A stretch of DNA of 64,000 bases from an uncultured Dokdonia sp. GTDB lineage: Bacteria > Bacteroidota > Bacteroidia > Flavobacteriales > Flavobacteriaceae. Positions 1-64,000 of the stretch are shown piece after piece. The translations under genes and the position numbers were made by a program. The stretch spans positions 62,001-126,000 of the forward strand of contig NZ_CANMDS010000006.1 in assembly GCF_947496725.1 (NCBI RefSeq). Direction: 5' to 3'. Within the stretch, counting starts at the first letter, position 1. Every line of letters starts with the position of its first letter. The notes under the pieces were generated by a model that was not told where the DNA came from, did no database searches, and was given only the letters and a program-made list of their open reading frames with translations.

Positions 1-1271
1 TTCTCATTATTAATGGAGAAAATAACAACCACTACGTAGCAGATGTACAACACGTGCGCAGAAGGGAGACGGTGGCAATGACACCAGAAAACACACTTGT
101 AGCACTAGAGTCTCTCGTAAACACAACCGATTTTACCGCTAAAAAAAGTACCAAAGAAGCAGATAAAGTAAAGGTTTTAAGTACCATAAAAGAAATAACA
201 CAAGCAAACTCAAAAGCGCTTGTAGGTTCAAGTGGACTATCTATACAATATGCCATAATGATGGGTCTTGTGGCAGAAGCTCAAGAACAACACCCTGGTA
301 AAGCAATCAAGTTTGTAGTACCACCTAACTGTTATGGAGGAACAAATGACCAAGCTAGACGCGTAGCTGCCTGTCTTGATAATGTAGAGGTTGTAGACCT
401 ACCGGTAGATGGTGATAATGATATGGTACAAAGTGTAGACCGTGTACTTACTACACTCGCAGAACAAGACGCTATACCATATATCATTGCAGAGATCCCT
501 ACAAATCCAAGGGTAGAGGTGCCAGATCTTGTAAAACTTAAAGAAGTGTTGAGCACTCCTCGTAAAACTCCTGGTGGAGACACAGCAATAGATCCGGTAT
601 TTATTCTAGATCAAACGTTTTGCCCTAATGTACACTTCTTAGGTGATAATGATTATCTATCAACTGTGAGAGCAATCTCATACGCCAGCGGATCAAAATT
701 TCCGAGTGGCGGTAAAGTGACTGCTGGCTACTGTGTGGCAAACACGAAAGCAACTCCGCTCATCGCAAATATCGAGAAGCACTTAACCATATGCGATAAT
801 GAGGCTACAGCTTTGCAATATGAGTTACTTGCTCAACAACTGCCTTCTATGAACCAGCGCATTGCAGATGCTTATGTCAACACACGTAAGTTTGTAACTT
901 TTATAAGCGAAGTGCTGCCAGATGCAAAAATCAATTTTGTTTCAGAAGAGCTCGCTCAAGAAGGATTTACTCCATCTGTGTTTTCACTAGACTTACCTAC
1001 TAAGGGTGATACACCAGGCCAGCGTGAGACCTATAAAAGAGCGCTCAACCACAAACTTATAAACTTAATGATTACAGAAATCCCTAAGGAGAGCAAGTAC
1101 TGTGTAAGTTATGGGCAACTTAAGGGTGTGTACTGGACTATACCTGCAACCTCTACCCAAGGCACAACTAAGGAGGGTGATAAAGATTACATCGCTCGTG
1201 TGTCCCTCTCACCAAATATGGATTTAGAACGTCACAAAGAGATTTTTAAAGAATTTGTAAGTGAGATGTAA
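1..1271 (+). CDS. PLP-dependent Cys/Met-metabolism family enzyme (5' end outside window)
   Basis: The reading frame is open from the first complete codon at base 3 with no stop, so the gene starts left of the window; an internal GTG at 54 would give a 405-residue product but is probably not the true start. Counting from that GTG, the protein shows YGGT (94-97), an EIPTNP motif (147-152) and a Schiff-base-like lysine in SGSK (K215). These match the order of motifs in cystathionine gamma-synthase/lyase-type enzymes (fold type I, PLP). The substrate cannot be told from what is visible. A strong terminator follows, so it ends its operon. Family is fairly certain; exact reaction is not. Confidence 0.75.
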   Translation, partial: LIINGENNNHYVADVQHVRRRETVAMTPENTLVALESLVNTTDFTAKKSTKEADKVKVLSTIKEITQANSKALVGSSGLSIQYAIMMGLVAEAQEQHPGKAIKFVVPPNCYGGTNDQARRVAACLDNVEVVDLPVDGDNDMVQSVDRVLTTLAEQDAIPYIIAEIPTNPRVEVPDLVKLKEVLSTPRKTPGGDTAIDPVFILDQTFCPNVHFLGDNDYLSTVRAISYASGSKFPSGGKVTAGYCVANTKATPLIANIEKHLTICDNEATALQYELLAQQLPSMNQRIADAYVNTRKFVTFISEVLPDAKINFVSEELAQEGFTPSVFSLDLPTKGDTPGQRETYKRALNHKLINLMITEIPKESKYCVSYGQLKGVYWTIPATSTQGTTKEGDKDYIARVSLSPNMDLERHKEIFKEFVSEM

Positions 1272-1297
1272 CTAAAATTTGTTGCAAAGTTTAGAGG

Positions 1298-1335
1298 CGC
1301 TTGTAAAATCTATTGTAGATTTTACAAGCGTTTTT
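1298..1335 (+). terminator. Rho-independent terminator of the PLP enzyme gene
   Basis: A perfect 15-bp stem (1298-1312 with 1316-1330) with a TTG loop is followed by a run of five T. It lies 27 bases after the stop codon. Confidence 0.85.
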
Positions 1336-1370
1336 AAGTTATGAGCATTATAATTATCGGTCTTAGTACG

Positions 1371-1382
1371 CTTTCGCGAAAG
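1371..1382. repeat. Iterated palindrome, copy 1 (intergenic)
   Basis: Perfect CTTTCGCGAAAG core, extended to TACG...CGTG, between the PLP enzyme terminator and the DinB-like gene. Confidence 0.9.
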
Positions 1383-1439
1383 CGTGATACTACATTTAAA
1401 ATTTATGTAGAAACATTATCTTGTAATTAAAATAATGTA

Positions 1440-1916
1440 ATGACTACTTCTCAACATCTTGCAAAGCACCTCAGAGAGTTCATATCTGGACCTAACACGA
1501 CGGGTTCTCATCTTAAAGAACATCTAGACGACATAACACTAGATGAGGCAAATAAAGCGCTCTATGGACTTAATACCATTGCAAAGCTTGTCTATCACAT
1601 TAACTATTATATTGAGGCTGTAAGTGGTGTTCTGGATGGAAAGCCACTCACTGCAAAAGATATATATAGCTACGATGCACCTATATTAAAAACTCAAGAG
1701 GCTTGGAAACTTAGACTCGATACATTGTATACAAATCTAGATAGATGTGCATCTCAAGCATCTAGGCTTACAGACCAAGAGCTAAAGAGTAATTTTGTAT
1801 TAGAAAAGTACGGTACTTATGAGCGTAATCTAATGGGACTGCTGGAGCACTCGCATTATCATTTTGGGCAAATTGTAGTTCTCAAAAAAATAATTAGACA
1901 ACAGCCTGTACAGTAA
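1440..1916 (+). CDS. DinB-like / DUF1572-type four-helix protein
   Basis: 158 residues, predicted all-helical and soluble. Histidines sit where DinB-fold proteins bind a divalent metal: YHINYY near residue 53 and a C-terminal HSHYHFGQ near residue 137. DinB-superfamily members are often thiol-dependent transferases or of unknown role; no substrate can be assigned here. The ATG at 1440 follows an AT-rich leader with no clear Shine-Dalgarno, as is usual in Bacteroidota. It is a single-gene unit closed by a terminator shared with the convergent accC. Confidence 0.7.
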   Translation: MTTSQHLAKHLREFISGPNTTGSHLKEHLDDITLDEANKALYGLNTIAKLVYHINYYIEAVSGVLDGKPLTAKDIYSYDAPILKTQEAWKLRLDTLYTNLDRCASQASRLTDQELKSNFVLEKYGTYERNLMGLLEHSHYHFGQIVVLKKIIRQQPVQ

Positions 1917-1931
1917 GATTTACCTTAAAAT

Positions 1932-1965
1932 AAAAAACTCCCGATATTGCTATCGGGAGTTTTTA
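1932..1965. terminator. Bidirectional terminator between DinB-like gene and accC
   Basis: Stem 1933-1946 pairs with 1951-1964 around a TTGC loop, with A and T tracts on opposite sides. It serves both convergent genes. Confidence 0.85.
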
Positions 1966-1970
1966 GTTAT

Positions 1971-3320
1971 TTAGTCTTCTAGAGGCTTCATCTCGAAGTC
2001 TTCCATAAACTTAGTGGTGTAGTCACCAGCTATATAGTCTGGGTGATCCATAAGTTGCCTGTGGAAAGGTATCGTTGTATTAATACCTTCTATTACAAAC
2101 TCATCAAGAGCACGTTTCATCTTGTTAATCGCCTCTTCTCTAGTCTGTGCTGTCGTAATTAACTTAGCAATCATAGAGTCATAGTTAGGCGGTATCATAT
2201 ACCCACTGTATACGTGTGTATCTATACGTACTCCGTGACCTCCTGGTGCGTGTAAATTTGTAATACGTCCTGGTGATGGTCTAAAGTCGTTAAAAGGATC
2301 CTCAGCATTTATACGACACTCTATAGAGTGTAGTTGTGGGTAGTAGTTTTTACCAGATACTGGTACGCCTGCTGCCACAAGTATTTGCTCACGTATAAGG
2401 TCATAGTCCACTACCTGCTCTGTAATAGGGTGCTCTACTTGTATACGTGTATTCATCTCCATAAAGTAGAAGTTGCGGTGCTTGTCTACTAGAAACTCAA
2501 CCGTTCCTGCTCCTTCATATTTGATAAACTCTGCTGCTTTTACTGCGGCATCTCCCATACGCTCACGTAACTCATCTGTCATAAATGGCGATGGTGTCTC
2601 TTCGGTAAGTTTTTGGTGACGTCTTTGTACAGAACAATCTCTTTCAGACAGGTGACAGGCTTTACCTGTGCTATCTCCTACAATTTGGATTTCGATATGG
2701 CGCGGCTCTTCTATGAGCTTTTCCATATACATACCGTCGTTTCCAAAGGCAGCAGCACTTTCTTGACGTGCACCTTCCCAAGCTTTAAGTAGGTCTTCTT
2801 CTTTCCATACGGCACGCATACCTTTACCTCCACCACCAGCGGTAGCTTTAAGCATTACAGGGTAACCCGTCTCTATGGCAAGTTTTTGACACTCTTCAAA
2901 ATCTTTTATGATACCGTCAGATCCTGGTACACAAGGTACGCCTGCAGCTTTCATAGTTTCTTTTGCAGTAGCTTTATCTCCCATTTTTGAAATCATCTCT
3001 GCAGATGCTCCAATAAATTTTATGTCGTGCTCCTCACATATTTTTGAAAACTTTGCGTTTTCAGAAAGGAATCCATATCCCGGGTGTATGGCGTCTGCAT
3101 TTGTAATCTCTGCTGCTGCAATAACGTTAGACATCTTAAGGTAAGACTCGTTACTTGCTGCTGGGCCTATACATACTGCCTCGTCTGCAAATTTTACGTG
3201 AAGACTCTCACGGTCTGCTGTAGAGTATACAGCTACCGTTTTAATCCCCATCTCTTTACACGTACGTATTACCCTAAGGGCAATCTCACCACGGTTTGCT
3301 ATAAGTATCTTCTTAAACAT
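1971..3320 (-). CDS. accC: Acetyl-CoA carboxylase, biotin carboxylase subunit
   Basis: 449 residues, the normal AccC length. It carboxylates biotin on AccB with ATP and bicarbonate, the first half-reaction of malonyl-CoA synthesis. Visible signs are the N-terminal [13 protein letters not shown], the ATP-grasp glycine loop [12 protein letters not shown] (near residue 160) and the catalytic [11 protein letters not shown] segment (near 290). It is the last gene of the reverse-strand fabH-accB-accC run; 106 bases separate it from accB, and that gap carries a palindrome copy. Together with AccB and a carboxyltransferase encoded elsewhere it would form the heteromeric cytosolic enzyme. Confidence 0.97.
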
Positions 3321-3368
3321 ACTGTTTATTTTTTATTGTGATTACTGCGTGTTGTTGTTTAGGTCTCG

Positions 3369-3380
3369 CTTTCGCGAAAG
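3369..3380. repeat. Iterated palindrome, copy 2 (accB-accC spacer)
   Basis: Perfect core within CGCTTTCGCGAAAGCG, in the untranslated spacer of an otherwise compact operon. It therefore may be transcribed and form a hairpin in the mRNA. Confidence 0.9.
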
Positions 3381-3426
3381 CGTAAAAAACCACAGTCTCC
3401 TCAATGATTAAAATACCCGCAAGGGA

Positions 3427-3915
3427 TTATGATGGATCTACCAAGAATAATGGCTGATCAAACTCTACTGGAGAAGAATCGTCTACAAGAATCTTTACGA
3501 TTGTACCTGATACTTCACTTTCGATCTCGTTAAAAAGTTTCATCGCTTCAATAACACAAAGCACGTCACCTTCACCTATCGTTTTTCCTACTTCTACAAA
3601 CATAGGCTTATCTGGAGCCGGTTTTCTATAGAAGGTTCCGATTATAGGAGACTTAATAGTTATGTATTTTGAATTATCTTCTGCTGGGGCCGCTGGTGCT
3701 GCAGGTGCTGCTACCTCTGCAACTGGTGCTGGAGCCGCTGGTGCTGCAGGAGCCATTTGCATTGCTGGCATTTGCTGTAAGAAAGTAGTTGGTGCTTTCT
3801 CATCGTCTGCACCAGTTCTGATAGTGATTTTTACATCATCCATCTCAAGTTTTACTTCGCTAGCGCCTGACTTTGCAACAAATTTAATCAGATTTTGAAT
3901 TTCTTTTAAATCCAT
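3427..3915 (-). CDS. accB: Biotin carboxyl carrier protein of acetyl-CoA carboxylase
   Basis: 162 residues. An N-terminal helical part is followed by a long Ala/Pro-rich flexible linker (about residues 50-78) and a C-terminal biotinyl domain with the EAMK motif (123-126), K126 being the biotin attachment site. It shuttles carboxybiotin between AccC and the carboxyltransferase. It sits between fabH (27-base gap) and accC on the same strand, the usual arrangement for committed fatty-acid synthesis genes. Confidence 0.96.
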
Positions 3916-3942
3916 AAGTGTTTGAATTTAGTCTGTTTAGGT

Positions 3943-4941
3943 TTAATTAGAGTTATATGCCCATTTGAGGTAGATCGAACCCCAAGTGAATCCACCACCA
4001 AAAGCGGCAAATATGATATTATCTCCTTTTTTTAGTTTATTCTCATAGTCGCTCATCAACAGTGGTAAAGTGGCTGATGTGGTGTTACCATATTTATGGA
4101 TATTAATGAGGACTTTATCCTCATCTAGCTCCATCCTTTTGGCAGTAGCGTCTATAATTCGTTTGTTAGCTTGATGTGCGATTAAAAAGTTAACGTCGTC
4201 ACCACTAAGGTTATTACGCTTCATAATTTTATCACTTACATCTGCCATATTTGAAACAGCGAATTTAAATACGGTTTTTCCATCTTGAAAAACTGTGTGC
4301 TGTTTGTTATCTAAAGTTTCTTGTGAAGTGGGTAGTATACTCCCTCCTGCATCTATCTTGAGGTACTCACGCCCTACACCATCAGATCTAAGGTACTCAT
4401 CTTGTAGTCCCATCCCTTCTTCATTAGGCTCAAATAGTACTGCACCACCACCATCTCCAAAGATGATACACGTGGCTCTATCTGTATAGTCTATAATAGA
4501 TGACATTTTATCTGCGCCTATAAGCAGTACTTTTTTATACCTACCAGACTCAATATAACTAGCTGCTGTAGACATCCCGTAAAGGAAGCTAGAGCAAGCA
4601 GCTGTGAGATCAAATGCAAATGCATTAGTCGCACCTATTTGAGAGGCTGTATATACTGCGGTTGAGGCTACTGGCATATCTGGTGTAGCAGTTGCTACGA
4701 TTACCATATCTAACTCTTTGGGATCGAGTTGCTTTTTTTCAAGAAGATCTTGTGCTGCTTTGATGGCAAGAAACGAGGTTCCTTTGCCTTCTTCTTTAAG
4801 AATTCTACGTTCTTTAATACCCGTGCGAGTGGTAATCCACTCATCATTGGTATCAACCATAGTTGCTAAAATATCGTTAGTCAACACATAGTCTGGAACA
4901 TAAGCTCCTACAGCTGTAATTGCCGCTGAGATTTTACTCAT
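3943..4941 (-). CDS. fabH: 3-oxoacyl-ACP synthase III
   Basis: 332 residues. It condenses acetyl-CoA with malonyl-ACP to start fatty-acid chains. The catalytic triad is visible: Cys in TAACSSFL (C116), His in IAHQANKR and Asn in YGNTTSAT. The C-terminal GGGFTWGS segment is typical of KAS III. It stands upstream of accB and accC and downstream of rpmF, from which it is separated by a hairpin terminator, so partial read-through or a weak promoter in 4942-5053 would drive it. Bacteroidota often carry more than one FabH, so paralogs elsewhere are likely. Confidence 0.96.
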   Translation of the reverse strand: MSKISAAITAVGAYVPDYVLTNDILATMVDTNDEWITTRTGIKERRILKEEGKGTSFLAIKAAQDLLEKKQLDPKELDMVIVATATPDMPVASTAVYTASQIGATNAFAFDLTAACSSFLYGMSTAASYIESGRYKKVLLIGADKMSSIIDYTDRATCIIFGDGGGAVLFEPNEEGMGLQDEYLRSDGVGREYLKIDAGGSILPTSQETLDNKQHTVFQDGKTVFKFAVSNMADVSDKIMKRNNLSGDDVNFLIAHQANKRIIDATAKRMELDEDKVLINIHKYGNTTSATLPLLMSDYENKLKKGDNIIFAAFGGGFTWGSIYLKWAYNSN

Positions 4942-5053
4942 TTGTTTCAGTTAGATTTTTCGTCTTTATTCAGTTAAGAACAAAACGATGAGAAAAATAC
5001 TAAAAATTGATCAAAAATGGCCTACAATTAACTTTTTTTGACAATCCTACGCA

Positions 5054-5081
5054 TAAAAAAAACTCTCACAATGTGAGAGTT
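5054..5081 (-). terminator. Terminator/attenuator after rpmF
   Basis: Inverted repeat AACTCTCA/TGAGAGTT with, on the reverse strand, a following tract of eight T. It lies between rpmF and fabH and would lower fabH-accBC transcription relative to the ribosomal protein gene. Confidence 0.8.
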
Positions 5082-5102
5082 CTATGTCTAGAAAATAGAA
5101 GC

Positions 5103-5300
5103 TTATGCCTCTATCTCTTCAGTCTTATCAATAACTACTTGACCTCTATAGTATAATTTACCTTCAAACCAGTGTGCTCTGTGGTAAAGGTGCGCTTCTC
5201 CTGTTGTAGGATCTACAGCTATTTGAGGTATAGCAGCTTTGTAATGCGTTCTTCTTTTATCTCTTCTTGTTTTTGAGATTTTTCTTTTAGGATGTGCCAT
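5103..5300 (-). CDS. rpmF: Ribosomal protein bL32
   Basis: 65 residues starting [17 protein letters not shown], the standard bL32 N terminus, with the usual Tyr/His-rich middle. It is a component of the large ribosomal subunit. It follows the YceD/DUF177 gene by nine bases, the conserved yceD-rpmF pairing seen across bacteria, and precedes fabH. No CxxC pairs are present, so this is a zinc-free form. Confidence 0.97.
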
Positions 5301-5309
5301 TACGTACTC

Positions 5310-5849
5310 TTATTTATCTGTTAATAGTTTTTTTAACGAATCCCATCTAGGATCTGTCTCTTCTTTCTCTTCTTTTGCTCTTTGGTCTGGAATACTTAAT
5401 TCTTCCAGCTTTTCTAAAATATCTGACTTTAATGTCCCATCTGCTATACCAGGGTGAACCCTTTTATTAGGCATAGACAACACTATGAGTTCATAAATAT
5501 ATTGAGCAACATTTACTTCATACTCTCCAAATGGGAGAATGAGAACATCTTCAATATCATCATTAAACTCTTGACCAAACTTAACTACAAGCTCATAGCT
5601 CCCACTTATAGGTTGATCATAAGGCTCATTTGTCACATCACAATTTACATTGATTGTTCCTGAGATATTAAAATCAAACTCCATAAAGGTAGACTTCTTT
5701 GTTAAGAGAAGTGTAGCCTCAACGCTTGCATCGTTAAAGTCATCATATTCAAAAAGATCAAAGAACGATTTTGTAATCGTGTACTCAAACGTATGCTCTC
5801 CTTCTTTTAAACCTACGTACTGTATAGTGTATAGTTTTAATTCTTTCAT
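5310..5849 (-). CDS. YceD/DUF177 family protein (large-subunit rRNA accumulation)
   Basis: About 179 residues, acidic, cytosolic, with the DUF177 core and a charged C-terminal tail. Homologs (E. coli YceD, plant DUF177A) are linked to 23S rRNA accumulation, which fits the pairing with rpmF. An in-frame ATG exists at 5882, but the promoter -7 box TATCTTTG lies at 5872-5879 and would place transcription start near 5865, inside that extension. The ATG at 5849 (MKELKLYTIQ) is therefore the better start. First gene of the rpmF-fabH-accBC operon. Confidence 0.88.
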   Translation of the reverse strand: MKELKLYTIQYVGLKEGEHTFEYTITKSFFDLFEYDDFNDASVEATLLLTKKSTFMEFDFNISGTINVNCDVTNEPYDQPISGSYELVVKFGQEFNDDIEDVLILPFGEYEVNVAQYIYELIVLSMPNKRVHPGIADGTLKSDILEKLEELSIPDQRAKEEKEETDPRWDSLKKLLTDK

Positions 5850-5871
5850 CACATCATCCGTTTGGAGCGTG

Positions 5872-5899
5872 CAAAGATACATAATTTTTTAAATCACAA
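5872..5899 (-). promoter_or_regulatory. Bacteroidota-type promoter for DUF177-rpmF-fabH-accBC
   Basis: On the reverse strand, TTG (5897-5899) is followed by exactly 17 bases and TATCTTTG (5872-5879), matching TTG-N17/19-TAnnTTTG. Predicted leader to the 5849 start is about 16 bases. Confidence 0.8.
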
Positions 5900-5965
5900 T
5901 AGGTAAGAATAAAAAAAATTAATCTAACAGCTATATGATTAATGCATTGCACAACTATATTATAC

Positions 5966-7048
5966 TTACTTTCTTGCTGGGCCTCTACCTGCACGCTCTC
6001 TTCCAGCGCGTTTTGGCGACACCTTAAGCACATCTTTTGTTATTTCTTGGTATTCTTTTCTTTTATTATAAATATTAATAGCCGCATACACTGCTTCTCT
6101 AAAAGAACCAGGATCTGCCTCACCCTTACCAGCTATCTCGTAAGCCGTACCGTGATCTGGAGATGTTCTCACCTTATCTAGCCCAGCTGTATAATTTACA
6201 CCCTTACCAAAAGACAAGGTCTTAAATGGTATCAAACCTTGATCGTGATATGCAGCGAGAATAGCATCAAAATTTTTATAGTTACCAGAACCAAAAAAAC
6301 TATCTGCCGCATAAGGACCATACACAAGCTGTCCTCCAGCTCTCATTTTTTCTAAGGTAGGGATTAACACTTTATCATCATCATCACCTATCACTCCATT
6401 ATCTCCCACGTGAGGGTTAATACCCAGCAGTGCTATTTTAGGCCTATCTACTCCAAAATCTTGCTGCAAGCATTTATAGAGTGTATTCACCTTCTTTTTT
6501 ATTACATCTGGTGTGATATTACTTGCCACATCTTTTACAGCTACGTGATCAGTAAGAAGGCCCACTTTTAAAGTATCTGTTACCATAAGCATCATAGCAT
6601 CACCCGTAAGCTCTTGAGCAAGATAATCTGTATGACCAGGAAAAGCAAAATCCTCTTTCTGGATATTTGCTTTGTTTATAGGTGCCGTCACCAGCACATC
6701 TATATCACCATCCTTAAGTGCCTTTGTAGCTGTTGTAAATGACTTGAGCGCATAATCACCCGCAATATCTGTAGCCTCTCCCCAAGATATATCTACTTGT
6801 TCCTTCCACAAGTTAAACACATTAATCTTGTTATCTAGCGCTTTCGCGAAAGCGTCTATCCCATAAAACTCTGCTTGAAGCCCCAGTTCTTTCTTTATAT
6901 ATGAAAGTGTCTTTGCCGAAGCAAAAATTACAGGCGTACAAAAATCTAACATCATTGCCTCAGAAAACGTCTTGATCACAATCTCTGCGCCTATACCATT
7001 TAAATCTCCTATAGAAATCCCTACACGTACTTTTTGCTGTTTATTCAT
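5966..7048 (-). CDS. pdxA: 4-hydroxythreonine-4-phosphate dehydrogenase
   Basis: 360 residues from the ATG at 7048 (MNKQQKVRVGIS). It oxidises 4-phosphohydroxy-L-threonine in the DXP-dependent pyridoxal phosphate route. Family signs include GISIGDLNGIGAE at the N terminus, TAPINK, GHTDYLA and the metal-binding AAYHDQGLIPFK region. An in-frame extension upstream to 7105 crosses a -7 box at 7082-7089 and is unlikely to be translated. The C-terminal tail is Arg/Gly-rich. A palindrome copy at 6841-6852 encodes AFAKA in the N-terminal third. Divergent from ribE. Confidence 0.95.
   Translation of the reverse strand: MNKQQKVRVGISIGDLNGIGAEIVIKTFSEAMMLDFCTPVIFASAKTLSYIKKELGLQAEFYGIDAFAKALDNKINVFNLWKEQVDISWGEATDIAGDYALKSFTTATKALKDGDIDVLVTAPINKANIQKEDFAFPGHTDYLAQELTGDAMMLMVTDTLKVGLLTDHVAVKDVASNITPDVIKKKVNTLYKCLQQDFGVDRPKIALLGINPHVGDNGVIGDDDDKVLIPTLEKMRAGGQLVYGPYAADSFFGSGNYKNFDAILAAYHDQGLIPFKTLSFGKGVNYTAGLDKVRTSPDHGTAYEIAGKGEADPGSFREAVYAAINIYNKRKEYQEITKDVLKVSPKRAGRERAGRGPARK
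6841..6852. repeat. Iterated palindrome, copy 3 (inside pdxA)
   Basis: Perfect core; read on the reverse strand it gives AFAKA in a segment between predicted secondary-structure elements of PdxA. Confidence 0.9.
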
Positions 7049-7076
7049 TTGATGCCTTTCGGGTTTTGTATTTTTG
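7049..7076 (+). promoter_or_regulatory. ribE: Promoter for ribE
   Basis: TTG (7049-7051), 17-base spacer, TATTTTTG (7069-7076). The predicted leader to the ATG at 7108 is about 25 bases. The -33 element abuts the pdxA start codon on the other strand. Confidence 0.75.
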
Positions 7077-7081
7077 TAACA

Positions 7082-7089
7082 CAAAAGTA
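7082..7089 (-). promoter_or_regulatory. pdxA: -7 element of the pdxA promoter
   Basis: TACTTTTG on the reverse strand. No good TTG stands 17-19 bases upstream, so only the -7 half is recognised. It supports the pdxA start at 7048. Confidence 0.5.
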
Positions 7090-7107
7090 ACCAAATAAAA
7101 ACCATTT

Positions 7108-7695
7108 ATGTTTACAGGTATTATTGAAGATCTAGCCTCTATTGAATCAATCACTAAGGATCAAGAAAATATACACTACAAAGTAAAAAGTGCAATCACA
7201 AATGAGCTCAAAATAGACCAAAGTGTAGCACATAACGGCGTATGTCTTACAGTAGTAAGTATAGATGGAGACACTTATACGGTTACAGCCATACAAGAAA
7301 CGCTAGATAAAACAAACCTCAACGATCTCGCTGTAAACGATATTGTAAACCTAGAGCGCGCGATGAAACTAGGCGCAAGACTAGACGGTCATATTGTACA
7401 AGGTCACATAGACCAAGTAGGAACCTGTATAGCTATAAGTGAAGAAGATGGAAGCTGGAGATTCACCTTTGACTACGACACCTCACTAGGAAATGTCACG
7501 ATAGAAAAAGGATCTATTACTATAAATGGCACTAGCCTCACTGTTGTAGACTCAAAAGAAGGAGCTTTTAGCGTAGCTATAATTCCTTACACTTATGAAC
7601 ACACAGGCTTTAAAAACTTTAAAGTAGGTACTCGTGTAAACCTTGAGTTTGATGTTATAGGCAAGTATGTAAAAAGACTTACTGAGGGTTACTAG
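7108..7695 (+). CDS. ribE: Riboflavin synthase, alpha subunit
   Basis: 195 residues, starting MFTGIIEDLASI, the signature N terminus of the family. It dismutates two lumazine molecules to riboflavin. Two homologous lumazine-binding barrels are visible; the second begins near GARLDGHIVQGHIDQ (residues 91-105). The length is normal. The gene is divergent from pdxA with an intervening double promoter, and its last 17 bases overlap the 3' end of the convergent small protein gene. Confidence 0.96.
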   Translation: MFTGIIEDLASIESITKDQENIHYKVKSAITNELKIDQSVAHNGVCLTVVSIDGDTYTVTAIQETLDKTNLNDLAVNDIVNLERAMKLGARLDGHIVQGHIDQVGTCIAISEEDGSWRFTFDYDTSLGNVTIEKGSITINGTSLTVVDSKEGAFSVAIIPYTYEHTGFKNFKVGTRVNLEFDVIGKYVKRLTEGY

Positions 7696-7903
7696 CCTTT
7701 TTCATTTTAATTTTATACATATAATACGCACCTAGTAGTAGACCTCCTATAAGTAATAACGGGAGGTGATCATCTATGGGCGCAATAAGCCCAGGTAGAG
7801 GGGTTCTACCTGGCGGAGGCGGTGCTTCTTTACCAGCAAACGCACTTATCCCCATAAATAAAAAGGGGGCTGTTGTAATGAAATTTCTGAGTTTGGGGCT
7901 CAT
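7679..7903 (-). CDS. Small secreted protein with PID-CTERM-like sorting signal
   Basis: 74 residues: a signal peptide (about 1-23, cleavage near SAFAG), a Pro-rich stretch, then PIDDHLPLLL leading into a hydrophobic segment rich in Gly and Leu and a basic tail (KIKMKK). Motif, membrane segment and basic tail in that order match the tripartite C-terminal signals handled by exosortase-like enzymes; the PID motif resembles the short PID-CTERM proteins of Flavobacteriia. Almost nothing remains between signal peptide and sorting signal. Function unknown. No exosortase gene is in view. Confidence 0.65.
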   Translation of the reverse strand: MSPKLRNFITTAPFLFMGISAFAGKEAPPPPGRTPLPGLIAPIDDHLPLLLIGGLLLGAYYMYKIKMKKASNPQ

Positions 7904-8293
7904 AGTAATTCAATATAAAATATTTTAAACTAGTTAAATTAATACTAATTTAATGAGGGTTAAGTAGGTTGTAATTGTGTATTACATCGACAATAATACG
8001 TATTTTATCGATAAAATTGATCTTTGAATAAAAAAAATTAAGGTTTCTTGAGAGTTTCAATCTCAAAACAAACGAGGCATTTTCTAGATTTTAACAAAAT
8101 TTATTTTATAATTACCTGAAAATTAAGTAAATAGAAATGTAATTCTAACAAGTTGGAGCAAACTCTCACCTTAATAAAATTTCAAAAAAATTTTAGATTT
8201 TGTGTTGTTCGTCGGAGATAAATATCCTTTAATCCGAATAAAATACCGAAAAACACGTTTTACAGAGATTAGAACATCTCTCATTATAAAGCA
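7904..8293. other. AT-rich gene-free stretch
   Basis: About 390 bases between the PID-CTERM-like gene and the tRNA terminator. I see no ORF with coding character, no palindrome copy and no convincing promoter; it probably carries the upstream control of the small protein gene. Confidence 0.5.
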
Positions 8294-8328
8294 TAAAAAA
8301 ACCTCGCAAACAGATGTTTGCGAGGTTT
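8294..8328 (-). terminator. Terminator of the CAU tRNA
   Basis: Perfect 14-bp stem (8299-8312 with 8315-8328) around GA, with a T tract on the reverse strand. It starts seven bases past the tRNA 3' end. Confidence 0.85.
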
Positions 8329-8334
8329 AATACG

Positions 8335-8408
8335 TGGTCCCACTTGGGCTCGAACCAAGGACCCTCTGATTATGAGTCAGATGCTCTAACCAACTGAGCT
8401 ATGGGACC
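8335..8408 (-). tRNA. tRNA with CAU anticodon (probably Ile2, else elongator Met)
   Basis: A complete 74-nt cloverleaf on the reverse strand with a fully paired 7-bp acceptor stem, the TAGCTCAGTTGG D-arm, anticodon CAU at 8372-8374 in the loop CTCATAA, and GGTTCGAGCCC in the T-arm. CCA is not encoded. The acceptor pairs C4-G69 and C5-G68 match determinants by which TilS recognises tRNA-Ile2 in E. coli, so lysidine modification to read AUA is plausible. Elongator Met cannot be excluded by eye. Confidence 0.85.
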
Positions 8409-8495
8409 GTTGTTTTCTATGTTTTCTAATCTAATAGAAGTTGAAAACGGGTGCAAATTTATAATAAATCTTCACCCTAACAAAGCTTTTCTTTG

Positions 8496-8900
8496 CTAAT
8501 TATTAATTTCTTGACATAACTCTATAAGAACACCACCTGCTGTTTTAGGATGCACAAACGCAACTAGCTTATTATCTGCACCTTTCTTAGGCTTTTCATT
8601 AAGAATAATAAACCCTTCTTTTTTTAATCTTTCCATCTCCTCTACAATATTTTCTACCGCAAAGGCTATGTGATGTATCCCTTCTCCCTTTTTTTCTATA
8701 AACTTAGCGATTGCACTATCATCGTTTGTCGCCTCTAGAAGCTCTATTTTATTAGGACCTGTCTTAAAGAAAGATGTACGCACCCCTTCAGAGGCAACTT
8801 CCTCAATCTTATAATGTGGTACGCCCAGTAGTTTTTCATAAAGCGAGTTGCCGGCTTCAAGATTTTTAACAGCTATACCTATGTGTTCTATCTTATCCAT
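8496..8900 (-). CDS. mce: Methylmalonyl-CoA epimerase
   Basis: 134 residues, single VOC (glyoxalase-fold) domain made of two beta-alpha-beta3 modules. It interconverts (2R)- and (2S)-methylmalonyl-CoA in propionyl-CoA metabolism. Metal ligands are visible at H7 (KIEHIGIAV), in GIHHIAFAV and in the C-terminal VLIELCQ. The length is typical. It stands alone, with rbfA on the opposite strand upstream and the tRNA downstream; no mutase gene is in the window. Confidence 0.92.
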   Translation of the reverse strand: MDKIEHIGIAVKNLEAGNSLYEKLLGVPHYKIEEVASEGVRTSFFKTGPNKIELLEATNDDSAIAKFIEKKGEGIHHIAFAVENIVEEMERLKKEGFIILNEKPKKGADNKLVAFVHPKTAGGVLIELCQEINN

Positions 8901-8935
8901 ATCTTATTTTCTATACTATAAATGTTTGAATTACG

Positions 8936-8947
8936 CTTTCGCGAAAG
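8936..8947. repeat. Iterated palindrome, copy 4 (mce-rbfA intergenic)
   Basis: The full 20-bp form TACGCTTTCGCGAAAGCGTA, in the divergent promoter region of mce and rbfA. Confidence 0.9.
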
Positions 8948-9019
8948 CGTAATAACCATAATACAACGTTAAATACCGCATATCAAGGCTTGACAAAAGT
9001 AATACATATCAAAAAAACG

Positions 9020-9027
9020 TATTTTTG
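9020..9027 (+). promoter_or_regulatory. rbfA: -7 element of rbfA promoter
   Basis: TATTTTTG lies seven bases before the ATG at 9034, so the transcript would be nearly leaderless. No TTG lies at the right distance upstream. Confidence 0.55.
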
Positions 9028-9033
9028 CAGTCT

Positions 9034-9426
9034 ATGGAATCAAACAGACAGAAAAAAGTAGCAGGTGTTCTTCAAAAAGATCTTGCAGAAGTGCTTCAAA
9101 ACGCACTTAGAGACAGCGGTCAAGGAGGCATTATTGTGTCTGTAACTAAGGTTAAGGTACCTACAGACTTATCTATTGCAAAAGTGTACTTGAGCATCTT
9201 CCCTAATGATAAGGCTACTGAGATACTCAAAGAGGTTAATCAAGTAAAACCTATCATACGTCATAACATATCACAGCGCACACGTCACCAACTGCGACGT
9301 ATGCCAGAACTTCAATTTTATATAGATGACACGCTAGAGTACCTAGATGGTATAGAGCGCTCTCTTAAAGGTGGTGACAACCCACTAGAAGATCCAAGTT
9401 TACTAGCTCGTAGAAAGAAAATATAA
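9034..9426 (+). CDS. rbfA: 30S ribosome-binding factor A
   Basis: About 130 residues from MESNRQKKVAG. RbfA is a KH-type protein that binds the small subunit during late maturation and cold adaptation. The N-terminal RQKKVAGVLQKDLAEVL helix and the central VTKVKVPTDLSIAKVYLS strand region are characteristic. A TTG three codons upstream falls in the -7 box and is rejected as start. The stop codon is immediately followed by the ATG of the permease gene, so the two are co-transcribed and probably coupled. Confidence 0.93.
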   Translation: MESNRQKKVAGVLQKDLAEVLQNALRDSGQGGIIVSVTKVKVPTDLSIAKVYLSIFPNDKATEILKEVNQVKPIIRHNISQRTRHQLRRMPELQFYIDDTLEYLDGIERSLKGGDNPLEDPSLLARRKKI

Positions 9427-10632
9427 ATGCAGTTTGCTCGCTATATAGCGCAACGTTACCTTGTATCAAAAAGTGGTACAAATGCTGTAAACATAATTAC
9501 CTACATATCTATAGGGAGTATCATTTTAGGCACGATGGTTCTATTTATTGTGCTCTCTGCTTTTTCTGGGCTTAAGGAGTTTAATCTCTCTATTACGTCT
9601 ATTATAGACCCAGACATTAAAGTACTACCCGCTACTGGCAAAACAATTACCCTCACCCCTACTCAAGAAAAGGAGCTCGCCTCATTTACAGAGATACAAG
9701 CATACTCAAAAGTAATAGAAGAACGTGCATACCTCGAGCACGAGGGTAAAACCTCACTGGGCTTTATAAAAGGAGTAGATGAAAATTACCTCAACGTTAC
9801 TCAAATAGATAGCACCATCTTTGCCGGAAACTGGCCTACTGTAGGTGAGCCAGCAGTAGCTATGGGCTATCTTGTAAGAAGAAGACTCTCTGTTAACCTA
9901 ACAGACTATAGCAGCCTACTCTCTGTAATGACACCAAAACCTGGTACGGGACAAATCACAGACCCTACACAAGCTTTTAACTCATCAAAGGCAGTGGTGA
10001 GTGGAGTTTTTCAAGCCGGCGAGACACTTGACAATGATCATATTTTTGCAAATATTGACTTTGTAGGTGCACTACTGGGTTACCCAGAAGATAAGATAAG
10101 TACACTTGAGATTAAATTATCTCCAGAAGCAGACGAAGACCGCTTACGCGAAAAGATAAGCTCGCTACTCAATAACAACGTGATTTTAAAAAACAGAATA
10201 GAGCTTAATGATGCCCTTTACAAGATGCTTAATACTGAAAACCTCGCGCTCTATTTTATATGCACGCTCGTACTTATAATAGCTCTTTTTAGCTTTATAG
10301 GGAGTCTTATTATGATTATAGTAGATAAGCGCAAGCATATTAAAACACTAAGCGATCTAGGCGCATCTCTAGCATCTATACGTATGATTATATTTACGCA
10401 AGGCGCACTGATGATTCTTCTAGGTGGCGCTGTAGGGATTATACTAGGTGCAATTCTTATTGTAATACAGCAGCAGTTTGGCTTTATACCAATTACAGAG
10501 AGTTTACCCTACCCCGTAAAATTTGAGCAGGTAAATATCGTAATCGTATATGCAACAATAGTGATACTAGGCTTTTTAAGCGCTAGACTTGCAGCCTCAA
10601 GAATAAATAAGAAATTTATAAGCTCAGACTAG
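9427..10632 (+). CDS. LolC/LolE-type ABC transporter permease (FtsX family)
   Basis: 401 residues: an N-terminal membrane segment (about 22-46) with the preceding FARYIAQRYL amphipathic start, a large periplasmic MacB-like domain (about 50-265), then three C-terminal membrane segments (about 272-298, 320-345, 370-392). This is the LolC/E layout, used to extract lipoproteins from the inner membrane. No ATPase or LolA gene is adjacent; in Bacteroidota these are commonly scattered. It starts at the base after the rbfA stop and ends overlapping dusB by four bases, convergent, with no terminator seen between them. Confidence 0.85.
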   Translation: MQFARYIAQRYLVSKSGTNAVNIITYISIGSIILGTMVLFIVLSAFSGLKEFNLSITSIIDPDIKVLPATGKTITLTPTQEKELASFTEIQAYSKVIEERAYLEHEGKTSLGFIKGVDENYLNVTQIDSTIFAGNWPTVGEPAVAMGYLVRRRLSVNLTDYSSLLSVMTPKPGTGQITDPTQAFNSSKAVVSGVFQAGETLDNDHIFANIDFVGALLGYPEDKISTLEIKLSPEADEDRLREKISSLLNNNVILKNRIELNDALYKMLNTENLALYFICTLVLIIALFSFIGSLIMIIVDKRKHIKTLSDLGASLASIRMIIFTQGALMILLGGAVGIILGAILIVIQQQFGFIPITESLPYPVKFEQVNIVIVYATIVILGFLSARLAASRINKKFISSD

Positions 10633-11621
10633 ACAAACTCGTAACCTGCAAACTTCTCTTCAATAAGGTTTAGTGCAGCAAAGACATCTTCACTTTTATC
10701 TGAAGTTACTAGCTTCATACGGTATTCCTTAAAATGCGGAATCCCTCTAAAGTAGTTTGTATAATGCCTTCTTGTTTCAAACACGCCAAGTATCTCTCCT
10801 TTCCAAGCTATAGACATCTCTAGGTGACGTCGTGCAGCTTCAACGCGCTCTACTAAGGTAGGTGGCTTTTTATGCTCTCCTGTTTTCATAAAGTGCTTTA
10901 CTTCATTAAAAAACCAAGGGTAACCTATACTTGCACGACCTATCATCGCTCCATCAAGACCATACTCATCACGCATCTCCACAGCACGCTCTGGAGAGTT
11001 TACATCTCCATTGCCAAACACTGGGATGTGCATTCTTTGATTATTCTTTACTGCAGCAATAGGTTTCCAGTCCGCATCACCTTTATACATTTGTGCACGT
11101 GTACGACCGTGTATAGATATTGCAGCACAACCTACATCTTGTAAACGCTCTGCAACCTCAACAATCTTAATACTGTCGTGATCCCAACCTAAGCGGGTTT
11201 TTACAGTAACAGGCAACTTAGTATGCTCTACCATAGACTTGGTTAACTTAACCATAAGATCTATATCTTTTAAGATACCTGCACCAGCTCCTTTTGACAC
11301 TACTTTTTTAACTGGACAACCAAAGTTAATATCAATAATATCTGGCCCACTCGCCTCTACGATCTCCACACTACGCAACATAGACTCCTCTACTGCTCCA
11401 AAAATCTGAATACCTACAGGACGTTCTTTTTCATAAATATCCAGTTTCATCACACTCTTTGCAGCGTCACGTATCAACCCTTCACTAGATATAAACTCTG
11501 TATATACAACATCTGCCCCCTGTTCTTTACATAACGCTCTAAATGGTGGATCACTTACATCCTCCATAGGTGCTAGTAATAGCGGAAAATCTCCTACATC
11601 TATATCTCCTATTTTTGCCAT
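10629..11621 (-). CDS. dusB: tRNA-dihydrouridine synthase, DusB type
   Basis: About 330 residues from MAKIGDIDVG. It is an FMN-dependent TIM-barrel enzyme that reduces uridines in the tRNA D-loop. APMEDVSDPPFR, the catalytic-cysteine segment INFGCPVKKV, IHGRTRAQMY and IGRASIGYPW are all family signatures. A TTG at 11675 would add 18 residues without resemblance to the family; the -7 box TACCTTTG at 11692-11699 and a leader of about 64 bases fit the ATG at 11621. Confidence 0.93.
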   Translation of the reverse strand: MAKIGDIDVGDFPLLLAPMEDVSDPPFRALCKEQGADVVYTEFISSEGLIRDAAKSVMKLDIYEKERPVGIQIFGAVEESMLRSVEIVEASGPDIIDINFGCPVKKVVSKGAGAGILKDIDLMVKLTKSMVEHTKLPVTVKTRLGWDHDSIKIVEVAERLQDVGCAAISIHGRTRAQMYKGDADWKPIAAVKNNQRMHIPVFGNGDVNSPERAVEMRDEYGLDGAMIGRASIGYPWFFNEVKHFMKTGEHKKPPTLVERVEAARRHLEMSIAWKGEILGVFETRRHYTNYFRGIPHFKEYRMKLVTSDKSEDVFAALNLIEEKFAGYEFV

Positions 11622-11691
11622 ACTTAATTTCCTTGCCTTATTCTCTTGATACGTATCACGCACAAAAGAACTCAAATAATTTAATCTGGTA

Positions 11692-11699
11692 CAAAGGTA
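11692..11699 (-). promoter_or_regulatory. dusB: -7 element of dusB promoter
   Basis: TACCTTTG on the reverse strand. It lies just past the 3' end of the upstream acyltransferase gene, giving dusB its own transcript. Confidence 0.55.
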
Positions 11700-11707
11700 A
11701 CTTCTTT

Positions 11708-12853
11708 TTAGTGTTTATACCTACTCGTTATAAAATGCTTGTCGCGCAAGTCTGTCATAGGTTTTTCATAAAAACGATACCACAACCCTGCTATTAGAAA
11801 TAAGAGTATAAAGTATATCGCTGCATAACCCACCCTCTCATTAAAACTTAACAGTTCTATAGGCCAAACCCATCGCATACCTTGCAACAATAGCCCATAA
11901 TGTAAGAGGTAAACCGCATATGAGGTTATACTCACATAACGTATGGGCACAGCTATATATCGAGGCGCTTGTTGCCAAGAAGAAAGTACTGGCAGGGTAA
12001 GAGCGATGGCAATCGAAGTAAGAGGCAAATAAATCACGTCCCAAATAAATGATGCAGCCACGGGATCTAAACTGTATTTTCCTAAAACAAACTGAAACCC
12101 AAAAAACAATATTATCCCTAAAGCAAATAATAACTGTTTGTGCTTAAGCCAGTGTTTTGGGTATTTATGAAATAGATAAGCTGCCAGTACACCATAATAA
12201 ATCGCATCTATTCGGTAGATGACTACTGCCTTTAGATTTATGTTCCACTGTTGTGCATTAAGTGTTGGTGTGGTAAAATGGTAGAGTAATTTAGTTATAA
12301 GAAATACGATTATTACTGCTACTGTGCTGCGCAGGAATAAGGTTTCTTTTTTTGCTTTCGCGAAAGCGTAAACCACAACATATAACAACAATGGACCTAT
12401 AATATATGCCACCTCCTCTACTGGCAAGCTCCACGACTCTGTAAAAAACACCTCCATTCCCGAAGAGAAATTCTGAAGGAAAAGAAAGTAGTATGGTATA
12501 TTTTCTGGAAGCTGTCTACCTATCGCAATAACTAGCAAAATATTGAGAGCTAAAGCGAGGTAATAACTAGGTAACGTACGGAACCACCTGCGTATTAAAA
12601 AATACTTAACATCGCTTATCCCGAAGTTTTCTTTTACAAATAGCTTAAGTAATATGGAGCCTATTAAATACCCGCTCAGGACAAAAAAGATCTCTACGCC
12701 CATCACACCACCTAATTGTAGTAGCGGGATGACACCTCCATATTGCTCAGGAAAAATATATAAAATGTGAGATCCTAAAACAGCAAGAATAGCGATTGCT
12801 CGCATTAAGTCAAGCCCAAAAACACGCTGCTTAGATGAAGGGCTGCTAGTCAA
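11708..12853 (-). CDS. Acyltransferase 3 family membrane protein (OafA/YrhL-like)
   Basis: 381 residues with about ten predicted membrane spans. The N terminus RVFGLDLMRAIAILAVLGSH has the RxxD...R and conserved His of acyltransferase 3 proteins, followed by the GVMGVEIFFVLSGYLIG signature. Members transfer acetyl or other acyl groups to surface sugars, lipids or peptidoglycan; the acceptor here is unknown and no SGNH domain is fused. It lies seven bases after the outer-membrane receptor gene and is probably co-transcribed with it. The palindrome at 12355 encodes AFAKA in a hydrophilic loop. Confidence 0.87.
   Translation of the reverse strand: MTSSPSSKQRVFGLDLMRAIAILAVLGSHILYIFPEQYGGVIPLLQLGGVMGVEIFFVLSGYLIGSILLKLFVKENFGISDVKYFLIRRWFRTLPSYYLALALNILLVIAIGRQLPENIPYYFLFLQNFSSGMEVFFTESWSLPVEEVAYIIGPLLLYVVVYAFAKAKKETLFLRSTVAVIIVFLITKLLYHFTTPTLNAQQWNINLKAVVIYRIDAIYYGVLAAYLFHKYPKHWLKHKQLLFALGIILFFGFQFVLGKYSLDPVAASFIWDVIYLPLTSIAIALTLPVLSSWQQAPRYIAVPIRYVSITSYAVYLLHYGLLLQGMRWVWPIELLSFNERVGYAAIYFILLFLIAGLWYRFYEKPMTDLRDKHFITSRYKH
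12355..12366. repeat. Iterated palindrome, copy 5 (inside acyltransferase gene)
   Basis: Perfect core. It encodes AFAKAKKE, a short charged loop between two predicted membrane spans. Confidence 0.9.
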
Positions 12854-12860
12854 AAGATGA

Positions 12861-15233
12861 TTATTCTTTAAGTCGTTCTAACTCTTCAATCTCAAGAGCT
12901 CTATTATTATCTTGCAATTTAAAATTACCAAACTTATAGGTAAAGCCTACTTGCAAGTTTTGTGTCTCTGGAACAGCGAAATAAGCATTGTCTTGGTTAA
13001 GATATTGAGAGGTAAGCAAAGCATTTGCCTCCCCTAGTATGTCATTTACAGTTACTTTAAGTATAGCTCTGTTTTTCCAAAACTTCTTTTGTACACCCGC
13101 ATTTAATGTAATCACACGGTCTTGAATATAGCTGCCAAATAAGAATTTAGAAATATACTCTGCGCTCACCTCTGCTGTCCAACTTCTATCTTTACTAAGT
13201 GTGAGGTAATTACCAATGTATGCATACACTCCATCTACCTTGTTATCTTGAGCAACATTGCCACTCTCTTGTGCGAGGAACGTTACCTCCTCGTGAAAGG
13301 CACTTAGGTATGTGTATAAATAATACCAGTCTGAAATACTTCTACCGTGTGTGAAGTCGAGACCCCAAGATTTACTATCTAATGCATTTTGATTTGAGGT
13401 ACGCAACACTTGTGCTTCATTATTTTGAAAAGGAAGCCTTAATATCTCATTTCCATTATCACGATAATAGAGATCAAAAGAGTAAGCACTTTTTAAGGTA
13501 TAATTAAAGTTAAATCGATGACTAAAAGCTGGAGTTAACTGTGCATTACCTTGATCAAAATTGTTTTCATTCAAGAAGTAGGCAAATGGGTTTAAATCTT
13601 GATATCTAGGTCTATTTACTCTTCTTGAGTAATCTATACTAAAACTATGATTCTCAACAGGAGCATACTGCACATATGCAGTTGGAAAAAATTCTAAATA
13701 GTCCAAATCGTTAATCTCGTTGAGTGCCAGCGAAGTTCCCTTTGAGTTAGTTTGCTCTGCGCGCAACCCAGCTTTTACACTCCATTTATCCCAATCTTTT
13801 GCAACAGAAACATAACCCGCAACAATATCTTCATCATATAGAAAATCATCATCTTGTGCTTCTTGCAAGCCAGACACACCACTATCTACAATAGTTGGAA
13901 ATTTAATCACAGATCTAGAATCTATAATAGAAGTTCTTGCGCCCAGCTCTAAAGCAACAGTCCCTAAGGTTGTTGCATAGTCTATTTGCCCTGTGTAAAT
14001 CTCAATGTCTTGAAAAGAGTCACTCGTAAAACGCACATTTCTAAACTGCTCTCCAGTAGCATCTATATATCGAGAATTTAAAGATTGATCACGCTTTCGC
14101 GAAAAATTAGTATGATGTACATTCATACTCAACGATCCATTTTTAAGCGTCTTGGTATACTTTACATCTAGCGCAATATTAGTGCGCTCTCCGTTCAATC
14201 CGCTAGAGGTTCTAATCGTGTACGGGTCTTCTATAGATGAAGTAACATCTGTTATAGATCTTGAGTAATCATAAATACCTGGTGAATATAAACCCACAGC
14301 CGAAAAACTTAACTGCGAACTCTCATTAAGCTTATAATCTATAATAAGATTTGCGTTATGAGCTTTTGACCAGTTTTTCCGTTCAAAATCTTGAAGCCAG
14401 TTTATACGTTCATCTGTAGTTCTATAGTTTATAAAATTGTCACTCATAAAAGAGGACTTCTGCGGGTTGAAACTATAATTAAAAAACAGGTTCAATTTTT
14501 CATTTTTATAATACTGTGACGTCCCAAAAGAATGTTTTGGAAAAATGCCGTAAGTTCCTCTAGCAAAAACAGTTCCTTTATAGCCTAGAGACACCACCTT
14601 TGAAGTAACAATATTAAGTACAGGACCTCCCTCCGCCTCATATCTAGCTGGTGGATTTGCAATCACCTCTACAGATTGTATAGCATCACCAGAGAGGCTA
14701 CTTAATAGATCTTGAATTTCTTCTGCGCTTAATTGCACCCTCTTATCATTAAGATACACAGTAACTCCTTCATTTCTAATTGTAATCTCTTCTTGATTTA
14801 CAACTACTCCCGGAGTTCTTTTTAAAATATCCATCGTATTACCCGATGATAGTATGGTATTTTCTACATTAAAAACAAGTCTATCTGCTTTGCGTACTAC
14901 AGTAGGCTTTTTTGAAGTAAGCACAACTTCATCTAGACTTTCTTGACTTGCAGTAAGCACTATAGGACTTAAAACTGTATCTTTTTCTAGTAGTATACTT
15001 TCAATTTTTTGGTCGTCAAAACCTACAAAACTAACTGTAAGGTGATATGTGCCCATTTTAAGATTTTCTAGACTAAAGGTACCGTCCTCTTCTGTAATAG
15101 TACCTTTTACCAGCTTTTGCTCCTCGTCAAGTAATACGACGTTTGCAAAGGCAATTGGGCTATTTTGAGATGTGTTTACAACTCCTTGTATGCGTATGTT
15201 TTGGGCGATGATTGATGAGATGCTAAAAAGCAT
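12861..15233 (-). CDS. Outer-membrane beta-barrel receptor with CarboxypepD_reg-like N terminus
   Basis: 790 residues. After a short hydrophobic leader ending SIIAQ comes a carboxypeptidase-regulatory-like Ig domain (about 14-95, with GTITEEDGTFSLENL), then a plug-like domain (about 105-205, TPGVVVNQEEITIRNEG) and a large barrel with many alternating aromatic strands. This is the TonB-dependent/outer-membrane barrel family common in Bacteroidota. No SusD-type partner is present. The ATG at 15233 gives a signal peptide lacking a basic N-region; the frame is open upstream to 15305 and would supply one, but without an ATG. Ligand unknown. Confidence 0.85.
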   Translation of the reverse strand: MLFSISSIIAQNIRIQGVVNTSQNSPIAFANVVLLDEEQKLVKGTITEEDGTFSLENLKMGTYHLTVSFVGFDDQKIESILLEKDTVLSPIVLTASQESLDEVVLTSKKPTVVRKADRLVFNVENTILSSGNTMDILKRTPGVVVNQEEITIRNEGVTVYLNDKRVQLSAEEIQDLLSSLSGDAIQSVEVIANPPARYEAEGGPVLNIVTSKVVSLGYKGTVFARGTYGIFPKHSFGTSQYYKNEKLNLFFNYSFNPQKSSFMSDNFINYRTTDERINWLQDFERKNWSKAHNANLIIDYKLNESSQLSFSAVGLYSPGIYDYSRSITDVTSSIEDPYTIRTSSGLNGERTNIALDVKYTKTLKNGSLSMNVHHTNFSRKRDQSLNSRYIDATGEQFRNVRFTSDSFQDIEIYTGQIDYATTLGTVALELGARTSIIDSRSVIKFPTIVDSGVSGLQEAQDDDFLYDEDIVAGYVSVAKDWDKWSVKAGLRAEQTNSKGTSLALNEINDLDYLEFFPTAYVQYAPVENHSFSIDYSRRVNRPRYQDLNPFAYFLNENNFDQGNAQLTPAFSHRFNFNYTLKSAYSFDLYYRDNGNEILRLPFQNNEAQVLRTSNQNALDSKSWGLDFTHGRSISDWYYLYTYLSAFHEEVTFLAQESGNVAQDNKVDGVYAYIGNYLTLSKDRSWTAEVSAEYISKFLFGSYIQDRVITLNAGVQKKFWKNRAILKVTVNDILGEANALLTSQYLNQDNAYFAVPETQNLQVGFTYKFGNFKLQDNNRALEIEELERLKE
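14094..14105. repeat. Degenerate iterated palindrome (inside receptor gene)
   Basis: GCTTTCGCGAAAA, one mismatch to the core at the last base. It encodes part of SRKRDQS in a barrel loop; it may be a decayed copy. Confidence 0.6.
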
Positions 15234-15380
15234 CAGGATTGTGATTATATGTCTAATAACGCTAGTTTTTAAGGCTTTAAATGTAATAACACTACTAACA
15301 ACTTTTCACAAAATTTTAAGATTTTTCGACCAAATACACAAAATCTATTTTACTGAGAAATAAATAGCTCTTAATAGCCG

Positions 15381-15388
15381 TATATTTG
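15381..15388 (+). promoter_or_regulatory. lepA: -7 element of lepA promoter
   Basis: TATATTTG, 13 bases before the ATG at 15402. No clear TTG at the expected distance. Confidence 0.5.
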
Positions 15389-15401
15389 CACCCTATTTGC
15401 T

Positions 15402-17204
15402 ATGACTATGAAGAATATTAGAAATTTTTGCATTATTGCGCACATTGACCACGGTAAGAGTACACTAGCAGACCGTCTCCTTGATGAGACCGCTACAGTT
15501 ACAAAACGTGAAGCTCAGGCGCAATTACTAGATAGTATGGATTTGGAACGTGAGCGCGGTATTACCATTAAGTCCCACGCTATCCAGATGGAGTATAAAT
15601 ACAAAGGCGAAGATTACATTCTAAATCTCATAGACACACCTGGTCACGTAGATTTCTCATATGAAGTATCGCGTAGTATAGCCGCTTGTGAAGGAGCTCT
15701 TCTAGTAGTAGATGCAGCACAGAGTATACAAGCACAAACTATCTCAAACCTTTATCTAGCATTAGAGAATGATCTAGAGATCATACCTGTACTTAATAAA
15801 GTAGACTTACCTAGTGCAAATCCAGAAGAGGTAACAGATGATATTGTAGACCTACTAGGTTGTGATGCAGAAGAAGTAATTCCAGCATCTGCAAAGACAG
15901 GTATAGGTATTGAAGAAATTCTTGCTGCCGTTATAGAGCGTGTTCCTGCTCCAAAGGGTAATCCAGATGAGCCACTACAAGCGCTTATTTTTGATAGTGT
16001 TTACAACCCTTTTAGAGGAGTAGAAACGTACTTTAGAGTAATAAATGGCTCTATTAGAAAAAACCAACAAATAAAATTTGTCGCTACTGGAAATACTTAT
16101 GGTGCAGATGAGGTAGGAACATTAAAACTTACACAAGCACCTAAGCAAGAAATAAAAGCGGGTGACGTAGGATACCTTATTACTGGTATAAAAGATGCGC
16201 GTGAGGTAAAAGTAGGTGATACTATTACAGATGCAAAGAACCCTACACAAAATGCCATTGCAGGTTTTGAGGACGTAAAGCCTATGGTATTTGCAGGAAT
16301 TTATCCTGTAGACACGGAGGACTATGAGGAGCTACGCAACTCGATGGAAAAACTACAGCTTAATGATGCGTCTCTAGTATTTGAGCCAGAAAGTTCGGCG
16401 GCATTAGGTTTTGGGTTTAGATGTGGATTCTTAGGAATGTTACACCTAGAGATTATACAAGAAAGATTAGAACGTGAGTTTGATATGACTGTTATTACAA
16501 CAGTTCCTAACGTATCCTACCACGCCTTTACTCATAAACACCCAGATGATATTATTTTAGTAAATAATCCATCTGATCTTCCAGATCCATCTAGTATGAA
16601 TCGTGTCGAAGAGCCTTTTATTAAAGCAACTATTATTACAAAGTCTGACTTTGTAGGACCTGTAATGTCTCTATGTATAGAAAAGAGAGGTCAAATAGCT
16701 AGCCAGACATATTTAACAACAGAGCGTGTTGAGCTTACTTTTGATATGCCACTTGCAGAGATTGTTTTTGATTTTTATGATCGTCTTAAAACAGTTTCAA
16801 AGGGGTATGCGAGTTTTGACTACTCTCCTATAGGTATGAGAGCTTCAAAACTGGTTAAGGTAGATGTACTTCTTAACGGGCAACCGGTAGATGCACTATC
16901 TGCACTCTTACACCAAGACAATGCTTATGATATAGGTAAGCGTATGTGTGAGAAATTAAGAGAACTTATCCCACGCCAGCAGTTCGATATTCCTATACAG
17001 GCTGCCATAGGTGCAAAAATCATCTCACGTGAGACGGTAAAAGCACTGCGTAAAGATGTAACGGCTAAGTGTTACGGTGGTGATATTTCGCGAAAGCGTA
17101 AACTTCTAGAAAAACAGAAAAAAGGTAAGAAACGTATGCGTGCTGTGGGTAATGTAGAGATACCACAAGAAGCGTTTATGGCGGTTCTTAAACTTAACGA
17201 TTAA
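15402..17204 (+). CDS. lepA: Elongation factor 4 (back-translocating GTPase)
   Basis: 600 residues, normal for LepA. The G1 loop [14 protein letters not shown] (residues 13-26), G3 DTPGHVDF (near 78) and NKVDLP G4 motif are present, followed by the EF-G-like domains and the LepA-specific C-terminal domain with [14 protein letters not shown]. It acts on stalled ribosomes and in 30S assembly. A second ATG two codons in (15408) is an equally possible start. Monocistronic, closed by a strong terminator. A near-palindrome at 17085-17096 falls in the conserved GGDISRKRK codons. Confidence 0.97.
17085..17096. repeat. Near-match to iterated palindrome in lepA
   Basis: TTTCGCGAAAGCGTA, lacking only the first C of the core. 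The encoded SRKRK is invariant in LepA, so the match may be protein-driven rather than an inserted copy. Confidence 0.4.
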
Positions 17205-17220
17205 GCATATATAGATTATA

Positions 17221-17255
17221 AAAAAAGCTGCAAATATGATATTTGCAGCTTTTTT
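17221..17255. terminator. Bidirectional terminator after lepA
   Basis: A 17-bp inverted repeat (17221-17237 with 17239-17255) with A and T tails. It also sits five bases from the stop of the convergent THI5-like gene. Confidence 0.88.
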
Positions 17256-17259
17256 ACTT

Positions 17260-18171
17260 TTACAACAACTCGTTTGTAAAAATGGCTGTGGCATCTATGG
17301 GTTTCGTCTCAAGACCTTTGTCATATAACCACTCTAAAAAAGTAGTTATAACTCCCTGATCCATTCTGCCCCAAGAATCTCCAGTGCCAAATGCTTTTAA
17401 AGACATCTGTAATGCCTTTTTAAGATCTATCTCTTTGTCCTTTTCTGGCACAAGTGATGCGAGTATAGCAACAGCATCTTCAGGTTGCTCTTTACAATAT
17501 AGATAGCCTCGAGCAGTTGCTTTAAGGAAAGCCTGGTAAGCTTCCTTACGTGCCACTATTTTATTTTCATCTGCAACTATTACTGGTGAGTATGAGTAAG
17601 GCACCTTATAATCTGCCATTTTAAAATAGGTGAAGTCATCACTCCTCTCTTGCACCTGCACGCCTTCCCAATTTAAAAACACCCAGGTAGCATCATAAGT
17701 TCCTGCAATGAGCGCATCCCAAATACCCAGCTTATCTGGATACTCGAGTTCTAGCACTCCCTCACCACCATCATTACGTATCATTTGCTTTACGATCTCA
17801 TCTTCATATCGTGCTTTGTAAGATGCATAAGTTTTATGATCTAAAGAACTAGGAGATGCAATACCACTATCACGTTTAACCACAATAGCACTAACATCTT
17901 CTTGCAAGATAGCAGCAACCGCCTTAAGCGGGAAAGGGCTTGCCTTTGTGCGGTAACTAAGCAAGCTTTCCGTAGGGCACAATGCCATATCTACTAGACC
18001 GAGCTCTACCTTCTTTGCTGGGGTGAGTTCATAATTATCTGCAGCGGGATTTTCTATAGCTACTTCTAGTCCTTCTTCTTTGTAAAACCCTTGTGCTTGT
18101 GCCACAAAAAACCCTATATGATTTATATTAGGCGTCCAGTCTAGTGCTATTTTAATGTGATTTGATTTCAT
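17260..18171 (-). CDS. THI5/NMT1-like substrate-binding-fold protein without signal peptide
   Basis: 303 residues with the periplasmic-binding type II fold of the THI5/NMT1 family: IKIALDWTPNINHIGFFVAQ at the N terminus, ELTPAKKVELGLVDMALCPTES, and the domain-crossing SYSPVIVADE. In bacteria such proteins bind pyrimidine precursors of thiamine for ABC import; in yeast THI5 makes HMP-P. Here there is no signal peptide or lipobox and no permease or ATPase gene alongside, so a cytosolic role is conceivable. The yeast CCCFC cysteine run is absent. Overlaps cutC by four bases, indicating a two-gene operon. Confidence 0.75.
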   Translation of the reverse strand: MKSNHIKIALDWTPNINHIGFFVAQAQGFYKEEGLEVAIENPAADNYELTPAKKVELGLVDMALCPTESLLSYRTKASPFPLKAVAAILQEDVSAIVVKRDSGIASPSSLDHKTYASYKARYEDEIVKQMIRNDGGEGVLELEYPDKLGIWDALIAGTYDATWVFLNWEGVQVQERSDDFTYFKMADYKVPYSYSPVIVADENKIVARKEAYQAFLKATARGYLYCKEQPEDAVAILASLVPEKDKEIDLKKALQMSLKAFGTGDSWGRMDQGVITTFLEWLYDKGLETKPIDATAIFTNELL

Positions 18172-18869
18172 TTTTTGATTAGTTTGATGAGTTGTTTTAT
18201 AGTTCGTTGATTTGTATGTGTTTCTTTCTTTATGCGTTTTTGACCTGAAGAGTTTTCTATTACGCTTTCGCGAAAGCTGCCGTGCACTTCTTTAAAACCA
18301 GCATCTAAAAATTTTTCAACATTTGTAATTGAAACTCCGCCTCCTGGCAGAATAACAATACGCTCCTTAGCTTGCTCGCGTAGTGATTTCAAAACATCAA
18401 ACCCCTCAATAACATCTGGTTTTTGACCAGAAGTAAGAACGCGATCTACGCCTAGCTCTATAAGCTCCTCTAGACCTTTTACAGGATCTAGCATTTGATC
18501 AAACGCACGATGAAAAGTAAAAGACATTCCCTCACTAGCCTTTACAAGCTGCGATGTTCTTTTAAAGTCTATTGTATGATCACTGAGCAACACGCCAGAA
18601 ACAATACCTTGCACACCCATAGACTTTGCAAAAGCAATATCACGCAACATCGTTTTAAACTCGCTATTTGAGTATATAAAATCACCGGCACGTGGTCGTA
18701 TAAGCACAAAAGATGTTATTGATAGTGCTTGCATCACCTTCTCAATAAGTGAGTGACTAGGTGTTACACCTCCTACGTCAAGCTGCTCGCATAACTCAAT
18801 ACGATGTGCACCTCCATCTTGCGCCGCTAGAGCACTCTCAAATGAATTTGCACAGACCTCAATTTTCAT
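18168..18869 (-). CDS. cutC: CutC family protein (TIM barrel)
   Basis: 233 residues starting MKIEVCANSFESALAAQDGGAHRIELC, the standard CutC N terminus, with VLIRPRAGDF and FHRAFDQ following. CutC was first linked to copper tolerance in E. coli but a direct copper role is disputed; the true reaction is unknown. The final 20 or so residues (from about 210) are basic and variable, preceded by the palindrome-encoded SFRESV at 18265. Upstream of and overlapping the THI5-like gene. Confidence 0.9.
   Translation of the reverse strand: MKIEVCANSFESALAAQDGGAHRIELCEQLDVGGVTPSHSLIEKVMQALSITSFVLIRPRAGDFIYSNSEFKTMLRDIAFAKSMGVQGIVSGVLLSDHTIDFKRTSQLVKASEGMSFTFHRAFDQMLDPVKGLEELIELGVDRVLTSGQKPDVIEGFDVLKSLREQAKERIVILPGGGVSITNVEKFLDAGFKEVHGSFRESVIENSSGQKRIKKETHTNQRTIKQLIKLIKK
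18265..18276. repeat. Iterated palindrome, copy 6 (inside cutC)
   Basis: Perfect core, read on the reverse strand as FRES near the C terminus of CutC. Confidence 0.9.
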
Positions 18870-18971
18870 ATACTAAAGGTACTAAACCTAAAATCACTGT
18901 CAAATTTTGCGAGAGCTATCTCGTATAGCTTTAGGGCTTTTATTATCTTAGACACAAACCAATCCTTGCAA

Positions 18972-21920
18972 ATGCGTCACCTACTTACCTTATTAATTGC
19001 AGCAATATTTATTATCTCGTGTAAACACGTTACTGAGACCACTCCTGCACAAAAGGACCAAGCGCTTATAAATTATGTAAATCCATTTATAGGCACAGGT
19101 GGTCACGGTCATACTTACCCTGGTGCTACAATGCCCTTTGGGATGATGCAATTAAGTCCAGATACAAGACTAGATGGCTGGGATGGCTGCTCCGGTTATC
19201 ACTATGATGATGAGTACATCTATGGTTTTAGCCATACACACTTAAGTGGGACCGGCGTTTCAGACTATGGTGACATTTTACTTATGCCGTCTAATACCAT
19301 ACTTTTTAATAACGGCGCAAATGGTAAAAAAGGATATCGTGATCACTTCTCTCACGATAATGAAATTGCCCAACCGGGATATTATAAAGTACACCTAGAT
19401 AGTACAAATATAGATGTAGAGCTTACGGTTTCTCAACGTAGTGGTGTTCATAAATACGCTTTCGCGAAAGCGGACTCCCTCAACAACTACCTCATCATAG
19501 ATCTTGATCACAGAGACGAAGTGCTAAGTGCCGCTTGGGAAGTCATTAAAGAAAATGACGACCAGAAACTATATACGGAAATGCAAGGCCATCGTCACAG
19601 TAAAGCGTGGGCATCAAAACAATTACTTTATTACTATCTCAAAACCTCACACCCTTTTAAATACATTAAAGACCCAGAGTCTAAAAGTAACAAAGTGGCT
19701 CTTAAGTTTGAGAATCCTAGCAATGAGCCTGTGATCATAAAAATAGGAATCTCTGCAGTAGATGAGAACGGTGCAAAACAAAACTTAGAAACAGAGATAG
19801 GCGACAAAACCTTTGAGCAAGTAAAGGCAACTGCTCAAAGTACCTGGGAAAAACAACTAGAAAAAATTATCGTTGAGTCAGACAACACAACATATAAAAC
19901 TAACTTTTACACTTCGCTCTATCACACGATGCTTGCGCCTAATATTTATCAAGATATAGATGGTCGCTACCGAGGTATGGATCTAGAGATTCATCAAACT
20001 ACAGATTTTGATTACTATAGTGTTTTCTCACTTTGGGATACATATCGCGCGGCACACCCGCTGTACACCATTATAGAAGAGCAGCGCACAAATGATTTTA
20101 TAAACACCTTTATTGCAAAATATGACGAGGGTGGCATAATGCCCATATGGGATCTTTCTGGTAATTACACAGGCTGTATGATAGGCTATCACGCCGTGCC
20201 AGTTATAGCAGATGCATATATGAAAGGCATAAGAGACTACGATACAGATCGTGCCTTTGAGGCGATGCTACATAGCGCATCACAAGATAAACTAGGTCTA
20301 GACTCCTATAAAAAATATGGATTTATACCCACAGAAATGGAAGCAGAGTCTGTTTCAAAAACATTAGAATATGCCTATGATGACTGGACTATAGCTATAA
20401 TGGCTCAAGAAAGAGGTGACATAGAAAGCTATAAAACGTATATCCAAAGAGCACAAAATTATAAGAATGTATATGACCCAAAATCAGGGTTTATGAGAGG
20501 TAGAATGCGCAATAGTTGGTTCTCGCCATTTGACCCCTACGAGGTAAACTTTAATTACACAGAAGCAAACTCTTGGCAGTACAGCTTTTATGTACCTCAA
20601 GATGTAAGTGGTTTTATAGATCTTGTGGGTGGCAAAAAAGCGATGGATAAAAAGCTAGATGCACTTTTTACAGCCCAGCAAGAAACTTCTGGAAGGCACC
20701 AGCAAGACATCACAGGTTTAATAGGACAGTATGCACACGGCAATGAGCCTAGTCATCATATGGCGTATCTCTATAACTATATTCATAAACCGTGGAAAAC
20801 TCAAAAGCGTGTGCACGAGATTCTTACTACTATGTATAAAGACACTCCAGACGGCATCTCTGGTAATGAAGATTGTGGCCAGATGAGTGCTTGGTATGTA
20901 CTTAGCTCGCTTGGGTTTTACCCCGTGACACCAGGAAGCAACACCTATGCCATAGGTACACCTCTTTTTGACAAAGCCACGATTTACTTAGAAAATGGCA
21001 ATAATTTTACCATAGAAGCCAGCAATGTATCTGACAGTAATATCCATATAAAAAATGCTTCTATTAATGGTAAGGCACACCCCTACTCTTACATAAACCA
21101 TAAAGATATTATGGCTGGTGGCCTCTTGCAATTTGATATGTCCAGCACTCCTGGTAGATGGGGTAAGCATCCAGCGCACAGCCCAAAAACTGCCATAACA
21201 GAACATCTCATTGTAGCTGCACCGTTTATCGCAAGTGGCGATATTACTTTTACAGAAAACACCACTGTCACATTACAGTCTACAGATAAAGATGCAGAGA
21301 TATACTTTGCCCTTAAAGAAGACGGCGAGACCTTTAAACGATATAGAAAACCTATTACCATAACATCAGATACAGAGTTACGCACCTACGCACTTTCAAG
21401 ACACGGTAAAAGTGCTACAATCGCTACCCCTTTTCATAAAATAAATGATGCTTATAAAGTGACTCTCGAGACTACTTATGCAAATGAATATAGTGCAGGT
21501 GGAGAGAATGCCTTAATAGATGGCATAAGAGGTTCAAAAGAATACAGATCTGGCACCTGGCAAGGATATAATAATCAAGATGTAGTTGCTACACTCGATC
21601 TAGGAGAAGTAAAAAATATAAACGCTATTACCACTTCATTTTTACAAGACCAACGCAGCTGGATTTTTTACCCTACAGAGGTTAGCTTTTTCACCTCTAT
21701 AGATGGCACCACTTTTACACCCTACTATAGCCAAGACATAGATGCAACTATAGAAAGTGAAGATACTTTAATTAAAACAGTAGCAGCATCTCAAGATGAG
21801 AAAGCAGCTAGATATGTAAAAGTTATAGCAAAGACGGTAGGAGACTTACCTAGCTGGCACTTAGGTCACACATATGATGGCAAAAGCTGGATATTTATAG
21901 ATGAACTTATAGTTAAGTAG
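18972..21920 (+). CDS. GH92 family alpha-mannosidase, lipoprotein
   Basis: About 982 residues from MRHLLTLL; a TTG two codons upstream is less likely. A lipoprotein signal (lipobox IISC, Cys near 17) is followed by the two-domain GH92 catalytic part (about 30-755), with NPFIGTGGHGHTYPGA, the substrate-binding EDCGQMSAWYVLS and the HMAYLYNY region. GH92 enzymes are calcium-dependent exo-alpha-mannosidases acting on N-glycans. The C terminus adds a chitobiase-like segment (about 760-820) and a discoidin-like domain (about 830-980) likely to bind carbohydrate. First gene of a run with a sulfurtransferase and a glycosylasparaginase. Confidence 0.93.
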   Translation: MRHLLTLLIAAIFIISCKHVTETTPAQKDQALINYVNPFIGTGGHGHTYPGATMPFGMMQLSPDTRLDGWDGCSGYHYDDEYIYGFSHTHLSGTGVSDYGDILLMPSNTILFNNGANGKKGYRDHFSHDNEIAQPGYYKVHLDSTNIDVELTVSQRSGVHKYAFAKADSLNNYLIIDLDHRDEVLSAAWEVIKENDDQKLYTEMQGHRHSKAWASKQLLYYYLKTSHPFKYIKDPESKSNKVALKFENPSNEPVIIKIGISAVDENGAKQNLETEIGDKTFEQVKATAQSTWEKQLEKIIVESDNTTYKTNFYTSLYHTMLAPNIYQDIDGRYRGMDLEIHQTTDFDYYSVFSLWDTYRAAHPLYTIIEEQRTNDFINTFIAKYDEGGIMPIWDLSGNYTGCMIGYHAVPVIADAYMKGIRDYDTDRAFEAMLHSASQDKLGLDSYKKYGFIPTEMEAESVSKTLEYAYDDWTIAIMAQERGDIESYKTYIQRAQNYKNVYDPKSGFMRGRMRNSWFSPFDPYEVNFNYTEANSWQYSFYVPQDVSGFIDLVGGKKAMDKKLDALFTAQQETSGRHQQDITGLIGQYAHGNEPSHHMAYLYNYIHKPWKTQKRVHEILTTMYKDTPDGISGNEDCGQMSAWYVLSSLGFYPVTPGSNTYAIGTPLFDKATIYLENGNNFTIEASNVSDSNIHIKNASINGKAHPYSYINHKDIMAGGLLQFDMSSTPGRWGKHPAHSPKTAITEHLIVAAPFIASGDITFTENTTVTLQSTDKDAEIYFALKEDGETFKRYRKPITITSDTELRTYALSRHGKSATIATPFHKINDAYKVTLETTYANEYSAGGENALIDGIRGSKEYRSGTWQGYNNQDVVATLDLGEVKNINAITTSFLQDQRSWIFYPTEVSFFTSIDGTTFTPYYSQDIDATIESEDTLIKTVAASQDEKAARYVKVIAKTVGDLPSWHLGHTYDGKSWIFIDELIVK
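19459..19470. repeat. Iterated palindrome, copy 7 (inside GH92 gene)
   Basis: Perfect core encoding AFAKAD in the N-terminal beta-sandwich domain, within a probable surface loop. Confidence 0.9.
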
Positions 21921-21922
21921 TA

Positions 21923-22729
21923 ATGACAACACCCTTAGTAACCATACACTGGCTCAAAGAGCATAGAGAAAACAAAAACCTTATACTACTAGACGCAAGT
22001 CAAGAGTATGATGAGAACAACACCATAAAAGGAACAGTTCATTTTGATATCAAAAATACCTTTAGCAATACTAAAAGTCCATATCCCAACACATTCCCTA
22101 GTGAAAAACAGTTTGAAGAGGAGTGTAGAAAACTTGGTATCACCAGAGATTCACAAATCGTTGTTTTTGACAGCAAAGGAGTATTCACCAGCCCTAGAGT
22201 GTGGTGGATGTTTACCGTAATGGGTCATAAGACTGTAGCCGTACTTGATGGCGGTCTACCAGCCTGGAATGAAGCAGGATTTGAATCCTTAGAAGTTCAT
22301 AAACCTAAAGAACTTGCTACTTCCTTTAAAGCACATAAAAATGAAGCAGCCATATACCATTTTGAGCAAATAGTAGACAATTGTAATTCACAAGAGTACC
22401 AGCTTATAGATGCAAGATCACAAGGGCGTTTTAATGGTACAGCTCCAGAGCCACGAGCTCACTTACAAAGCGGTCATATAAAAAACGCACTTAACCTCCC
22501 CTACACCCAAGTGTTATCTAATGGTTATTACAAGCCAAAAGAGGAACTAGAAAAACTATTTAAGGATCTACATATAGACAAACGTCCTATTATTTTTAGT
22601 TGTGGCTCTGGCATAACGGCTTGCATTATTCTACTCGCCTTTACCCTAGTTTCAGATCAAGAGTCTTACGTTTATGATGGTTCTTGGACAGAGTGGGCAG
22701 AGCGCAATAAACTCTATACACAAGTATAA
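21923..22729 (+). CDS. 3-mercaptopyruvate sulfurtransferase (two-domain rhodanese)
   Basis: 268 residues forming tandem rhodanese domains (about 1-125 inactive, 140-268 active). The active loop CGSGITA (227-233, nucleophile C227) is the type typical of mercaptopyruvate sulfurtransferases rather than thiosulfate ones. It moves sulfur from 3-mercaptopyruvate to thiol acceptors. No signal peptide: cytosolic. It begins two bases after the GH92 stop, so it is co-transcribed, although a metabolic link to mannosidase is not evident. Confidence 0.9.
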   Translation: MTTPLVTIHWLKEHRENKNLILLDASQEYDENNTIKGTVHFDIKNTFSNTKSPYPNTFPSEKQFEEECRKLGITRDSQIVVFDSKGVFTSPRVWWMFTVMGHKTVAVLDGGLPAWNEAGFESLEVHKPKELATSFKAHKNEAAIYHFEQIVDNCNSQEYQLIDARSQGRFNGTAPEPRAHLQSGHIKNALNLPYTQVLSNGYYKPKEELEKLFKDLHIDKRPIIFSCGSGITACIILLAFTLVSDQESYVYDGSWTEWAERNKLYTQV

Positions 22730-22764
22730 TAACACTACTTTTTAAGATGTAAGATGCACCTATT

Positions 22765-23778
22765 ATGAATAGAAGAAAATTTATAAACCGTTCGGCAGTA
22801 GCTGGGGCGGGTATTGCTACTGGAGCAAGTATACTTGGTTGTGATGATAATGTCAAAAACAGCAAGAATGATAATTCCGCTTTCGCGAAAGCGCAACAAA
22901 AACCAGCACCCATCGCTATCTGTACTTGGGGATTTTCTGGCGCTACAGAAAAAGCTGGGGAATTACTCAGAAATGGTGCCTCTGCTCTAGATGCCATTAT
23001 TGCCGGTGTTGCCGTTGAAGAAGAAAATATACAAAACACCACAGTAGGTATAGGTGCAACTCCAGACAGAGAGGGCAATGTAACCCTAGATGCCTGTGTT
23101 ATGAATCCGCAGGGTGACTGTGGCGCCGTGCTCGCCGTAGAAAACATTGTAAACGTAGCCGCCCTCGCCCGCAAAGTGATGGAAGACACGCCACACGTAA
23201 TACTTGCAGGTAAAGGTGCGGAGGAGTTTGCATACCAGCAGGGATTTAAAAAGGAAAACTTACTCACAGAAGAGCGTAAGAATGCCTGGCAAGAATGGGT
23301 CAAAACTAGTGACTATAAACCAGAAATTAATATAGAAAACCACGATACTATAGGAATGCTTGCTATAGACAAAAATGGTGATATAGCAGGTGTATGTACA
23401 ACCTCAGGTTTAGGCTATAAGATGAAAGGTCGCGTGGGAGATTCTCCTATTATAGGCTCTGGATTATTTATAGATAACGAAGTAGGCGGTGCCGTGGCTA
23501 CAGGTATGGGTGAAGAAGTTTTAAAAACGGTAGGAAGCTTCTTGATAGTAGAGTTGATGCGCGGTGGAATGAGCCCCCAAAAAGCTTGCGAAGAAGCCAT
23601 TACAAGAATTACAAAAAAAGGCCCTAGATATAAAGATTTTCAAATAGCCTACATCGCCATAAATAAATCTGGTGAGGCAGGAAGTCACTGTATACATAAA
23701 GGTTTCACAATGATGAAATATCAAAATGGTGAGAATAAAAATATAACTTCTAGCTTTTTCACTAACGGAAAAAGCTGA
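22765..23778 (+). CDS. N4-(beta-N-acetylglucosaminyl)-L-asparaginase (Ntn hydrolase), Tat-exported
   Basis: 337 residues. The N terminus MNRRKFINRSAVAGAG carries a twin-arginine signal ending near a lipobox-like LGC (C26), then a short linker, then the glycosylasparaginase fold. Autocleavage is expected before T195 in HDTIGM, producing the N-terminal nucleophile; GDSPIIGSG and TGMGEE are further family motifs. The enzyme cuts the GlcNAc-Asn bond of degraded N-glycoproteins, matching the GH92 gene two positions upstream. The palindrome at 22880 encodes AFAKA in the linker between signal and catalytic domain. Confidence 0.92.
   Translation: MNRRKFINRSAVAGAGIATGASILGCDDNVKNSKNDNSAFAKAQQKPAPIAICTWGFSGATEKAGELLRNGASALDAIIAGVAVEEENIQNTTVGIGATPDREGNVTLDACVMNPQGDCGAVLAVENIVNVAALARKVMEDTPHVILAGKGAEEFAYQQGFKKENLLTEERKNAWQEWVKTSDYKPEINIENHDTIGMLAIDKNGDIAGVCTTSGLGYKMKGRVGDSPIIGSGLFIDNEVGGAVATGMGEEVLKTVGSFLIVELMRGGMSPQKACEEAITRITKKGPRYKDFQIAYIAINKSGEAGSHCIHKGFTMMKYQNGENKNITSSFFTNGKS
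22880..22891. repeat. Iterated palindrome, copy 8 (glycosylasparaginase linker)
   Basis: Perfect core; encodes residues 39-43 (AFAKA) between the Tat signal and the mature domain, a region under little structural constraint. Confidence 0.9.
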
Positions 23779-23869
23779 ATCTAGAGCCGAGATAATCGTA
23801 ATAAATAGACGTGAAGCATATTTTTAACGACCAACTACTCAAATTATAGTTTGACGATTTTTAACAATA

Positions 23870-23897
23870 TTGTTACTATAAAAATCTACTATCTTTA
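23870..23897 (+). promoter_or_regulatory. Candidate promoter of a gene-free transcript
   Basis: TTG (23870-23872), 17-base spacer, TATCTTTA (23890-23897), one mismatch to TAnnTTTG at the final base. Confidence 0.45.
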
Positions 23898-23903
23898 GTG
23901 TCT

Positions 23904-24088
23904 GAAATTCAACTATATAATTAACATTCTTGTTAATCCTTTTAAAAAGGAACAATAAACAAATCAAAGAATTGTTATATATTTGTATGTGCCGTATGGC
24001 GAAAAATATTTAAGACTGTTGTAATTGACTTTTAATAATCAATTATGATTTGGGGTGAAAGCCAAGCATTTTTGCTTGGCTTTCTTTA
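23904..24088 (+). ncRNA. Candidate small RNA between glycosylasparaginase and polA
   Basis: A stretch with no ORF bounded by a promoter-like element (23870-23897) and a strong intrinsic terminator (24057-24088). Within it are several local hairpins: TTAACA/TGTTAA near 23930, GCC-GTAT-GGC near 23992-24000, TAATTGA/TCAATTA (24022-24045) and the terminator stem. A second -7-like box TATATTTG at 23978-23985 could start a shorter form of about 95 bases. I do not recognise the family; 3' UTR of the upstream operon is the alternative. Confidence 0.4.
24057..24088 (+). terminator. Strong terminator with no ORF directly upstream
   Basis: Perfect 12-bp stem (24057-24068 with 24073-24084), four-base T loop, then TTTATT. 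It ends 278 bases beyond the glycosylasparaginase stop. Confidence 0.85.
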
Positions 24089-24237
24089 TTCCCAAATGTT
24101 AGGTTTTTTTCAACTCCGTTTTAATGACGCTAGTTCATTTTATTTTAAAAATGATTTTTTACTTAGCCTCGTATAATTTATTAACAGTGCCCGCTATTCC
24201 GGATGCATCTTCTTACATTTGAGTTTATCGCACTACG

Positions 24238-24249
24238 CTTTCGCGAAAG
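24238..24249. repeat. Iterated palindrome, copy 9 (upstream of polA)
   Basis: Full 20-bp TACG...CGTA form, ending about 17 bases before the polA GTG start, so it would lie in the polA leader. Confidence 0.9.
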
Positions 24250-24269
24250 CGTAACAAAACCCATCTCAA

Positions 24270-27119
24270 GTGACTAATACTGCCGAAAATACTCAGAAAC
24301 GTCTTTTTTTACTAGATGCATACGCATTGATTTTTAGAGGATATTATGCTCTTATTAAAAACCCGCGTATCACAAGTTCTGGCATGGATGTGAGCGCTAT
24401 AATGGGATTTACAAATAGCCTTTTTGATGTTATAAAACGAGAGCGACCAGACCACCTAGCTGTTGCTTTTGACAAGGGCGGAAGCTCTGCGCGTGTAGAA
24501 GCTTATGCAGATTATAAGGCAAATCGTGACGAAACTCCAGAAGCGATACGCATAGCGGTACCCCATATACAAGAAATACTTAAGGCTATGCACATTCCCA
24601 TTATTGAGCGTGAAGGTGTAGAGGCAGATGACCTTATAGGTACCCTTGCAAAACAGGCCGAAAAGGAAGACTTTAAAGTCTTTATGGTTACACCAGATAA
24701 GGATTATGCACAGCTAGTCTCAGAAAACATATTTATGTACAAGCCTGCTCGTATGGGTAATGGTATTGAGATTTGGGGAATCCCTGAGGTGCAAAAACGT
24801 TTTGAAGTAGAGCGTCCAGAGCAAGTGATAGATTACTTAGGGATGATGGGTGATGCGTCAGACAACATACCGGGACTTCCAGGTGTAGGTGATAAAACGG
24901 CAAAGAAATTTATCGCAACATACGGCTCTATGGAAGGGCTTCTTGAAAATACGGATAAGCTCAAGGGCAAGATGAAAGAAAAGGTTATTGCAAATGCAGA
25001 GCTAGGACTTCTTTCTAAACAACTAGCAACTATAATGCTAGATTGTGACGTACAGTTTGATGCAAAAGATTATGAACTCTCAGAACCAGATGCAGAGGCG
25101 GTTACAAAGAAGTTTGACGAGCTGGAGTTTAGACGTATGAAAGACCAGTTTGTAAAAATCTTTTCTGGTGAGGCAGAGCAAGGCACGCAGGTATCTTCTA
25201 CCCCATCTGCAAAGAAGCAAGCAGCTACTGCAGCAGGTGCTGGACAGTTTTCACTTTTTGGTGGAGATGGTGGCGCTACCGCAGCAACCGTAGCAGATGC
25301 CTCTACACGTAAGACTATAAAAGATACACAGCACTTTTATCAGACAATAGACAGCCCGCTTGCGCGAAAACTATTTATACAAAATCTACTCAAACAAACT
25401 TCTGTTTGTTTTGACACAGAAACTACAGGGCTCGACCCGCTTGTGGCAGAACTTGTAGGAGTCGCTTTTTCTTGGGAAGCTGGTAAGGGATATTACATAC
25501 CGTTTCCAGAAAGTAAAGATGAAGCACAAGCACTTATAGAAGAATTAAGGCCGTTTTTTGAGCATACAGGGATTGAAAAAATAGGTCAAAACCTCAAATA
25601 CGACATTAAGGTCCTTGCAAAATATGAGGTAAAAGTTAAGGGTAAACTTTTTGACACAATGCTTGCGCACTATCTCATTAACCCAGATATGCGTCATAAT
25701 ATGGACGTACTGGCAGAGACCTACCTTAACTACACACCTGTATCTATCACAGAGCTCATAGGCAAAAAAGGGAAGAATCAAAAGTCTATGCGCGACGTGC
25801 CACTAGACCAGCAAACAGAGTATGCGGTTGAAGATGCAGATATTACCCTCCAACTCAAACAGCACTTTGAAAAAGAGCTTGATGAAGCGGGCACGCGTAA
25901 ATTATTTAATGACATTGAGATTCCACTACTTAGAGTACTTGCAGCAATGGAGGTAGAAGGAATCAACCTGGACGTAAACTTCTTAGAAAGTTTATCTGGT
26001 GATCTTAATGCAGATATAGAACGTCTTACTTCTGAGATTTATGAAGAAGCTGGAGAAGAGTTTAAAATATCTTCACCTAAGCAACTAGGAGAAATTCTTT
26101 TTGACAAAATGAAGCTTGTAGACAAGCCTAAAAAGACAAAAACAGGACAGTACTCAACCGCAGAAGATGTACTATCATACCTTGCAAAAGATCACGATAT
26201 CATCCAGAAAGTACTAGACTACCGCGGGCTATCTAAGCTAAAGTCTACATATGTAGATGCATTGCCAGAGCAAGTCGCTCAAGATGGCCGTGTACATACA
26301 GACTATATGCAAACCGTAGCAGCGACGGGAAGGTTAAGCTCTAACAATCCTAACCTACAAAACATCCCTATACGTACAGAGCGCGGCCGCCAGGTACGTA
26401 AAGCATTTGTACCTAGAGATGAAAACCACACACTGCTAGCAGCAGATTATTCTCAAATTGAGCTACGTATTATAGCAGCTCTAAGCGAGGAAGAAAATAT
26501 GATACAAGCCTTTACAGATGGTGAAGACATTCACGCTAGTACAGCGGCAAAAGTTTTTAATGTACCACTAGAAGAGGTAACAAGAGAGCAACGTAGTAAT
26601 GCAAAGACAGTAAACTTTGGTATTATATACGGTGTCTCTGCCTTTGGACTTTCTAACCAGACAGACCTATCACGAGGAGAAGCAAAAGAGCTTATAGACA
26701 ACTACTATAAATCATATCCTAAGCTACGCAACTATATGAGTGAGCTTGTAGACTTTGCTAGAGAAAATGGGTATGTTAAAACAGTACTAGACAGACGTCG
26801 CTATCTTAATGGTATTAATTCAAGCAACGGCGTTGTGCGTGGTGCTGCAGAGCGTAATGCTGTAAACGCACCTATACAAGGAAGCGCAGCAGATATTATT
26901 AAGATTGCTATGATTAATATTTTTGAGAAGCTAGAAAATAGTGATTACAAAACAAAAATGTTACTCCAAGTGCACGATGAACTGGTTTTTGATGTGCCAA
27001 ACACTGAGCTTGATGATATTAAAAACCTCATCAAAACCGAAATGGAAAGTGCTTTTAAAATGGCAGTACCTCTAGATGTAGAAGTAGGTTTAGGTCAAAA
27101 CTGGCTAGAAGCACACTAA
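24270..27119 (+). CDS. polA: DNA polymerase I
   Basis: 949 residues from a GTG start (MTNTAENTQKRLFLLDAYALIFR). Order: 5'-3' exonuclease (about 10-290), an Ala/Gly-rich linker (about 305-345), 3'-5' exonuclease with intact DTETTGLD (near 380), and polymerase domain with motif A DYSQIELR (near 727), the O-helix KTVNFGIIYG (near 780) and motif C HDELVFDVP (near 902). Proofreading residues look intact. Functions in Okazaki fragment processing and repair. Monocistronic with its own terminator. Confidence 0.97.
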   Translation: MTNTAENTQKRLFLLDAYALIFRGYYALIKNPRITSSGMDVSAIMGFTNSLFDVIKRERPDHLAVAFDKGGSSARVEAYADYKANRDETPEAIRIAVPHIQEILKAMHIPIIEREGVEADDLIGTLAKQAEKEDFKVFMVTPDKDYAQLVSENIFMYKPARMGNGIEIWGIPEVQKRFEVERPEQVIDYLGMMGDASDNIPGLPGVGDKTAKKFIATYGSMEGLLENTDKLKGKMKEKVIANAELGLLSKQLATIMLDCDVQFDAKDYELSEPDAEAVTKKFDELEFRRMKDQFVKIFSGEAEQGTQVSSTPSAKKQAATAAGAGQFSLFGGDGGATAATVADASTRKTIKDTQHFYQTIDSPLARKLFIQNLLKQTSVCFDTETTGLDPLVAELVGVAFSWEAGKGYYIPFPESKDEAQALIEELRPFFEHTGIEKIGQNLKYDIKVLAKYEVKVKGKLFDTMLAHYLINPDMRHNMDVLAETYLNYTPVSITELIGKKGKNQKSMRDVPLDQQTEYAVEDADITLQLKQHFEKELDEAGTRKLFNDIEIPLLRVLAAMEVEGINLDVNFLESLSGDLNADIERLTSEIYEEAGEEFKISSPKQLGEILFDKMKLVDKPKKTKTGQYSTAEDVLSYLAKDHDIIQKVLDYRGLSKLKSTYVDALPEQVAQDGRVHTDYMQTVAATGRLSSNNPNLQNIPIRTERGRQVRKAFVPRDENHTLLAADYSQIELRIIAALSEEENMIQAFTDGEDIHASTAAKVFNVPLEEVTREQRSNAKTVNFGIIYGVSAFGLSNQTDLSRGEAKELIDNYYKSYPKLRNYMSELVDFARENGYVKTVLDRRRYLNGINSSNGVVRGAAERNAVNAPIQGSAADIIKIAMINIFEKLENSDYKTKMLLQVHDELVFDVPNTELDDIKNLIKTEMESAFKMAVPLDVEVGLGQNWLEAH

Positions 27120-27142
27120 AAATACAATCATCTCATTACAAA

Positions 27143-27178
27143 AAAAGCCAAATAAGAATAACTTCTCATTTGGCTTTT
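27143..27178. terminator. Terminator between polA and a convergent lipoprotein gene
   Basis: Stem 27143-27153 with 27168-27178, extended inward by an AGAA/TTCT pairing. A and T tails on either side suit both directions. Confidence 0.8.
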
Positions 27179-27204
27179 ATAGTTTTATTTATGTAATTCC
27201 TACA

Positions 27205-27705
27205 CTACTCTCTCACATATGTTGAGACTGCTGCAAGATTATTAAAATCTCCGTGAGGATAATTATTGAGATGATCCCTTTGTAAAAACTCTTGAAATCT
27301 CAAGGTATCAAGATCTTGTGACAACTCCCCTACTAGACCTGTATCTATAACAACTGTATTACCATTAATTGTATAACTAGGCGGTTGCAAATAGTTCTCA
27401 ACAGTAAGACATACAAACTCCATAAGTTCATCACCATTTTGAGCTACACAAGTTGTAATTTGATAAGGCGGGATTATAGTATTATTTGCTTTAAAAGTGA
27501 TTTCTTGAGGATTGAGCACTTGCTCATTTTCTTCAAGTAAATCTGTAGAGGCAACGCCATCATTATTTAAGTCTATGGCGGTCTCTACGGTATAAGAGAT
27601 TTGCCTATAAGTTACCTCAGATATAGGTGACTGATTTTTAGACTCTTCAGTGCCACAGCCTATAAAAACAATGAACAACAAACAGACGTAGACGCTTTTT
27701 TTCAT
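27205..27705 (-). CDS. Hypothetical lipoprotein
   Basis: 166 residues with a lipoprotein signal (MKKSVYVCLLFIVFIGCG, lipobox Cys 17). The mature part contains an incomplete EF-hand-like loop DLNNDGVAS (45-53; the twelfth position is Leu rather than Glu) and otherwise resembles short beta-rich Bacteroidota lipoproteins with such aspartate loops. I do not recognise a characterised family. Single gene; no downstream partner in the operon sense. The 180 bases upstream include palindrome copy 10. Confidence 0.75.
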   Translation of the reverse strand: MKKSVYVCLLFIVFIGCGTEESKNQSPISEVTYRQISYTVETAIDLNNDGVASTDLLEENEQVLNPQEITFKANNTIIPPYQITTCVAQNGDELMEFVCLTVENYLQPPSYTINGNTVVIDTGLVGELSQDLDTLRFQEFLQRDHLNNYPHGDFNNLAAVSTYVRE

Positions 27706-27813
27706 TTAGATTTATTAACTCGCCAAAGATATAAAGTATAAAGTGGAGTTAAGAGTATACCCATAAAAATTATTTTTCACACCATTTACTTAAGGTAAAT
27801 ATGAGATGTTACG

Positions 27814-27825
27814 CTTTCGCGAAAG
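27814..27825. repeat. Iterated palindrome, copy 10 (intergenic)
   Basis: Full 20-bp form, adjacent to the terminator of the DUF5916 gene. Confidence 0.9.
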
Positions 27826-27828
27826 CGT

Positions 27829-27863
27829 AAAAAACCCCAAAACCAACATACAAGTTTTGGGGT
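27829..27863 (-). terminator. Terminator of the DUF5916 gene
   Basis: CCCCAAAAC (27835-27843) pairs with GTTTTGGGG (27854-27862); the reverse strand continues into a T tract that merges with the palindrome's edge. Confidence 0.8.
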
Positions 27864-27884
27864 GCATTTGGGGCATAATTTTTA

Positions 27885-30578
27885 TTACAATACAAATCTA
27901 TACGTCCATTTCACTAAAAATGTATTTCTGATTTGCTGTCCAAGTATCTGACTATCTGCTGCGTCAAAGAGGCTATCTTCTGTAGAGGCACCACCTTCGA
28001 TACCTTGTGACCAGACTAAAAACAACTCAGATCCTGGCTTATACTCCCATCTCGCTACAAGATTTGATCTAAATTGAACGAAGTTAAAATCTGGATCTCC
28101 AAAGGCATAATCTACACTCCCGTCCTCATCTTCATCTACAGCATAACCACCATCTACAGTACTTATTTGGTTTTGATTAAATAAGGTTACTCGCTTGTTA
28201 AGATCTTCGTTTTCGCTATCTGCTACGTAGTTAAAATTAGTATAGGTCCCTTTTGCTATAAACGGCTGCGCATAATATTGTATAGTAAAATTAGGGTTGA
28301 TGTTATAATTAACACGTAGTGTTGCGCTCAAAGTTTCTTGATTAATCGCTCCTGTTATATACCTCGTATTATATTGAGCTGGCTCGTAGGCTTGTTGAGA
28401 TACATACTGCGTTCTGTTTGGGTTTTTCTCATAGACTGTAGAGAGTGATAAACTTAGTGCATCTAGCGGCTGGTAGTTAAGTCTAAGCTCGTACTGGTTA
28501 AATGAGAAGTTATTTTGCTTTGCTTGCGAGTTTACATAAATCGCAACTGCGCTCAACTTCTTGCGTTGGTCTGTACCTACAGCTGCAAAGTAAAAGTTCT
28601 CTTCACTAAATCTCCACCGTGGCCCTCCTCTCAAAAAGGAGTTTATAAATATGCGAGGTTTGTGCGCACCACCTACTTCTGTAAACCAGTTATTTTTCCA
28701 GTTTACCTCTGCTCTACCTTCATACTGAATGCGATTAAAGTTACCTTGAAAATCATACTGTGTAGTTTGCTCTACACCTACATTTGCTTGTCTATACCAA
28801 GAGGTAGAGTTGTTCCAGAAGCGTCTTACACTTGCAAATTGTACAATACGATCTGCACGACGCAAAAAGCCTATGTCATTAAGTTCAAGTCCAGGAGACC
28901 TCCAGTTACCACCCAGCTCATAGCGCCACTTACCACTACCTCTACCTATGGCAAGGTTTCCTCCAGTACCAGAGAGACTTGTAGCATTTGGGTCTACCGC
29001 TACGTGGTCTGCATCTACACGTTGATATAAATGTGTAAGTGAGGTTTGTGTATTAAGTATAGCTTGAGGATCTCCGTTAACACGGCTTATAATCCCTCTA
29101 CCAGTTATGTAATACTTACGATCTTTCCAGTTATGGTTAAAATCTATACCGCCAGAGTAGGCTTGTGTATGTAAGAAGTCTAAGCTGCGCTCCATATTAC
29201 GTGTTGTGTTTGTAAATATGGCTCCTATAAAAGAGTTACGATCATTAAAATCTTTTTGAACTCGTCCCACAAAGTAATTTGTAAGTGGCTCTACTAGTTC
29301 TTCTCTTTTTGTACCTAGCTCATCGCTAAGCTCGAGTTGTGTTGTGATTTCTTCTCTATCGTCTAGCTCTATCTCTGCAAACTCTTTTGCCGTGACACTT
29401 TCAAGTACACCTATAGTCCAACCGTTTTTAGTTTTTCCGCTAAATTTTGCAGCACCTAGTATGGTCGTGTTAATAGGGAAATCTTCATACTCTCCCTTAC
29501 TTGGGTCTGAGGTAGTAAATCCTTGTGGAGTCCTCCCTATACGTCTCGGGAAAAAAACATTATCTGCACCACCACCCACTCTAAAATCAAAGACACTTTT
29601 ATTTTCGACAAAGAAAGGTCGACGCTCTTGAAAGAAAATCTCAAATCCATCTAGCGCTATAGCTCCAGGGTCTGCATCTACTTGTCCAAAATCTGGATTT
29701 ACCGTAAGATCGAGTGTAAGATCATTTGTGATACCAATTTTTGCATCAAGACCTACATTGCCACTAAAGTCATCCCCATCTCTAAAGGGATTACCCGCCT
29801 CTTCTTCAAAAGTATCGTACTGCCCCAGTACAAAGGGTTGTATTTCTAATTGCTTTTGAGGTTTTATTCCTTTTATACCTCGCAGTTCTCCAAACTCACT
29901 TACCCATCCAGGAGGATTTGCCGGCAGAGGTTGCCAGGTAGAACGCTCTTCATTTGCAAAGTAGCGTCTTGTAGACTGTATACCCCACACCTGCTCATCA
30001 TCTGCACTAAAACGCAACTGACTTAATGGAATGCGCATCTCTGCAGTCCACCCTTCATCATCTTCTGAGGTGGCGAGATACCAGATAGGATTCCAGCTGC
30101 TATCAAAGTTTCCGTTATTTGATATAAACTCATCACCTTTTACTCCAGAGGCAGAGGCTGTAAATGAGAAACCTGTACGATCGTCATTATAACTATCTAT
30201 ATTAATCTCTACCCAATCACCCGGAAAGTCATCACGACGGCCTAATCTTTTTTCTAGTTTTGACTTATCACTCTCTAAACAGTGAAAGGCCACATACAGA
30301 TTTTTTGCATCATAGGTGATTTTCATCTTAGTTTGCTGTGTAGGCGGTGTGCCTACATCTGGCTCAAATTGTAAATAATCTGTAGACCACGGCACGCTAG
30401 CCCAGGCACCATCAGATAGGTTTCCATCTATTTTAGGCGCATCACCGGTAAAGGTATTTGTGGTATAGACTTTTCTTGCAATGGCTATTTTGGTAGAGTC
30501 TACTTGAGCAAATAAAGACAGGGAACTTAGAAAGAAAAGAATGATTACTGCTCGTAGGCGATTGACTGTAAGGTACAT
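27885..30578 (-). CDS. DUF5916 outer-membrane protein with CBM9-like N terminus
   Basis: 897 residues. A signal peptide (about 1-25, ending LSLFAQ) precedes a carbohydrate-binding family 9-like beta-sandwich (about 38-225, with APKIDGNLSDGAW and GDWVEINIDSY). The remainder is a barrel-forming DUF5916 region with GAIALDGFEIFFQERRPFFVEN and many alternating aromatic strands to a C-terminal FVLKWTYRFVL strand typical of outer-membrane barrels. Role unproven; family members accompany polysaccharide and peptide uptake genes in Bacteroidota. Monocistronic. Confidence 0.88.
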   Translation of the reverse strand: MYLTVNRLRAVIILFFLSSLSLFAQVDSTKIAIARKVYTTNTFTGDAPKIDGNLSDGAWASVPWSTDYLQFEPDVGTPPTQQTKMKITYDAKNLYVAFHCLESDKSKLEKRLGRRDDFPGDWVEINIDSYNDDRTGFSFTASASGVKGDEFISNNGNFDSSWNPIWYLATSEDDEGWTAEMRIPLSQLRFSADDEQVWGIQSTRRYFANEERSTWQPLPANPPGWVSEFGELRGIKGIKPQKQLEIQPFVLGQYDTFEEEAGNPFRDGDDFSGNVGLDAKIGITNDLTLDLTVNPDFGQVDADPGAIALDGFEIFFQERRPFFVENKSVFDFRVGGGADNVFFPRRIGRTPQGFTTSDPSKGEYEDFPINTTILGAAKFSGKTKNGWTIGVLESVTAKEFAEIELDDREEITTQLELSDELGTKREELVEPLTNYFVGRVQKDFNDRNSFIGAIFTNTTRNMERSLDFLHTQAYSGGIDFNHNWKDRKYYITGRGIISRVNGDPQAILNTQTSLTHLYQRVDADHVAVDPNATSLSGTGGNLAIGRGSGKWRYELGGNWRSPGLELNDIGFLRRADRIVQFASVRRFWNNSTSWYRQANVGVEQTTQYDFQGNFNRIQYEGRAEVNWKNNWFTEVGGAHKPRIFINSFLRGGPRWRFSEENFYFAAVGTDQRKKLSAVAIYVNSQAKQNNFSFNQYELRLNYQPLDALSLSLSTVYEKNPNRTQYVSQQAYEPAQYNTRYITGAINQETLSATLRVNYNINPNFTIQYYAQPFIAKGTYTNFNYVADSENEDLNKRVTLFNQNQISTVDGGYAVDEDEDGSVDYAFGDPDFNFVQFRSNLVARWEYKPGSELFLVWSQGIEGGASTEDSLFDAADSQILGQQIRNTFLVKWTYRFVL

Positions 30579-30684
30579 TAGGTTGTTTTTGGTTGATGAT
30601 ATTAGAGAGACTTATAAAAACAAGCGTTGTGACAACTTAAACAGTTTTTTAAGATTTTATTAACTTTTGTGGGGTAAAATACCG

Positions 30685-30696
30685 CTTTCGCGAAAG
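30685..30696. repeat. Iterated palindrome, copy 11 (upstream of rplM)
   Basis: Perfect core about 100 bases upstream of the rplM promoter, in a divergent intergenic region. Confidence 0.9.
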
Positions 30697-30792
30697 CGTA
30701 AACAACACCTATTATATAGACCAAAAAAGTACTGTAAATGATAGAATATATTATTGAAAAAAAATGCTTACAAAATATAGTGATACAGAGGT

Positions 30793-30822
30793 TTGTGTGA
30801 TAAATAATTTTATGTACTTTTG
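30793..30822 (+). promoter_or_regulatory. rplM: Promoter of rplM-rpsI
   Basis: TTG (30793-30795), 19-base spacer, TACTTTTG (30815-30822), matching the Bacteroidota consensus. Confidence 0.75.
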
Positions 30823-30826
30823 CAAA

Positions 30827-30842
30827 CCCGTTTTTAGACGGG
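30827..30842 (+). promoter_or_regulatory. Hairpin in the rplM leader (possible autoregulatory site)
   Basis: CCCGT/ACGGG stem with a TTTTAG loop at the predicted 5' end of the transcript, 30 bases before the GTG start. Ribosomal-protein leaders that bind L13 are known in other bacteria; assignment here is inference. Confidence 0.35.
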
Positions 30843-30872
30843 AAATGGAATGTTTAATTAAAATTAATTAGT

Positions 30873-31328
30873 GTGGACGCATTAAGTTACAAAACAGTAT
30901 CTGCAAACAAAGCTACCGTAAACAAGGAGTGGGTTTTGATAGATGCAGAAGGACAGACGCTAGGACGTATGTCTTCTATCGTAGCTAAGTTTTTACGCGG
31001 TAAGTACAAGCCTAGTTTTACACCTCACGTAGATTGTGGAGATAACGTTGTTATCATAAACGCTGCAAAGGTGCAATTATCTGGAAACAAGTGGACGGAA
31101 AAATCATACATCCGTCACACTGGATACCCAGGAGGGCAACGTAGTCTTACAGCTAGAGAACTCTACGACAAAGATCCAACACGTGTAGTAGAAGCTGCCG
31201 TAAAAGGGATGTTACCTAAAAACAAATTGGGGAGTGCAATCTTCCGCAACCTTAAAGTGTATGCAGGAGCAGAGCACGATCAGGAAGCGCAGAAGCCTCG
31301 TGCCATTAACCTAAACGAAATCAAGTAA
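30873..31328 (+). CDS. rplM: Ribosomal protein uL13
   Basis: 151 residues from a GTG start. It contains the uL13 landmarks WVLIDAEGQTLGRMSS, FLRGKYKP and the C-terminal LKVYAGAEHDQEAQKP. It is an early-assembly protein of the large subunit. The stop codon is immediately followed by the rpsI ATG, the conserved rplM-rpsI pair. The GTG start with a structured leader may keep expression in balance. Confidence 0.97.
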   Translation: MDALSYKTVSANKATVNKEWVLIDAEGQTLGRMSSIVAKFLRGKYKPSFTPHVDCGDNVVIINAAKVQLSGNKWTEKSYIRHTGYPGGQRSLTARELYDKDPTRVVEAAVKGMLPKNKLGSAIFRNLKVYAGAEHDQEAQKPRAINLNEIK

Positions 31329-31715
31329 ATGGAGACTTTACACAAAATCGGTCGTCGTAAGACCGCAGTAGCTCGTGTTTATCTTACTGAAGGAGAAGGT
31401 AAAATCACTGTAAACAAAAAAGAACTGAACAACTACTTCCCTACTGGAACATTACAGTACAAAGTAAACCAGCCGCTTGTTTTAACAAACAACGAAGGCA
31501 ACTTTGACATTAATGTAAACGTATATGGTGGTGGTATCACTGGTCAGGCAGAGGCTATCAGACTTGCTCTTTCTAGAGCGATGTGTGAGCTAGACGAAGA
31601 AAATCGTCTTATCCTTAAGCCAGAAGGTCTTCTTACTCGTGACCCAAGAATGGTTGAGCGTAAGAAATTTGGTCAGAAGAAAGCACGTAAGAAATTCCAA
31701 TTCTCAAAGCGTTAA
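31329..31715 (+). CDS. rpsI: Ribosomal protein uS9
   Basis: 128 residues starting METLHKIGRRKTAVARVYL and ending in the basic KKARKKFQFSKR tail that reaches the P-site tRNA. GGGITGQAEAIRLALSRA is diagnostic. Directly abuts rplM without a gap. Confidence 0.98.
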   Translation: METLHKIGRRKTAVARVYLTEGEGKITVNKKELNNYFPTGTLQYKVNQPLVLTNNEGNFDINVNVYGGGITGQAEAIRLALSRAMCELDEENRLILKPEGLLTRDPRMVERKKFGQKKARKKFQFSKR

Positions 31716-31923
31716 TATATCGCTTCACTTGCAAGTGGCTCAGGCTATATGGCAAGCGAGATTTAGAATTACTTATTTTTAAAAATTTAAATTAATTGAA
31801 ATGTTGTCGTTGCTTATTATGCTTTCGCGAAAGCGGAATCTTAATAAGGTTAGTTTAGCATCTAAACTTCGTAACACGGAGTTGCTAATTTTAATGTCCA
31901 ACGGAACGTAAACTATTACAAAA
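31716..31923 (+). promoter_or_regulatory. Structured rpsI-rpsB intergenic region / rpsB leader
   Basis: 208 bases without an ORF. The first part has a compact hairpin series (CACTT/AAGTG inside an outer TCGCTT...AAGCGA pairing, about 31722-31762). The second part, directly upstream of rpsB, has a GTTTAG/CTAAAC hairpin (31853-31867) followed by GTTG...CAAC pairing. The palindrome copy at 31822 divides the two. A ribosomal-protein-binding leader is plausible but unproven. Confidence 0.4.
31822..31833. repeat. Iterated palindrome, copy 12 (rpsI-rpsB spacer)
   Basis: Perfect core inside the structured leader region upstream of rpsB. Confidence 0.9.
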
Positions 31924-32724
31924 ATGGCAAACAACATCGAAATAAAAGAATTGCTTGATGCAGGTGTACACTTTGGACACCTCACAAGAAGATGGGATCC
32001 AAATATGGCACCGTATATCTATATGGAGCGTAACGGGATACACATCATCAATCTTTATAAAACTGCAGCAAAAATTGAAGAGACTTGCGAGGCTCTACAA
32101 AAGATTGCTGCTTCTGGTAGAAAAATACTCTTTGTAGCTACCAAAAAACAAGCTAAAGATATCGTAGCAGAAAAAGCTCGTAACGCAAATATGCCGTACA
32201 TCACAGAAAGATGGCCTGGTGGAATGCTTACTAACTTTGTTACTATACGTAAAGCAGTTAAGAAAATGCAGACAATTGACCGTATGAAACAAGATGGTCG
32301 TTTTGATACACTTTCTAAGAAAGAAAAACTACAGATGAACCGTCTTCGTGAGAAGCTTGAGAAAAACCTTGGTTCTATATCAGATATGACACGTCTTCCT
32401 GGCGCTCTATTTGTTGTAGATATTAAGAGAGAGCACATCGCGATTAAAGAAGCTCAAAAATTAAACATTCCAATTTTTGCAATGGTAGATACTAACTCTG
32501 ATCCAAGAGAAGTAGATTATCTTATCCCTGCAAATGACGATGCTTCTAAATCTATCGACAAGATCGTAGGTTTTGTTTCTGACGCTGTTAGCGCTGGTCT
32601 TGCAGACCGCAAAGCTGGAAAAGATGCTCAAAAAGAAGGTGCAGATGCTCCTAAAAAAGAAGCAAAAGCTCCTAAAGCTAAGCCTGCAAAAGCTACTGTA
32701 GCTGCAAGTGAAGAAGAAGAGTAA
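31924..32724 (+). CDS. rpsB: Ribosomal protein uS2
   Basis: 266 residues. The N-terminal IKELLDAGVHFGHLTRRWDPNM, ITERWPGGMLTN and ALFVVDIKREHIA segments are uS2 signatures. The C-terminal 40 residues form a low-complexity Lys/Ala/Glu/Pro tail beyond the standard fold, common in Bacteroidota. Followed by tsf, as in most bacteria, with a hairpin between them. Confidence 0.97.
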   Translation: MANNIEIKELLDAGVHFGHLTRRWDPNMAPYIYMERNGIHIINLYKTAAKIEETCEALQKIAASGRKILFVATKKQAKDIVAEKARNANMPYITERWPGGMLTNFVTIRKAVKKMQTIDRMKQDGRFDTLSKKEKLQMNRLREKLEKNLGSISDMTRLPGALFVVDIKREHIAIKEAQKLNIPIFAMVDTNSDPREVDYLIPANDDASKSIDKIVGFVSDAVSAGLADRKAGKDAQKEGADAPKKEAKAPKAKPAKATVAASEEEE

Positions 32725-32743
32725 ATAACATTAAGTTAATACT

Positions 32744-32794
32744 AAAAGGTCGTTTAATTCTTTTCTTTGCGGAAAACGATTAGACGACTTTTTT
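32744..32794 (+). terminator. rpsB-tsf intercistronic hairpin (partial terminator)
   Basis: AAAAGGTCGTTTAAT pairs, with G-U wobbles, to ATTAGACGACTTTTT and is followed by T residues. It would cut read-through from rpsB into tsf. Confidence 0.6.
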
Positions 32795-32814
32795 CAATTT
32801 TAAAACATATACAA

Positions 32815-33780
32815 ATGGCAAACATAACAGCCGCAGACGTAAAAAAATTAAGAGAAGCTACTGGTGCTGGAATGATGGACTGTAAAAAGGCCCTCGTTGA
32901 AGCAGAAGGTGATTTTGACAACGCAGTAACTGTACTTCGTAAGAAAGGACAAAAAGTTGCAGAAAAAAGAGCAGACAGAGACTCTTCTGAAGGTGTTGTT
33001 GTTGCAAAGATTAACGACGCAAACACTCGCGGAGTTGTAGTATCACTTAACTGTGAGACTGACTTTGTTACTAAGAACGATACATTTGTTGAACTTGCTA
33101 ACAAAATGGGAGATATCGCTCTTTCTGTAAATTCTAAAGATGAGATGCTTGCTGCAGACTTTGATGGGATGACAGTTGCAGAAAAGCTTATCGAGCAAAC
33201 TGGTGTTATAGGTGAAAAAATTGAAATAGGTGGTTACGAGACATTAGAAGCTCCTTTTGTGGGTTCTTATGTACACGGTAACAAGATAGGTGCTCTAGTA
33301 GGACTTACTGCTGCTACAGATAATGCTGCAGAGGTTGCAAAGAGTGTATCTATGCAAGTTGCATCTATGGGAGCTACAACACTTTCTTACAAAGATTTTG
33401 ATTCAGCATATGTTGCATCAGAAACTGAAGCAAGAATTGCAGCTATCGAAAAAGATAACATCGAGCTTGGACGTCTTGGTAAGACTTTAAAGAATGTACC
33501 TCAGTATATCTCTATGTCGCAACTTACTCCTGAAGTACTTGCAAAGGCAGAAGCAGATATTAAAGAGCAGTTAAAAGCAGAAGGAAAGCCTGAGCAAATC
33601 TGGGACAAAATTGTACCTGGTAAAGTTGAGCGTTTTGTAGCAGATAACACTACTCTAGATCACGAGCAGGCACTACTTGACCAACGTTTTATTATGGACG
33701 ACAGCCAGAACGTAGCAGAATTTGTTGCTTCTAAAGGTGATGCATCTGTACAAGGATTTAAAAGAGTTTCTTTAACTTAA
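32815..33780 (+). CDS. tsf: Elongation factor Ts
   Basis: 321 residues from MANITAADVKKLREATGAGMMDCKKAL, the UBA-like N terminus of EF-Ts. An in-frame ATG 48 bases upstream lies inside the intercistronic hairpin and is rejected. The core contains SLNCETDFVTKN, which contacts EF-Tu, and the two repeated halves of the dimer-like domain. It recycles EF-Tu-GDP. Ends at a bidirectional terminator. Confidence 0.97.
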   Translation: MANITAADVKKLREATGAGMMDCKKALVEAEGDFDNAVTVLRKKGQKVAEKRADRDSSEGVVVAKINDANTRGVVVSLNCETDFVTKNDTFVELANKMGDIALSVNSKDEMLAADFDGMTVAEKLIEQTGVIGEKIEIGGYETLEAPFVGSYVHGNKIGALVGLTAATDNAAEVAKSVSMQVASMGATTLSYKDFDSAYVASETEARIAAIEKDNIELGRLGKTLKNVPQYISMSQLTPEVLAKAEADIKEQLKAEGKPEQIWDKIVPGKVERFVADNTTLDHEQALLDQRFIMDDSQNVAEFVASKGDASVQGFKRVSLT

Positions 33781-33801
33781 TAGTTTTAGAACTTATCCAT
33801 A

Positions 33802-33832
33802 AAAAAAGCCTCCACATTGTGGAGGCTTTTTT
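33802..33832. terminator. Bidirectional terminator after tsf
   Basis: Fifteen-base inverted repeat AAAAAAGCCTCCACA / TGTGGAGGCTTTTTT separated by one T, serving tsf and the convergent spondin gene. Confidence 0.88.
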
Positions 33833-33856
33833 AGTTTATAGAATGTTTGGATTTTA

Positions 33857-34555
33857 CTAATTTCTTGAGATAGTCAGATTCCCTAAACTCTCTACAAAAA
33901 CACCTCCATCTGCATATGGAACATCTTCACAAACTCCGATAGTATTATTTTCTGATACAGAAGACGATTCATAAGTTTCTCCCACTTTAGTACCACCGTC
34001 TAACAATACAAGGTTTGCTTGTATCTCATCTTTAAGAGTATTACCATCTACAATATCTAGAGACGCTGCTCCTAAAAACCAATCTGGACTAGGATTAAGC
34101 TTTGCTAGAAAAGTTACTCTTGTTCTTGTTGGTGTAAATGTAATATCAAAAGACGATGTCCCAACCGCGCTAGCATTACTAGCTGTCTGTATAAAAAACA
34201 AACCTTCACTATCACCTTCTTGACCCGTAAGTTCTGAAGCCAAAGCATCTACATCACCCGTTTCAACATAAGCAGCTAGTCCATCACTCGCAACATTTCC
34301 ACTTTGAAAAACATTAATACTAGGCGAGTGCACGATAGCTATGACAGGACCAAAAGATGGATTACTTGGATACTCTTCCGGGAAATCTGCCTCACTAAAT
34401 GAGGTGTCAAAAGTAAGTGTGTATTCTGCGGTCGCATTTCCTTCAAAATCGGTACCATTATCTACCGTTGTAGCAGGACTGCCATCATCATCACTACCAC
34501 AACTAAGTATAACCATACTTAATACTATTAAAGCATATTTAAATTTAAATTTCAT
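33857..34555 (-). CDS. Spondin-domain lipoprotein
   Basis: 232 residues: a lipoprotein signal (lipobox ILSC, Cys 19), an acidic spacer, then a spondin_N-like domain (about 42-190), recognised from AEYTLTFDTSFSEADFP, FGPVIAIVHSP, the G-N-x-A-S-x-G-L segment and the SPDWFLGAASLD motif. Spondin domains in animals bind matrix and calcium; in marine Bacteroidota they occur in surface lipoproteins of unknown ligand. Single gene, isolated among translation genes. Confidence 0.82.
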   Translation of the reverse strand: MKFKFKYALIVLSMVILSCGSDDDGSPATTVDNGTDFEGNATAEYTLTFDTSFSEADFPEEYPSNPSFGPVIAIVHSPSINVFQSGNVASDGLAAYVETGDVDALASELTGQEGDSEGLFFIQTASNASAVGTSSFDITFTPTRTRVTFLAKLNPSPDWFLGAASLDIVDGNTLKDEIQANLVLLDGGTKVGETYESSSVSENNTIGVCEDVPYADGGVFVESLGNLTISRN

Positions 34556-34744
34556 TTCCTTGTTTTGAGTTTGTTAATAATTATTTTCAGGCGTGAGTGC
34601 TAACTCACTTATAAGGAAACTAAAGATACTAAAGAATAGTAGATGCGGGGTAAGCTTTTATAAAATCTAACCTCATTCACCACTTTACTCCCCTAAATTT
34701 ATTGGTTTCTTCCATTAAGTGATTTTAAAAAAAGGTTTAAACAT

Positions 34745-34752
34745 TATATTTG
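34745..34752 (+). promoter_or_regulatory. pyrH: -7 element of pyrH promoter
   Basis: TATATTTG, 16 bases before the pyrH ATG; no good -33 TTG. Confidence 0.5.
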
Positions 34753-34768
34753 CATAATCTTAGACACT

Positions 34769-35476
34769 ATGAAATACAAAAGAATTTTACTGAAGCTTTC
34801 TGGAGAAGCGCTAATGGGAGAACGTCAATATGGTATTGATCCAAAACGTCTAGCAGAATATGCAGAAGACATTAAAGCAGTGACCGAAAAAGGGATTGAA
34901 GTTGCCATTGTAATTGGCGGTGGTAACATCTTTAGAGGTGTGGCAGGAGCAAGTAAAGGTATGGACCGTGTACAAAGTGATCATATGGGAATGCTCGCGA
35001 CGGTTATAAACGGCCTAGCATTACAAGATGCACTTGAAGCCGCAGATGTAAAAACGAGACTACAAACTGCAATTAAAATAAATGAAGTAGCAGAACCTTT
35101 TATAAGACGTAAAGCTATGAGCCACCTTAGAAAAGGGCGTGTAGTAATCTTTGGTGGAGGTACTGGTAACCCTTACTTTACCACAGACTCTGCAGCTGTA
35201 CTTAGAGCTATAGAGGTTGAAGCAGATGTAATTTTAAAAGGAACTCGTGTAGATGGTATTTATACAGCAGATCCAGAAAAGAATACAGATGCTGTGAAGT
35301 ATGATCATATATCATTTGATGATGTACTAAGCAAAGGGCTCAAAGTAATGGACACAACCGCATTTACCTTAAGTCAAGAAAATGAATTACCTATCATTGT
35401 TTTTGATATGAATACACGTGGCAACTTAATGAAAGTAGTCTCTGGGGATGACTCAATAGGTACTACGGTAAACTAA
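34769..35476 (+). CDS. pyrH: UMP kinase
   Basis: 235 residues of the amino-acid-kinase fold: [13 protein letters not shown] at the N terminus, [10 protein letters not shown], and [12 protein letters not shown] for the nucleotide site. It phosphorylates UMP to UDP as a hexamer. It precedes frr by 55 bases, the widespread tsf-pyrH-frr order interrupted here only by the spondin gene. Confidence 0.97.
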
Positions 35477-35531
35477 GCCCACAGAATATTGGCTCAATTT
35501 TTGTAAACTTGTTATCACAATTAATATTACG

Positions 35532-36089
35532 ATGAACGAAGATTTAAAATTTATAATAGATAGTGCAAAGGAAGCAATGGATAATGCTATCACACACTTA
35601 GGAAAACGCTTACTCACCATTAGAGCTGGAAAAGCTAGCCCTGCAATGCTTCAAGGTTTAATGGTAGATTACTACGGGAGTCCAACACCTCTTAGTCAGG
35701 TAGCAAATGTAGTTGCACCAGATGGTCGTACAATATCTATCCAACCTTGGGAGAAGTCTATTATTCAAGAAATAGAAAAAGCCATTATAAATGGTAATCT
35801 AGGCTTCAACCCTATGAATAACGGTGAGAGTGTTATTATAAATGTACCACCACTTACTGAGGAGCGTCGTAAAGAGCTTGTAAAGCAAGCCAAAGCTGAA
35901 GCAGAAGATGCAAAAGTAGGTGTGCGTAATGATCGTAAAAACGCAAATAATGACATCAAAAAAGTAGACAGCGCCTCTGAAGATGAGAAAGCAAATGCCG
36001 AAGTAGATATTCAAAAACTTACTGATATTCATATCAAAAAGATAGAAGAAGTTCTTGCTAATAAAGAAACAGAGATAATGACCGTGTAA
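35532..36089 (+). CDS. frr: Ribosome recycling factor
   Basis: 185 residues with the L-shaped RRF pattern: MDNAITHLGKRLLTIRAGKASP, the hinge VDYYGSPTPLSQVANV and the C-terminal three-helix bundle with RRKELVKQAK. It dissociates post-termination ribosomes with EF-G. Ends at a terminator. Confidence 0.97.
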   Translation: MNEDLKFIIDSAKEAMDNAITHLGKRLLTIRAGKASPAMLQGLMVDYYGSPTPLSQVANVVAPDGRTISIQPWEKSIIQEIEKAIINGNLGFNPMNNGESVIINVPPLTEERRKELVKQAKAEAEDAKVGVRNDRKNANNDIKKVDSASEDEKANAEVDIQKLTDIHIKKIEEVLANKETEIMTV

Positions 36090-36114
36090 TTACTTACAGT
36101 AGTTAAACAATTAC

Positions 36115-36142
36115 AAAAAGCGACCTCTTGGGTCGCTTTTTT
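36115..36142 (+). terminator. Terminator of pyrH-frr
   Basis: AAAAAGCGACC (36115-36125) pairs with GGTCGCTTTTT (36131-36141). Confidence 0.85.
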
Positions 36143-36162
36143 GATACATTTACGTTACAATA

Positions 36163-38289
36163 ATGTCTATGCGTATAATTTTCGTATTCCTTTCACTTAT
36201 CTGCAGTGCTACACTAAGCGCCCAAACCACACTTACAGCAGATGCTATAGTGCAAAAGGCAATTGATAATAAATCACAAAATGACCCTCGAGAAGCGCTA
36301 GAGTCATTTTCGCTACACGCATATGAGAAAACGATTATCACAGACAGCCTCAACGGGAGCTCACACAACTTCTTTTCTGAAAAGGCTAGTCTAGTACAAT
36401 ATGACCGTGAGAGCGACTTTACAGAAGAAATTATGGGCTACCAGCTGGCTGGTTTTAAGAGCCCAAGGTATGAAGTCTTTGCTGTAAACATACAGTCTCG
36501 CTCATTTTATGACAGTGATTTTGTCATTTTCAATAATAGATATGCCGGCATACTCTCTAAAAGAGGCGTACGTAACTACAACTATACACTTCAAGAAACT
36601 GCTCCTGGAGAAGATTACATTATTTCATTTACCCCAAAAGCACCTAAACGCATCCCGGGGCTTACAGGCACAATGGTTCTTGACCAGAGAACATTTGCTA
36701 TAAAGGACATTAAAGTACGCATAAGCGACAAGCTCAATATCGTATTGAACCAAGAATACACGTACATAGAAGAAAACAACATTTATCTACCTGTACGTAG
36801 AGAACTATTTTTAGACAAGGGAAGTGAAGACAGACAGCTTTCGTTTTTTAAGGGACGTATCTCTATTGGTACTATTGAAAATGAAGTGCTAGAAAATATG
36901 GTAAGCCGCAAGTTTTTAGTGTCTACCACAACAATGAGTGATTTTAAAGTAAACACTCCAATAAATAAAGAGCTTTCAAAATATGCAATTACCTTTGACC
37001 AAGGCGCTAGTGAAAAAACAGAAAGTTTCTGGCAAAAATACCGCCCCGAAAAACTCACAAGCAAAGACAAGCGAAGCTTTTCTGAAATAGAAAAAATAGT
37101 AAATGCCGAAAATATTGAACGTAGACTAGGTACTACAAACAACTTTAGTATAGGCTACTTTAGCTTTAAAGCTTTTGATTTTGATCTTACCTACCCTGTG
37201 AAGTTTAATAACTATGAGGGATTACGACTAGGCATAGGCGGCGTTACAAATGAGTCTTTTTCAAAACGCTTTAGACTAGAAGGCTACACAGCATACGGTT
37301 TTAAGGATAAAGATCTTAAATATGGAATAGGTGGAGGCTACTTACTTAATCCAGATAAAGGTGCTTGGATCTCTGCGACATATAATAGTGACCTCGAGGA
37401 AGTAGGTAACTATGCATATCTCACAGACCGCAGGGTGTACTCACTATTTGAGCCTCGCCTTGTAAATATTACACAGTTTTACAAACACCGCACAACGCGC
37501 ATTAATCTAGAGTACAGACTTACCCCACAAATATTATCTGAATTTCAAATTGCCCATAGACGCTTAGATCAGACCACACCCTACCGCTACAATAAAGATG
37601 GTGAGATTATACGTGATTATGATGTTACAGAGGCGACAGCATCTTTTAGATGGAGCCCGTCTAATAAATATTTAAAAACAGATAGCGATGTGCTTCCAGT
37701 TTATGAGGGTCACCCCATCATCTCTGGACAAATCTCTCAAGCAGTAGACGGTCTAGGTGGCGATCTTGCATTTACAAAACTGGCTGCAAAAATGTTTTAT
37801 CGTGTAGACAGACTCAATAAAACGGCAACCGAAGTTCTTCTTGAGGGTAATATTGCCTTTGGAGACTTACCTATTACCCACCTCTTTCACGCATTTCCAA
37901 ATGCACCTACTAAGGAAACCATACTGCAGCGATTTTCTGTAGCAGGAGTCAATAGTTTTGAGACTATGTATTTTGGCGAGTTCTTTTCAGATAGATTGTT
38001 TACTGCTCAAATCAAGCACAGACTCGCGCCTTTTAATATCTCAAAGCGCTTCAAGCCAGAGATGGTCTTTATAAGTCGTTTTGCGCTAGGCGACATACGC
38101 AATCCAGAAGACCACCTTGATATAGACGCTTTTGGCTCATTAAGCAAGGGATATACTGAAACGGGTTTTGAACTCAATAAGCTTCTTTTCGGTTTTGGTA
38201 CGAGTTTGACATATCGTTATGGGGCTTACCACTTACCTAACTGGGAAGACAACATTGCATTTAAGTTTACTTTCAACCTAAAACTTTAA
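36163..38289 (+). CDS. DUF5686 outer-membrane protein
   Basis: 708 residues. A signal peptide (ending CSATLSAQ, about residue 21) leads directly into the DUF5686 region; the CarboxypepD_reg-like domain often fused in front is absent here. The central part has SFHxYEKT- and GxLSKRGVRNYNY-like motifs, and the C-terminal half is rich in barrel-like strands ending FKFTFNLKL. Predicted outer-membrane beta barrel of unknown function. It starts 20 bases after the frr terminator and is monocistronic. Confidence 0.83.
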   Translation: MSMRIIFVFLSLICSATLSAQTTLTADAIVQKAIDNKSQNDPREALESFSLHAYEKTIITDSLNGSSHNFFSEKASLVQYDRESDFTEEIMGYQLAGFKSPRYEVFAVNIQSRSFYDSDFVIFNNRYAGILSKRGVRNYNYTLQETAPGEDYIISFTPKAPKRIPGLTGTMVLDQRTFAIKDIKVRISDKLNIVLNQEYTYIEENNIYLPVRRELFLDKGSEDRQLSFFKGRISIGTIENEVLENMVSRKFLVSTTTMSDFKVNTPINKELSKYAITFDQGASEKTESFWQKYRPEKLTSKDKRSFSEIEKIVNAENIERRLGTTNNFSIGYFSFKAFDFDLTYPVKFNNYEGLRLGIGGVTNESFSKRFRLEGYTAYGFKDKDLKYGIGGGYLLNPDKGAWISATYNSDLEEVGNYAYLTDRRVYSLFEPRLVNITQFYKHRTTRINLEYRLTPQILSEFQIAHRRLDQTTPYRYNKDGEIIRDYDVTEATASFRWSPSNKYLKTDSDVLPVYEGHPIISGQISQAVDGLGGDLAFTKLAAKMFYRVDRLNKTATEVLLEGNIAFGDLPITHLFHAFPNAPTKETILQRFSVAGVNSFETMYFGEFFSDRLFTAQIKHRLAPFNISKRFKPEMVFISRFALGDIRNPEDHLDIDAFGSLSKGYTETGFELNKLLFGFGTSLTYRYGAYHLPNWEDNIAFKFTFNLKL

Positions 38290-38341
38290 TCAACAGGCCT
38301 AGCTGTTTATATTTTTATGAACCTAGGTTAATTTTTTTACG

Positions 38342-38353
38342 CTTTCGCGAAAG
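38342..38353. repeat. Iterated palindrome, copy 13 (intergenic)
   Basis: Perfect core between the DUF5686 and RND transporter genes. Confidence 0.9.
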
Positions 38354-38413
38354 CGGTCTACACATTACCCACAAGCCGCTCGCATTTTCTCCAAGTATCT
38401 GCTCTCAAAAGAA

Positions 38414-38421
38414 TATCTTTG
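38414..38421 (+). promoter_or_regulatory. -7 element of RND transporter promoter
   Basis: TATCTTTG, 19 bases before the ATG at 38441. Confidence 0.5.
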
Positions 38422-38440
38422 CACGGCTTAAAACAAGGCA

Positions 38441-40858
38441 ATGGCAAAATTTCTAAGTAAGGGTTTCTGGGAATCGGTAGCGAGTATTATACTACGCAAC
38501 CGTCCGTTAATAATCATTCTTGTCTTAGCGTTTACTGTATTTTTAGGATTTCAGTGGCGTCATATGAGATTTACATATACGGAGGCAAATCTTCTGCCAG
38601 ATGACCACGAGGTAAATCTAGAGTATCAAAATTTTAAAGATAAATTTGGCGAGGAGGGTAACCTCATCGTGCTAGGTATACAAGACGAGCGCCTCTTTAC
38701 ACCAGAAATACTTACCGCTTGGAATGAGCTCTCTACTAGAATTGCTCAGGCAGATGCAGTTGCACTTTCTTTATCACTTAAGGATTTAAAAATACTAGAC
38801 AAGCAAGAGGAGCCACAGCGTTTTGACCTTGTGCCTTTTATGACAGACAGTACGCTCACCGCAGAGAGTGCTGCTAGTTATAGAAAGTTACTCTTTGACG
38901 ATTTACCGTTTTACGAGAATCTCATTTATAACAAAGAGACAGGTACCGTACGCTCTGCGGTATATCTCAAAAAAGATTTAATAAATACACCAGCCCGTAG
39001 GGACTTTGTGGTGAACGACCTCATCCCTGCCATTGCAGATTTTGAAGCGGCACACGACATTAAAGTTCGCACTAGTGGTATGCCTTACATACGCACACTA
39101 AATGCTCAAAACATTATAGATGAGATAGGCATCTTTGTAGGTGCAGCATTACTGGTGACTTCATTTATATTTTTCTTCTTCTTTAGATCCTACAGAGCCA
39201 CTTTTATCTCTATGGTAACGGTTATAATAGGTGTGATGTGGGCTTTTGGGTTTTTAGGATTACTAGGGTATGAAATCACTGTACTTACAGCTATCATCCC
39301 GCCGCTTATTATTGTGATAGGGATTCCTAACTGTATTTTCTTAATAAATAAATACCAGCAAGAGTATAAAAATCACGGTAACCAAGTAAAAGCACTCCAG
39401 CGAGTGATTACAAAAGTGGGTAACGCCACCTTAATGACTAACATTACTACAGCCTCTGGTTTTGGAACTTTTATCTTAACAGAGAGTTCGCTACTTAGTG
39501 AGTTTGGTGTCGTGGCGAGTATAAATATCATTGCGATATTTTTATTATGCCTTCTCATCATTCCTATTTTATATAGTTATATGTCTCCCCCTAAGGAGAA
39601 ACACCTCAAGCACCTAGGTAAAAACTGGATAGAAGGTTTTGTAGACTGGATGGAACGTATGGTGCGCAACAGGCGTACAACCATTTATGCATCAAGTGTA
39701 TTATTACTTGCATTAAGTATTATAGGGATCTATCAAATACGTATCTCTGGCTCGCTTATAGAAGATATGCCTAAAAAGGCTGGCTTCTACAAAGACATCA
39801 AGTTCTTTGAAGAAGAGTTTGATGGGATTATGCCGCTTGAGATTCTTATAGATACTAAGAAAAAACAAGGTGTAATGAAGCTCTCTACCCTCAAACGAAT
39901 GGAAGAGCTAAGCACTACTATAGAAGAGCAACCAGAGCTCTCTGCTCCTATCTCTATTGTAAATCTTGTGAAGTATGCAAAGCAAGCTTACTTTAATGGT
40001 AACCCTAAGTACTACCAACTCCCTACCAGCAACGAGCGCAACTTTATACTGCCGTATGCAAAGAGTTTTGATAATGACGAAAACCTTATGGGAGCCTATG
40101 TAGACAGTACGGGGCAATATGCTAGAATCACTACATTTATGAAAGATGTAGGCACAGACAAGATGGAGCGTGCCGAAGAAAATATACAGCTCAAAATCGA
40201 TAAACTCTTTCCAGAAGAGCGCTATGAGGTGACAATGACGGGTACAGCTCTCGTTTTTCAAAAAGGAACAGACTACCTCGTGATGAACCTCGTGATAAGC
40301 CTATCACTAGCCATATTACTCATTGCATTATTTATGGCGTGGATGTTTAAATCACTACGTATGATTATTGTATCCCTTATCCCTAACCTACTACCACTAC
40401 TTGTTACAGCAGGTATGATGGGCTTTATAGGCATCCCTATCAAGCCATCTACCATTCTTGTTTTTAGTATTGCCTTTGGGATCTCTGTAGATGATACAAT
40501 ACACTTTCTTGCCAAATACAGACAAGAACTCAAAGCAAACAAGTGGAAGATTAAAAAGTCTGTGTATGCCTCGCTACGTGAGACGGGAGTAAGTATGTTC
40601 TACACTTCTATTGTGCTTTTCTTTGGCTTCTCGGTATTTATGATAAGTAGTTTTGGCGGTACAGTAGCACTAGGCGGTCTTGTGAGTGCAACGCTATTAT
40701 TTGCAATGCTTGCAAATCTTCTATTATTACCATCACTCCTACTCTCTCTTGAGTCTGAAATTGCAAATAAAGATGTCTTTAAAGAACCTGCACTTCAAAT
40801 TGTAGATCGTGAAGGTGATGAAGATCCGACTGGTACTAAAACTAAAGACAAGCAATAA
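38441..40858 (+). CDS. RND/MMPL superfamily transporter
   Basis: 805 residues with the two-fold RND pattern: a membrane segment at about 20-38, a periplasmic domain, a block of five segments (about 210-390), a second single segment (about 410-430), periplasmic domain and five more segments (about 610-770). GISVDDTIHFLAKYRQ in the second half carries the acidic proton-relay residues. Proteins of this single-gene type are related to hopanoid/lipid exporters (HpnN-like) and MMPL proteins rather than tripartite drug pumps; no membrane-fusion or TolC gene is adjacent. Substrate unknown. Confidence 0.88.
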   Translation: MAKFLSKGFWESVASIILRNRPLIIILVLAFTVFLGFQWRHMRFTYTEANLLPDDHEVNLEYQNFKDKFGEEGNLIVLGIQDERLFTPEILTAWNELSTRIAQADAVALSLSLKDLKILDKQEEPQRFDLVPFMTDSTLTAESAASYRKLLFDDLPFYENLIYNKETGTVRSAVYLKKDLINTPARRDFVVNDLIPAIADFEAAHDIKVRTSGMPYIRTLNAQNIIDEIGIFVGAALLVTSFIFFFFFRSYRATFISMVTVIIGVMWAFGFLGLLGYEITVLTAIIPPLIIVIGIPNCIFLINKYQQEYKNHGNQVKALQRVITKVGNATLMTNITTASGFGTFILTESSLLSEFGVVASINIIAIFLLCLLIIPILYSYMSPPKEKHLKHLGKNWIEGFVDWMERMVRNRRTTIYASSVLLLALSIIGIYQIRISGSLIEDMPKKAGFYKDIKFFEEEFDGIMPLEILIDTKKKQGVMKLSTLKRMEELSTTIEEQPELSAPISIVNLVKYAKQAYFNGNPKYYQLPTSNERNFILPYAKSFDNDENLMGAYVDSTGQYARITTFMKDVGTDKMERAEENIQLKIDKLFPEERYEVTMTGTALVFQKGTDYLVMNLVISLSLAILLIALFMAWMFKSLRMIIVSLIPNLLPLLVTAGMMGFIGIPIKPSTILVFSIAFGISVDDTIHFLAKYRQELKANKWKIKKSVYASLRETGVSMFYTSIVLFFGFSVFMISSFGGTVALGGLVSATLLFAMLANLLLLPSLLLSLESEIANKDVFKEPALQIVDREGDEDPTGTKTKDKQ

Positions 40859-40914
40859 GCCTGTAAACACATAATAGTGACTATTGCACTTTTATAAAGC
40901 TAAGCGCTAGCGCG

Positions 40915-40922
40915 TATCTTTG
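40915..40922 (+). promoter_or_regulatory. -7 element upstream of the PNPOx-like gene
   Basis: TATCTTTG, 12 bases before the ATG at 40935. Confidence 0.5.
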
Positions 40923-40934
40923 TAAAAAAAGGCA

Positions 40935-41480
40935 ATGCTAGATCAATATTTTGACGAGGTAAAAAAGGAGTTCTCCCTGGGTATTAATAAGAAAGGGCAT
41001 CCTTTTAGATACATTACTTTAGGCACGGTAGATGCAGGTGGTGTCCCGCAGCTACGCACCGTAGTACTGAGGCAAGTACAAGACGACCTCTCGCTACGTA
41101 TCTATACAGATAGCAGATCCTCAAAAATCGCTCAGCTATTACAAAACCCTACGGCCAGTTTACTTTTTTATCACCCTAAAAAGTTACTTCAGGTCAAGGT
41201 GACCGCTACGGCAAGTGTTATTACAGACCCAACAGAGCTTGCCAAATACTACACGGGCGTGCAACCTAATTCAAAAAAAGATTATACCACCGCACAGCCT
41301 CCTGGAGCTACCCTTTCAAATCCAGATGAAGTCTCTTATCTAGAGGCAACACATTTTTTTACCATTATAACATTTGCTCCTACACAGATAGAATACCTTC
41401 AGCTTAAGAGGCCTAACCACATACGAGCATCGTTTACAAAGACTAATGATGAGTGGGAAGGAAGGTTTATAAATCCTTAA
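40935..41480 (+). CDS. Pyridoxamine 5'-phosphate oxidase family flavoprotein
   Basis: 181 residues with the split-barrel FMN fold: PFRYITLGTVDAGGVPQLRTVVLR, then RIYTDSRSSKIAQL and LLFYHPKKLLQVKV. It is about 30 residues shorter than true PdxH and lacks the C-terminal PNPOx dimerisation extension, so it is better named a PNPOx-like protein than PdxH. Natural substrate unknown. Single gene between the RND transporter and asnS. Confidence 0.82.
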   Translation: MLDQYFDEVKKEFSLGINKKGHPFRYITLGTVDAGGVPQLRTVVLRQVQDDLSLRIYTDSRSSKIAQLLQNPTASLLFYHPKKLLQVKVTATASVITDPTELAKYYTGVQPNSKKDYTTAQPPGATLSNPDEVSYLEATHFFTIITFAPTQIEYLQLKRPNHIRASFTKTNDEWEGRFINP

Positions 41481-41487
41481 AATTACG

Positions 41488-41499
41488 CTTTCGCGAAAG
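41488..41499. repeat. Iterated palindrome, copy 14 (intergenic)
   Basis: Full 20-bp form except the final flank; eight bases after the PNPOx-like stop codon. Confidence 0.9.
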
Positions 41500-41581
41500 C
41501 GTACTAAAAACCCACATTACCACCGCGCACAGCTAGCTCAAGTTAGGGTGTTTTACCTTACGCCCTACGGCAAAAAACTTT

Positions 41582-41589
41582 TATATTTG
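41582..41589 (+). promoter_or_regulatory. asnS: -7 element of asnS promoter
   Basis: TATATTTG about 34 bases before the asnS ATG. Confidence 0.5.
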
Positions 41590-41623
41590 CCCACTGTCAA
41601 GCAAACCCGAAAAAATAACACAT

Positions 41624-43066
41624 ATGACACATACACCTATAGTAGAATTACTGAGTAGTGATTCTATTCATCAAGAATTTACCGTAAAAGGGTGGGTACG
41701 ATCTTTTCGTGCAAACCAGTTTGTAGCTCTTAATGATGGCTCTACGATAAATAACCTACAGTGTGTGGTTGATTTTGAAAATACAGACCCTGCGTTACTT
41801 AAACGTATTACCGTAGGTGCTGCAGTGGCTATTACTGGTACCCTAGAAGAAAGTCAGGGTGGAGGACAACGCGTTGAGATTAAAGTAAAAGAAGTCGAGA
41901 TAGAAGGTGATGCAGATCCAGAGGAGCTTAAAAAAACCATCTTATCGCCTAAGCGTCACACGCTAGAAAAGCTACGTGAGCAAGCACACCTAAGAGTACG
42001 TACAAATACCTTTGGGGCAATTATGCGTTTACGCTCTAAGCTCTCTTTTGCAATACACGAGTACTTCAATAAAAACGGATACTACCACGCACACACACCT
42101 ATTATAACTGGTAGTGATGCAGAGGGTGCTGGTGAGATGTTTCGCGTAAGCGCACTAGACCCAGAAAACCCACCACGTAAGGAAGATGGGACTATAGATT
42201 ATAGCAAAGACTTTTTTGGAAAAGAGACTAATCTTACGGTATCTGGACAGCTAGAAGGAGAGACCTACGCGCTAGGTCTAGGTAAGATTTACACCTTTGG
42301 ACCTACCTTTAGAGCAGAAAATAGTAACACCTCGCGTCACCTTGCAGAGTTCTGGATGGTAGAACCAGAGATGGCTTTTTGTGATCTTGATGGTAATATG
42401 GACCTCGCCGAAGATTTCATCAAGTATGTGATAAACTACGCGCTAGAAAACTGCCAAGACGATCTTGCCTTTCTAGAAGAAAGACAGACTAAAGAAGACC
42501 AGTCTAAGCCTGCGGCAGAGCGTGCTGCAATGCCACTACGTGAGAAGCTTCACTTTATAGTAGATAACAACTTTAAACGTGTGAGCTACACAGAGGCGAT
42601 AGACATCTTACGTAATAGTAAGCCTAACAAGAAAAAGAAATTTAAATACCCTATAAACGAGTGGGGTGCAGATTTACAGTCTGAGCACGAGCGTTTTCTG
42701 GTAGAGAAGCACTTTAAGTGCCCTGTTATCTTATTTGACTACCCGGCAAATATCAAAGCTTTCTATATGCGTCTTAACGAAGATGGTAAGACCGTACGAG
42801 CGATGGATGTACTCTTCCCAGGTATAGGTGAGATGGTAGGAGGATCACAACGTGAGGAACGTCTGGATGTACTTAAAGAAAAAATGGCAGCCTTAGACAT
42901 CTCTGAGGAGGAGCTTTCTTGGTACCTAGACACGCGTAAGTTTGGAACGTGTACACATAGTGGTTTTGGCCTTGGTTTTGAGCGCCTTGTACTCTTTGTG
43001 ACTGGTATGACAAACATACGCGACGTGATACCTTACCCACGTTTTCCGGGTCACGCAGAGTTTTAG
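41624..43066 (+). CDS. asnS: Asparagine--tRNA ligase
   Basis: 480 residues: OB-fold anticodon-binding domain (about 1-115) followed by the class II catalytic core. Motif 2 TFRAENSNTSRHLAEFWM and motif 3 GFGLGFERLVLFVTG are intact; the ITGSDAEGAGEMF region binds the amino acid. It carries the long insert between motifs 2 and 3 usual for bacterial AsnRS. It charges tRNA-Asn directly. Its terminator borders the repeat island downstream. Confidence 0.97.
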   Translation: MTHTPIVELLSSDSIHQEFTVKGWVRSFRANQFVALNDGSTINNLQCVVDFENTDPALLKRITVGAAVAITGTLEESQGGGQRVEIKVKEVEIEGDADPEELKKTILSPKRHTLEKLREQAHLRVRTNTFGAIMRLRSKLSFAIHEYFNKNGYYHAHTPIITGSDAEGAGEMFRVSALDPENPPRKEDGTIDYSKDFFGKETNLTVSGQLEGETYALGLGKIYTFGPTFRAENSNTSRHLAEFWMVEPEMAFCDLDGNMDLAEDFIKYVINYALENCQDDLAFLEERQTKEDQSKPAAERAAMPLREKLHFIVDNNFKRVSYTEAIDILRNSKPNKKKKFKYPINEWGADLQSEHERFLVEKHFKCPVILFDYPANIKAFYMRLNEDGKTVRAMDVLFPGIGEMVGGSQREERLDVLKEKMAALDISEEELSWYLDTRKFGTCTHSGFGLGFERLVLFVTGMTNIRDVIPYPRFPGHAEF

Positions 43067-43085
43067 AAAAAAGTTTTTTAGTACG

Positions 43086-43097
43086 CTTTCGCGAAAG
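43086..43097. repeat. Iterated palindrome, copy 15 (after asnS)
   Basis: Perfect core with one degenerate outer flank (AGCAT), between the asnS stop and its terminator. Confidence 0.9.
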
Positions 43098-43111
43098 CAT
43101 ACACACCGCAT

Positions 43112-43148
43112 AAAATCCAATGTACTTAGGTATGTTGGATTTTTTTTG
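43112..43148 (+). terminator. Terminator of asnS
   Basis: AAAATCCAA pairs with TTGGATTTT, extended inward by TGTAC/GTATG with two wobbles, then eight T. Confidence 0.8.
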
Positions 43149-43162
43149 TGTTAAAGAAATCG

Positions 43163-43214
43163 CTTACTCGGGTGAAACATCCTCCCTAGCCCTCTTTCGA
43201 AGGAGGGGACTTTA
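43163..43214. repeat. Dispersed 52-bp repeat, copy 1
   Basis: Begins CTTACTCGGGTGAAACAT and ends GGGGACTTTA, with an internal CCTCTTTCGAAGGAGG hairpin. Copy 2 at 43371-43423 differs by one inserted G and one T-to-C change. Confidence 0.85.
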
Positions 43215-43224
43215 ATAACGTCAG

Positions 43225-43350
43225 GTTCAGTTTCAAGTTCAAGTTCAGTTTCAAGTTCAAGTTCAGGTTCAGGTTCGATTTCAAATTCAAGTTCAAGTTC
43301 AGGTTCGATTTCAAGTTCAAGTTCAAGTTCAAGTTCAAGTTCAGTTTCAA
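43225..43350. repeat. Hexamer tandem array (21 units)
   Basis: Twenty-one head-to-tail hexamers of the forms GTTCAA, GTTCAG, TTTCAA, GTTCGA and ATTCAA. The strand is strongly asymmetric and pyrimidine-rich in steps. No spacers, so it is not a CRISPR. One frame reads as Ser-rich sequence but has no start. Confidence 0.9.
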
Positions 43351-43370
43351 CTTTTCCTAATTAGTGCGTG

Positions 43371-43423
43371 CTTACTCGGGGTGAAACATCCTCCCTAGCC
43401 CTCCTTCGAAGGAGGGGACTTTA
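43371..43423. repeat. Dispersed 53-bp repeat, copy 2
   Basis: Direct repeat of 43163-43214, on the same strand, on the far side of the hexamer array; the pair flanks the array. Confidence 0.85.
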
Positions 43424-43452
43424 GTGGTGGTTTAGAAACAAATTCGGCTTCT

Positions 43453-43565
43453 GTCATCTCGACCTTAGGAGAGATCTCATTATCTAGCTCAGGGAGGTTG
43501 CTTACTCGTCGTTCTTACTCAGACCTGCTTACTCATATGCGATTTCTCCACAAGGTCGAAATGAC
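43453..43565. repeat. REP-like inverted pair
   Basis: Left arm 43453-43478 starts GTCATCTCGACCTT; right arm 43539-43565 is nearly its reverse complement (GTCATTTCGACCTT...GGAGAAATC when reversed). The 60 bases between contain three GCTTACTC/CTTACTC words. Elements of this shape are common non-coding repeats in Flavobacteriia. Confidence 0.75.
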
Positions 43566-43570
43566 GAAGG

Positions 43571-43614
43571 ATTTCAAGTTCGATTTCAGTTTCAGTTTCA
43601 ACTTCAACTTCAAA
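43571..43614. repeat. Second short hexamer block
   Basis: Seven hexamers (ATTTCA, AGTTCG, GTTTCA, ACTTCA types) related to the main array. The following 43615-43818 holds no recognisable feature apart from AT-rich upstream DNA of the next gene. Confidence 0.7.
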
Positions 43615-43818
43615 ACCCCTTTTCAAAATAAAATTTCTTTTTGATATGCCTGAAAACGTAGTCATTACAATGATAAGTTGTATTTTGGTGATGAATAATA
43701 ATCCAAATTAATTATCTAAAATCAAATTATTAATACGTCTTCTTTCTTTTACCCAGTAAGTGCTTCACTTTAACCCGTGATAAGCCTACAATAAATCCAC
43801 AAGGAAAGACCGCGTAAA

Positions 43819-44352
43819 ATGTATCAAACTATGGCAGAGATACCTGACAACATTATCCCTGTACAAGAAGCAGATAACTTGTACAAAACTTATGGAGATG
43901 ATCGCGCTCCTATAATAGAAAAAGACGTAAACGACCAATATAGAGGTCAAGACCCTCCTTATGAAGCGACAAGATTTGTCACTGCAAATTATGACAAGCT
44001 AAAAGCATATATCGCTTTTATAGATCAAGAATCAAAAGAAGCAGGAGTAACTCCAAAAGGGCTACGTATCTATTTTGGGGCAACAGAACCTACTAAAGGT
44101 AAACCTGGTAGAGAGACGGTGTTCTTTAACCCAGTAGCTGCCTTTAAGGGTGTAGATGGCGATATTTCTTATGCTATTCACACAGACTTAGATGGTAACA
44201 AACAAGCAATCACCGTAGGTGATGTGATAGATGGAAAAATACCTAAGCCTTCTGACACAGAATTAGTTAATGGAGGTGTGCAAAGTCTCGCTGGAAACAC
44301 GGTAACGTTCCCACCACCACCGCATTCTAACGATCCTAATGATTACCACTAG
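43819..44352 (+). CDS. Uncharacterised protein A1, paralog of lipoprotein A2
   Basis: 177 residues of an unrecognised family. It aligns along its length with the lipoprotein at 45181: VQEADNLYKTYGDDRAPI, LKAYIAFIDQES, GLRIYFG, ETVFFNP and a Pro-rich tail PPPPHSNDPNDY. Unlike A2 it has no signal peptide or lipobox; only about 14 residues precede the conserved part, and an in-frame stop at 43792 rules out a longer start. The upstream repeat island may have replaced its export signal. Paired with membrane protein B1 19 bases downstream. Localisation is uncertain and it could be a decayed copy. Confidence 0.7.
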   Translation: MYQTMAEIPDNIIPVQEADNLYKTYGDDRAPIIEKDVNDQYRGQDPPYEATRFVTANYDKLKAYIAFIDQESKEAGVTPKGLRIYFGATEPTKGKPGRETVFFNPVAAFKGVDGDISYAIHTDLDGNKQAITVGDVIDGKIPKPSDTELVNGGVQSLAGNTVTFPPPPHSNDPNDYH

Positions 44353-44371
44353 TAAATACCAACCATAATAA

Positions 44372-45016
44372 ATGCATCCACTTACGATTATAGCCTATTC
44401 TTCTGAAGTTATAGCCGCTATTTTGGCTAGTATTTATTTTTACAAGTATAATCACACTAACCTAAAATACTTTTTAGGTTATTTATGGTACAACGCTGCT
44501 AATGAATTAGGAGGGTTGTACCTTCTTAACCACGGCTTGAAATTTGAACTTACCAACATATTTATTGTGGTCGCGGTAACATACTATTTAAGCATTATAA
44601 GAAAAGAAGTAACTAGCCGCAACCTTAAACTAACTGCTAGTATTTTAATAATTGCATTCTTACTTATTGTAGTTTCTGACTTAAGCTTAAATGGTTTATC
44701 TGAAGCGTGGAAAATGTCTAACACCCTAGGCTCTACAATCGCTATTATTGGCTTTCTGTTATATTTAATACACACGTTAAAATCAAGCAACCTAACAAAT
44801 TGGTCACGTAATATGATTAATTACTTTGTTGCGGGATTTGCATTATTTTTTATTGCTGGCCCTGTAATTAATTTAGCTCGTATCTTATATCAATATAATT
44901 ATGCACTTAACGTTAGTCTATCATACATTATGGCAATTGTAGCAATTTTAATGTACACCATCTTCTCTTTTGGCTTTATCTATTCTAAAAAAGCATCTGA
45001 GTTAGAAGAGGACTAG
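44372..45016 (+). CDS. Multi-pass (about seven-TM) membrane protein B1
   Basis: 214 residues with about seven predicted spans and hardly any loops. Family landmarks shared with B2 and B3 are SEVIAAILAS followed by FYKYNHT at the end of span 1, LWY in span 2, LKSS between spans 5 and 6, and FGFIYSK closing span 7. A conserved Glu lies in span 1. There is no lysine within span 7, so it is not a retinal protein. I do not recognise the family. It follows A1 by 19 bases. Proposed role: sensor or partner of the histidine kinase encoded downstream (inference). Confidence 0.75.
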   Translation: MHPLTIIAYSSEVIAAILASIYFYKYNHTNLKYFLGYLWYNAANELGGLYLLNHGLKFELTNIFIVVAVTYYLSIIRKEVTSRNLKLTASILIIAFLLIVVSDLSLNGLSEAWKMSNTLGSTIAIIGFLLYLIHTLKSSNLTNWSRNMINYFVAGFALFFIAGPVINLARILYQYNYALNVSLSYIMAIVAILMYTIFSFGFIYSKKASELEED

Positions 45017-45081
45017 ATTAGTTCTTTTTTTATGCTAGTGTAAGCTGCAATGACCCCTGCTCTAGCTACTATCCCCCATAA

Positions 45082-45097
45082 AGGGACATTTACCCCT
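45082..45097. promoter_or_regulatory. Candidate operator, AGGG-N8-CCCT type (copy 1)
   Basis: AGGGACATTTACCCCT, 84 bases before the A2 start. Its reverse complement aligns with the copies at 47465 and 49225 around AAATG(C/T)CC. Confidence 0.4.
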
Positions 45098-45180
45098 ACC
45101 CCACTACTTATAAGGGTAGTATACTTGTATTTCCCTAGCTTGGTTTAAGTTTTAACACTAACCTAAAACCAATTGTACAA

Positions 45181-45807
45181 ATGAAAACAATTAAATTACT
45201 GGCCTTACTTTTTGTAAGTGCCATCATCCTTGAGGGCTGTAATGAGAAGCCTGCACATCCTGGACAACCCGCTGAAGGTGGCTCAATACCACCACCTAAG
45301 ACTATTATAGACGTTCAGGAAGCTGAGGATATGTACCATCGTTATGGCAAAGACATAGCTCCCATTTTAGAAAAAAACAAGTCAAATTTTAAAGCGACCA
45401 GATCGCTTTCTATAGATTATAAAACGCTTAAAGATTATATCGCCTTTATCGAGCAAGAAGCAGCGGAAGCAAATAAAACCGAAATCACAGGACTGCGCAT
45501 TTATTTTGCCAAATATGAGGACTCAAAAAATGATGGAAGAGCCACTGTTTTTCTCAATCCTATAATGGAGTACGGCGGCCCTGGCGTAAATGATGATGTG
45601 GCCTTTGCTATTGATAAATCTACTAATCCATCAAAGGCTGTCTTTGTAAAGGAAGTAATAACTGTACCTAGACCAGAAAATGAAACAACTAACAGAGCAG
45701 ACTTGATTATGACCGTACAAGGTGGTAAACCAATCCAGAGTCTAGCGATTAATGGTATGCCTTGGAGACCGCCACCACCACCGCCTAACGACCCAGATTA
45801 CCAATAA
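45181..45807 (+). CDS. Uncharacterised lipoprotein A2
   Basis: 208 residues with a clear lipoprotein signal (lipobox ILEGC, Cys 20), a Pro-rich spacer and a domain homologous to A1: VQEAEDMYHRYGKDIAPI, LKDYIAFIEQEA, GLRIYFAKYED, RATVFLNP and the tail PPPPPPNDPDYQ. It would sit in the periplasm or on the surface. The family is unknown to me; calcium, peptide or redox roles cannot be inferred. B2 follows 17 bases later, repeating the A-B order of the preceding pair. Confidence 0.78.
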   Translation: MKTIKLLALLFVSAIILEGCNEKPAHPGQPAEGGSIPPPKTIIDVQEAEDMYHRYGKDIAPILEKNKSNFKATRSLSIDYKTLKDYIAFIEQEAAEANKTEITGLRIYFAKYEDSKNDGRATVFLNPIMEYGGPGVNDDVAFAIDKSTNPSKAVFVKEVITVPRPENETTNRADLIMTVQGGKPIQSLAINGMPWRPPPPPPNDPDYQ

Positions 45808-45824
45808 AATTAATAATAAAACCG

Positions 45825-46505
45825 TTGCCCAGTTTGGACACACTCTATAACATAGGATTCATTTCAGAATTTATGGCTGCAATCTCGGCAACGGTTTTCT
45901 TCTATAAATATAAACATACAAAGCTCGTATGGCTTTTACCGTTGCTATGGTATATACCCATTAATGAGATTTTATGTCAAAAAGTTTTTGGACCTTCTAC
46001 AACTGGTTATATACTTTATAATATATATAGGATTATTGTACCGTTATCTCTATTACTTATTATTAGTTCTCAATTAAAAGGCAAAAATTCAAAGTCTTTT
46101 ACCCTAGTAGTAATTTTACTCTTTACTGTAGGTGTAGTTTTAGATTTTGCATTTACATCATTTACTACTGAGTTTCTAAATCACTCGCTTACTTTTTCTT
46201 CCATACTCATTGTTGTAATGCTACTTCGTTATTTTGTAGAAGAGCTTAAAAGCGATAATGTTCTTATGCTTAAAAAAAACCTTTTCTTATGGGTTTCATT
46301 TGGCTTCTTGACCTTCCACATAGCGTATCCTGTAATCGTACTAGCAGAGCAGTACCTTATAAATGGTAATAACACACTTAGAAAAAGCCTATTTCAGATA
46401 CATCTGGTCATCATTATTATTTCTTATCTGTTTATTGCTTTTGCATTCTATTGGTCAAATAAGATACCTCATTCCAATACTCACTTATTAAAAAAAGATG
46501 ATTAA
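45825..46505 (+). CDS. Multi-pass membrane protein B2
   Basis: 226 residues, about seven spans, paralogous to B1 and B3: SEFMAAISATVFFYKYKHT, LLWY, EELKSDN and the span-7 end FAFYWSN. The start must be TTG (45825 or 45834), since the first ATG falls inside span 1. Its final codons overlap by eight bases the start of a 43-residue single-span ORF, implying translational coupling. Preceded by lipoprotein A2. Confidence 0.75.
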   Translation: MPSLDTLYNIGFISEFMAAISATVFFYKYKHTKLVWLLPLLWYIPINEILCQKVFGPSTTGYILYNIYRIIVPLSLLLIISSQLKGKNSKSFTLVVILLFTVGVVLDFAFTSFTTEFLNHSLTFSSILIVVMLLRYFVEELKSDNVLMLKKNLFLWVSFGFLTFHIAYPVIVLAEQYLINGNNTLRKSLFQIHLVIIIISYLFIAFAFYWSNKIPHSNTHLLKKDD

Positions 46506-46629
46506 GGAAGAAGTTCTTGTCATATGGCTGGTCTGCGTGACCATTTTGTTTCTACTATTTTTAGTAGCGACTTTGTTTTGTGCAATTGCACTCTATTATC
46601 GTTTTGATAATAAGTCGCGTGTACGGTAA
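46498..46629 (+). CDS. 43-residue single-TM ORF coupled to B2
   Basis: ATG at 46498 overlaps the B2 stop (ATGATTAA). The peptide starts MIKEEVLVIWLV, has one membrane span (about residues 6-33) and a basic tail YYRFDNKSRVR. Its layout resembles the N-terminal anchor of the histidine kinase at 47544 (short head, one long span, basic exit). It could be a real small subunit or the stump of a kinase gene lost from the A2-B2 module. Confidence 0.5.
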   Translation: MIKEEVLVIWLVCVTILFLLFLVATLFCAIALYYRFDNKSRVR

Positions 46630-46671
46630 ATGGAGTTTCTCTCGTTTTTTTAAAATTTGGTTTTGAGTACG

Positions 46672-46683
46672 CTTTCGCGAAAG
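46672..46683. repeat. Iterated palindrome, copy 16 (between mini-TM ORF and B3)
   Basis: Full 20-bp form, 43 bases after the mini-TM stop. Confidence 0.9.
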
Positions 46684-46771
46684 CGTAACACAACCCTCCA
46701 GCGTAAAAAATCTTACAAAATGAAAATTTCTAATTTACTACCTTTCAATCTCATCAAATAAACCTCACTCC

Positions 46772-47419
46772 TTGAGCACCCTAATGTACATATCTGAAAT
46801 TATAGCGGCACTTGTGGCAACTATTTTCTTCTACAAGTACAAACACCTACCTATAAAAACGATACTGTACATACTCTGGATAGCCGTTATTACCGAAGGT
46901 ATGGCTAGGGTATACTCACATTACTACCACAATAATCACTGGGTATATAATCTGTATGCGTTCTTGTTTTACACCCTATTTTATAAAATGATTTATGATC
47001 ATATAAAAAATAAAACCAGAAAACGACTCGTACTAGTTATTGCTACTATAATGATGACCGCAGTAATTATAAGAGGTTTTACCGTGCCTGTAATTACATT
47101 TTATATGAGTAAAACGTATAGTATCGCAATGGTGGTAATGGTGTTTTTACTTATGATTTATGCCGTAGAGCGCCTTAAGAGTGATGACAGTTTGCAGGTA
47201 AAAAATGAGCTAGCGCTTTTTGTCTTTACAGCTTATCTAGTTTTTGGTATTTCCTTTATTCCTCTGGCTCCTTTTTTGACAGGGCAGATGGACTTTAACT
47301 ACTCCAGAGCTATGCTAGATATCTTGAAGGGCGTACAGACTGCGGCCTTACTGTTTGCAAATGCCTTACTTGTTTTTGGCTTTATATGGACAAAACCAAG
47401 AGCAAGAGAGGTCTTATAA
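46772..47419 (+). CDS. Multi-pass membrane protein B3
   Basis: 215 residues, about seven spans, third paralog: SEIIAALVATIFFYKYKH, ILWI, ERLKSDDS and FGFIWTK. The TTG at 46772 gives a seven-residue head comparable with B1 and B2; the ATG at 46784 would leave three. It has no A partner of its own and lies 124 bases upstream of the kinase gene, with an AGGG-N6-CCCT motif in that gap. Confidence 0.75.
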   Translation: MSTLMYISEIIAALVATIFFYKYKHLPIKTILYILWIAVITEGMARVYSHYYHNNHWVYNLYAFLFYTLFYKMIYDHIKNKTRKRLVLVIATIMMTAVIIRGFTVPVITFYMSKTYSIAMVVMVFLLMIYAVERLKSDDSLQVKNELALFVFTAYLVFGISFIPLAPFLTGQMDFNYSRAMLDILKGVQTAALLFANALLVFGFIWTKPRAREVL

Positions 47420-47464
47420 GCGAGCTTTCTAGATGCAAATTTTAAAGCTCCTACTATAACTAAA

Positions 47465-47478
47465 AGGGCAAATGCCCT
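47465..47478. promoter_or_regulatory. Candidate operator, AGGG-N6-CCCT type (copy 2)
   Basis: AGGGCAAATGCCCT, a near-perfect palindrome 66 bases before the kinase ATG. Confidence 0.45.
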
Positions 47479-47543
47479 ATGGTGAATGCGTACCAAAATA
47501 AGTATCTTGAACTCTTAATTTAATCACACCCCAATAGCAATCT

Positions 47544-48329
47544 ATGTTTCTGATTCAAGATCAAGATAGCGGCACTCTTTTTATAGTGCTTGTTGCCATC
47601 ACCATTTTACTACTACTGCTGGTTGTTGTAGTAGTGCTATTTTCTGTTTTTATGAAGCGCAAAAACAGCTTACTGTTAGAACAAGAAGAGGCAAAACAAC
47701 GTTTTGAAAGAGAAATTACAGAAACGCAGATAGAGATACGTGAGGAAACGCTACGTAACATAAGCTGGGAGCTACACGATAATATAGGCCAGCTACTTAC
47801 ACTTGCAAAAATACAAACACAAAACTCTGGTGGTAGCCAGCAAGATCTAGACGAGGCAGTAGCAACCATAGGTAAGGGTCTTACTGAGATACGAGCACTG
47901 TCAAAACTCATAAACCCAGAGGCGCTTAAAAATATGTCTTTACCAGAGGCACTTAACCTAGAGCTAGAACGCTTTGAGAGAATGGCTTATCTAAAACCAT
48001 CGCTCAAAATATCTGGCAGCCCAATAGAAATAGATAAAAAGATTGAGACCATTATCTTTAGAATATTGCAAGAGTTTTTTACAAACACCATAAAGCACTC
48101 TAAAGCTACGCACCTAGATGTACACCTCAACTATAGAGGTGACACTGTACTCATTACCGTAAAAGATAACGGAGTAGGTTTTGATTATGAAAAAGCCAGA
48201 GCAAAAAATGGTATAGGCCTTACTAATATAGAAACACGCGCAAAGCTTATAGGCGCTACCATAAAATATATGTCACAAGTTAATGAGGGCACAACGCTAT
48301 CACTTAACTATAAAACACAATCATTATGA
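47544..48329 (+). CDS. Sensor-less histidine kinase (HisKA_3 type)
   Basis: 261 residues: one membrane span (about 11-37), a short coiled-coil-like linker (about 42-72), the phosphoacceptor segment WELHDNIGQLL (H78) of the HisKA_3/NarX-LiaS class, and a HATPase_c domain with N box FTNTIKHSKA, DNGVGFD and GIGLTNIETRA. There is no extracellular or cytosolic sensing domain, so input must come from a partner, and the adjacent B proteins are obvious candidates. Its stop overlaps the response-regulator start (ATGA). Confidence 0.93.
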   Translation: MFLIQDQDSGTLFIVLVAITILLLLLVVVVVLFSVFMKRKNSLLLEQEEAKQRFEREITETQIEIREETLRNISWELHDNIGQLLTLAKIQTQNSGGSQQDLDEAVATIGKGLTEIRALSKLINPEALKNMSLPEALNLELERFERMAYLKPSLKISGSPIEIDKKIETIIFRILQEFFTNTIKHSKATHLDVHLNYRGDTVLITVKDNGVGFDYEKARAKNGIGLTNIETRAKLIGATIKYMSQVNEGTTLSLNYKTQSL

Positions 48330-48955
48330 AAACAATAGTTATTGTAGATGATCATACATTACTTAGCCAGGCCATAAGCGGCTTAGTAAATTCATTTGAA
48401 AATTTTAAAGTGCTTTATACCTGTAAAAATGGGCAAGAGCTACTAGACAACCTTAAGTTTGAAAACAAGCGTCCAGACATCGTTCTTATGGATGTAAATA
48501 TGCCTATTATGGACGGTATTGAGGCTACTACAAATCTCAAAGAGCTCTATCCAGACATACTAGTGCTTGCGCTCTCTGTAGAGGAGGATGATCATACTAT
48601 TTTAAAAATGATACGCGCAGGTGCAAAAGGATACCTCCTTAAAGACACCGAAAAAAAGGTGCTAGAAAACGCCCTTAATGAGCTAATTATAAATGGATAT
48701 TACCATACTAATACCGTGAGCCAGCTTCTTGTAAAAAGCTTAGATGGAGATAACAGAGATGAACTTAGGGATAGAGAAATAGAGTTTATAAAACACGCCT
48801 GCACAGAGATGACTTATAATGAGATTGCTTCTGTAATGTTTCTCAGTCCCAAAACGGTACAAGGGTATAGAGATAGTGTGTTCTCAAAATTAAATTTAAA
48901 AAACAGAACAGGTCTTGTTATTTATGCCCTAAAAAGCGGATTGTTTAAACCATAA
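48326..48955 (+). CDS. NarL/LuxR-family response regulator
   Basis: 209 residues: receiver domain (about 1-120) with acidic pocket VDDH, phosphorylation site D56 in VLMDVNMPIMDG and K106-type lysine in GYLLKDTE, then a LuxR-type helix-turn-helix (about 148-205, REIEFIKHACTEMTYNEIASVMFLSPKTVQGYRDSVFSKL). Cognate to the kinase, with which it is translationally coupled. NarL-type regulators bind short inverted repeats; the AGGG-N-CCCT motifs in this locus are candidates. Confidence 0.95.
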   Translation: MKTIVIVDDHTLLSQAISGLVNSFENFKVLYTCKNGQELLDNLKFENKRPDIVLMDVNMPIMDGIEATTNLKELYPDILVLALSVEEDDHTILKMIRAGAKGYLLKDTEKKVLENALNELIINGYYHTNTVSQLLVKSLDGDNRDELRDREIEFIKHACTEMTYNEIASVMFLSPKTVQGYRDSVFSKLNLKNRTGLVIYALKSGLFKP

Positions 48956-48983
48956 ACTTAAGCTTCACCACAGCTTTCAAACC

Positions 48984-49018
48984 TCCATAAATCAAAGATT
49001 TGTGGAGGCTTTTTTTTT
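48984..49018 (+). terminator. Terminator of the kinase-regulator operon
   Basis: CCTCCATAAATC pairs with GATTTGTGGAGG (one wobble) around AAA, then nine T. Confidence 0.85.
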
Positions 49019-49078
49019 GAAAAATAGTCGTGGTACTAGTGTACAATTATAGTAGCATAATTGCAGTAAAATTAAAAA

Positions 49079-49107
49079 AGGGAGGCTTTCCCCCAAAAGC
49101 CCCCCGG
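49079..49107. other. GC-rich hairpin in gene-free DNA
   Basis: GGGAGGCTTT pairs with AAAGCCCCCC in an otherwise AT-rich gap (49019-49249) between the response regulator and DUF1801 genes. Nothing else is recognised in the gap except the motif at 49225. Confidence 0.4.
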
Positions 49108-49224
49108 CTTGCTATCAAATTCTTAATTCTATTGCTAGAACTACGATTCATTTGGATGGCAAGTTGTTAGGTATAAAATTAGATGATATTTACCCTTTTT
49201 ACAATTATATATAACGTTATTATT

Positions 49225-49239
49225 AGGGGTAAATGCCCT
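49225..49239. promoter_or_regulatory. Candidate operator, AGGG-N7-CCCT type (copy 3)
   Basis: AGGGGTAAATGCCCT, 270 bases after the response regulator and just beyond the DUF1801 3' end. A half-site TTTACCCT lies about 40 bases upstream. Confidence 0.4.
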
Positions 49240-49249
49240 ATTTATAAAA

Positions 49250-49606
49250 CTACACATTTGTGACAGCCCTGTGGGCTACGTTTAACAAGATGCTCGTAAG
49301 TATCTCAAAATCAACATCTTTTAACTCTTTGTAGCGTAGTGACCTAAGATTTTTCCTTTTTTCTCCTCCTACAAGTGTTTCTTTATGAACACTTATTTGC
49401 ACCCCACGAGGAAAACCCACGTCTACAAACGACTTTCTAAAATTGAGAAAACAAAACATTTTACCATCTAGCATATAAAATGGTAAATTCCATTTAAAGG
49501 TCTCCTCTACTTCAGGTACGGTACTTTTTATAACAGCCTGTAGCTCTATAAGCATTGTGCGCCAGGGTTCTGGTTTTGAGAGTATATATGCTTGAGCAGG
49601 ATTCAT
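49250..49606 (-). CDS. DUF1801 (YdhG-like) protein
   Basis: 118 residues with the DUF1801 pattern: AYILSKPEPWRTMLIELQAVI, EETFKWNLPFYMLDGKMFCFLNF, VDVGFPRG and a C-terminal KNLRSLRYKELKDVD. These small soluble proteins share an iron-chaperone-like fold and have no firm function. Monocistronic, transcribed toward the kinase operon. Confidence 0.83.
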   Translation of the reverse strand: MNPAQAYILSKPEPWRTMLIELQAVIKSTVPEVEETFKWNLPFYMLDGKMFCFLNFRKSFVDVGFPRGVQISVHKETLVGGEKRKNLRSLRYKELKDVDFEILTSILLNVAHRAVTNV

Positions 49607-49648
49607 ATCGTTACTAAAAATTAATTGTGGGGGATGGACTTATACACG

Positions 49649-49660
49649 CTTTCGCGAAAG
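49649..49660. repeat. Iterated palindrome, copy 17 (intergenic)
   Basis: Perfect core in the divergent region between the DUF1801 and symporter genes. Confidence 0.9.
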
Positions 49661-49806
49661 CGTAATAAAAATAGTACTACACTTATATACAAGAATGGTT
49701 TGTGAGGGAGATAATGATGCTACTTAATCAAAAAAACTATTGCGATGAATGCTTATCTTTCGCCTAGTATTTCTACTTAAATATAAGATAAATTACGCAC
49801 ATACTT

Positions 49807-51618
49807 ATGATAGACTTATCTGGATTAGACATTACCATCATTATAGCGCTCTTTGTAATCATACTAGGCGTGGGCTTTTATGTAGGTAAAAGCGCTGGAA
49901 AAAACACGACTCAATATTTTCTATCTGGTCGTAATATGCCGTGGTGGTTACTAGGCTTATCTATGGTTGCTACAACCTTCTCTACAGATACGCCTAATCT
50001 CGTGACAGATATTGTGCGTACTAATGGTGTATCTGGTAACTGGGTCTGGTGGGCATTTTTAGTCACTGGACTGCTCACCGTTTTTGTGTATGCAAAGCTG
50101 TGGCGCAAGTCTGAGGTAAAGACAGATATTGAGTTTTATGAGCTGCGTTATGGCGGTGCCCCGGCACGGTTTTTAAGAGGTTTTAGAGCGATCTATCTAG
50201 GCATTGTTTTTAACGTACTGGCTATGGCTGGTGTTACACTAGCTGCCATAAAAATAGGTGAAGTGATGCTAGGTCTTGACCCAGTAACAACCGTGGTAGT
50301 AGCTGGTGTGATTACTGTACTCTTTAGCGCCATAGGTGGGTTTAAAGGTGTGGTATACACAGATTTTATATTGTTTTTTGTGGCGATGGCAGGAGCCTTT
50401 GGCGCGGCATATTATATTGTAGGTATGCCAGAAATAGGAGGGCTTGAAGCGCTTATTACCCACGATAATGTAAAAGATAAAATTAATATTCTTCCAGATT
50501 TTAATAATACCGAGATGCTCATCACGCTACTTATCATACCACTAGCGGTACAGTGGTGGAGCTCTTGGTACCCAGGATCTGAGCCTGGCGGTGGTGGTTA
50601 TGTCGCACAACGTATGCTCGCTGCCAAAGATGAAAATCACGCCATAGGTGCAACCTTCTTTTATAACATTATGCACTACGCGCTACGCCCCTGGCCCTGG
50701 ATTCTAGTAGCACTAGCCTCACTTATAGTATTTCCAGACCTCGCAAGTATACAGGAAGCCTTCCCAAATATTTCTGAAGATAAGCTAGGGCAAGACCTTG
50801 CCTACTCTGCAATGCTCACAATGCTACCTAGCGGCTTGCTAGGCCTTGTGCTTGCATCACTATCTGCAGCATATATGAGTACGATAAGCACACACCTTAA
50901 CTGGGGAGCATCATATGTGGTAAATGATGTGTATGCACAACAAATTAAACCAGAAGCGACAGAGAAGGAGCTAGTCGCTGTAGGTCGCATCACCACAGTG
51001 ATACTTATGGTAGTGAGTGCAGGTATCGCACTGGCGCTTACTAATGCGCTACAGCTTTTTAATATTATACTAATGTTTGGAGCAGGTACTGGGCTCATCT
51101 TTATACTTCGCTGGTTCTGGTGGCGTATTAATGCGTGGACAGAGATAAGCGCGATGCTCGCCTCTGGTATCATTTCTATACTTATAGAATTTACCTCGCT
51201 GGGAGAAACGCTTTTTGGCACTAGCGGGATGATGCCTGGCTATGCTAAGTTTCCTTTTGTGGTGTTTACCTCAACGCTTATATGGCTTGTTGTTACTTAT
51301 CTCACAAAACCAGAAACTAAAGAAACACTTTATGCGTTCTATAAAAAAACACGACCAGGTGGGCCAGGCTGGAAAGGAATTGTCACCGCTGCAAACAAAG
51401 AGGGAGTTACCATCGTACAACACACAGAAGCGTGGAGCGTGCCTATGGGAATAGTCGCAATGCTTCTAGGCTGTGTATTAATTTACGGAACCTTGTTTAC
51501 CACCGGTTACTTCATTTATGGCCAACTTACTAATGCGCTCATAGGGCTTAGTTTTTGCTTTACATCTGGAGCTTCGCTCATTGCGGTTTGGAAAAAAATA
51601 AAAGGAAAAGTACTCTAA
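49807..51618 (+). CDS. Sodium/solute symporter (SSS family)
   Basis: 603 residues, about 14 predicted spans of the LeuT fold. YFLSGRNMPWWLLGLSMVATTFSTDTPNLVTD (split: RNMPWW and the Na+-site STDTP) is typical of SSS proteins close to the solute:Na+ group found in marine Bacteroidota. The substrate could be a sugar, acid or amino acid; a glutaminase two genes downstream makes amino-acid-type solutes possible but not established. Its stop shares one base with the next ATG (TAATG). Confidence 0.9.
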   Translation: MIDLSGLDITIIIALFVIILGVGFYVGKSAGKNTTQYFLSGRNMPWWLLGLSMVATTFSTDTPNLVTDIVRTNGVSGNWVWWAFLVTGLLTVFVYAKLWRKSEVKTDIEFYELRYGGAPARFLRGFRAIYLGIVFNVLAMAGVTLAAIKIGEVMLGLDPVTTVVVAGVITVLFSAIGGFKGVVYTDFILFFVAMAGAFGAAYYIVGMPEIGGLEALITHDNVKDKINILPDFNNTEMLITLLIIPLAVQWWSSWYPGSEPGGGGYVAQRMLAAKDENHAIGATFFYNIMHYALRPWPWILVALASLIVFPDLASIQEAFPNISEDKLGQDLAYSAMLTMLPSGLLGLVLASLSAAYMSTISTHLNWGASYVVNDVYAQQIKPEATEKELVAVGRITTVILMVVSAGIALALTNALQLFNIILMFGAGTGLIFILRWFWWRINAWTEISAMLASGIISILIEFTSLGETLFGTSGMMPGYAKFPFVVFTSTLIWLVVTYLTKPETKETLYAFYKKTRPGGPGWKGIVTAANKEGVTIVQHTEAWSVPMGIVAMLLGCVLIYGTLFTTGYFIYGQLTNALIGLSFCFTSGASLIAVWKKIKGKVL

Positions 51619-52106
51619 TGAAATTATCTCTTATTATCACCATATTGTGTTTGAGCCTAGGGTTGCAAGCACAAGAAACGACAGACACCTACAAGCTGGC
51701 TATTGGTCTTGTAAAAAAATCATCAGCTTTTAAGCAAACTGGTGCGACAGCAATTGCTACGGGTTCAAAAACTATAAGCTTTACAAACCAAGCCTATGCA
51801 TTTTGGCTAGATGGTTTAGATACTCGTTTTAATGACAAGGATTTTGAAAACTTCTTTGGTGATTTATATCAACCTAAGGAGATAGAAAGCTTTAAAAAAG
51901 CTGGAGACAAGAGAAGATCAAAATACCAGCTATATGTTTCTGAGACAGATACAGATCTGTTTGTGATAGAGATGCTTTCGCGAAAGCGTAAACGCAAGGC
52001 AAAGTACCCTAAGTTTTATCAAGGGCAAAGTATCTCATTCCTTTTTGAAAAAACGAGCAATGGAGGTGTGCGCCTCATTGAGACGTTAACTCTACAAAAC
52101 AATTAG
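51618..52106 (+). CDS. Hypothetical exported protein
   Basis: 162 residues from MKLSLIITILCLSLGLQAQ, a signal peptide cleaved about residue 19. The mature part is mixed alpha/beta with no family I recognise. It overlaps the symporter stop by one base and is followed after three bases by glsA, so all three are one operon. The palindrome at 51975 is read as LSRKR within a strongly basic run (RKRKRKAK) in the middle of the protein. Confidence 0.75.
   Translation: MKLSLIITILCLSLGLQAQETTDTYKLAIGLVKKSSAFKQTGATAIATGSKTISFTNQAYAFWLDGLDTRFNDKDFENFFGDLYQPKEIESFKKAGDKRRSKYQLYVSETDTDLFVIEMLSRKRKRKAKYPKFYQGQSISFLFEKTSNGGVRLIETLTLQNN
51975..51986. repeat. Iterated palindrome, copy 18 (inside exported protein gene)
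   Basis: Perfect core, the LSRK frame; it creates an unusually basic patch. Confidence 0.9.
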
Positions 52107-52109
52107 ACA

Positions 52110-53027
52110 ATGATAGATTGCCAGCCTATAGTAGATAAAACGTACAAAAAGGTACTCGCTATGGAAAATAGCGGCAATGTAGCAAGCTACATACCAGAAC
52201 TTGCTAAGGTAGATGCTACAAAATTTGGCGTATGTCTCACCACCCAGACCGGTGAGGTGTTTACAGCGGGTGATGCGACTCTAAAATTTTCTATACAGAG
52301 TATTGCAAAAGTGCTGTCACTTAGTCTCGTGCTTTCTAAAATAGGTGATGACCTATGGAAACGTATGGATTTTGAACCTTCTGGAACTGCCTTTAACTCA
52401 CTAGTGCAACTAGAGAGTGAGAATGGCATCCCTAGAAACCCGCTTATTAATGCAGGAGCTATTGTGGTATGTGATATTATTTGTGAGCTTTTTGATAACC
52501 CAAAAGAAGCATTGCTTGATTATGTACGTGAGGTATCTGGTATAGAAGATCTTCAGTATTCTGAAAATATTGCTCATTCTGAGCAGCAAACGGGTTATCG
52601 CAACTTTGCACTTGCAAATTTTATAAAGTCGTTTAATAACATAAAAAATACCTGCGACCAGGTTACAGACCTATACTTTCACCTATGTAGTATCGAGATG
52701 ACGTGTGAGCAACTCTCATATACGTTCGGCTTTCTTGCAAACCGTGGGAAGCAGTTTAAAACCGGCAAAACAATTGTCACGCCTAATCAAGCCAAACGCA
52801 TTAACGCCATTATGCAAACCTGTGGTTTTTATGATGAAGCTGGCGAGTTTGCTTATAAAGTAGGCTTACCAGGTAAAAGTGGTGTAGGTGGTGGTATGGT
52901 AGCCATACTGCCTGGTAGTTATGCAATTGCTGTATGGAGCCCTAAACTTAACAAACAAGGTAACTCCTATAGAGGAATGAAGTTTTTACAATACTTCACA
53001 GATGAAACACAGGATACGGTGTTTTAA
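52110..53027 (+). CDS. glsA: Glutaminase
   Basis: 305 residues, usual bacterial GlsA length, beta-lactamase-like fold. The catalytic S64-x-x-K67 lies in FSIQSIAKVLS, with NPLINAGAIV, ENIAHSEQQTGYRNFALA and the C-terminal GKSGVGGGMVAILPG. It hydrolyses glutamine to glutamate and ammonia in the cytosol. Third gene of the symporter operon, suggesting nitrogen or amino-acid use. Confidence 0.96.
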   Translation: MIDCQPIVDKTYKKVLAMENSGNVASYIPELAKVDATKFGVCLTTQTGEVFTAGDATLKFSIQSIAKVLSLSLVLSKIGDDLWKRMDFEPSGTAFNSLVQLESENGIPRNPLINAGAIVVCDIICELFDNPKEALLDYVREVSGIEDLQYSENIAHSEQQTGYRNFALANFIKSFNNIKNTCDQVTDLYFHLCSIEMTCEQLSYTFGFLANRGKQFKTGKTIVTPNQAKRINAIMQTCGFYDEAGEFAYKVGLPGKSGVGGGMVAILPGSYAIAVWSPKLNKQGNSYRGMKFLQYFTDETQDTVF

Positions 53028-53053
53028 AATATTACCACAGCTTTGCACCACAT

Positions 53054-53449
53054 ATGAATCACATACAACCTTCCACACATCTCATTATCGCATTACTAAT
53101 AACTATTTTACTCATAGTAGTTTTATGGTTTTATAAAAAGAAATTACTTGCCAGTCGTAAATGGTTATTTATAAATTCTATCCTTTTTTTATGCATTTAT
53201 TTTATTGTGGTGGGTGCTGCTTTATATCAAGACATCTCCCTACAGCTAGCCTTGCAAAAATTTGATCTCAACCGCGACGGATTTTTCAATGGTAATGAGA
53301 TTACCCCACAACAATCTGAAGCAATGCAAAAATATGTTTCTGACACTGGTAGAACATTTTCGGTAATCTCTGGATTACTATTTGCGGGAACTATCACTAT
53401 TATGATATCCCTAGGTCGAGTTGTTATAAATATCTTCAAGTCCAAATGA
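53054..53449 (+). CDS. Membrane protein with a single EF-hand
   Basis: 131 residues with three spans (about 8-26, 36-58, 100-125). The loop between spans 2 and 3 contains a canonical 12-residue EF-hand loop, D71-N73-D75-F77-N79-E82, in KFDLNRDGFFNGNEIT, likely a calcium site. Family unknown. It overlaps the DUF2809 gene by four bases (ATGA) and follows glsA by 26 bases. Confidence 0.75.
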   Translation: MNHIQPSTHLIIALLITILLIVVLWFYKKKLLASRKWLFINSILFLCIYFIVVGAALYQDISLQLALQKFDLNRDGFFNGNEITPQQSEAMQKYVSDTGRTFSVISGLLFAGTITIMISLGRVVINIFKSK

Positions 53450-53844
53450 AGATCTCCATTAAGTACATCACTCTCTTTTTAGCCCTTTTTGCTATTGAAG
53501 TAATTATAGCAACATACATACACGACAATTTTATAAGACCCTACTTAGGAGATACGATTGTTATTGTATTAATCTACGCCTTTGTGATGGGGTTTTTCTA
53601 TGTAGGTCACACCCTCTCAAGCAAGATTAAAGTTGCCCTTTATGTATTACTATTTGCATTTATAATAGAGGGATTGCAAGCCTCTTCTTTTATTTATAAG
53701 ATAGGCCTAGGAGATCAAAAATGGGCACAAGTAATCTTGGGCACTTCTTTTTCTTGGTGGGATATTGTAGCATACATAGCGGGCTTTATCGCAATAGTAT
53801 GTGCTGAATGGGTTATAAACAAAAAGAACCTAGCTTCACACTAA
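53446..53844 (+). CDS. DUF2809 family membrane protein
   Basis: 132 residues, about four spans. The pattern LFAIEVIIATYI, RPYLGDTIVIVLIYAF and the C-terminal LGTSFSWWDIVAYIAGF matches DUF2809. No function is known. Translationally coupled to the EF-hand protein; its last nine bases overlap the convergent mnmD. Confidence 0.8.
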   Translation: MKISIKYITLFLALFAIEVIIATYIHDNFIRPYLGDTIVIVLIYAFVMGFFYVGHTLSSKIKVALYVLLFAFIIEGLQASSFIYKIGLGDQKWAQVILGTSFSWWDIVAYIAGFIAIVCAEWVINKKNLASH

Positions 53845-54519
53845 CGGCTTGCTAGCTCTAAGCATCTCACGCTTGCCTGGAGGTCCAGGCAGTCGCTCTA
53901 CTACAAAACCTGCGGCTTGCATTGCCCTACGGGCTGCTCCTTGCGCACAATAGGTAGTAAGTACTCCTCCTGGTATTAAGGCTTCAAACATTTTTGTAAA
54001 GATCTCCTCTGTCCATAAAGTGGGCTGCACTCTTGGGCCAAAGGCATCAAAATAAATAAGATCAAAAACCTCACTATCTGTAATATCTTCAAAACGCTGT
54101 GTGCGCTTAGTGAGTGTAAAGTGCTCACTTATATTTTCTGGTTGCTCCCAGGCAACGGCGTGCATCTCATTATAAACTTTTGCTGCATCCTCTTCGGCTA
54201 GCTGGCTAGCATACTCCATAGCTTGAGCTTCTTCTTGAGAAACGGGATAAGCCTCTGCTCCTACATAATTAAAAGACACATTGTGTTTATGCGCCTCAAA
54301 ATAGGTAAGCAAGGCATTGAGACCTGTACCAAAACCCATCTCAAGTATAGCTATCTCTTTTTTTTCTGGATATGTAGTTACATAGTGAGTAAGCCCAGTT
54401 TTAAGAAAAACGTGTCTAGCCTCTTGTATCGCACCGTGTTTAGAATGATACTGCTCATCCCAGTCTGTTATATGTATGGTCTTTGAGCCGTCTGCCGTGG
54501 TAATTATTTCTCTTTTCAT
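53836..54519 (-). CDS. mnmD: tRNA 5-methylaminomethyl-2-thiouridine methyltransferase
   Basis: 227 residues. The SAM-binding loop ILEMGFGTGLNALLT (near 58) and FDAFGPRVQPTLWTEEIF (near 153) define the MnmD/MnmC-N family, which completes mnm5s2U34 in tRNA anticodons. The oxidoreductase half of MnmC is not fused, so this is a stand-alone MnmD as in many non-proteobacteria. Confidence 0.92.
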   Translation of the reverse strand: MKREIITTADGSKTIHITDWDEQYHSKHGAIQEARHVFLKTGLTHYVTTYPEKKEIAILEMGFGTGLNALLTYFEAHKHNVSFNYVGAEAYPVSQEEAQAMEYASQLAEEDAAKVYNEMHAVAWEQPENISEHFTLTKRTQRFEDITDSEVFDLIYFDAFGPRVQPTLWTEEIFTKMFEALIPGGVLTTYCAQGAARRAMQAAGFVVERLPGPPGKREMLRASKPLV

Positions 54520-54605
54520 TTTTCTTTTGAGGTTATTGCTTTGCGCAACATATAGAAAAAGGCAGGCTTACACCCACCCTTTTTAAAACTATATCGAGTT
54601 ACTTC

Positions 54606-55154
54606 TTATTCTGATTTAAGAAGAACACCATCTGCCATAAATCTTAATTCTCTCTGTGGCTCTGTAATGGCTGCAATCTCTTCTTCAGACTTGCCCCCGT
54701 CTTTTGCCATATGTCTCAACTCATCTACAGATACTTCTTCTAGATATGCCTTACCTTCTACAATCGCTTCTCCTCCATCTGTATCTGTAGGGACAAAAAA
54801 TCCGTAATCTTTAAATTTTACAAATACCTGCTCCTCACCAGCTATATCCAGTCGCATCCAGCATCCTTTTGAAACACAAACAGCGTTTACTGGAGCCTGA
54901 AATTTTACAACCGCCGTATCACCTTCGGCAAGTGAAGCATATTTTTCGGCAATCTCACTTTTAGTTAATGTATTTTCTGGAGATATCGTTGCTCCATAGC
55001 TAGCATAATCGTTTTGAGCAATCGTTTGATTTGTAGCTAGTTCTTCATTTTTTTCTGATTCCGCTTTCGCGAAAGCGTCATTACTCCCCTCTTCTCCTTG
55101 TTTACAACTTAGTAATGTCAATAAAATTAAGAATATCGTTGCACATAGTTTCAT
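54606..55154 (-). CDS. DUF4920 lipoprotein
   Basis: 182 residues from MKLCATIFLILLTLLSC (lipobox LLSC). A variable linker (about 18-48) leads to the DUF4920 domain with APVNAVCVSKGCWMRLD, whose two cysteines and following KFKDYGFFVP are characteristic; these suggest metal or redox chemistry but function is unknown. An ATG two codons upstream is possible. The palindrome at 55064 encodes AFAKA in the post-lipobox linker. Divergent from ilvE. Confidence 0.85.
   Translation of the reverse strand: MKLCATIFLILLTLLSCKQGEEGSNDAFAKAESEKNEELATNQTIAQNDYASYGATISPENTLTKSEIAEKYASLAEGDTAVVKFQAPVNAVCVSKGCWMRLDIAGEEQVFVKFKDYGFFVPTDTDGGEAIVEGKAYLEEVSVDELRHMAKDGGKSEEEIAAITEPQRELRFMADGVLLKSE
55064..55075. repeat. 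Iterated palindrome, copy 19 (DUF4920 linker)
   Basis: Perfect core, AFAKA frame, directly behind the lipoprotein signal. Confidence 0.9.
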
Positions 55155-55222
55155 AATCATTTGGTTTTAAGTTGAACATCGTAAAATTATGCAAAAATCA
55201 ATCACCGAGTATGACAAATCAC

Positions 55223-55230
55223 TAAATTTG
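55223..55230 (+). promoter_or_regulatory. ilvE: -7 element of ilvE promoter
   Basis: TAAATTTG, five bases before the ilvE ATG, implying a nearly leaderless transcript. No -33 TTG at the right spacing. Confidence 0.45.
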
Positions 55231-55235
55231 TTACT

Positions 55236-56300
55236 ATGGAAACAACCTCTACTCTTAAGATTACAAAGCGAGACAACAGTAAAATTGCTGATGTTGATTT
55301 TAATAACCTTGCTTTTGGAAGCGTTTTTACAGACCATATGTTTTCTGTAGAATATGTAAACGGGCAATGGCAGCAACCAGAAATAGTACCTTACGGACCT
55401 ATCTCTATGGATCCTAGTGCAAAAGTTTTTCACTACGGTCAAGCTGTTTTTGAAGGGATGAAAGCTTTTAAAGATGATCAAGGAGATATCTTCTTATTTC
55501 GTCCAGAAGATAACTGGGAGCGTATCAATACCTCATCTGCACGTCTAGCAATGCCAGAACTTCCTAAAGAAGTTTTTATGGAAGGTCTTATGGAGCTTCT
55601 TAAACTAGACGAAGCTTGGATAAAAGCTGGAGATGGTAATTCTTTATACATACGCCCTTTTCACATTGCAACACAACCGGGAGTATCTGCATCACCATCA
55701 GACAGGTATAAGTTTATGATTATTCTTGCGCCTGCTCAATCATATTACTCTGGTGAAGTAAGCGTAGTATTTGCCGAAAAGTATAGCCGTGCCGCAAGTG
55801 GTGGTGTAGGTTATGCAAAAGCTGCAGGTAACTATGCTGCACAATTTTACCCTACTAATCTTGCAAAAGAAGAAGGATACCAGCAGGTAATCTGGACAGA
55901 TGCAAACACACACGAGTACCTAGAAGAAGCGGGTACGATGAATGTATTTTTCCGTGTGGGAGATAAACTTATTACAGCACCTACTAATGATACTATCCTT
56001 AATGGTATCACACGTAAGAGTATCATACAACTAGCAGAAGCAGCAGGTATTACTGTAGAAGTAAGACCAGTGGCTGTAAAAGAGATTGTAGAAGCTGCAC
56101 AAGCTGGTGAGCTTAAAGAAATTTTTGGCGTAGGTACTGCTGCAGTGGTAGTTCCTTTTAAGAGCTTTGCTTACAAGGGTGAAGATCACAAACTCAATGC
56201 ACCAGAAAACAGTTATGGAGTACAGTTTAAAAAAGACTTAAACGACATACAATATAACCGCACAGAAGATAAATACGGATGGAGAGTTGCTGTAAAGTAG
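55236..56300 (+). CDS. ilvE: Branched-chain amino acid aminotransferase
   Basis: 354 residues, fold type IV PLP enzyme of the longer BCAT class. KVFHYGQAVFEGMKAF, the KAAGNYAAQFYPT stretch carrying the PLP lysine, and the EEAGTMNVFF signature are intact. It moves amino groups between Leu/Ile/Val and 2-oxoglutarate. Single gene with a hairpin terminator. Confidence 0.95.
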   Translation: METTSTLKITKRDNSKIADVDFNNLAFGSVFTDHMFSVEYVNGQWQQPEIVPYGPISMDPSAKVFHYGQAVFEGMKAFKDDQGDIFLFRPEDNWERINTSSARLAMPELPKEVFMEGLMELLKLDEAWIKAGDGNSLYIRPFHIATQPGVSASPSDRYKFMIILAPAQSYYSGEVSVVFAEKYSRAASGGVGYAKAAGNYAAQFYPTNLAKEEGYQQVIWTDANTHEYLEEAGTMNVFFRVGDKLITAPTNDTILNGITRKSIIQLAEAAGITVEVRPVAVKEIVEAAQAGELKEIFGVGTAAVVVPFKSFAYKGEDHKLNAPENSYGVQFKKDLNDIQYNRTEDKYGWRVAVK

Positions 56301-56318
56301 TACTTCACCATACATAAA

Positions 56319-56354
56319 CAAAAACCGGAATAGCAGCTGCTGTTCCGGTTTTTG
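56319..56354 (+). terminator. Terminator of ilvE
   Basis: AAAAACCGGAA pairs with TTCCGGTTTTT, with an inner AGCAGCTGCT palindrome. Confidence 0.85.
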
Positions 56355-56435
56355 AGTTTCTACAAGGCTATTATACTAAGAGACTACAGACTTTTTATTA
56401 CCTTGTAAGCATTAATAAAAACAACCATCTAGATT

Positions 56436-57221
56436 ATGAAAAGAGGTAGCGGTCTTAAGATCAGGTTACTTATAGGAGTTGCCATTGTTGCATTTGCACT
56501 TTTTAAAAACTGTAGCAACAAGGAAGAAAATCCTTATACGGGTAAAACCCAAAGCATCACAATGTCTCCAGAAGAGGAGATTGCTATAGGCCTACAACAC
56601 GCGCCTGCTATGGCAGAGCAGCACGGAGGCTTACATCAAGACCAGCAGTTACAAGCTTTTGTAGATCAAATAGGTCACAAGCTCGTACAAGAAAGTATGG
56701 CTAGAGAGACACCTTATAACTATGATTTTCATTTATTGCAAGATGAGCAAACGGTTAATGCATTTGCATTACCAGGTGGCCAGATTTTTATCACCTATGC
56801 CCTACTCTCAAAACTTGAAAATGAAGATCAGGTTGCTGGAGTACTAGGTCACGAGATAGGCCACGTACTAGGTAAACACAGTGCAGAGCGTGTAGCAAAC
56901 TCAGAGATGTGGTCTACCATCTCTATGGGTGCAGAAGTAGGTGGAGGTATGGGAGGCGCAGCAGGTGCCATAGGTCAAAACATATTACTAGGTAATGGTC
57001 GTGATGACGAGTTAGAGAGTGATGATCTAGGCGTGCGTTTTATGATACGCGCTGGTTATGACCCGTACCAAATGATAGGCGTGATGAAAATACTTAAAGC
57101 TGCAAGTGGTGGTAGCCGCCAGCCAGAGTTTGCAAGCACACACCCAGATCCAGAAAATCGCATAGAACAAATCAAGGAGAGCATCCAGAAATATGGTTAT
57201 ACGGGACCAGCGACTATGTAA
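56436..57221 (+). CDS. M48 family metalloprotease
   Basis: 261 residues. An N-terminal hydrophobic segment (about 9-24) ends near NCS, a possible lipobox variant. The zinc motif HEIGH (139-143) is followed by the third ligand Glu in DDELESDDLG (near 200) and by HPDPENRIEQI. Resembles LoiP/BepA-like periplasmic proteases in envelope quality control, without the TPR extension. Single gene. Confidence 0.9.
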   Translation: MKRGSGLKIRLLIGVAIVAFALFKNCSNKEENPYTGKTQSITMSPEEEIAIGLQHAPAMAEQHGGLHQDQQLQAFVDQIGHKLVQESMARETPYNYDFHLLQDEQTVNAFALPGGQIFITYALLSKLENEDQVAGVLGHEIGHVLGKHSAERVANSEMWSTISMGAEVGGGMGGAAGAIGQNILLGNGRDDELESDDLGVRFMIRAGYDPYQMIGVMKILKAASGGSRQPEFASTHPDPENRIEQIKESIQKYGYTGPATM

Positions 57222-57257
57222 TAATATACTCGCAACCGTTTTCGTTAAAACCCCTTT

Positions 57258-57287
57258 AAAACCTCGCACCCGCGAGGTTTTGTTTTT
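57258..57287 (+). terminator. Terminator of the M48 protease gene
   Basis: AAAACCTCGC (57258-57267) pairs with GCGAGGTTTT (57272-57281), then GTTTTT. Confidence 0.82.
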
Positions 57288-57311
57288 ATCTTTACTACTC
57301 AACCTGAGACG

Positions 57312-58826
57312 ATGAATAAAAAAACAATCCTAATGATACTAGATGGCTGGGGTATGGCTCCAGACAAGAAAGTATCTGCCGTAGACCAAGCACAAACGCC
57401 TTTTATAGATAGCCTTTACAATAAGTACCCGCACGCACAGCTACTCACCCACGGTGAGAATGTAGGCCTGCCAGAAGGCCAGATGGGTAATAGCGAAGTG
57501 GGCCATATGAATCTAGGCGCAGGAAGGATTGTTTATCAAGACTTTGCTAAGATCAATAAAGCACTTAAAGAAGATACGCTCAAAGATGAGCAAGCGCTCA
57601 AGGATGCTTTCGCTTTCGCGAAAGAAAACAACAAGTCTGTTCACTTTCTCGGTCTCGTTTCTGATGGAGGTGTACACTCACACATTGAGCATCTTAAAGG
57701 ACTTATTCTCGCTGCCGAAAATGCAGGAGTGCCACAATCTTTCATTCACGCTTTTTCTGATGGTAGAGATGTAGATCCAAAATCTGGAAAAAAGATGATA
57801 TCTGATATTTCTGCTTTCGCGAAAGCGCACAACGCACAACTAGCATCTGTAATAGGTCGCTACTACGCAATGGACAGAGATAAACGATGGGAACGCGTTG
57901 CACTTGCATATAATTTAATTACTAAAGGTGCCGGAACGCCTACTAAAGACATAGAACAAGCCATACAAGCCAGTTATGACGCTGGTAAAACAGATGAGTT
58001 TATAGATCCGCTTTTTGTGACTCAAGATGGTGAGACCATCTCTACCGTGCAAGAAGGTGACGTAGTGATTTTCTTTAATTTTAGAACAGATCGCGGTCGC
58101 GAACTAACGGAGATGTTATCTCAAAAAGATTTTGCAGAGCAAGACACAAAAAAGCTTGACCTGTATTATGTTACAATGACTAACTATGATGACACCTTTA
58201 ATGACATTAAAGTTATTTACGACAAAGACAATCTCGTAAATACCCTTGGTGAAGTTTTAGAAAGCGCAGGTAAGAAACAAATACGCATCGCAGAAACAGA
58301 AAAATATCCTCACGTAACCTTCTTCTTTTCTGGAGGGCGTGAAGAACCTTTTAATGGAGAGTCTAGATTGCTAGCTCCCTCGCCAAAGGTTGCCACCTAC
58401 GACTTGCAGCCAGAAATGAGTGCTTTTGAGATACGTGATAAAATTGTTCCAGAAATAAACAAAGGAGACGTAGACTTTGTCTGCCTCAACTTTGCAAATC
58501 CAGATATGGTAGGTCATACGGGTGTGATGGAAGCCGCAATAAAAGCCTGCGAAACAGTAGACAGCTGTACAAAAGATATTGTAACCGCCGCCGAAGAAAA
58601 TGATTATACTGTAATCATCATAGCAGACCACGGTAATGCAGAAGTAATGATTAACCCAGATGGATCGCCTAATACGGCACACACGACAAATCCAGTACCG
58701 GTGATACTAGTCGATAAAGACATCAAGAAAATCAACAATGGTATTCTATCTGATGTGGCTCCTACAGTTTTAAAATTGCTAGGCGTACCACAACCAGATG
58801 TGATGGATTGCGTACCTTTAATCTAA
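57312..58826 (+). CDS. gpmI: Phosphoglycerate mutase, 2,3-BPG-independent
   Basis: 504 residues of the alkaline-phosphatase-like iPGM. DGWGMAPD, the nucleophile S61 in GNSEVGHMN, the transferase-domain FSDGRDVDPKSG and the C-terminal IADHGNAEVM metal site are present. It interconverts 3- and 2-phosphoglycerate using Mn2+. Two palindrome copies 211 bases apart are read in frame as AFAKE and AFAKA in the phosphotransferase insert domain. The start of the next gene follows at 11 bases. Confidence 0.96.
   Translation: MNKKTILMILDGWGMAPDKKVSAVDQAQTPFIDSLYNKYPHAQLLTHGENVGLPEGQMGNSEVGHMNLGAGRIVYQDFAKINKALKEDTLKDEQALKDAFAFAKENNKSVHFLGLVSDGGVHSHIEHLKGLILAAENAGVPQSFIHAFSDGRDVDPKSGKKMISDISAFAKAHNAQLASVIGRYYAMDRDKRWERVALAYNLITKGAGTPTKDIEQAIQASYDAGKTDEFIDPLFVTQDGETISTVQEGDVVIFFNFRTDRGRELTEMLSQKDFAEQDTKKLDLYYVTMTNYDDTFNDIKVIYDKDNLVNTLGEVLESAGKKQIRIAETEKYPHVTFFFSGGREEPFNGESRLLAPSPKVATYDLQPEMSAFEIRDKIVPEINKGDVDFVCLNFANPDMVGHTGVMEAAIKACETVDSCTKDIVTAAEENDYTVIIIADHGNAEVMINPDGSPNTAHTTNPVPVILVDKDIKKINNGILSDVAPTVLKLLGVPQPDVMDCVPLI
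57613..57624. repeat. Iterated palindrome, copy 20 (gpmI, first)
   Basis: Perfect core, but the right flank is AA instead of CG, so it is the only copy without the 14-bp form. Encodes AFAKEN. Confidence 0.9.
57824..57835. repeat. Iterated palindrome, copy 21 (gpmI, second)
   Basis: Perfect core encoding AFAKAHN, 211 bases downstream of the previous copy. Confidence 0.9.
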
Positions 58827-58837
58827 AAATAATGAGG

Positions 58838-59470
58838 ATGAAAAATATCATTTATACAGGTTTGCTAGCTATAGTTCTTGTAAGCTGTAATACTTCAAAA
58901 ACAGCTACAGAAACCCAGGCTACGGCGCCAAAAGAAGAAAAAGCTACAGTGATTGCAAAAGGTAATAGAATTGAAAAACCTACTACCCCTACAAAACCTG
59001 CCTTACCTGCAAAGCCTGCACCTAAAGTAAAGACAATGCTAGTGGGTAAAGAAGATCGCACAGCACTAGAGCAACCACCATTTGGAAGCTGGTACAACAC
59101 AAACTATGCACGGTATAAAACTGATGATGCACTTATACCAGAAATCACAGAAGAGATAGAAGGAGTTACCATTACTACATTTATGGGGACTTGGTGTGGA
59201 GACAGTAAACGTGAGACACCACGTATGTTTAAAATATTAGATAATGTAGCCTTCAGTAAAAAAGACCTTACACTTATTACTGTAGATCGCACAAAGAAAA
59301 AACCTACTGAATTTACAGCAGGAAATAATATTATACGCGTTCCTACTTTTATTTTTAAAAAGGATGGAAAGGAAATAGGTCGTATAGTCGAGCGTCCTGT
59401 AGAAAGCTTAGAAGCAGATATGCTTAAAATTTTAAAAGGAGAATCTTACAAACACGCATATGAAAATTAA
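58838..59470 (+). CDS. Thioredoxin-like lipoprotein 1 (WCGDS)
   Basis: About 210 residues from MKNIIYTGLLAIVLVSC (lipobox Cys 17); an ATG two codons upstream (58832) is also possible. A Lys/Pro-rich spacer (about 40-70) precedes a thioredoxin fold with TFMGTWCGDSKRETPRMF and RVPTFIF (cis-Pro region). The usual CxxC is reduced to CGDS, leaving one cysteine, so it is not a classical disulfide oxidoreductase. Ends overlapping its paralog by 11 bases. Confidence 0.82.
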   Translation: MKNIIYTGLLAIVLVSCNTSKTATETQATAPKEEKATVIAKGNRIEKPTTPTKPALPAKPAPKVKTMLVGKEDRTALEQPPFGSWYNTNYARYKTDDALIPEITEEIEGVTITTFMGTWCGDSKRETPRMFKILDNVAFSKKDLTLITVDRTKKKPTEFTAGNNIIRVPTFIFKKDGKEIGRIVERPVESLEADMLKILKGESYKHAYEN

Positions 59471-60032
59471 AATAATCGCTCTTGCCGCTCTTACCGTACT
59501 ATTAACAGCTTGTAATGAGCACAAAACAGTAGAGCAAGTTACCGAAGAGCTAGAAGAAAAAGTAGCTACAGAAGCACCTCTAGAGGAAGAAGCGCCTATA
59601 CTTATAGGTGAGTTTAAAAGAGATACCCTCGAGTCTCGTGCTTATAATAAATGGTTTATACAGAGTTATAAAGATCACACACTAGATACAGAGAGTCTTC
59701 CTGCTTTAAAAAAGGGGCTTACAGATGTACGTGTCACCGTATTTATGGGAACTTGGTGTGAAGATAGCCAGCGTGAGGTACCTGCCTTTTTTAAAATGCT
59801 TGATGAAATAGATTACGATAGTGACCTTATTCATATCGTAACCGTTTCTGAAGATAAAACAGAACCTGCAGAGCTAGTAAATCATAAAGAAATAACAAAT
59901 GTTCCTACTTTTATATTTACTAAAGATGGTAAGGAGCTAGGCCGTGTGGTTGAGTATCCGTTAGAAAGTCTAGAGAAGGATATGGTAAAAATACTCTCAG
60001 GTCAAGAATATAAACACGCTTATGCGGAGTAA
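59460..60032 (+). CDS. Thioredoxin-like lipoprotein 2 (WCEDS)
   Basis: 190 residues, lipoprotein signal with lipobox LLTAC (Cys 18), then an acidic spacer and a thioredoxin fold with VFMGTWCEDSQREVP and NVPTFIF. Both copies end in a similar tail (KIL.G..YKHAY.), showing a tandem duplication. Again a single cysteine. Translationally overlapped with copy 1 and downstream of gpmI. Confidence 0.83.
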   Translation: MKIKIIALAALTVLLTACNEHKTVEQVTEELEEKVATEAPLEEEAPILIGEFKRDTLESRAYNKWFIQSYKDHTLDTESLPALKKGLTDVRVTVFMGTWCEDSQREVPAFFKMLDEIDYDSDLIHIVTVSEDKTEPAELVNHKEITNVPTFIFTKDGKELGRVVEYPLESLEKDMVKILSGQEYKHAYAE

Positions 60033-60054
60033 TATGAACAAACTTTAGATTATC

Positions 60055-60090
60055 AAAACCCTTCATAAATTATGAAGGGTTTTATTTTTT
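60055..60090 (+). terminator. Terminator of the gpmI-thioredoxin-like operon
   Basis: AAAACCCTTCATA pairs with TATGAAGGGTTTT around AAT, followed by ATTTTTT. Confidence 0.85.
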
Positions 60091-60163
60091 AGTACTTGTA
60101 AAAAGCTAGACAATATTCATTAGTTTAGCCACACTAACATTAATCAAAAAACACAATTAATTT

Positions 60164-60550
60164 ATGGAATGGTATTTAAAGGTAGTACGAGACAACTATG
60201 CAAATTTTGAAGGTAGAGCACGTCGTAAAGAGTACTGGATGTTTTATTTATTTAATATGATATTTACTCTCTTAGTATATATTCCTCTCATAGCCGGAAT
60301 TGCGATGGAGAATGAAACTCTTATGATGGTAGGTGGTATATTATTTATGCTTTATATACTTGCGATAATAATTCCCTCTATTGCCGTAGCTGTGCGAAGA
60401 CTACACGACCAAGATAAGAGCGGCTCTTGGTATTTTGTTACCTTTATACCTTTTATAGGAGGTATTTGGCTCTTAATACTTATGGTTACAGAAGGAACAC
60501 ACGGACCTAACCAGTATGGACCAGATCCTAAAGGGGATCTTATTCAGTAA
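60164..60550 (+). CDS. DUF805 membrane protein
   Basis: 128 residues. MEWYLKVVRDNYANFEGRARRKEYWMF is the DUF805 head, followed by three spans, VAVRRLHDQDKSGSWYF and a C-terminal EGTHGPNQYGPDPKG. Small inner-membrane proteins of unknown function. Single gene with its own terminator. Confidence 0.9.
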   Translation: MEWYLKVVRDNYANFEGRARRKEYWMFYLFNMIFTLLVYIPLIAGIAMENETLMMVGGILFMLYILAIIIPSIAVAVRRLHDQDKSGSWYFVTFIPFIGGIWLLILMVTEGTHGPNQYGPDPKGDLIQ

Positions 60551-60569
60551 ATAACAATAACTACTTTAA

Positions 60570-60608
60570 AAAGGGCTTCTATAAAACTTATAGAAGCCCT
60601 TTCTTATT
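60570..60608 (+). terminator. Terminator of the DUF805 gene
   Basis: AAAGGGCTTCTATA (60570-60583) pairs with TATAGAAGCCCTTT (60589-60602). Confidence 0.85.
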
Positions 60609-60656
60609 ATATAAACGTAACCGTAGTTCTTTTTGTAATTTTGCATAAAATTTTAA

Positions 60657-61121
60657 GTGATTAAAGAAACACAAACCATAGCGGTAGACTTTGACGGTAC
60701 CATTGTAGAAAATGCGTACCCTAAAATTGGCAAGCCATTATTATTTGCTTTTGACACACTTAAAAAATTACAGCAAGAAGGGAATTTATTGATTCTATGG
60801 ACCTATAGATCTCAAGATAAACTAGAAGAAGCTGTAGCCTTTTGTAAAGAAAATGGACTTACCTTTTATGCGGTAAATAAAAGTTATCCTGAAGAAGTAA
60901 TGAGCCCAAAAATAAGCCGTAAGATAAATGCAGATATCTTTATAGACGATAGGGATGTAAGAGGAATGTTAGGCTGGGGAGAAATCTATCAGAAACTGGG
61001 CAAAGGGCAAGAACAAACGCAAAGCCTTAAGGCAACACAGAAAAAAAAGAAAACACCAAAAAAGAAAAAATCTAAAGGTGGCTTTATGGCACGTATAGAA
61101 GAGCTTTTTAAAGAAGATTAA
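60657..61121 (+). CDS. HAD-like hydrolase with Lys-rich tail
   Basis: 154 residues from a GTG start. DFDGTIVEN (motif I), ILWTYRSQ (motif II region) and IFIDDRDVRG (motif IV) identify a small capless HAD protein similar to the BT0820-type family of Bacteroidota. A Lys-rich stretch (about 128-145) separates the fold from a short C-terminal helix. A -7 box TAATTTTG at 60636-60643 precedes it. Substrate unknown. First of three genes with map and a methyltransferase. Confidence 0.8.
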   Translation: MIKETQTIAVDFDGTIVENAYPKIGKPLLFAFDTLKKLQQEGNLLILWTYRSQDKLEEAVAFCKENGLTFYAVNKSYPEEVMSPKISRKINADIFIDDRDVRGMLGWGEIYQKLGKGQEQTQSLKATQKKKKTPKKKKSKGGFMARIEELFKED

Positions 61122-61126
61122 TAGCA

Positions 61127-61948
61127 ATGGCAATCATACAAAAAACCAGAGAAGAAATAGAATTGATGCGTGAGAGCGCCCTTGTAGTATCACGCACACT
61201 AGGGATGCTAGCTGGTGAAGTAAAGCCAGGTGTTACCACGCTCTACCTTGACAAACTAGCAGAGGATTACATAAGATCTCAAGACGCCATACCAGGCTTT
61301 TTAGGGCTTTATGATTTCCCAAACACGCTATGTATGAGTCCTAATGAACAGGTTGTACACGGTATCCCAAACGATAAGCCACTTGTAGAAGGTGACATTA
61401 TCTCTATAGATTGTGGTGCTATAAAAAACGGATTTTACGGTGATCACGCCTATACGTTTGAGGTAGGTGAAGTAAGCCCAGAAGTAAAAAAACTACTTGA
61501 GGTAACTAAGCAGTCTCTTTATGTGGGTATAGAACAACTCAAAGTAGGTAACCGCGTAGGTGATGTAGGATATGCTATTCAAAAATTTACCGAAGACCAC
61601 GGTTATGGAGTTGTACGTGAGCTCGTAGGTCACGGTCTAGGTACTACAATGCACGAAGACCCAGAAATGCCTAACTATGGTAAACGTGGTCGTGGTAAAA
61701 AGTTTATAGAAGGTATGGTAGTTGCCATAGAACCTATGACTAATATGGGAACTAGAAACATAAAACAGCATAATGACGGCTGGACAATCACCACTCGCGA
61801 TAATCAACCTAGTGCTCACTTTGAGCACGACGTTGCCATTGTAGATGGTAAACCTGAGCTGCTATCTACATTTGCATACATTTACAAAGCATTAGGCATA
61901 GAGAGTGATGAGGAAACTCCTTTTCGCCAGCAAGCGCTAGTATTATAA
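61127..61948 (+). CDS. map: Methionine aminopeptidase, type I
   Basis: 273 residues, pita-bread fold. Metal ligands are visible in SIDCGAIKNGFYGDHAYTF (two Asp), GHGLGTTMHEDP (His), VVAIEPM (Glu) and HFEHDVAIV (Glu); the substrate His is in EQVVHGIP. It removes initiator methionine. Five bases after the HAD gene, three before the methyltransferase. Confidence 0.96.
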   Translation: MAIIQKTREEIELMRESALVVSRTLGMLAGEVKPGVTTLYLDKLAEDYIRSQDAIPGFLGLYDFPNTLCMSPNEQVVHGIPNDKPLVEGDIISIDCGAIKNGFYGDHAYTFEVGEVSPEVKKLLEVTKQSLYVGIEQLKVGNRVGDVGYAIQKFTEDHGYGVVRELVGHGLGTTMHEDPEMPNYGKRGRGKKFIEGMVVAIEPMTNMGTRNIKQHNDGWTITTRDNQPSAHFEHDVAIVDGKPELLSTFAYIYKALGIESDEETPFRQQALVL

Positions 61949-61951
61949 GCT

Positions 61952-62716
61952 TTGAAGAAAATTTTTAAATTTTTCTTAAACGCCATTCCTCGACCTTTAT
62001 TAATCAGGTTGAGTTATGTGGTGCGGCCACTACTGGCACTTACTCTTAAGGGTAATCGCTATGAAGACCCTATAGACGGTAAGACCTTTAAAAAATTCTT
62101 GCCTTATGGATATGGCACTCCTAGAGAAAATGTACTCTCACCATCTACCCTTTCGCTAGAGCGTCACAGACTTTTATGGCTATGGCTACAGCGTGAGACA
62201 GATTTTTTTAAAGCAGAAAGAAAAGTACTTCACTTTGCTCCAGAGCAAGCTTTTTATAAACGCTTTCGCGAAAGCGCACACCTAGATTACACCACTACAG
62301 ATCTTAACTCTCCACTGGCAGATGTTAAGGCAGATATTTGTGATTTACCATTTGCCGAAAATAGTTTTGACCTCATTTTTTGTAACCACGTACTTGAGCA
62401 CATACCTGATGACACAAAGGCAATGCAAGAATTGTATAGAGTGTTGAGCCCTGGCGGGATGGCGATATTACAAATCCCTCAAGAATTAAACAGAGCAACC
62501 ACCTTTGAAGATAACACCATCACAGACCGTGATGAGCGCGCAAAAATCTTTGGACAATACGACCACGTGCGTGTTTATGGAAGAGATTATTTTGAAAAGC
62601 TTAGAACCATAGGTTTTAAGGTAGACGAAGTAGATTATACAACTATCCTAACCCCAGAAGAGGTAGACCGTTATCGTCTTGCTCCTGGCGAGATTATACC
62701 TGTTTGCTATAAGTAA
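61952..62716 (+). CDS. SAM-dependent methyltransferase (class I)
   Basis: 254 residues from a TTG start (MKKIFKFFLNAIPRPLL). A basic, amphipathic N terminus precedes a Methyltransf_11-type domain: LHFAPEQAFYKRF, DICDLPFAENSFDLIFCNHVLEHIPDD and LSPGGMAILQIP. The FxPE variant of motif I and membrane-seeking N terminus suggest a lipid or membrane-linked substrate, unproven. The palindrome at 62263 is read as FRESA just after motif I. Its 3' end faces apbE three bases away. Confidence 0.83.
   Translation: MKKIFKFFLNAIPRPLLIRLSYVVRPLLALTLKGNRYEDPIDGKTFKKFLPYGYGTPRENVLSPSTLSLERHRLLWLWLQRETDFFKAERKVLHFAPEQAFYKRFRESAHLDYTTTDLNSPLADVKADICDLPFAENSFDLIFCNHVLEHIPDDTKAMQELYRVLSPGGMAILQIPQELNRATTFEDNTITDRDERAKIFGQYDHVRVYGRDYFEKLRTIGFKVDEVDYTTILTPEEVDRYRLAPGEIIPVCYK
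62263..62274. repeat. Iterated palindrome, copy 22 (methyltransferase gene)
   Basis: Perfect core, FRES frame. Confidence 0.9.
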
Positions 62717-62719
62717 TAG

Positions 62720-63718
62720 TTACTTCTGTATATATTGGTTAAAACCAGGAGTCATAAAAACACCTCCATCATACACGAGATAGGCTTCTATATTTTGACC
62801 TTTTAAGGCCTCTTTTGAGCGCTCAAGCCCCATTGCCATACAAGAAGTTGCCCAAGCATCTGCCGTGGCACAATCATCTGCTATAATGGTTGCACTAAGC
62901 ACATCACTACGCTCTGCAGAACCCGTAAGTGGGTTTATGGTATGTACGTATTGTTTACCCGTAGCTTTGTCAACGCGATTCTTTCGGTAGTTTCCAGAGC
63001 CAGCCATTGCTTTGTCTGTAAGGCTTACGAGAACTGATGCCGTTCTGTCTGTCACTTTAGAATCTAGATTTTCTATTCCTACTGTCCAGCGTTGTTCTTT
63101 ATTTAGGTTGGCCCCTGCAGCTACTATCTCTCCACCTATATCTACGAGGTAGTTATTAAACCCCTTTGAACCCATATAAGCTGCCACTCTATCTACTCCA
63201 TATCCTTTTGCGACGGCATTAAAATCAAAATAAATAGTTGATGCGGCCTTACTTATCGTTCCATCTTCTTGTAATTGTACTTTACTCCAACCTACATACT
63301 GCATTAATGAGTCTAATGTAGGCTCATTTAGTGTTTCTAAGGCTTCTGTATCCCCAAAACCATAAGCATTACGCAATGTTCCTACTGTAGGATCAAAGTA
63401 GCCTGAGGTGGCTTTATTTAGCTTTCGCGAAAGCGTAAATACGTCCTTAAACATAGCATCTACAACAACCGTAGTATCACCTCTATTTATTTTTGAGATA
63501 TCACTTTGCGGAATGTACGTGCTTAGTGACTGGTTTACCGCTGCTACCACAGAGTCTATACCTTTTTTAATTTGTGGAGCCTCTGCTACCTCTCCAAAGT
63601 ATTTTACTCCATAACTAGTACCAAAAGCGTTGCCTGCGATTGTAATCTCGTCTGGGGTTTGTGACTGTTTGCAAGCTAGAAAACTTACAGCAATAAGAAA
63701 TGATAGAAGTATGCGCAT
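62720..63718 (-). CDS. apbE: FAD:protein FMN transferase
   Basis: 332 residues with a lipoprotein signal (lipobox SFLAC, Cys 16). It attaches FMN covalently to Thr in targets such as NqrB/NqrC. AFGTSYGVKYF, STYIPQSDISKINRG, YFDFNAVAKGYGVDRVA, DIGGEI and the C-terminal TINPLTGSAE with DDCATADAWAT match ApbE. It overlaps by one base the upstream NQR-associated gene, which fits a role in maturing Na+-NQR. The palindrome at 63422 is read as LSRKL. Confidence 0.94.
   Translation of the reverse strand: MRILLSFLIAVSFLACKQSQTPDEITIAGNAFGTSYGVKYFGEVAEAPQIKKGIDSVVAAVNQSLSTYIPQSDISKINRGDTTVVVDAMFKDVFTLSRKLNKATSGYFDPTVGTLRNAYGFGDTEALETLNEPTLDSLMQYVGWSKVQLQEDGTISKAASTIYFDFNAVAKGYGVDRVAAYMGSKGFNNYLVDIGGEIVAAGANLNKEQRWTVGIENLDSKVTDRTASVLVSLTDKAMAGSGNYRKNRVDKATGKQYVHTINPLTGSAERSDVLSATIIADDCATADAWATSCMAMGLERSKEALKGQNIEAYLVYDGGVFMTPGFNQYIQK
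63422..63433. repeat. Iterated palindrome, copy 23 (inside apbE)
   Basis: Perfect core, LSRK frame on the reverse strand, in a helix after the DAMFKDVF segment. Confidence 0.9.
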
Positions 63719-64000
63719 TATTGTATCTCTTGAAGTCCGTTATAAATCTCTCTGTAAGCCGAATCTTTTTCTACCGGCTTTTGATAATTGTCTCCGTGAC
63801 CTAGCCCTACCCCAGCATAAAATGTACGTGCTTCAAATTTGAGTGCGTGATCACGCATTTTTATCATAAAAGCCTCATCATACACATTTGCATCTTCTGG
63901 AAATGTACGCGCTCTTACGATTACAAAATGTAATTTTTTATCCTTGAGAGCCACAAACTGCGGGTCCTTTTTAAGCTTAGAATTTACTGCCATAAACTCA
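63718..64000 (-). CDS. Probable NQR-associated small protein (5' end outside window)
   Basis: The frame is open to the right edge (EFMAVNSKLKKDPQF), so the visible ATG at 63993 is probably internal. About 94 residues are visible. The sequence DPQFVALKDKKLHFVIVRA and FEARTFYAGVGLGHG resembles, from memory, a small protein encoded after nqrF in Flavobacteriaceae and often labelled with that subunit's name; it has no FAD or NADH motif itself. The one-base overlap with apbE supports the NQR context. Confidence 0.5.
   Translation of the reverse strand, partial: EFMAVNSKLKKDPQFVALKDKKLHFVIVRARTFPEDANVYDEAFMIKMRDHALKFEARTFYAGVGLGHGDNYQKPVEKDSAYREIYNGLQEIQ

Follow-up and report, generated by a model that had tools for sequence, protein, structure and literature searches.

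An A-B gene array before a one-span kinase

Where does a kinase that crosses the membrane once and has no sensor domain get its input? One such kinase (HK) is encoded in the window, the whole 64,000-nucleotide stretch of DNA that was analysed. An earlier note on this stretch had placed HK and its regulator (RR) behind two A genes and three B genes, and had proposed that B proteins, together with A, serve as the missing sensors. The positions given there for A1, B1, A2, B2, B3, HK and RR, all on the + strand, proved to be correct, and the locus is laid out as follows.

A1: 43819 to 44352, + strand, A-family protein of 177 aa without a signal peptide
B1: 44372 to 45016, + strand, seven-helix B-family protein of 214 aa
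A2: 45181 to 45807, + strand, A-family lipoprotein (lipobox by eye) of 208 aa with a small alpha/beta domain
B2: 45825 to 46505, + strand, seven-helix B-family protein of 226 aa, TTG start as listed
Microprotein: 46498 to 46629, + strand, 43 aa, one span, overlapping the end of B2
B3: 46772 to 47419, + strand, seven-helix B-family protein of 215 aa adjoining the kinase gene, TTG start as listed
HK: 47544 to 48329, + strand, HisKA_3 and HATPase_c kinase with one span and without a sensor domain
RR: 48326 to 48955, + strand, NarL-type response regulator
Terminator-like stem and T run: 48982 to 49008, + strand, directly 3' of RR, a consensus match only

HK matched HisKA_3 with 26.5 bits (cut-off 24) and HATPase_c with 50.8 bits (cut-off 26.4), while RR carries Response_reg and GerE domains above cut-off, as is characteristic of a NarL/LuxR-type regulator. 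The description of this pair as a sensor-less single-span kinase with a NarL-type regulator was borne out. HK is made up of its anchor in the membrane, a coiled coil and the catalytic core, with hardly any outer portion. Among cassette kinases, 73 of 74 have one hydrophobic span, and 103 of 103 retain the His, the Asn of the N box and the principal residues of the glycine box.

The 43-aa one-span reading frame is conserved in the operon and is under purifying selection within the genus, and its low dN/dS favours an independent gene. We do not claim that it is a remnant of a duplicated kinase anchor, an idea for which the similarity is weak (E 0.03 to 0.3). A third A-B pair of this genome lies just beyond the end of the window (contig C6, about 127.7 to 128.8 kb), where it leads to a LytTR regulator and a LytS-type one-span kinase that is unrelated to HK. 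A search of the region for RNA families found none. A palindrome-like motif, AGGGCAAATGCCCT, lies close to HK, to A2 and to the end of RR. It was considered as a regulator site and discarded, as it occurs at chance level in the window (5 matches with up to 3 mismatches versus 4.5 expected). A 13-letter form of this motif, drawn from the window, has three exact copies in the genome, one of which is upstream of A2, and its reversed control has none; these copies are few and perhaps not due to chance.

A and B are two uncharacterised protein families

A and B represent two uncharacterised families that are unnamed in the databases searched: the A and B proteins of the window stayed below the cut-offs of all Pfam and NCBIfam families, in agreement with the earlier note, which had called the system a candidate undescribed one. 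The landmarks SE-x2-AA, FYKYxH, LKS(D/S) and F(G/A)F(I/Y)(Y/W) are present in B1, B2 and B3 alike. Identity amounts to 33% between B1 and B2 and 20% between B1 and B3, and a search of the whole genome with B3 recovered the other two at E 1e-17 and 9e-8, which shows that the kinship of these paralogues is not due to chance. The predicted topology comprises seven helices with the N-terminus outside and the C-terminus inside, and positive charge is found in loops 1-2, 3-4 and 5-6 and at the C-terminus. B occurs in at least 172 of 249 sampled genomes of the family and also in other families of the phylum, and no B fused to a kinase in one protein was found among the matches listed for either group. 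The structure of B2 was predicted with a mean pLDDT of 94.2. GPCRs, Myomaker and rhodopsins lead the best 50 structural matches to B, with a best E of 0.21 and a best TM-score of 0.56; the sequences of solved structures gave weak matches to the B profile, the best at E 0.042.

A1 and A2 are 48% identical, confirming that they are paralogues, and the lipobox seen by eye agrees with the assignment of A2 as a lipoprotein. In a fold search with A, no match reached E 0.001, the best one standing at E 0.16 with a TM-score of at most 0.30, and weak matches, the best at E 0.55, were obtained when the sequences of solved structures were compared with the A profile. A proteins are mostly exported lipoproteins, so that the periplasmic location proposed for A suits most of the family; it does not suit A1, which belongs to the 37 A proteins (of 163) in which scoring found no signal peptide. 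Counterparts of A1 at three further loci of the genus (L226, L229 and L233) likewise have none.

The A-B-HK-RR cassette is conserved

Judged by sequence, A-B-HK-RR is a conserved cassette across Flavobacteria and relatives. A-B is a genuine module, linked with one-span kinases that lack a sensor, and it extends beyond the window. We examined a set of 18 genomes, consisting of the genome of the window and 17 others (G018 to G034, taken by handle order), in which all 18 A matches lie directly before a B. This set contains 66 HisKA_3 matches, 12 in open frames shorter than 300 aa and 54 in longer ones. The HisKA_3 gene directly follows a B gene in 10 of the 12 short cases, leaving two short kinases without B, and in none of the 54 long ones (Fisher p = 3e-10). 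Most of these short HisKA_3 kinases thereby obtain a partner family.

An occurrence of B mostly away from HisKA_3 kinases had been named as contrary evidence, and this is not what we observed. A sensor-less HisKA_3 kinase lies within two genes after B at 73 of 100 family loci and, outside the family, at 19 of 20; both samples were drawn mainly from the top of the score rankings. In the 18-genome set, 11 of 17 B clusters have such a kinase in this place. One locus counted as having no kinase, L154, stops at a contig edge, and 9 of the 20 outside loci have no recognised A. HisKA_3 kinases, the type named in the earlier note, are not the only partners, since LytS-type kinases occur too. In ten hand-picked genomes A-B precedes five of six short LytS-type kinases (<300 aa), the remaining one having no B, and A-B is found before short LytS-type kinases at loci L018, L168, L176, L246, L247 and L264.

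Exchanging the two cassettes within each genome (24 cassettes, 12 genomes) gave a null distribution for the agreement between gene trees. The observed agreement was 0.853 for A and B (null mean 0.079) and 0.762 for B and HK (null mean 0.064), and none of 2000 swaps reached these values, which shows that the genes of a cassette are inherited together. A test for covariation between B and HK in 103 cassettes gave no clear contact signal. In general, genes of an operon may be co-inherited without physical contact.

A kinase-less clade and the pattern of loop 5-6

At 24 of the 100 family loci, A-B lies beside rho without an adjacent kinase. These loci form one clade, which falls inside kinase-linked B in a tree that takes the LytS-linked rows as its root. 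The two closest relatives of the clade also carry a rho gene nearby, and they have kept the kinase, the regulator and the loop 5-6 pattern, so that the absence of the kinase looks like a loss. In the kinase-less clade, the pattern of loop 5-6, which contains the LKS(D/S) landmark, has eroded. The clade therefore points to a concrete candidate contact surface: B was kept, no kinase lies beside it and one inner loop pattern decayed, which marks loop 5-6 of B as the likely site of contact with the kinase.

The loop pattern is graded rather than absolute, with E in 62% and S in 64% of the kinase-linked rows. The B proteins of the window have no F at position 155, and B1 and the LytS-linked rows deviate from the pattern at other positions. 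Inner helix halves are better conserved in kinase-linked B. Of the 15 most kinase-specific positions 14 lie on the inner face versus 63 of 83 in the background, an excess that is not significant (p = 0.07).

A probable receptor split off its kinase

A-B-HK-RR is probably a two-component system in which the receptor has become detached from the kinase. B would be the receptor or receptor scaffold, and A, usually a lipoprotein or an anchored exported protein, would sit on its outer face and carry or shape the signal from a ligand; the signal-less A proteins fit poorly with a purely outer-face role. As HK is only an anchor, a coiled coil and a catalytic core, its input would be taken sideways, by physical contact with B on its inner face, at loop 5-6 and where helix 7 ends. 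This input would shift the balance between the kinase and phosphatase activities of HK, and RR would then switch its output genes. Duplication of A-B in the window appears to have placed A1-B1, A2-B2 and B3 before one HK-RR pair.

A broader reading is more tentative, and we would put it somewhat short of an even chance. In this reading, B proteins would form a large family of bacterial seven-helix receptors, separable from the kinase and each with its own A as co-receptor, and a single inner loop would connect them to minimal kinases from two unrelated classes. Input would be diversified by duplication of A-B before one kinase and tuned by the membrane microprotein, and in one lineage the kinase would have been cut off. 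If B is a receptor, a family of seven-helix receptors in bacteria has so far gone unrecognised.

Alternatively, A-B may be a brake or feedback device like SaePQ, which binds the kinase and activates its phosphatase while HK senses via its own span. DxxxQ is a phosphatase motif of kinases, and cassette kinases (n = 103) retain its D, with Q in 97%, as this alternative would have it. The parts list, moreover, is that of SaePQRS: a lipoprotein, a membrane protein, a kinase and a regulator. One study reports that SaePQ forms a ternary complex with SaeS and induces its phosphatase activity; it also gives SaeQ four predicted spans and describes SaePQ as dispensable for activation (PMC5083920), two points against this alternative. 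HK has one span and nearly no outer part with which to sense, and the company that B keeps with 10 of 12 short HisKA_3 kinases is as for an obligate partner. We regard a brake of this kind as unlikely.

There is a similarly small chance that A-B is an independent envelope machine, for example in lipid or cell-wall handling or transport, which is regulated by the adjacent two-component system; the kinase would monitor its state or would control no more than its expression. The consistent pairing of A with B (18 of 18 matches, 18 genomes) would fit a complex with a task of its own, and the existence of A-B beside rho without an adjacent kinase suggests that A-B may also have a kinase-independent role. 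However, the kinase-less form is a single clade whose closest relatives retain the kinase, the loop altered in it faces the inside, where a kinase would sit, and two unrelated kinase types have the same A-B arrangement. That the genes share only a neighbourhood, as an operon conserved by descent without a functional link, is very improbable: linked genes are expected to be co-inherited, yet the arrangement recurs with two unrelated kinase and regulator types in varied neighbourhoods, and among HisKA_3 kinases of the 18-genome set only short ones have it.

Comparison with known systems

LiaFSR and VraTSR each have one separate membrane protein beside a NarL-type regulator and a HisKA_3 kinase that is poor in sensory parts, and the cassette resembles them in these three components. 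It differs from them in that the A and B proteins of the window have no Pfam or NCBIfam match to a LiaF/VraT-type family and in that B is a seven-helix bundle paired with A. The 7TMR-DISM receptors (PF07695) have seven helices, as B does, and often precede signalling domains. Comparison of the B and PF07695 profiles gave a probability of 19% (P 0.0012), matches to PF07695 were weak and limited to 5 of 120 B proteins (best E 0.0014), and B3 scored 7.4 bits, below the cut-off of 29. Sensory rhodopsin, with its seven helices, passes its signal sideways to a transducer that is another membrane protein, much as we propose for B; the structural matches of B to rhodopsins and GPCRs, at E 0.21 or worse, are not significant.

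The closest analogues among working systems are SaePQRS and BtsS, a LytS-type kinase to which a seven-helix receptor is fused. SaeS belongs to a kinase class other than that of HK. In Staphylococcus aureus, SaePQRS includes a lipoprotein and a membrane protein in complex with the kinase, and SaeS has a HAMP domain (PMC5083920). In SaePQRS and the cassette alike, genes for a lipoprotein and a membrane protein adjoin those for a kinase and a regulator, so that A-B corresponds to a SaePQ-type accessory pair in architecture only; A is not always a lipoprotein, SaeQ has four predicted spans versus seven in B, and, as A and B have no Pfam match at cut-off, no family link to SaePQ is apparent. BtsS has seven helices with the N-terminus outside and the kinase inside, and its ligand site lies in the bundle near the periplasmic side (PMC10653868). 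5TMR-LYT was absent among the best 25 of the 62 families matched at E ≤1 by 120 B proteins, and it was not listed for the three B proteins of the window. B resembles BtsS in its seven helices, its outer N-terminus and the inner position of the kinase, but whereas BtsS unites receptor and kinase in one protein, B is encoded by a separate gene and would serve both HisKA_3 and LytS-type kinases.

A conserved A-B-HK-RR module

The earlier note had proposed that membrane proteins of about seven spans (B1, B2 and B3), with A proteins (A1 and the lipoprotein A2) as periplasmic parts, serve as sensors for a one-span, sensor-less HisKA_3 kinase (HK) that is encoded with a NarL-type regulator (RR). Its placement of all seven genes, on a single strand, was confirmed, and the landmarks ascribed to the B proteins were present in all three. 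Identity to B1 is 33% for B2 and 20% for B3; A1 and A2 share 48% identity. The claimed paralogy of the B proteins was borne out by a whole-genome search with the B3 sequence, which matched the other two with E-values of 1e-17 and 9e-8 and, at E up to 1, nothing beyond these two window proteins. HK contains HisKA_3 and HATPase_c domains, and no other HisKA_3 match exists in the genome at an E-value of 0.001 or below; RR consists of a receiver and a GerE domain and is followed by one scanned feature:

48982-49008, 3' of RR: terminator-like stem (consensus match only)

The A-B-HK-RR module is real; it has a wide distribution and carries no name in the databases that were searched. The association at the core of the earlier proposal is well supported and now more specific; the sensor role remains putative, though likely. 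In the open-access literature, searched by title and abstract start, no paper describing the cassette was found. B was present in all 18 Dokdonia genomes, in at least 172 of 249 Flavobacteriaceae genomes (at least 141 of 202 genera sampled; at most 12 candidates scored per genome) and in at least 63 of 296 Bacteroidota genomes (at least 40 of 140 genera; at most 10 candidates scored per genome).

Most short HisKA_3 kinases examined directly follow B

To quantify gene neighbourhoods regardless of score, HisKA_3, B and A were searched separately in 18 genomes, namely this genome and G018-G034, taken by handle order from an even draw. The same 13 genomes hold both A and B, and all 18 A matches lie directly 5' of B. 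Among 66 HisKA_3 matches, frames shorter than 300 aa were directly after B in 10 of 12 cases and longer frames in 0 of 54 (Fisher p = 3e-10). When the weak match at locus L249 was left out, 17 B clusters were counted: ten had a PF07730-positive kinase, one a kinase recognised by our own profile only (G034:C6, L146), three a LytS-type kinase, and three lay beside rho (L112, L164, L248). Short kinases without B were found at G028:C21:180440, G033:C2:678519 and G028:C22:3586.

LytS-type kinases were searched in ten hand-picked genomes, most of them chosen for a B cluster without a HisKA_3 kinase. Of 96 matches six were shorter than 300 aa, five of these directly after B (three of four without G084 and G147, both known beforehand); since the genomes were hand-picked, these figures establish recurrence of the pairing, not its frequency.

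The chosen loci comprised 100 from outside the genus (mainly from the top of the family score ranking) and 20 from outside the family (from the phylum ranking). B was present in all 120, with the kinase ORF overlapping B in six. Outside the genus, a HisKA_3 kinase lay at most two genes after B in 73 of 100 loci; the remainder had a LytS-type kinase (2), adjoined rho without a kinase (24) or ended at a contig edge (1). A was recognised directly 5' of B in 96 of these loci, L097 included, the other four being L114 (contig end), L117 (A after B), L120 and L150. Outside the family, a HisKA_3 kinase followed B in 19 of 20 loci (exception L223) and A was recognised in 11. The listed kinase ORFs of L225 and L219 are long (531 and 340 aa) and overlap B. 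Twenty further loci comprised 15 with a HisKA_3 kinase, three with a LytS-type kinase (L246, L247, L264), L248 adjoining rho, and L249, a weak match without A or kinase; in 18 of the twenty, A was recognised 5' of B. The gene order in L117 is B-A-HK-RR, and L077, L015 and L017 carry two or three successive A genes, the extra A being ∼310-320 aa.

Cassette kinases and co-inheritance

All 103 cassette kinases, from 85 genomes, keep the His, the following Asp, the N-box Asn and the main glycine-box residues, and the Q of DxxxQ is kept in 97%. Hydropathy gave a single span within the first 120 residues in 73 of 74, and across the 103 the span ends in an F-x-KRKN-like motif (R 91%, K 90%, N 73%). 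The cassette kinase looks active and has almost nothing outside the cell.

Genes were then exchanged between both cassettes of one genome (12 genomes, 24 full cassettes, 2000 swaps). Tree agreement was 0.853 for A-B (swapped mean 0.079, maximum 0.772), 0.762 for B-HK (0.064, 0.726) and 0.827 for HK-RR (0.133, 0.747), and for each of six gene pairs no swap reached the observed value. When all 82 full cassettes were used with 500 swaps, the observed value was never reached for five pairs and was reached by one swap for A-RR. This shows that cassettes are inherited as units, a result that linkage alone could also give.

Family, fold and sorting of A and B

The window A and B proteins gave nothing above curated cut-offs in Pfam or NCBIfam. 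A wider search of Pfam and NCBIfam with 120 B and 104 A proteins gave weak, scattered matches: among the first 25 of 62 Pfam families for B, the top family was DUF6768 (10/120, best E 0.0014), and 7TMR-DISM_7TM was matched by 5/120 (best E 0.0014); among the first 25 of 63 for A, at most 5/104 proteins matched one family (TcaA_2nd, best E 0.0008). Profile searches of solved structures likewise yielded weak matches only. The seven-helix model of B2 has high confidence (pLDDT 94.2, pTM 0.89). Its closest structures were GPCRs, Myomaker and microbial rhodopsins (best E 0.21; top TM-score 0.56 among the best 50 matches), with no match at E 0.001 or better. For A2, the model (pLDDT 86, pTM 0.74) shows a small helix/sheet domain without a significant structural match.

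By a simple N-terminus rule, 103 of 163 A proteins are lipoprotein-like. Another 23 carry a signal or span in which no lipobox was recognised; several of them, A2 included, are lipoproteins missed by the rule. The remaining 37 lack a signal, although L077 and L239, at least, are miscalls. The proposal that A is the periplasmic part thus fits the lipoprotein-like majority but not A1 and other signal-less A proteins; the signal-less group comprises A1 as well as the equivalent proteins of L226, L229 and L233, all with in-frame stops upstream. Depending on the system, A may work on one side of the membrane or the other; alternatively, signal-less A may act on B or HK from inside.

Loop 5-6 drifts in a kinase-less clade

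Mean K+R counts in B were 3.2 in loop 1-2, 2.3 in loop 3-4, 2.4 in loop 5-6 and 2.9 at the C-terminus, versus 0.55-0.57 in loops 2-3, 4-5 and 6-7; by charge, the topology is N-out, C-in. In kinase-linked B (62 rows, two LytS-linked) the inner helix halves were more conserved (1.77 vs 1.16 bits, p = 4e-8), whereas in rho-linked B both halves were nearly equal (2.15 vs 2.04). All 25 rho-linked rows group in a single clade (support 0.989), nested in kinase-linked B when the tree is rooted on LytS-linked rows. Its closest relatives, L094 (support 0.887) and L087 (0.979), have rho in the fetched stretch and keep HK and RR. The clade carries its own conserved residues, and its 25 loci (L129 and L140 among them) have rho in 25, proS in 23 and rpsT in 21 stretches.

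Kinase-linked B, L094 and L087 included, shows by eye the loop 5-6 pattern YFIE(I/V)LNSxKILxIxxNLLFWIS. In B2 numbering, E139 occurs in 62% of kinase-linked versus 32% of rho-linked rows, S143 in 64% versus 12%, and F155 in 100% versus 48%; D/E at 144 (59% of kinase-linked) is not within the four commonest rho-linked residues, and W210 (58%) is mostly R/K there. As this loop on the inner face has diverged in the absence of the kinase, we read it as a putative kinase contact. Conservation of the pattern is a matter of degree: near position 155 the window's own B proteins show L, L and N or Y-side changes, and several positions differ in LytS-linked rows. The 15 most kinase-specific positions were not significantly enriched on the inner face (14/15 vs 63/83, p = 0.07), and covariation between B and HK across 103 cassettes did not point clearly to contacts.

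A second cassette, a microprotein and repeats

Profile searches found one further A-B pair in the genome, on contig C6 at ∼127.7-128.8 kb, beyond the window end:

L018:4147-6822, on contig C6 shortly beyond the end of the window: second cassette (A, B, LytS-type kinase, LytTR regulator)

46498-46629 (window): 43-aa one-span ORF (microprotein), overlapping the B2 end

The second-cassette kinase (270 aa, His_kinase family PF06580) has one anchor span by eye; A-B thus precedes two unrelated kinase/regulator types within one genome. A putative 433-aa lipoprotein (L018:6984-8285), unmatched in Pfam at 1e-5, lies before this cassette.

The microprotein ORF also occurs 3' of a B gene in 11 other Dokdonia loci, the L235 copy being identical, and was not found outside the genus (loci from L077 on). 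Its dN/dS was 0.07-0.11 in five comparisons of moderate divergence and 0.09 in one with dS 2.4; in the four most distant, synonymous change was saturated and pN only 0.18-0.28. The ORF behaves like a gene.

The palindrome ACGCTTTCGCGAAAGCGT occurs with at most 2 mismatches at 21 places in the window (e.g. 43083, 46669) and nowhere in shuffles; it looks like a dispersed repeat. Upstream of the cassette, an element at 43165-43430 contains CCTCCTTCGAAGGAGGGGACTTTA at 43191 (1 mismatch) and 43400, with runs of TTCAAG-like units between both copies. AGGGGTAAATG(C/T)CCCT-like sites, candidate regulator sites, have three exact pattern matches genome-wide: G000:C1:509987 and G000:C5:85865 in this genome, and window 45082-45097, upstream of A2.

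Comparison with known systems

Among known systems, the module was compared with SaePQ (PMC5083920) and with BtsS (PMC10653868).
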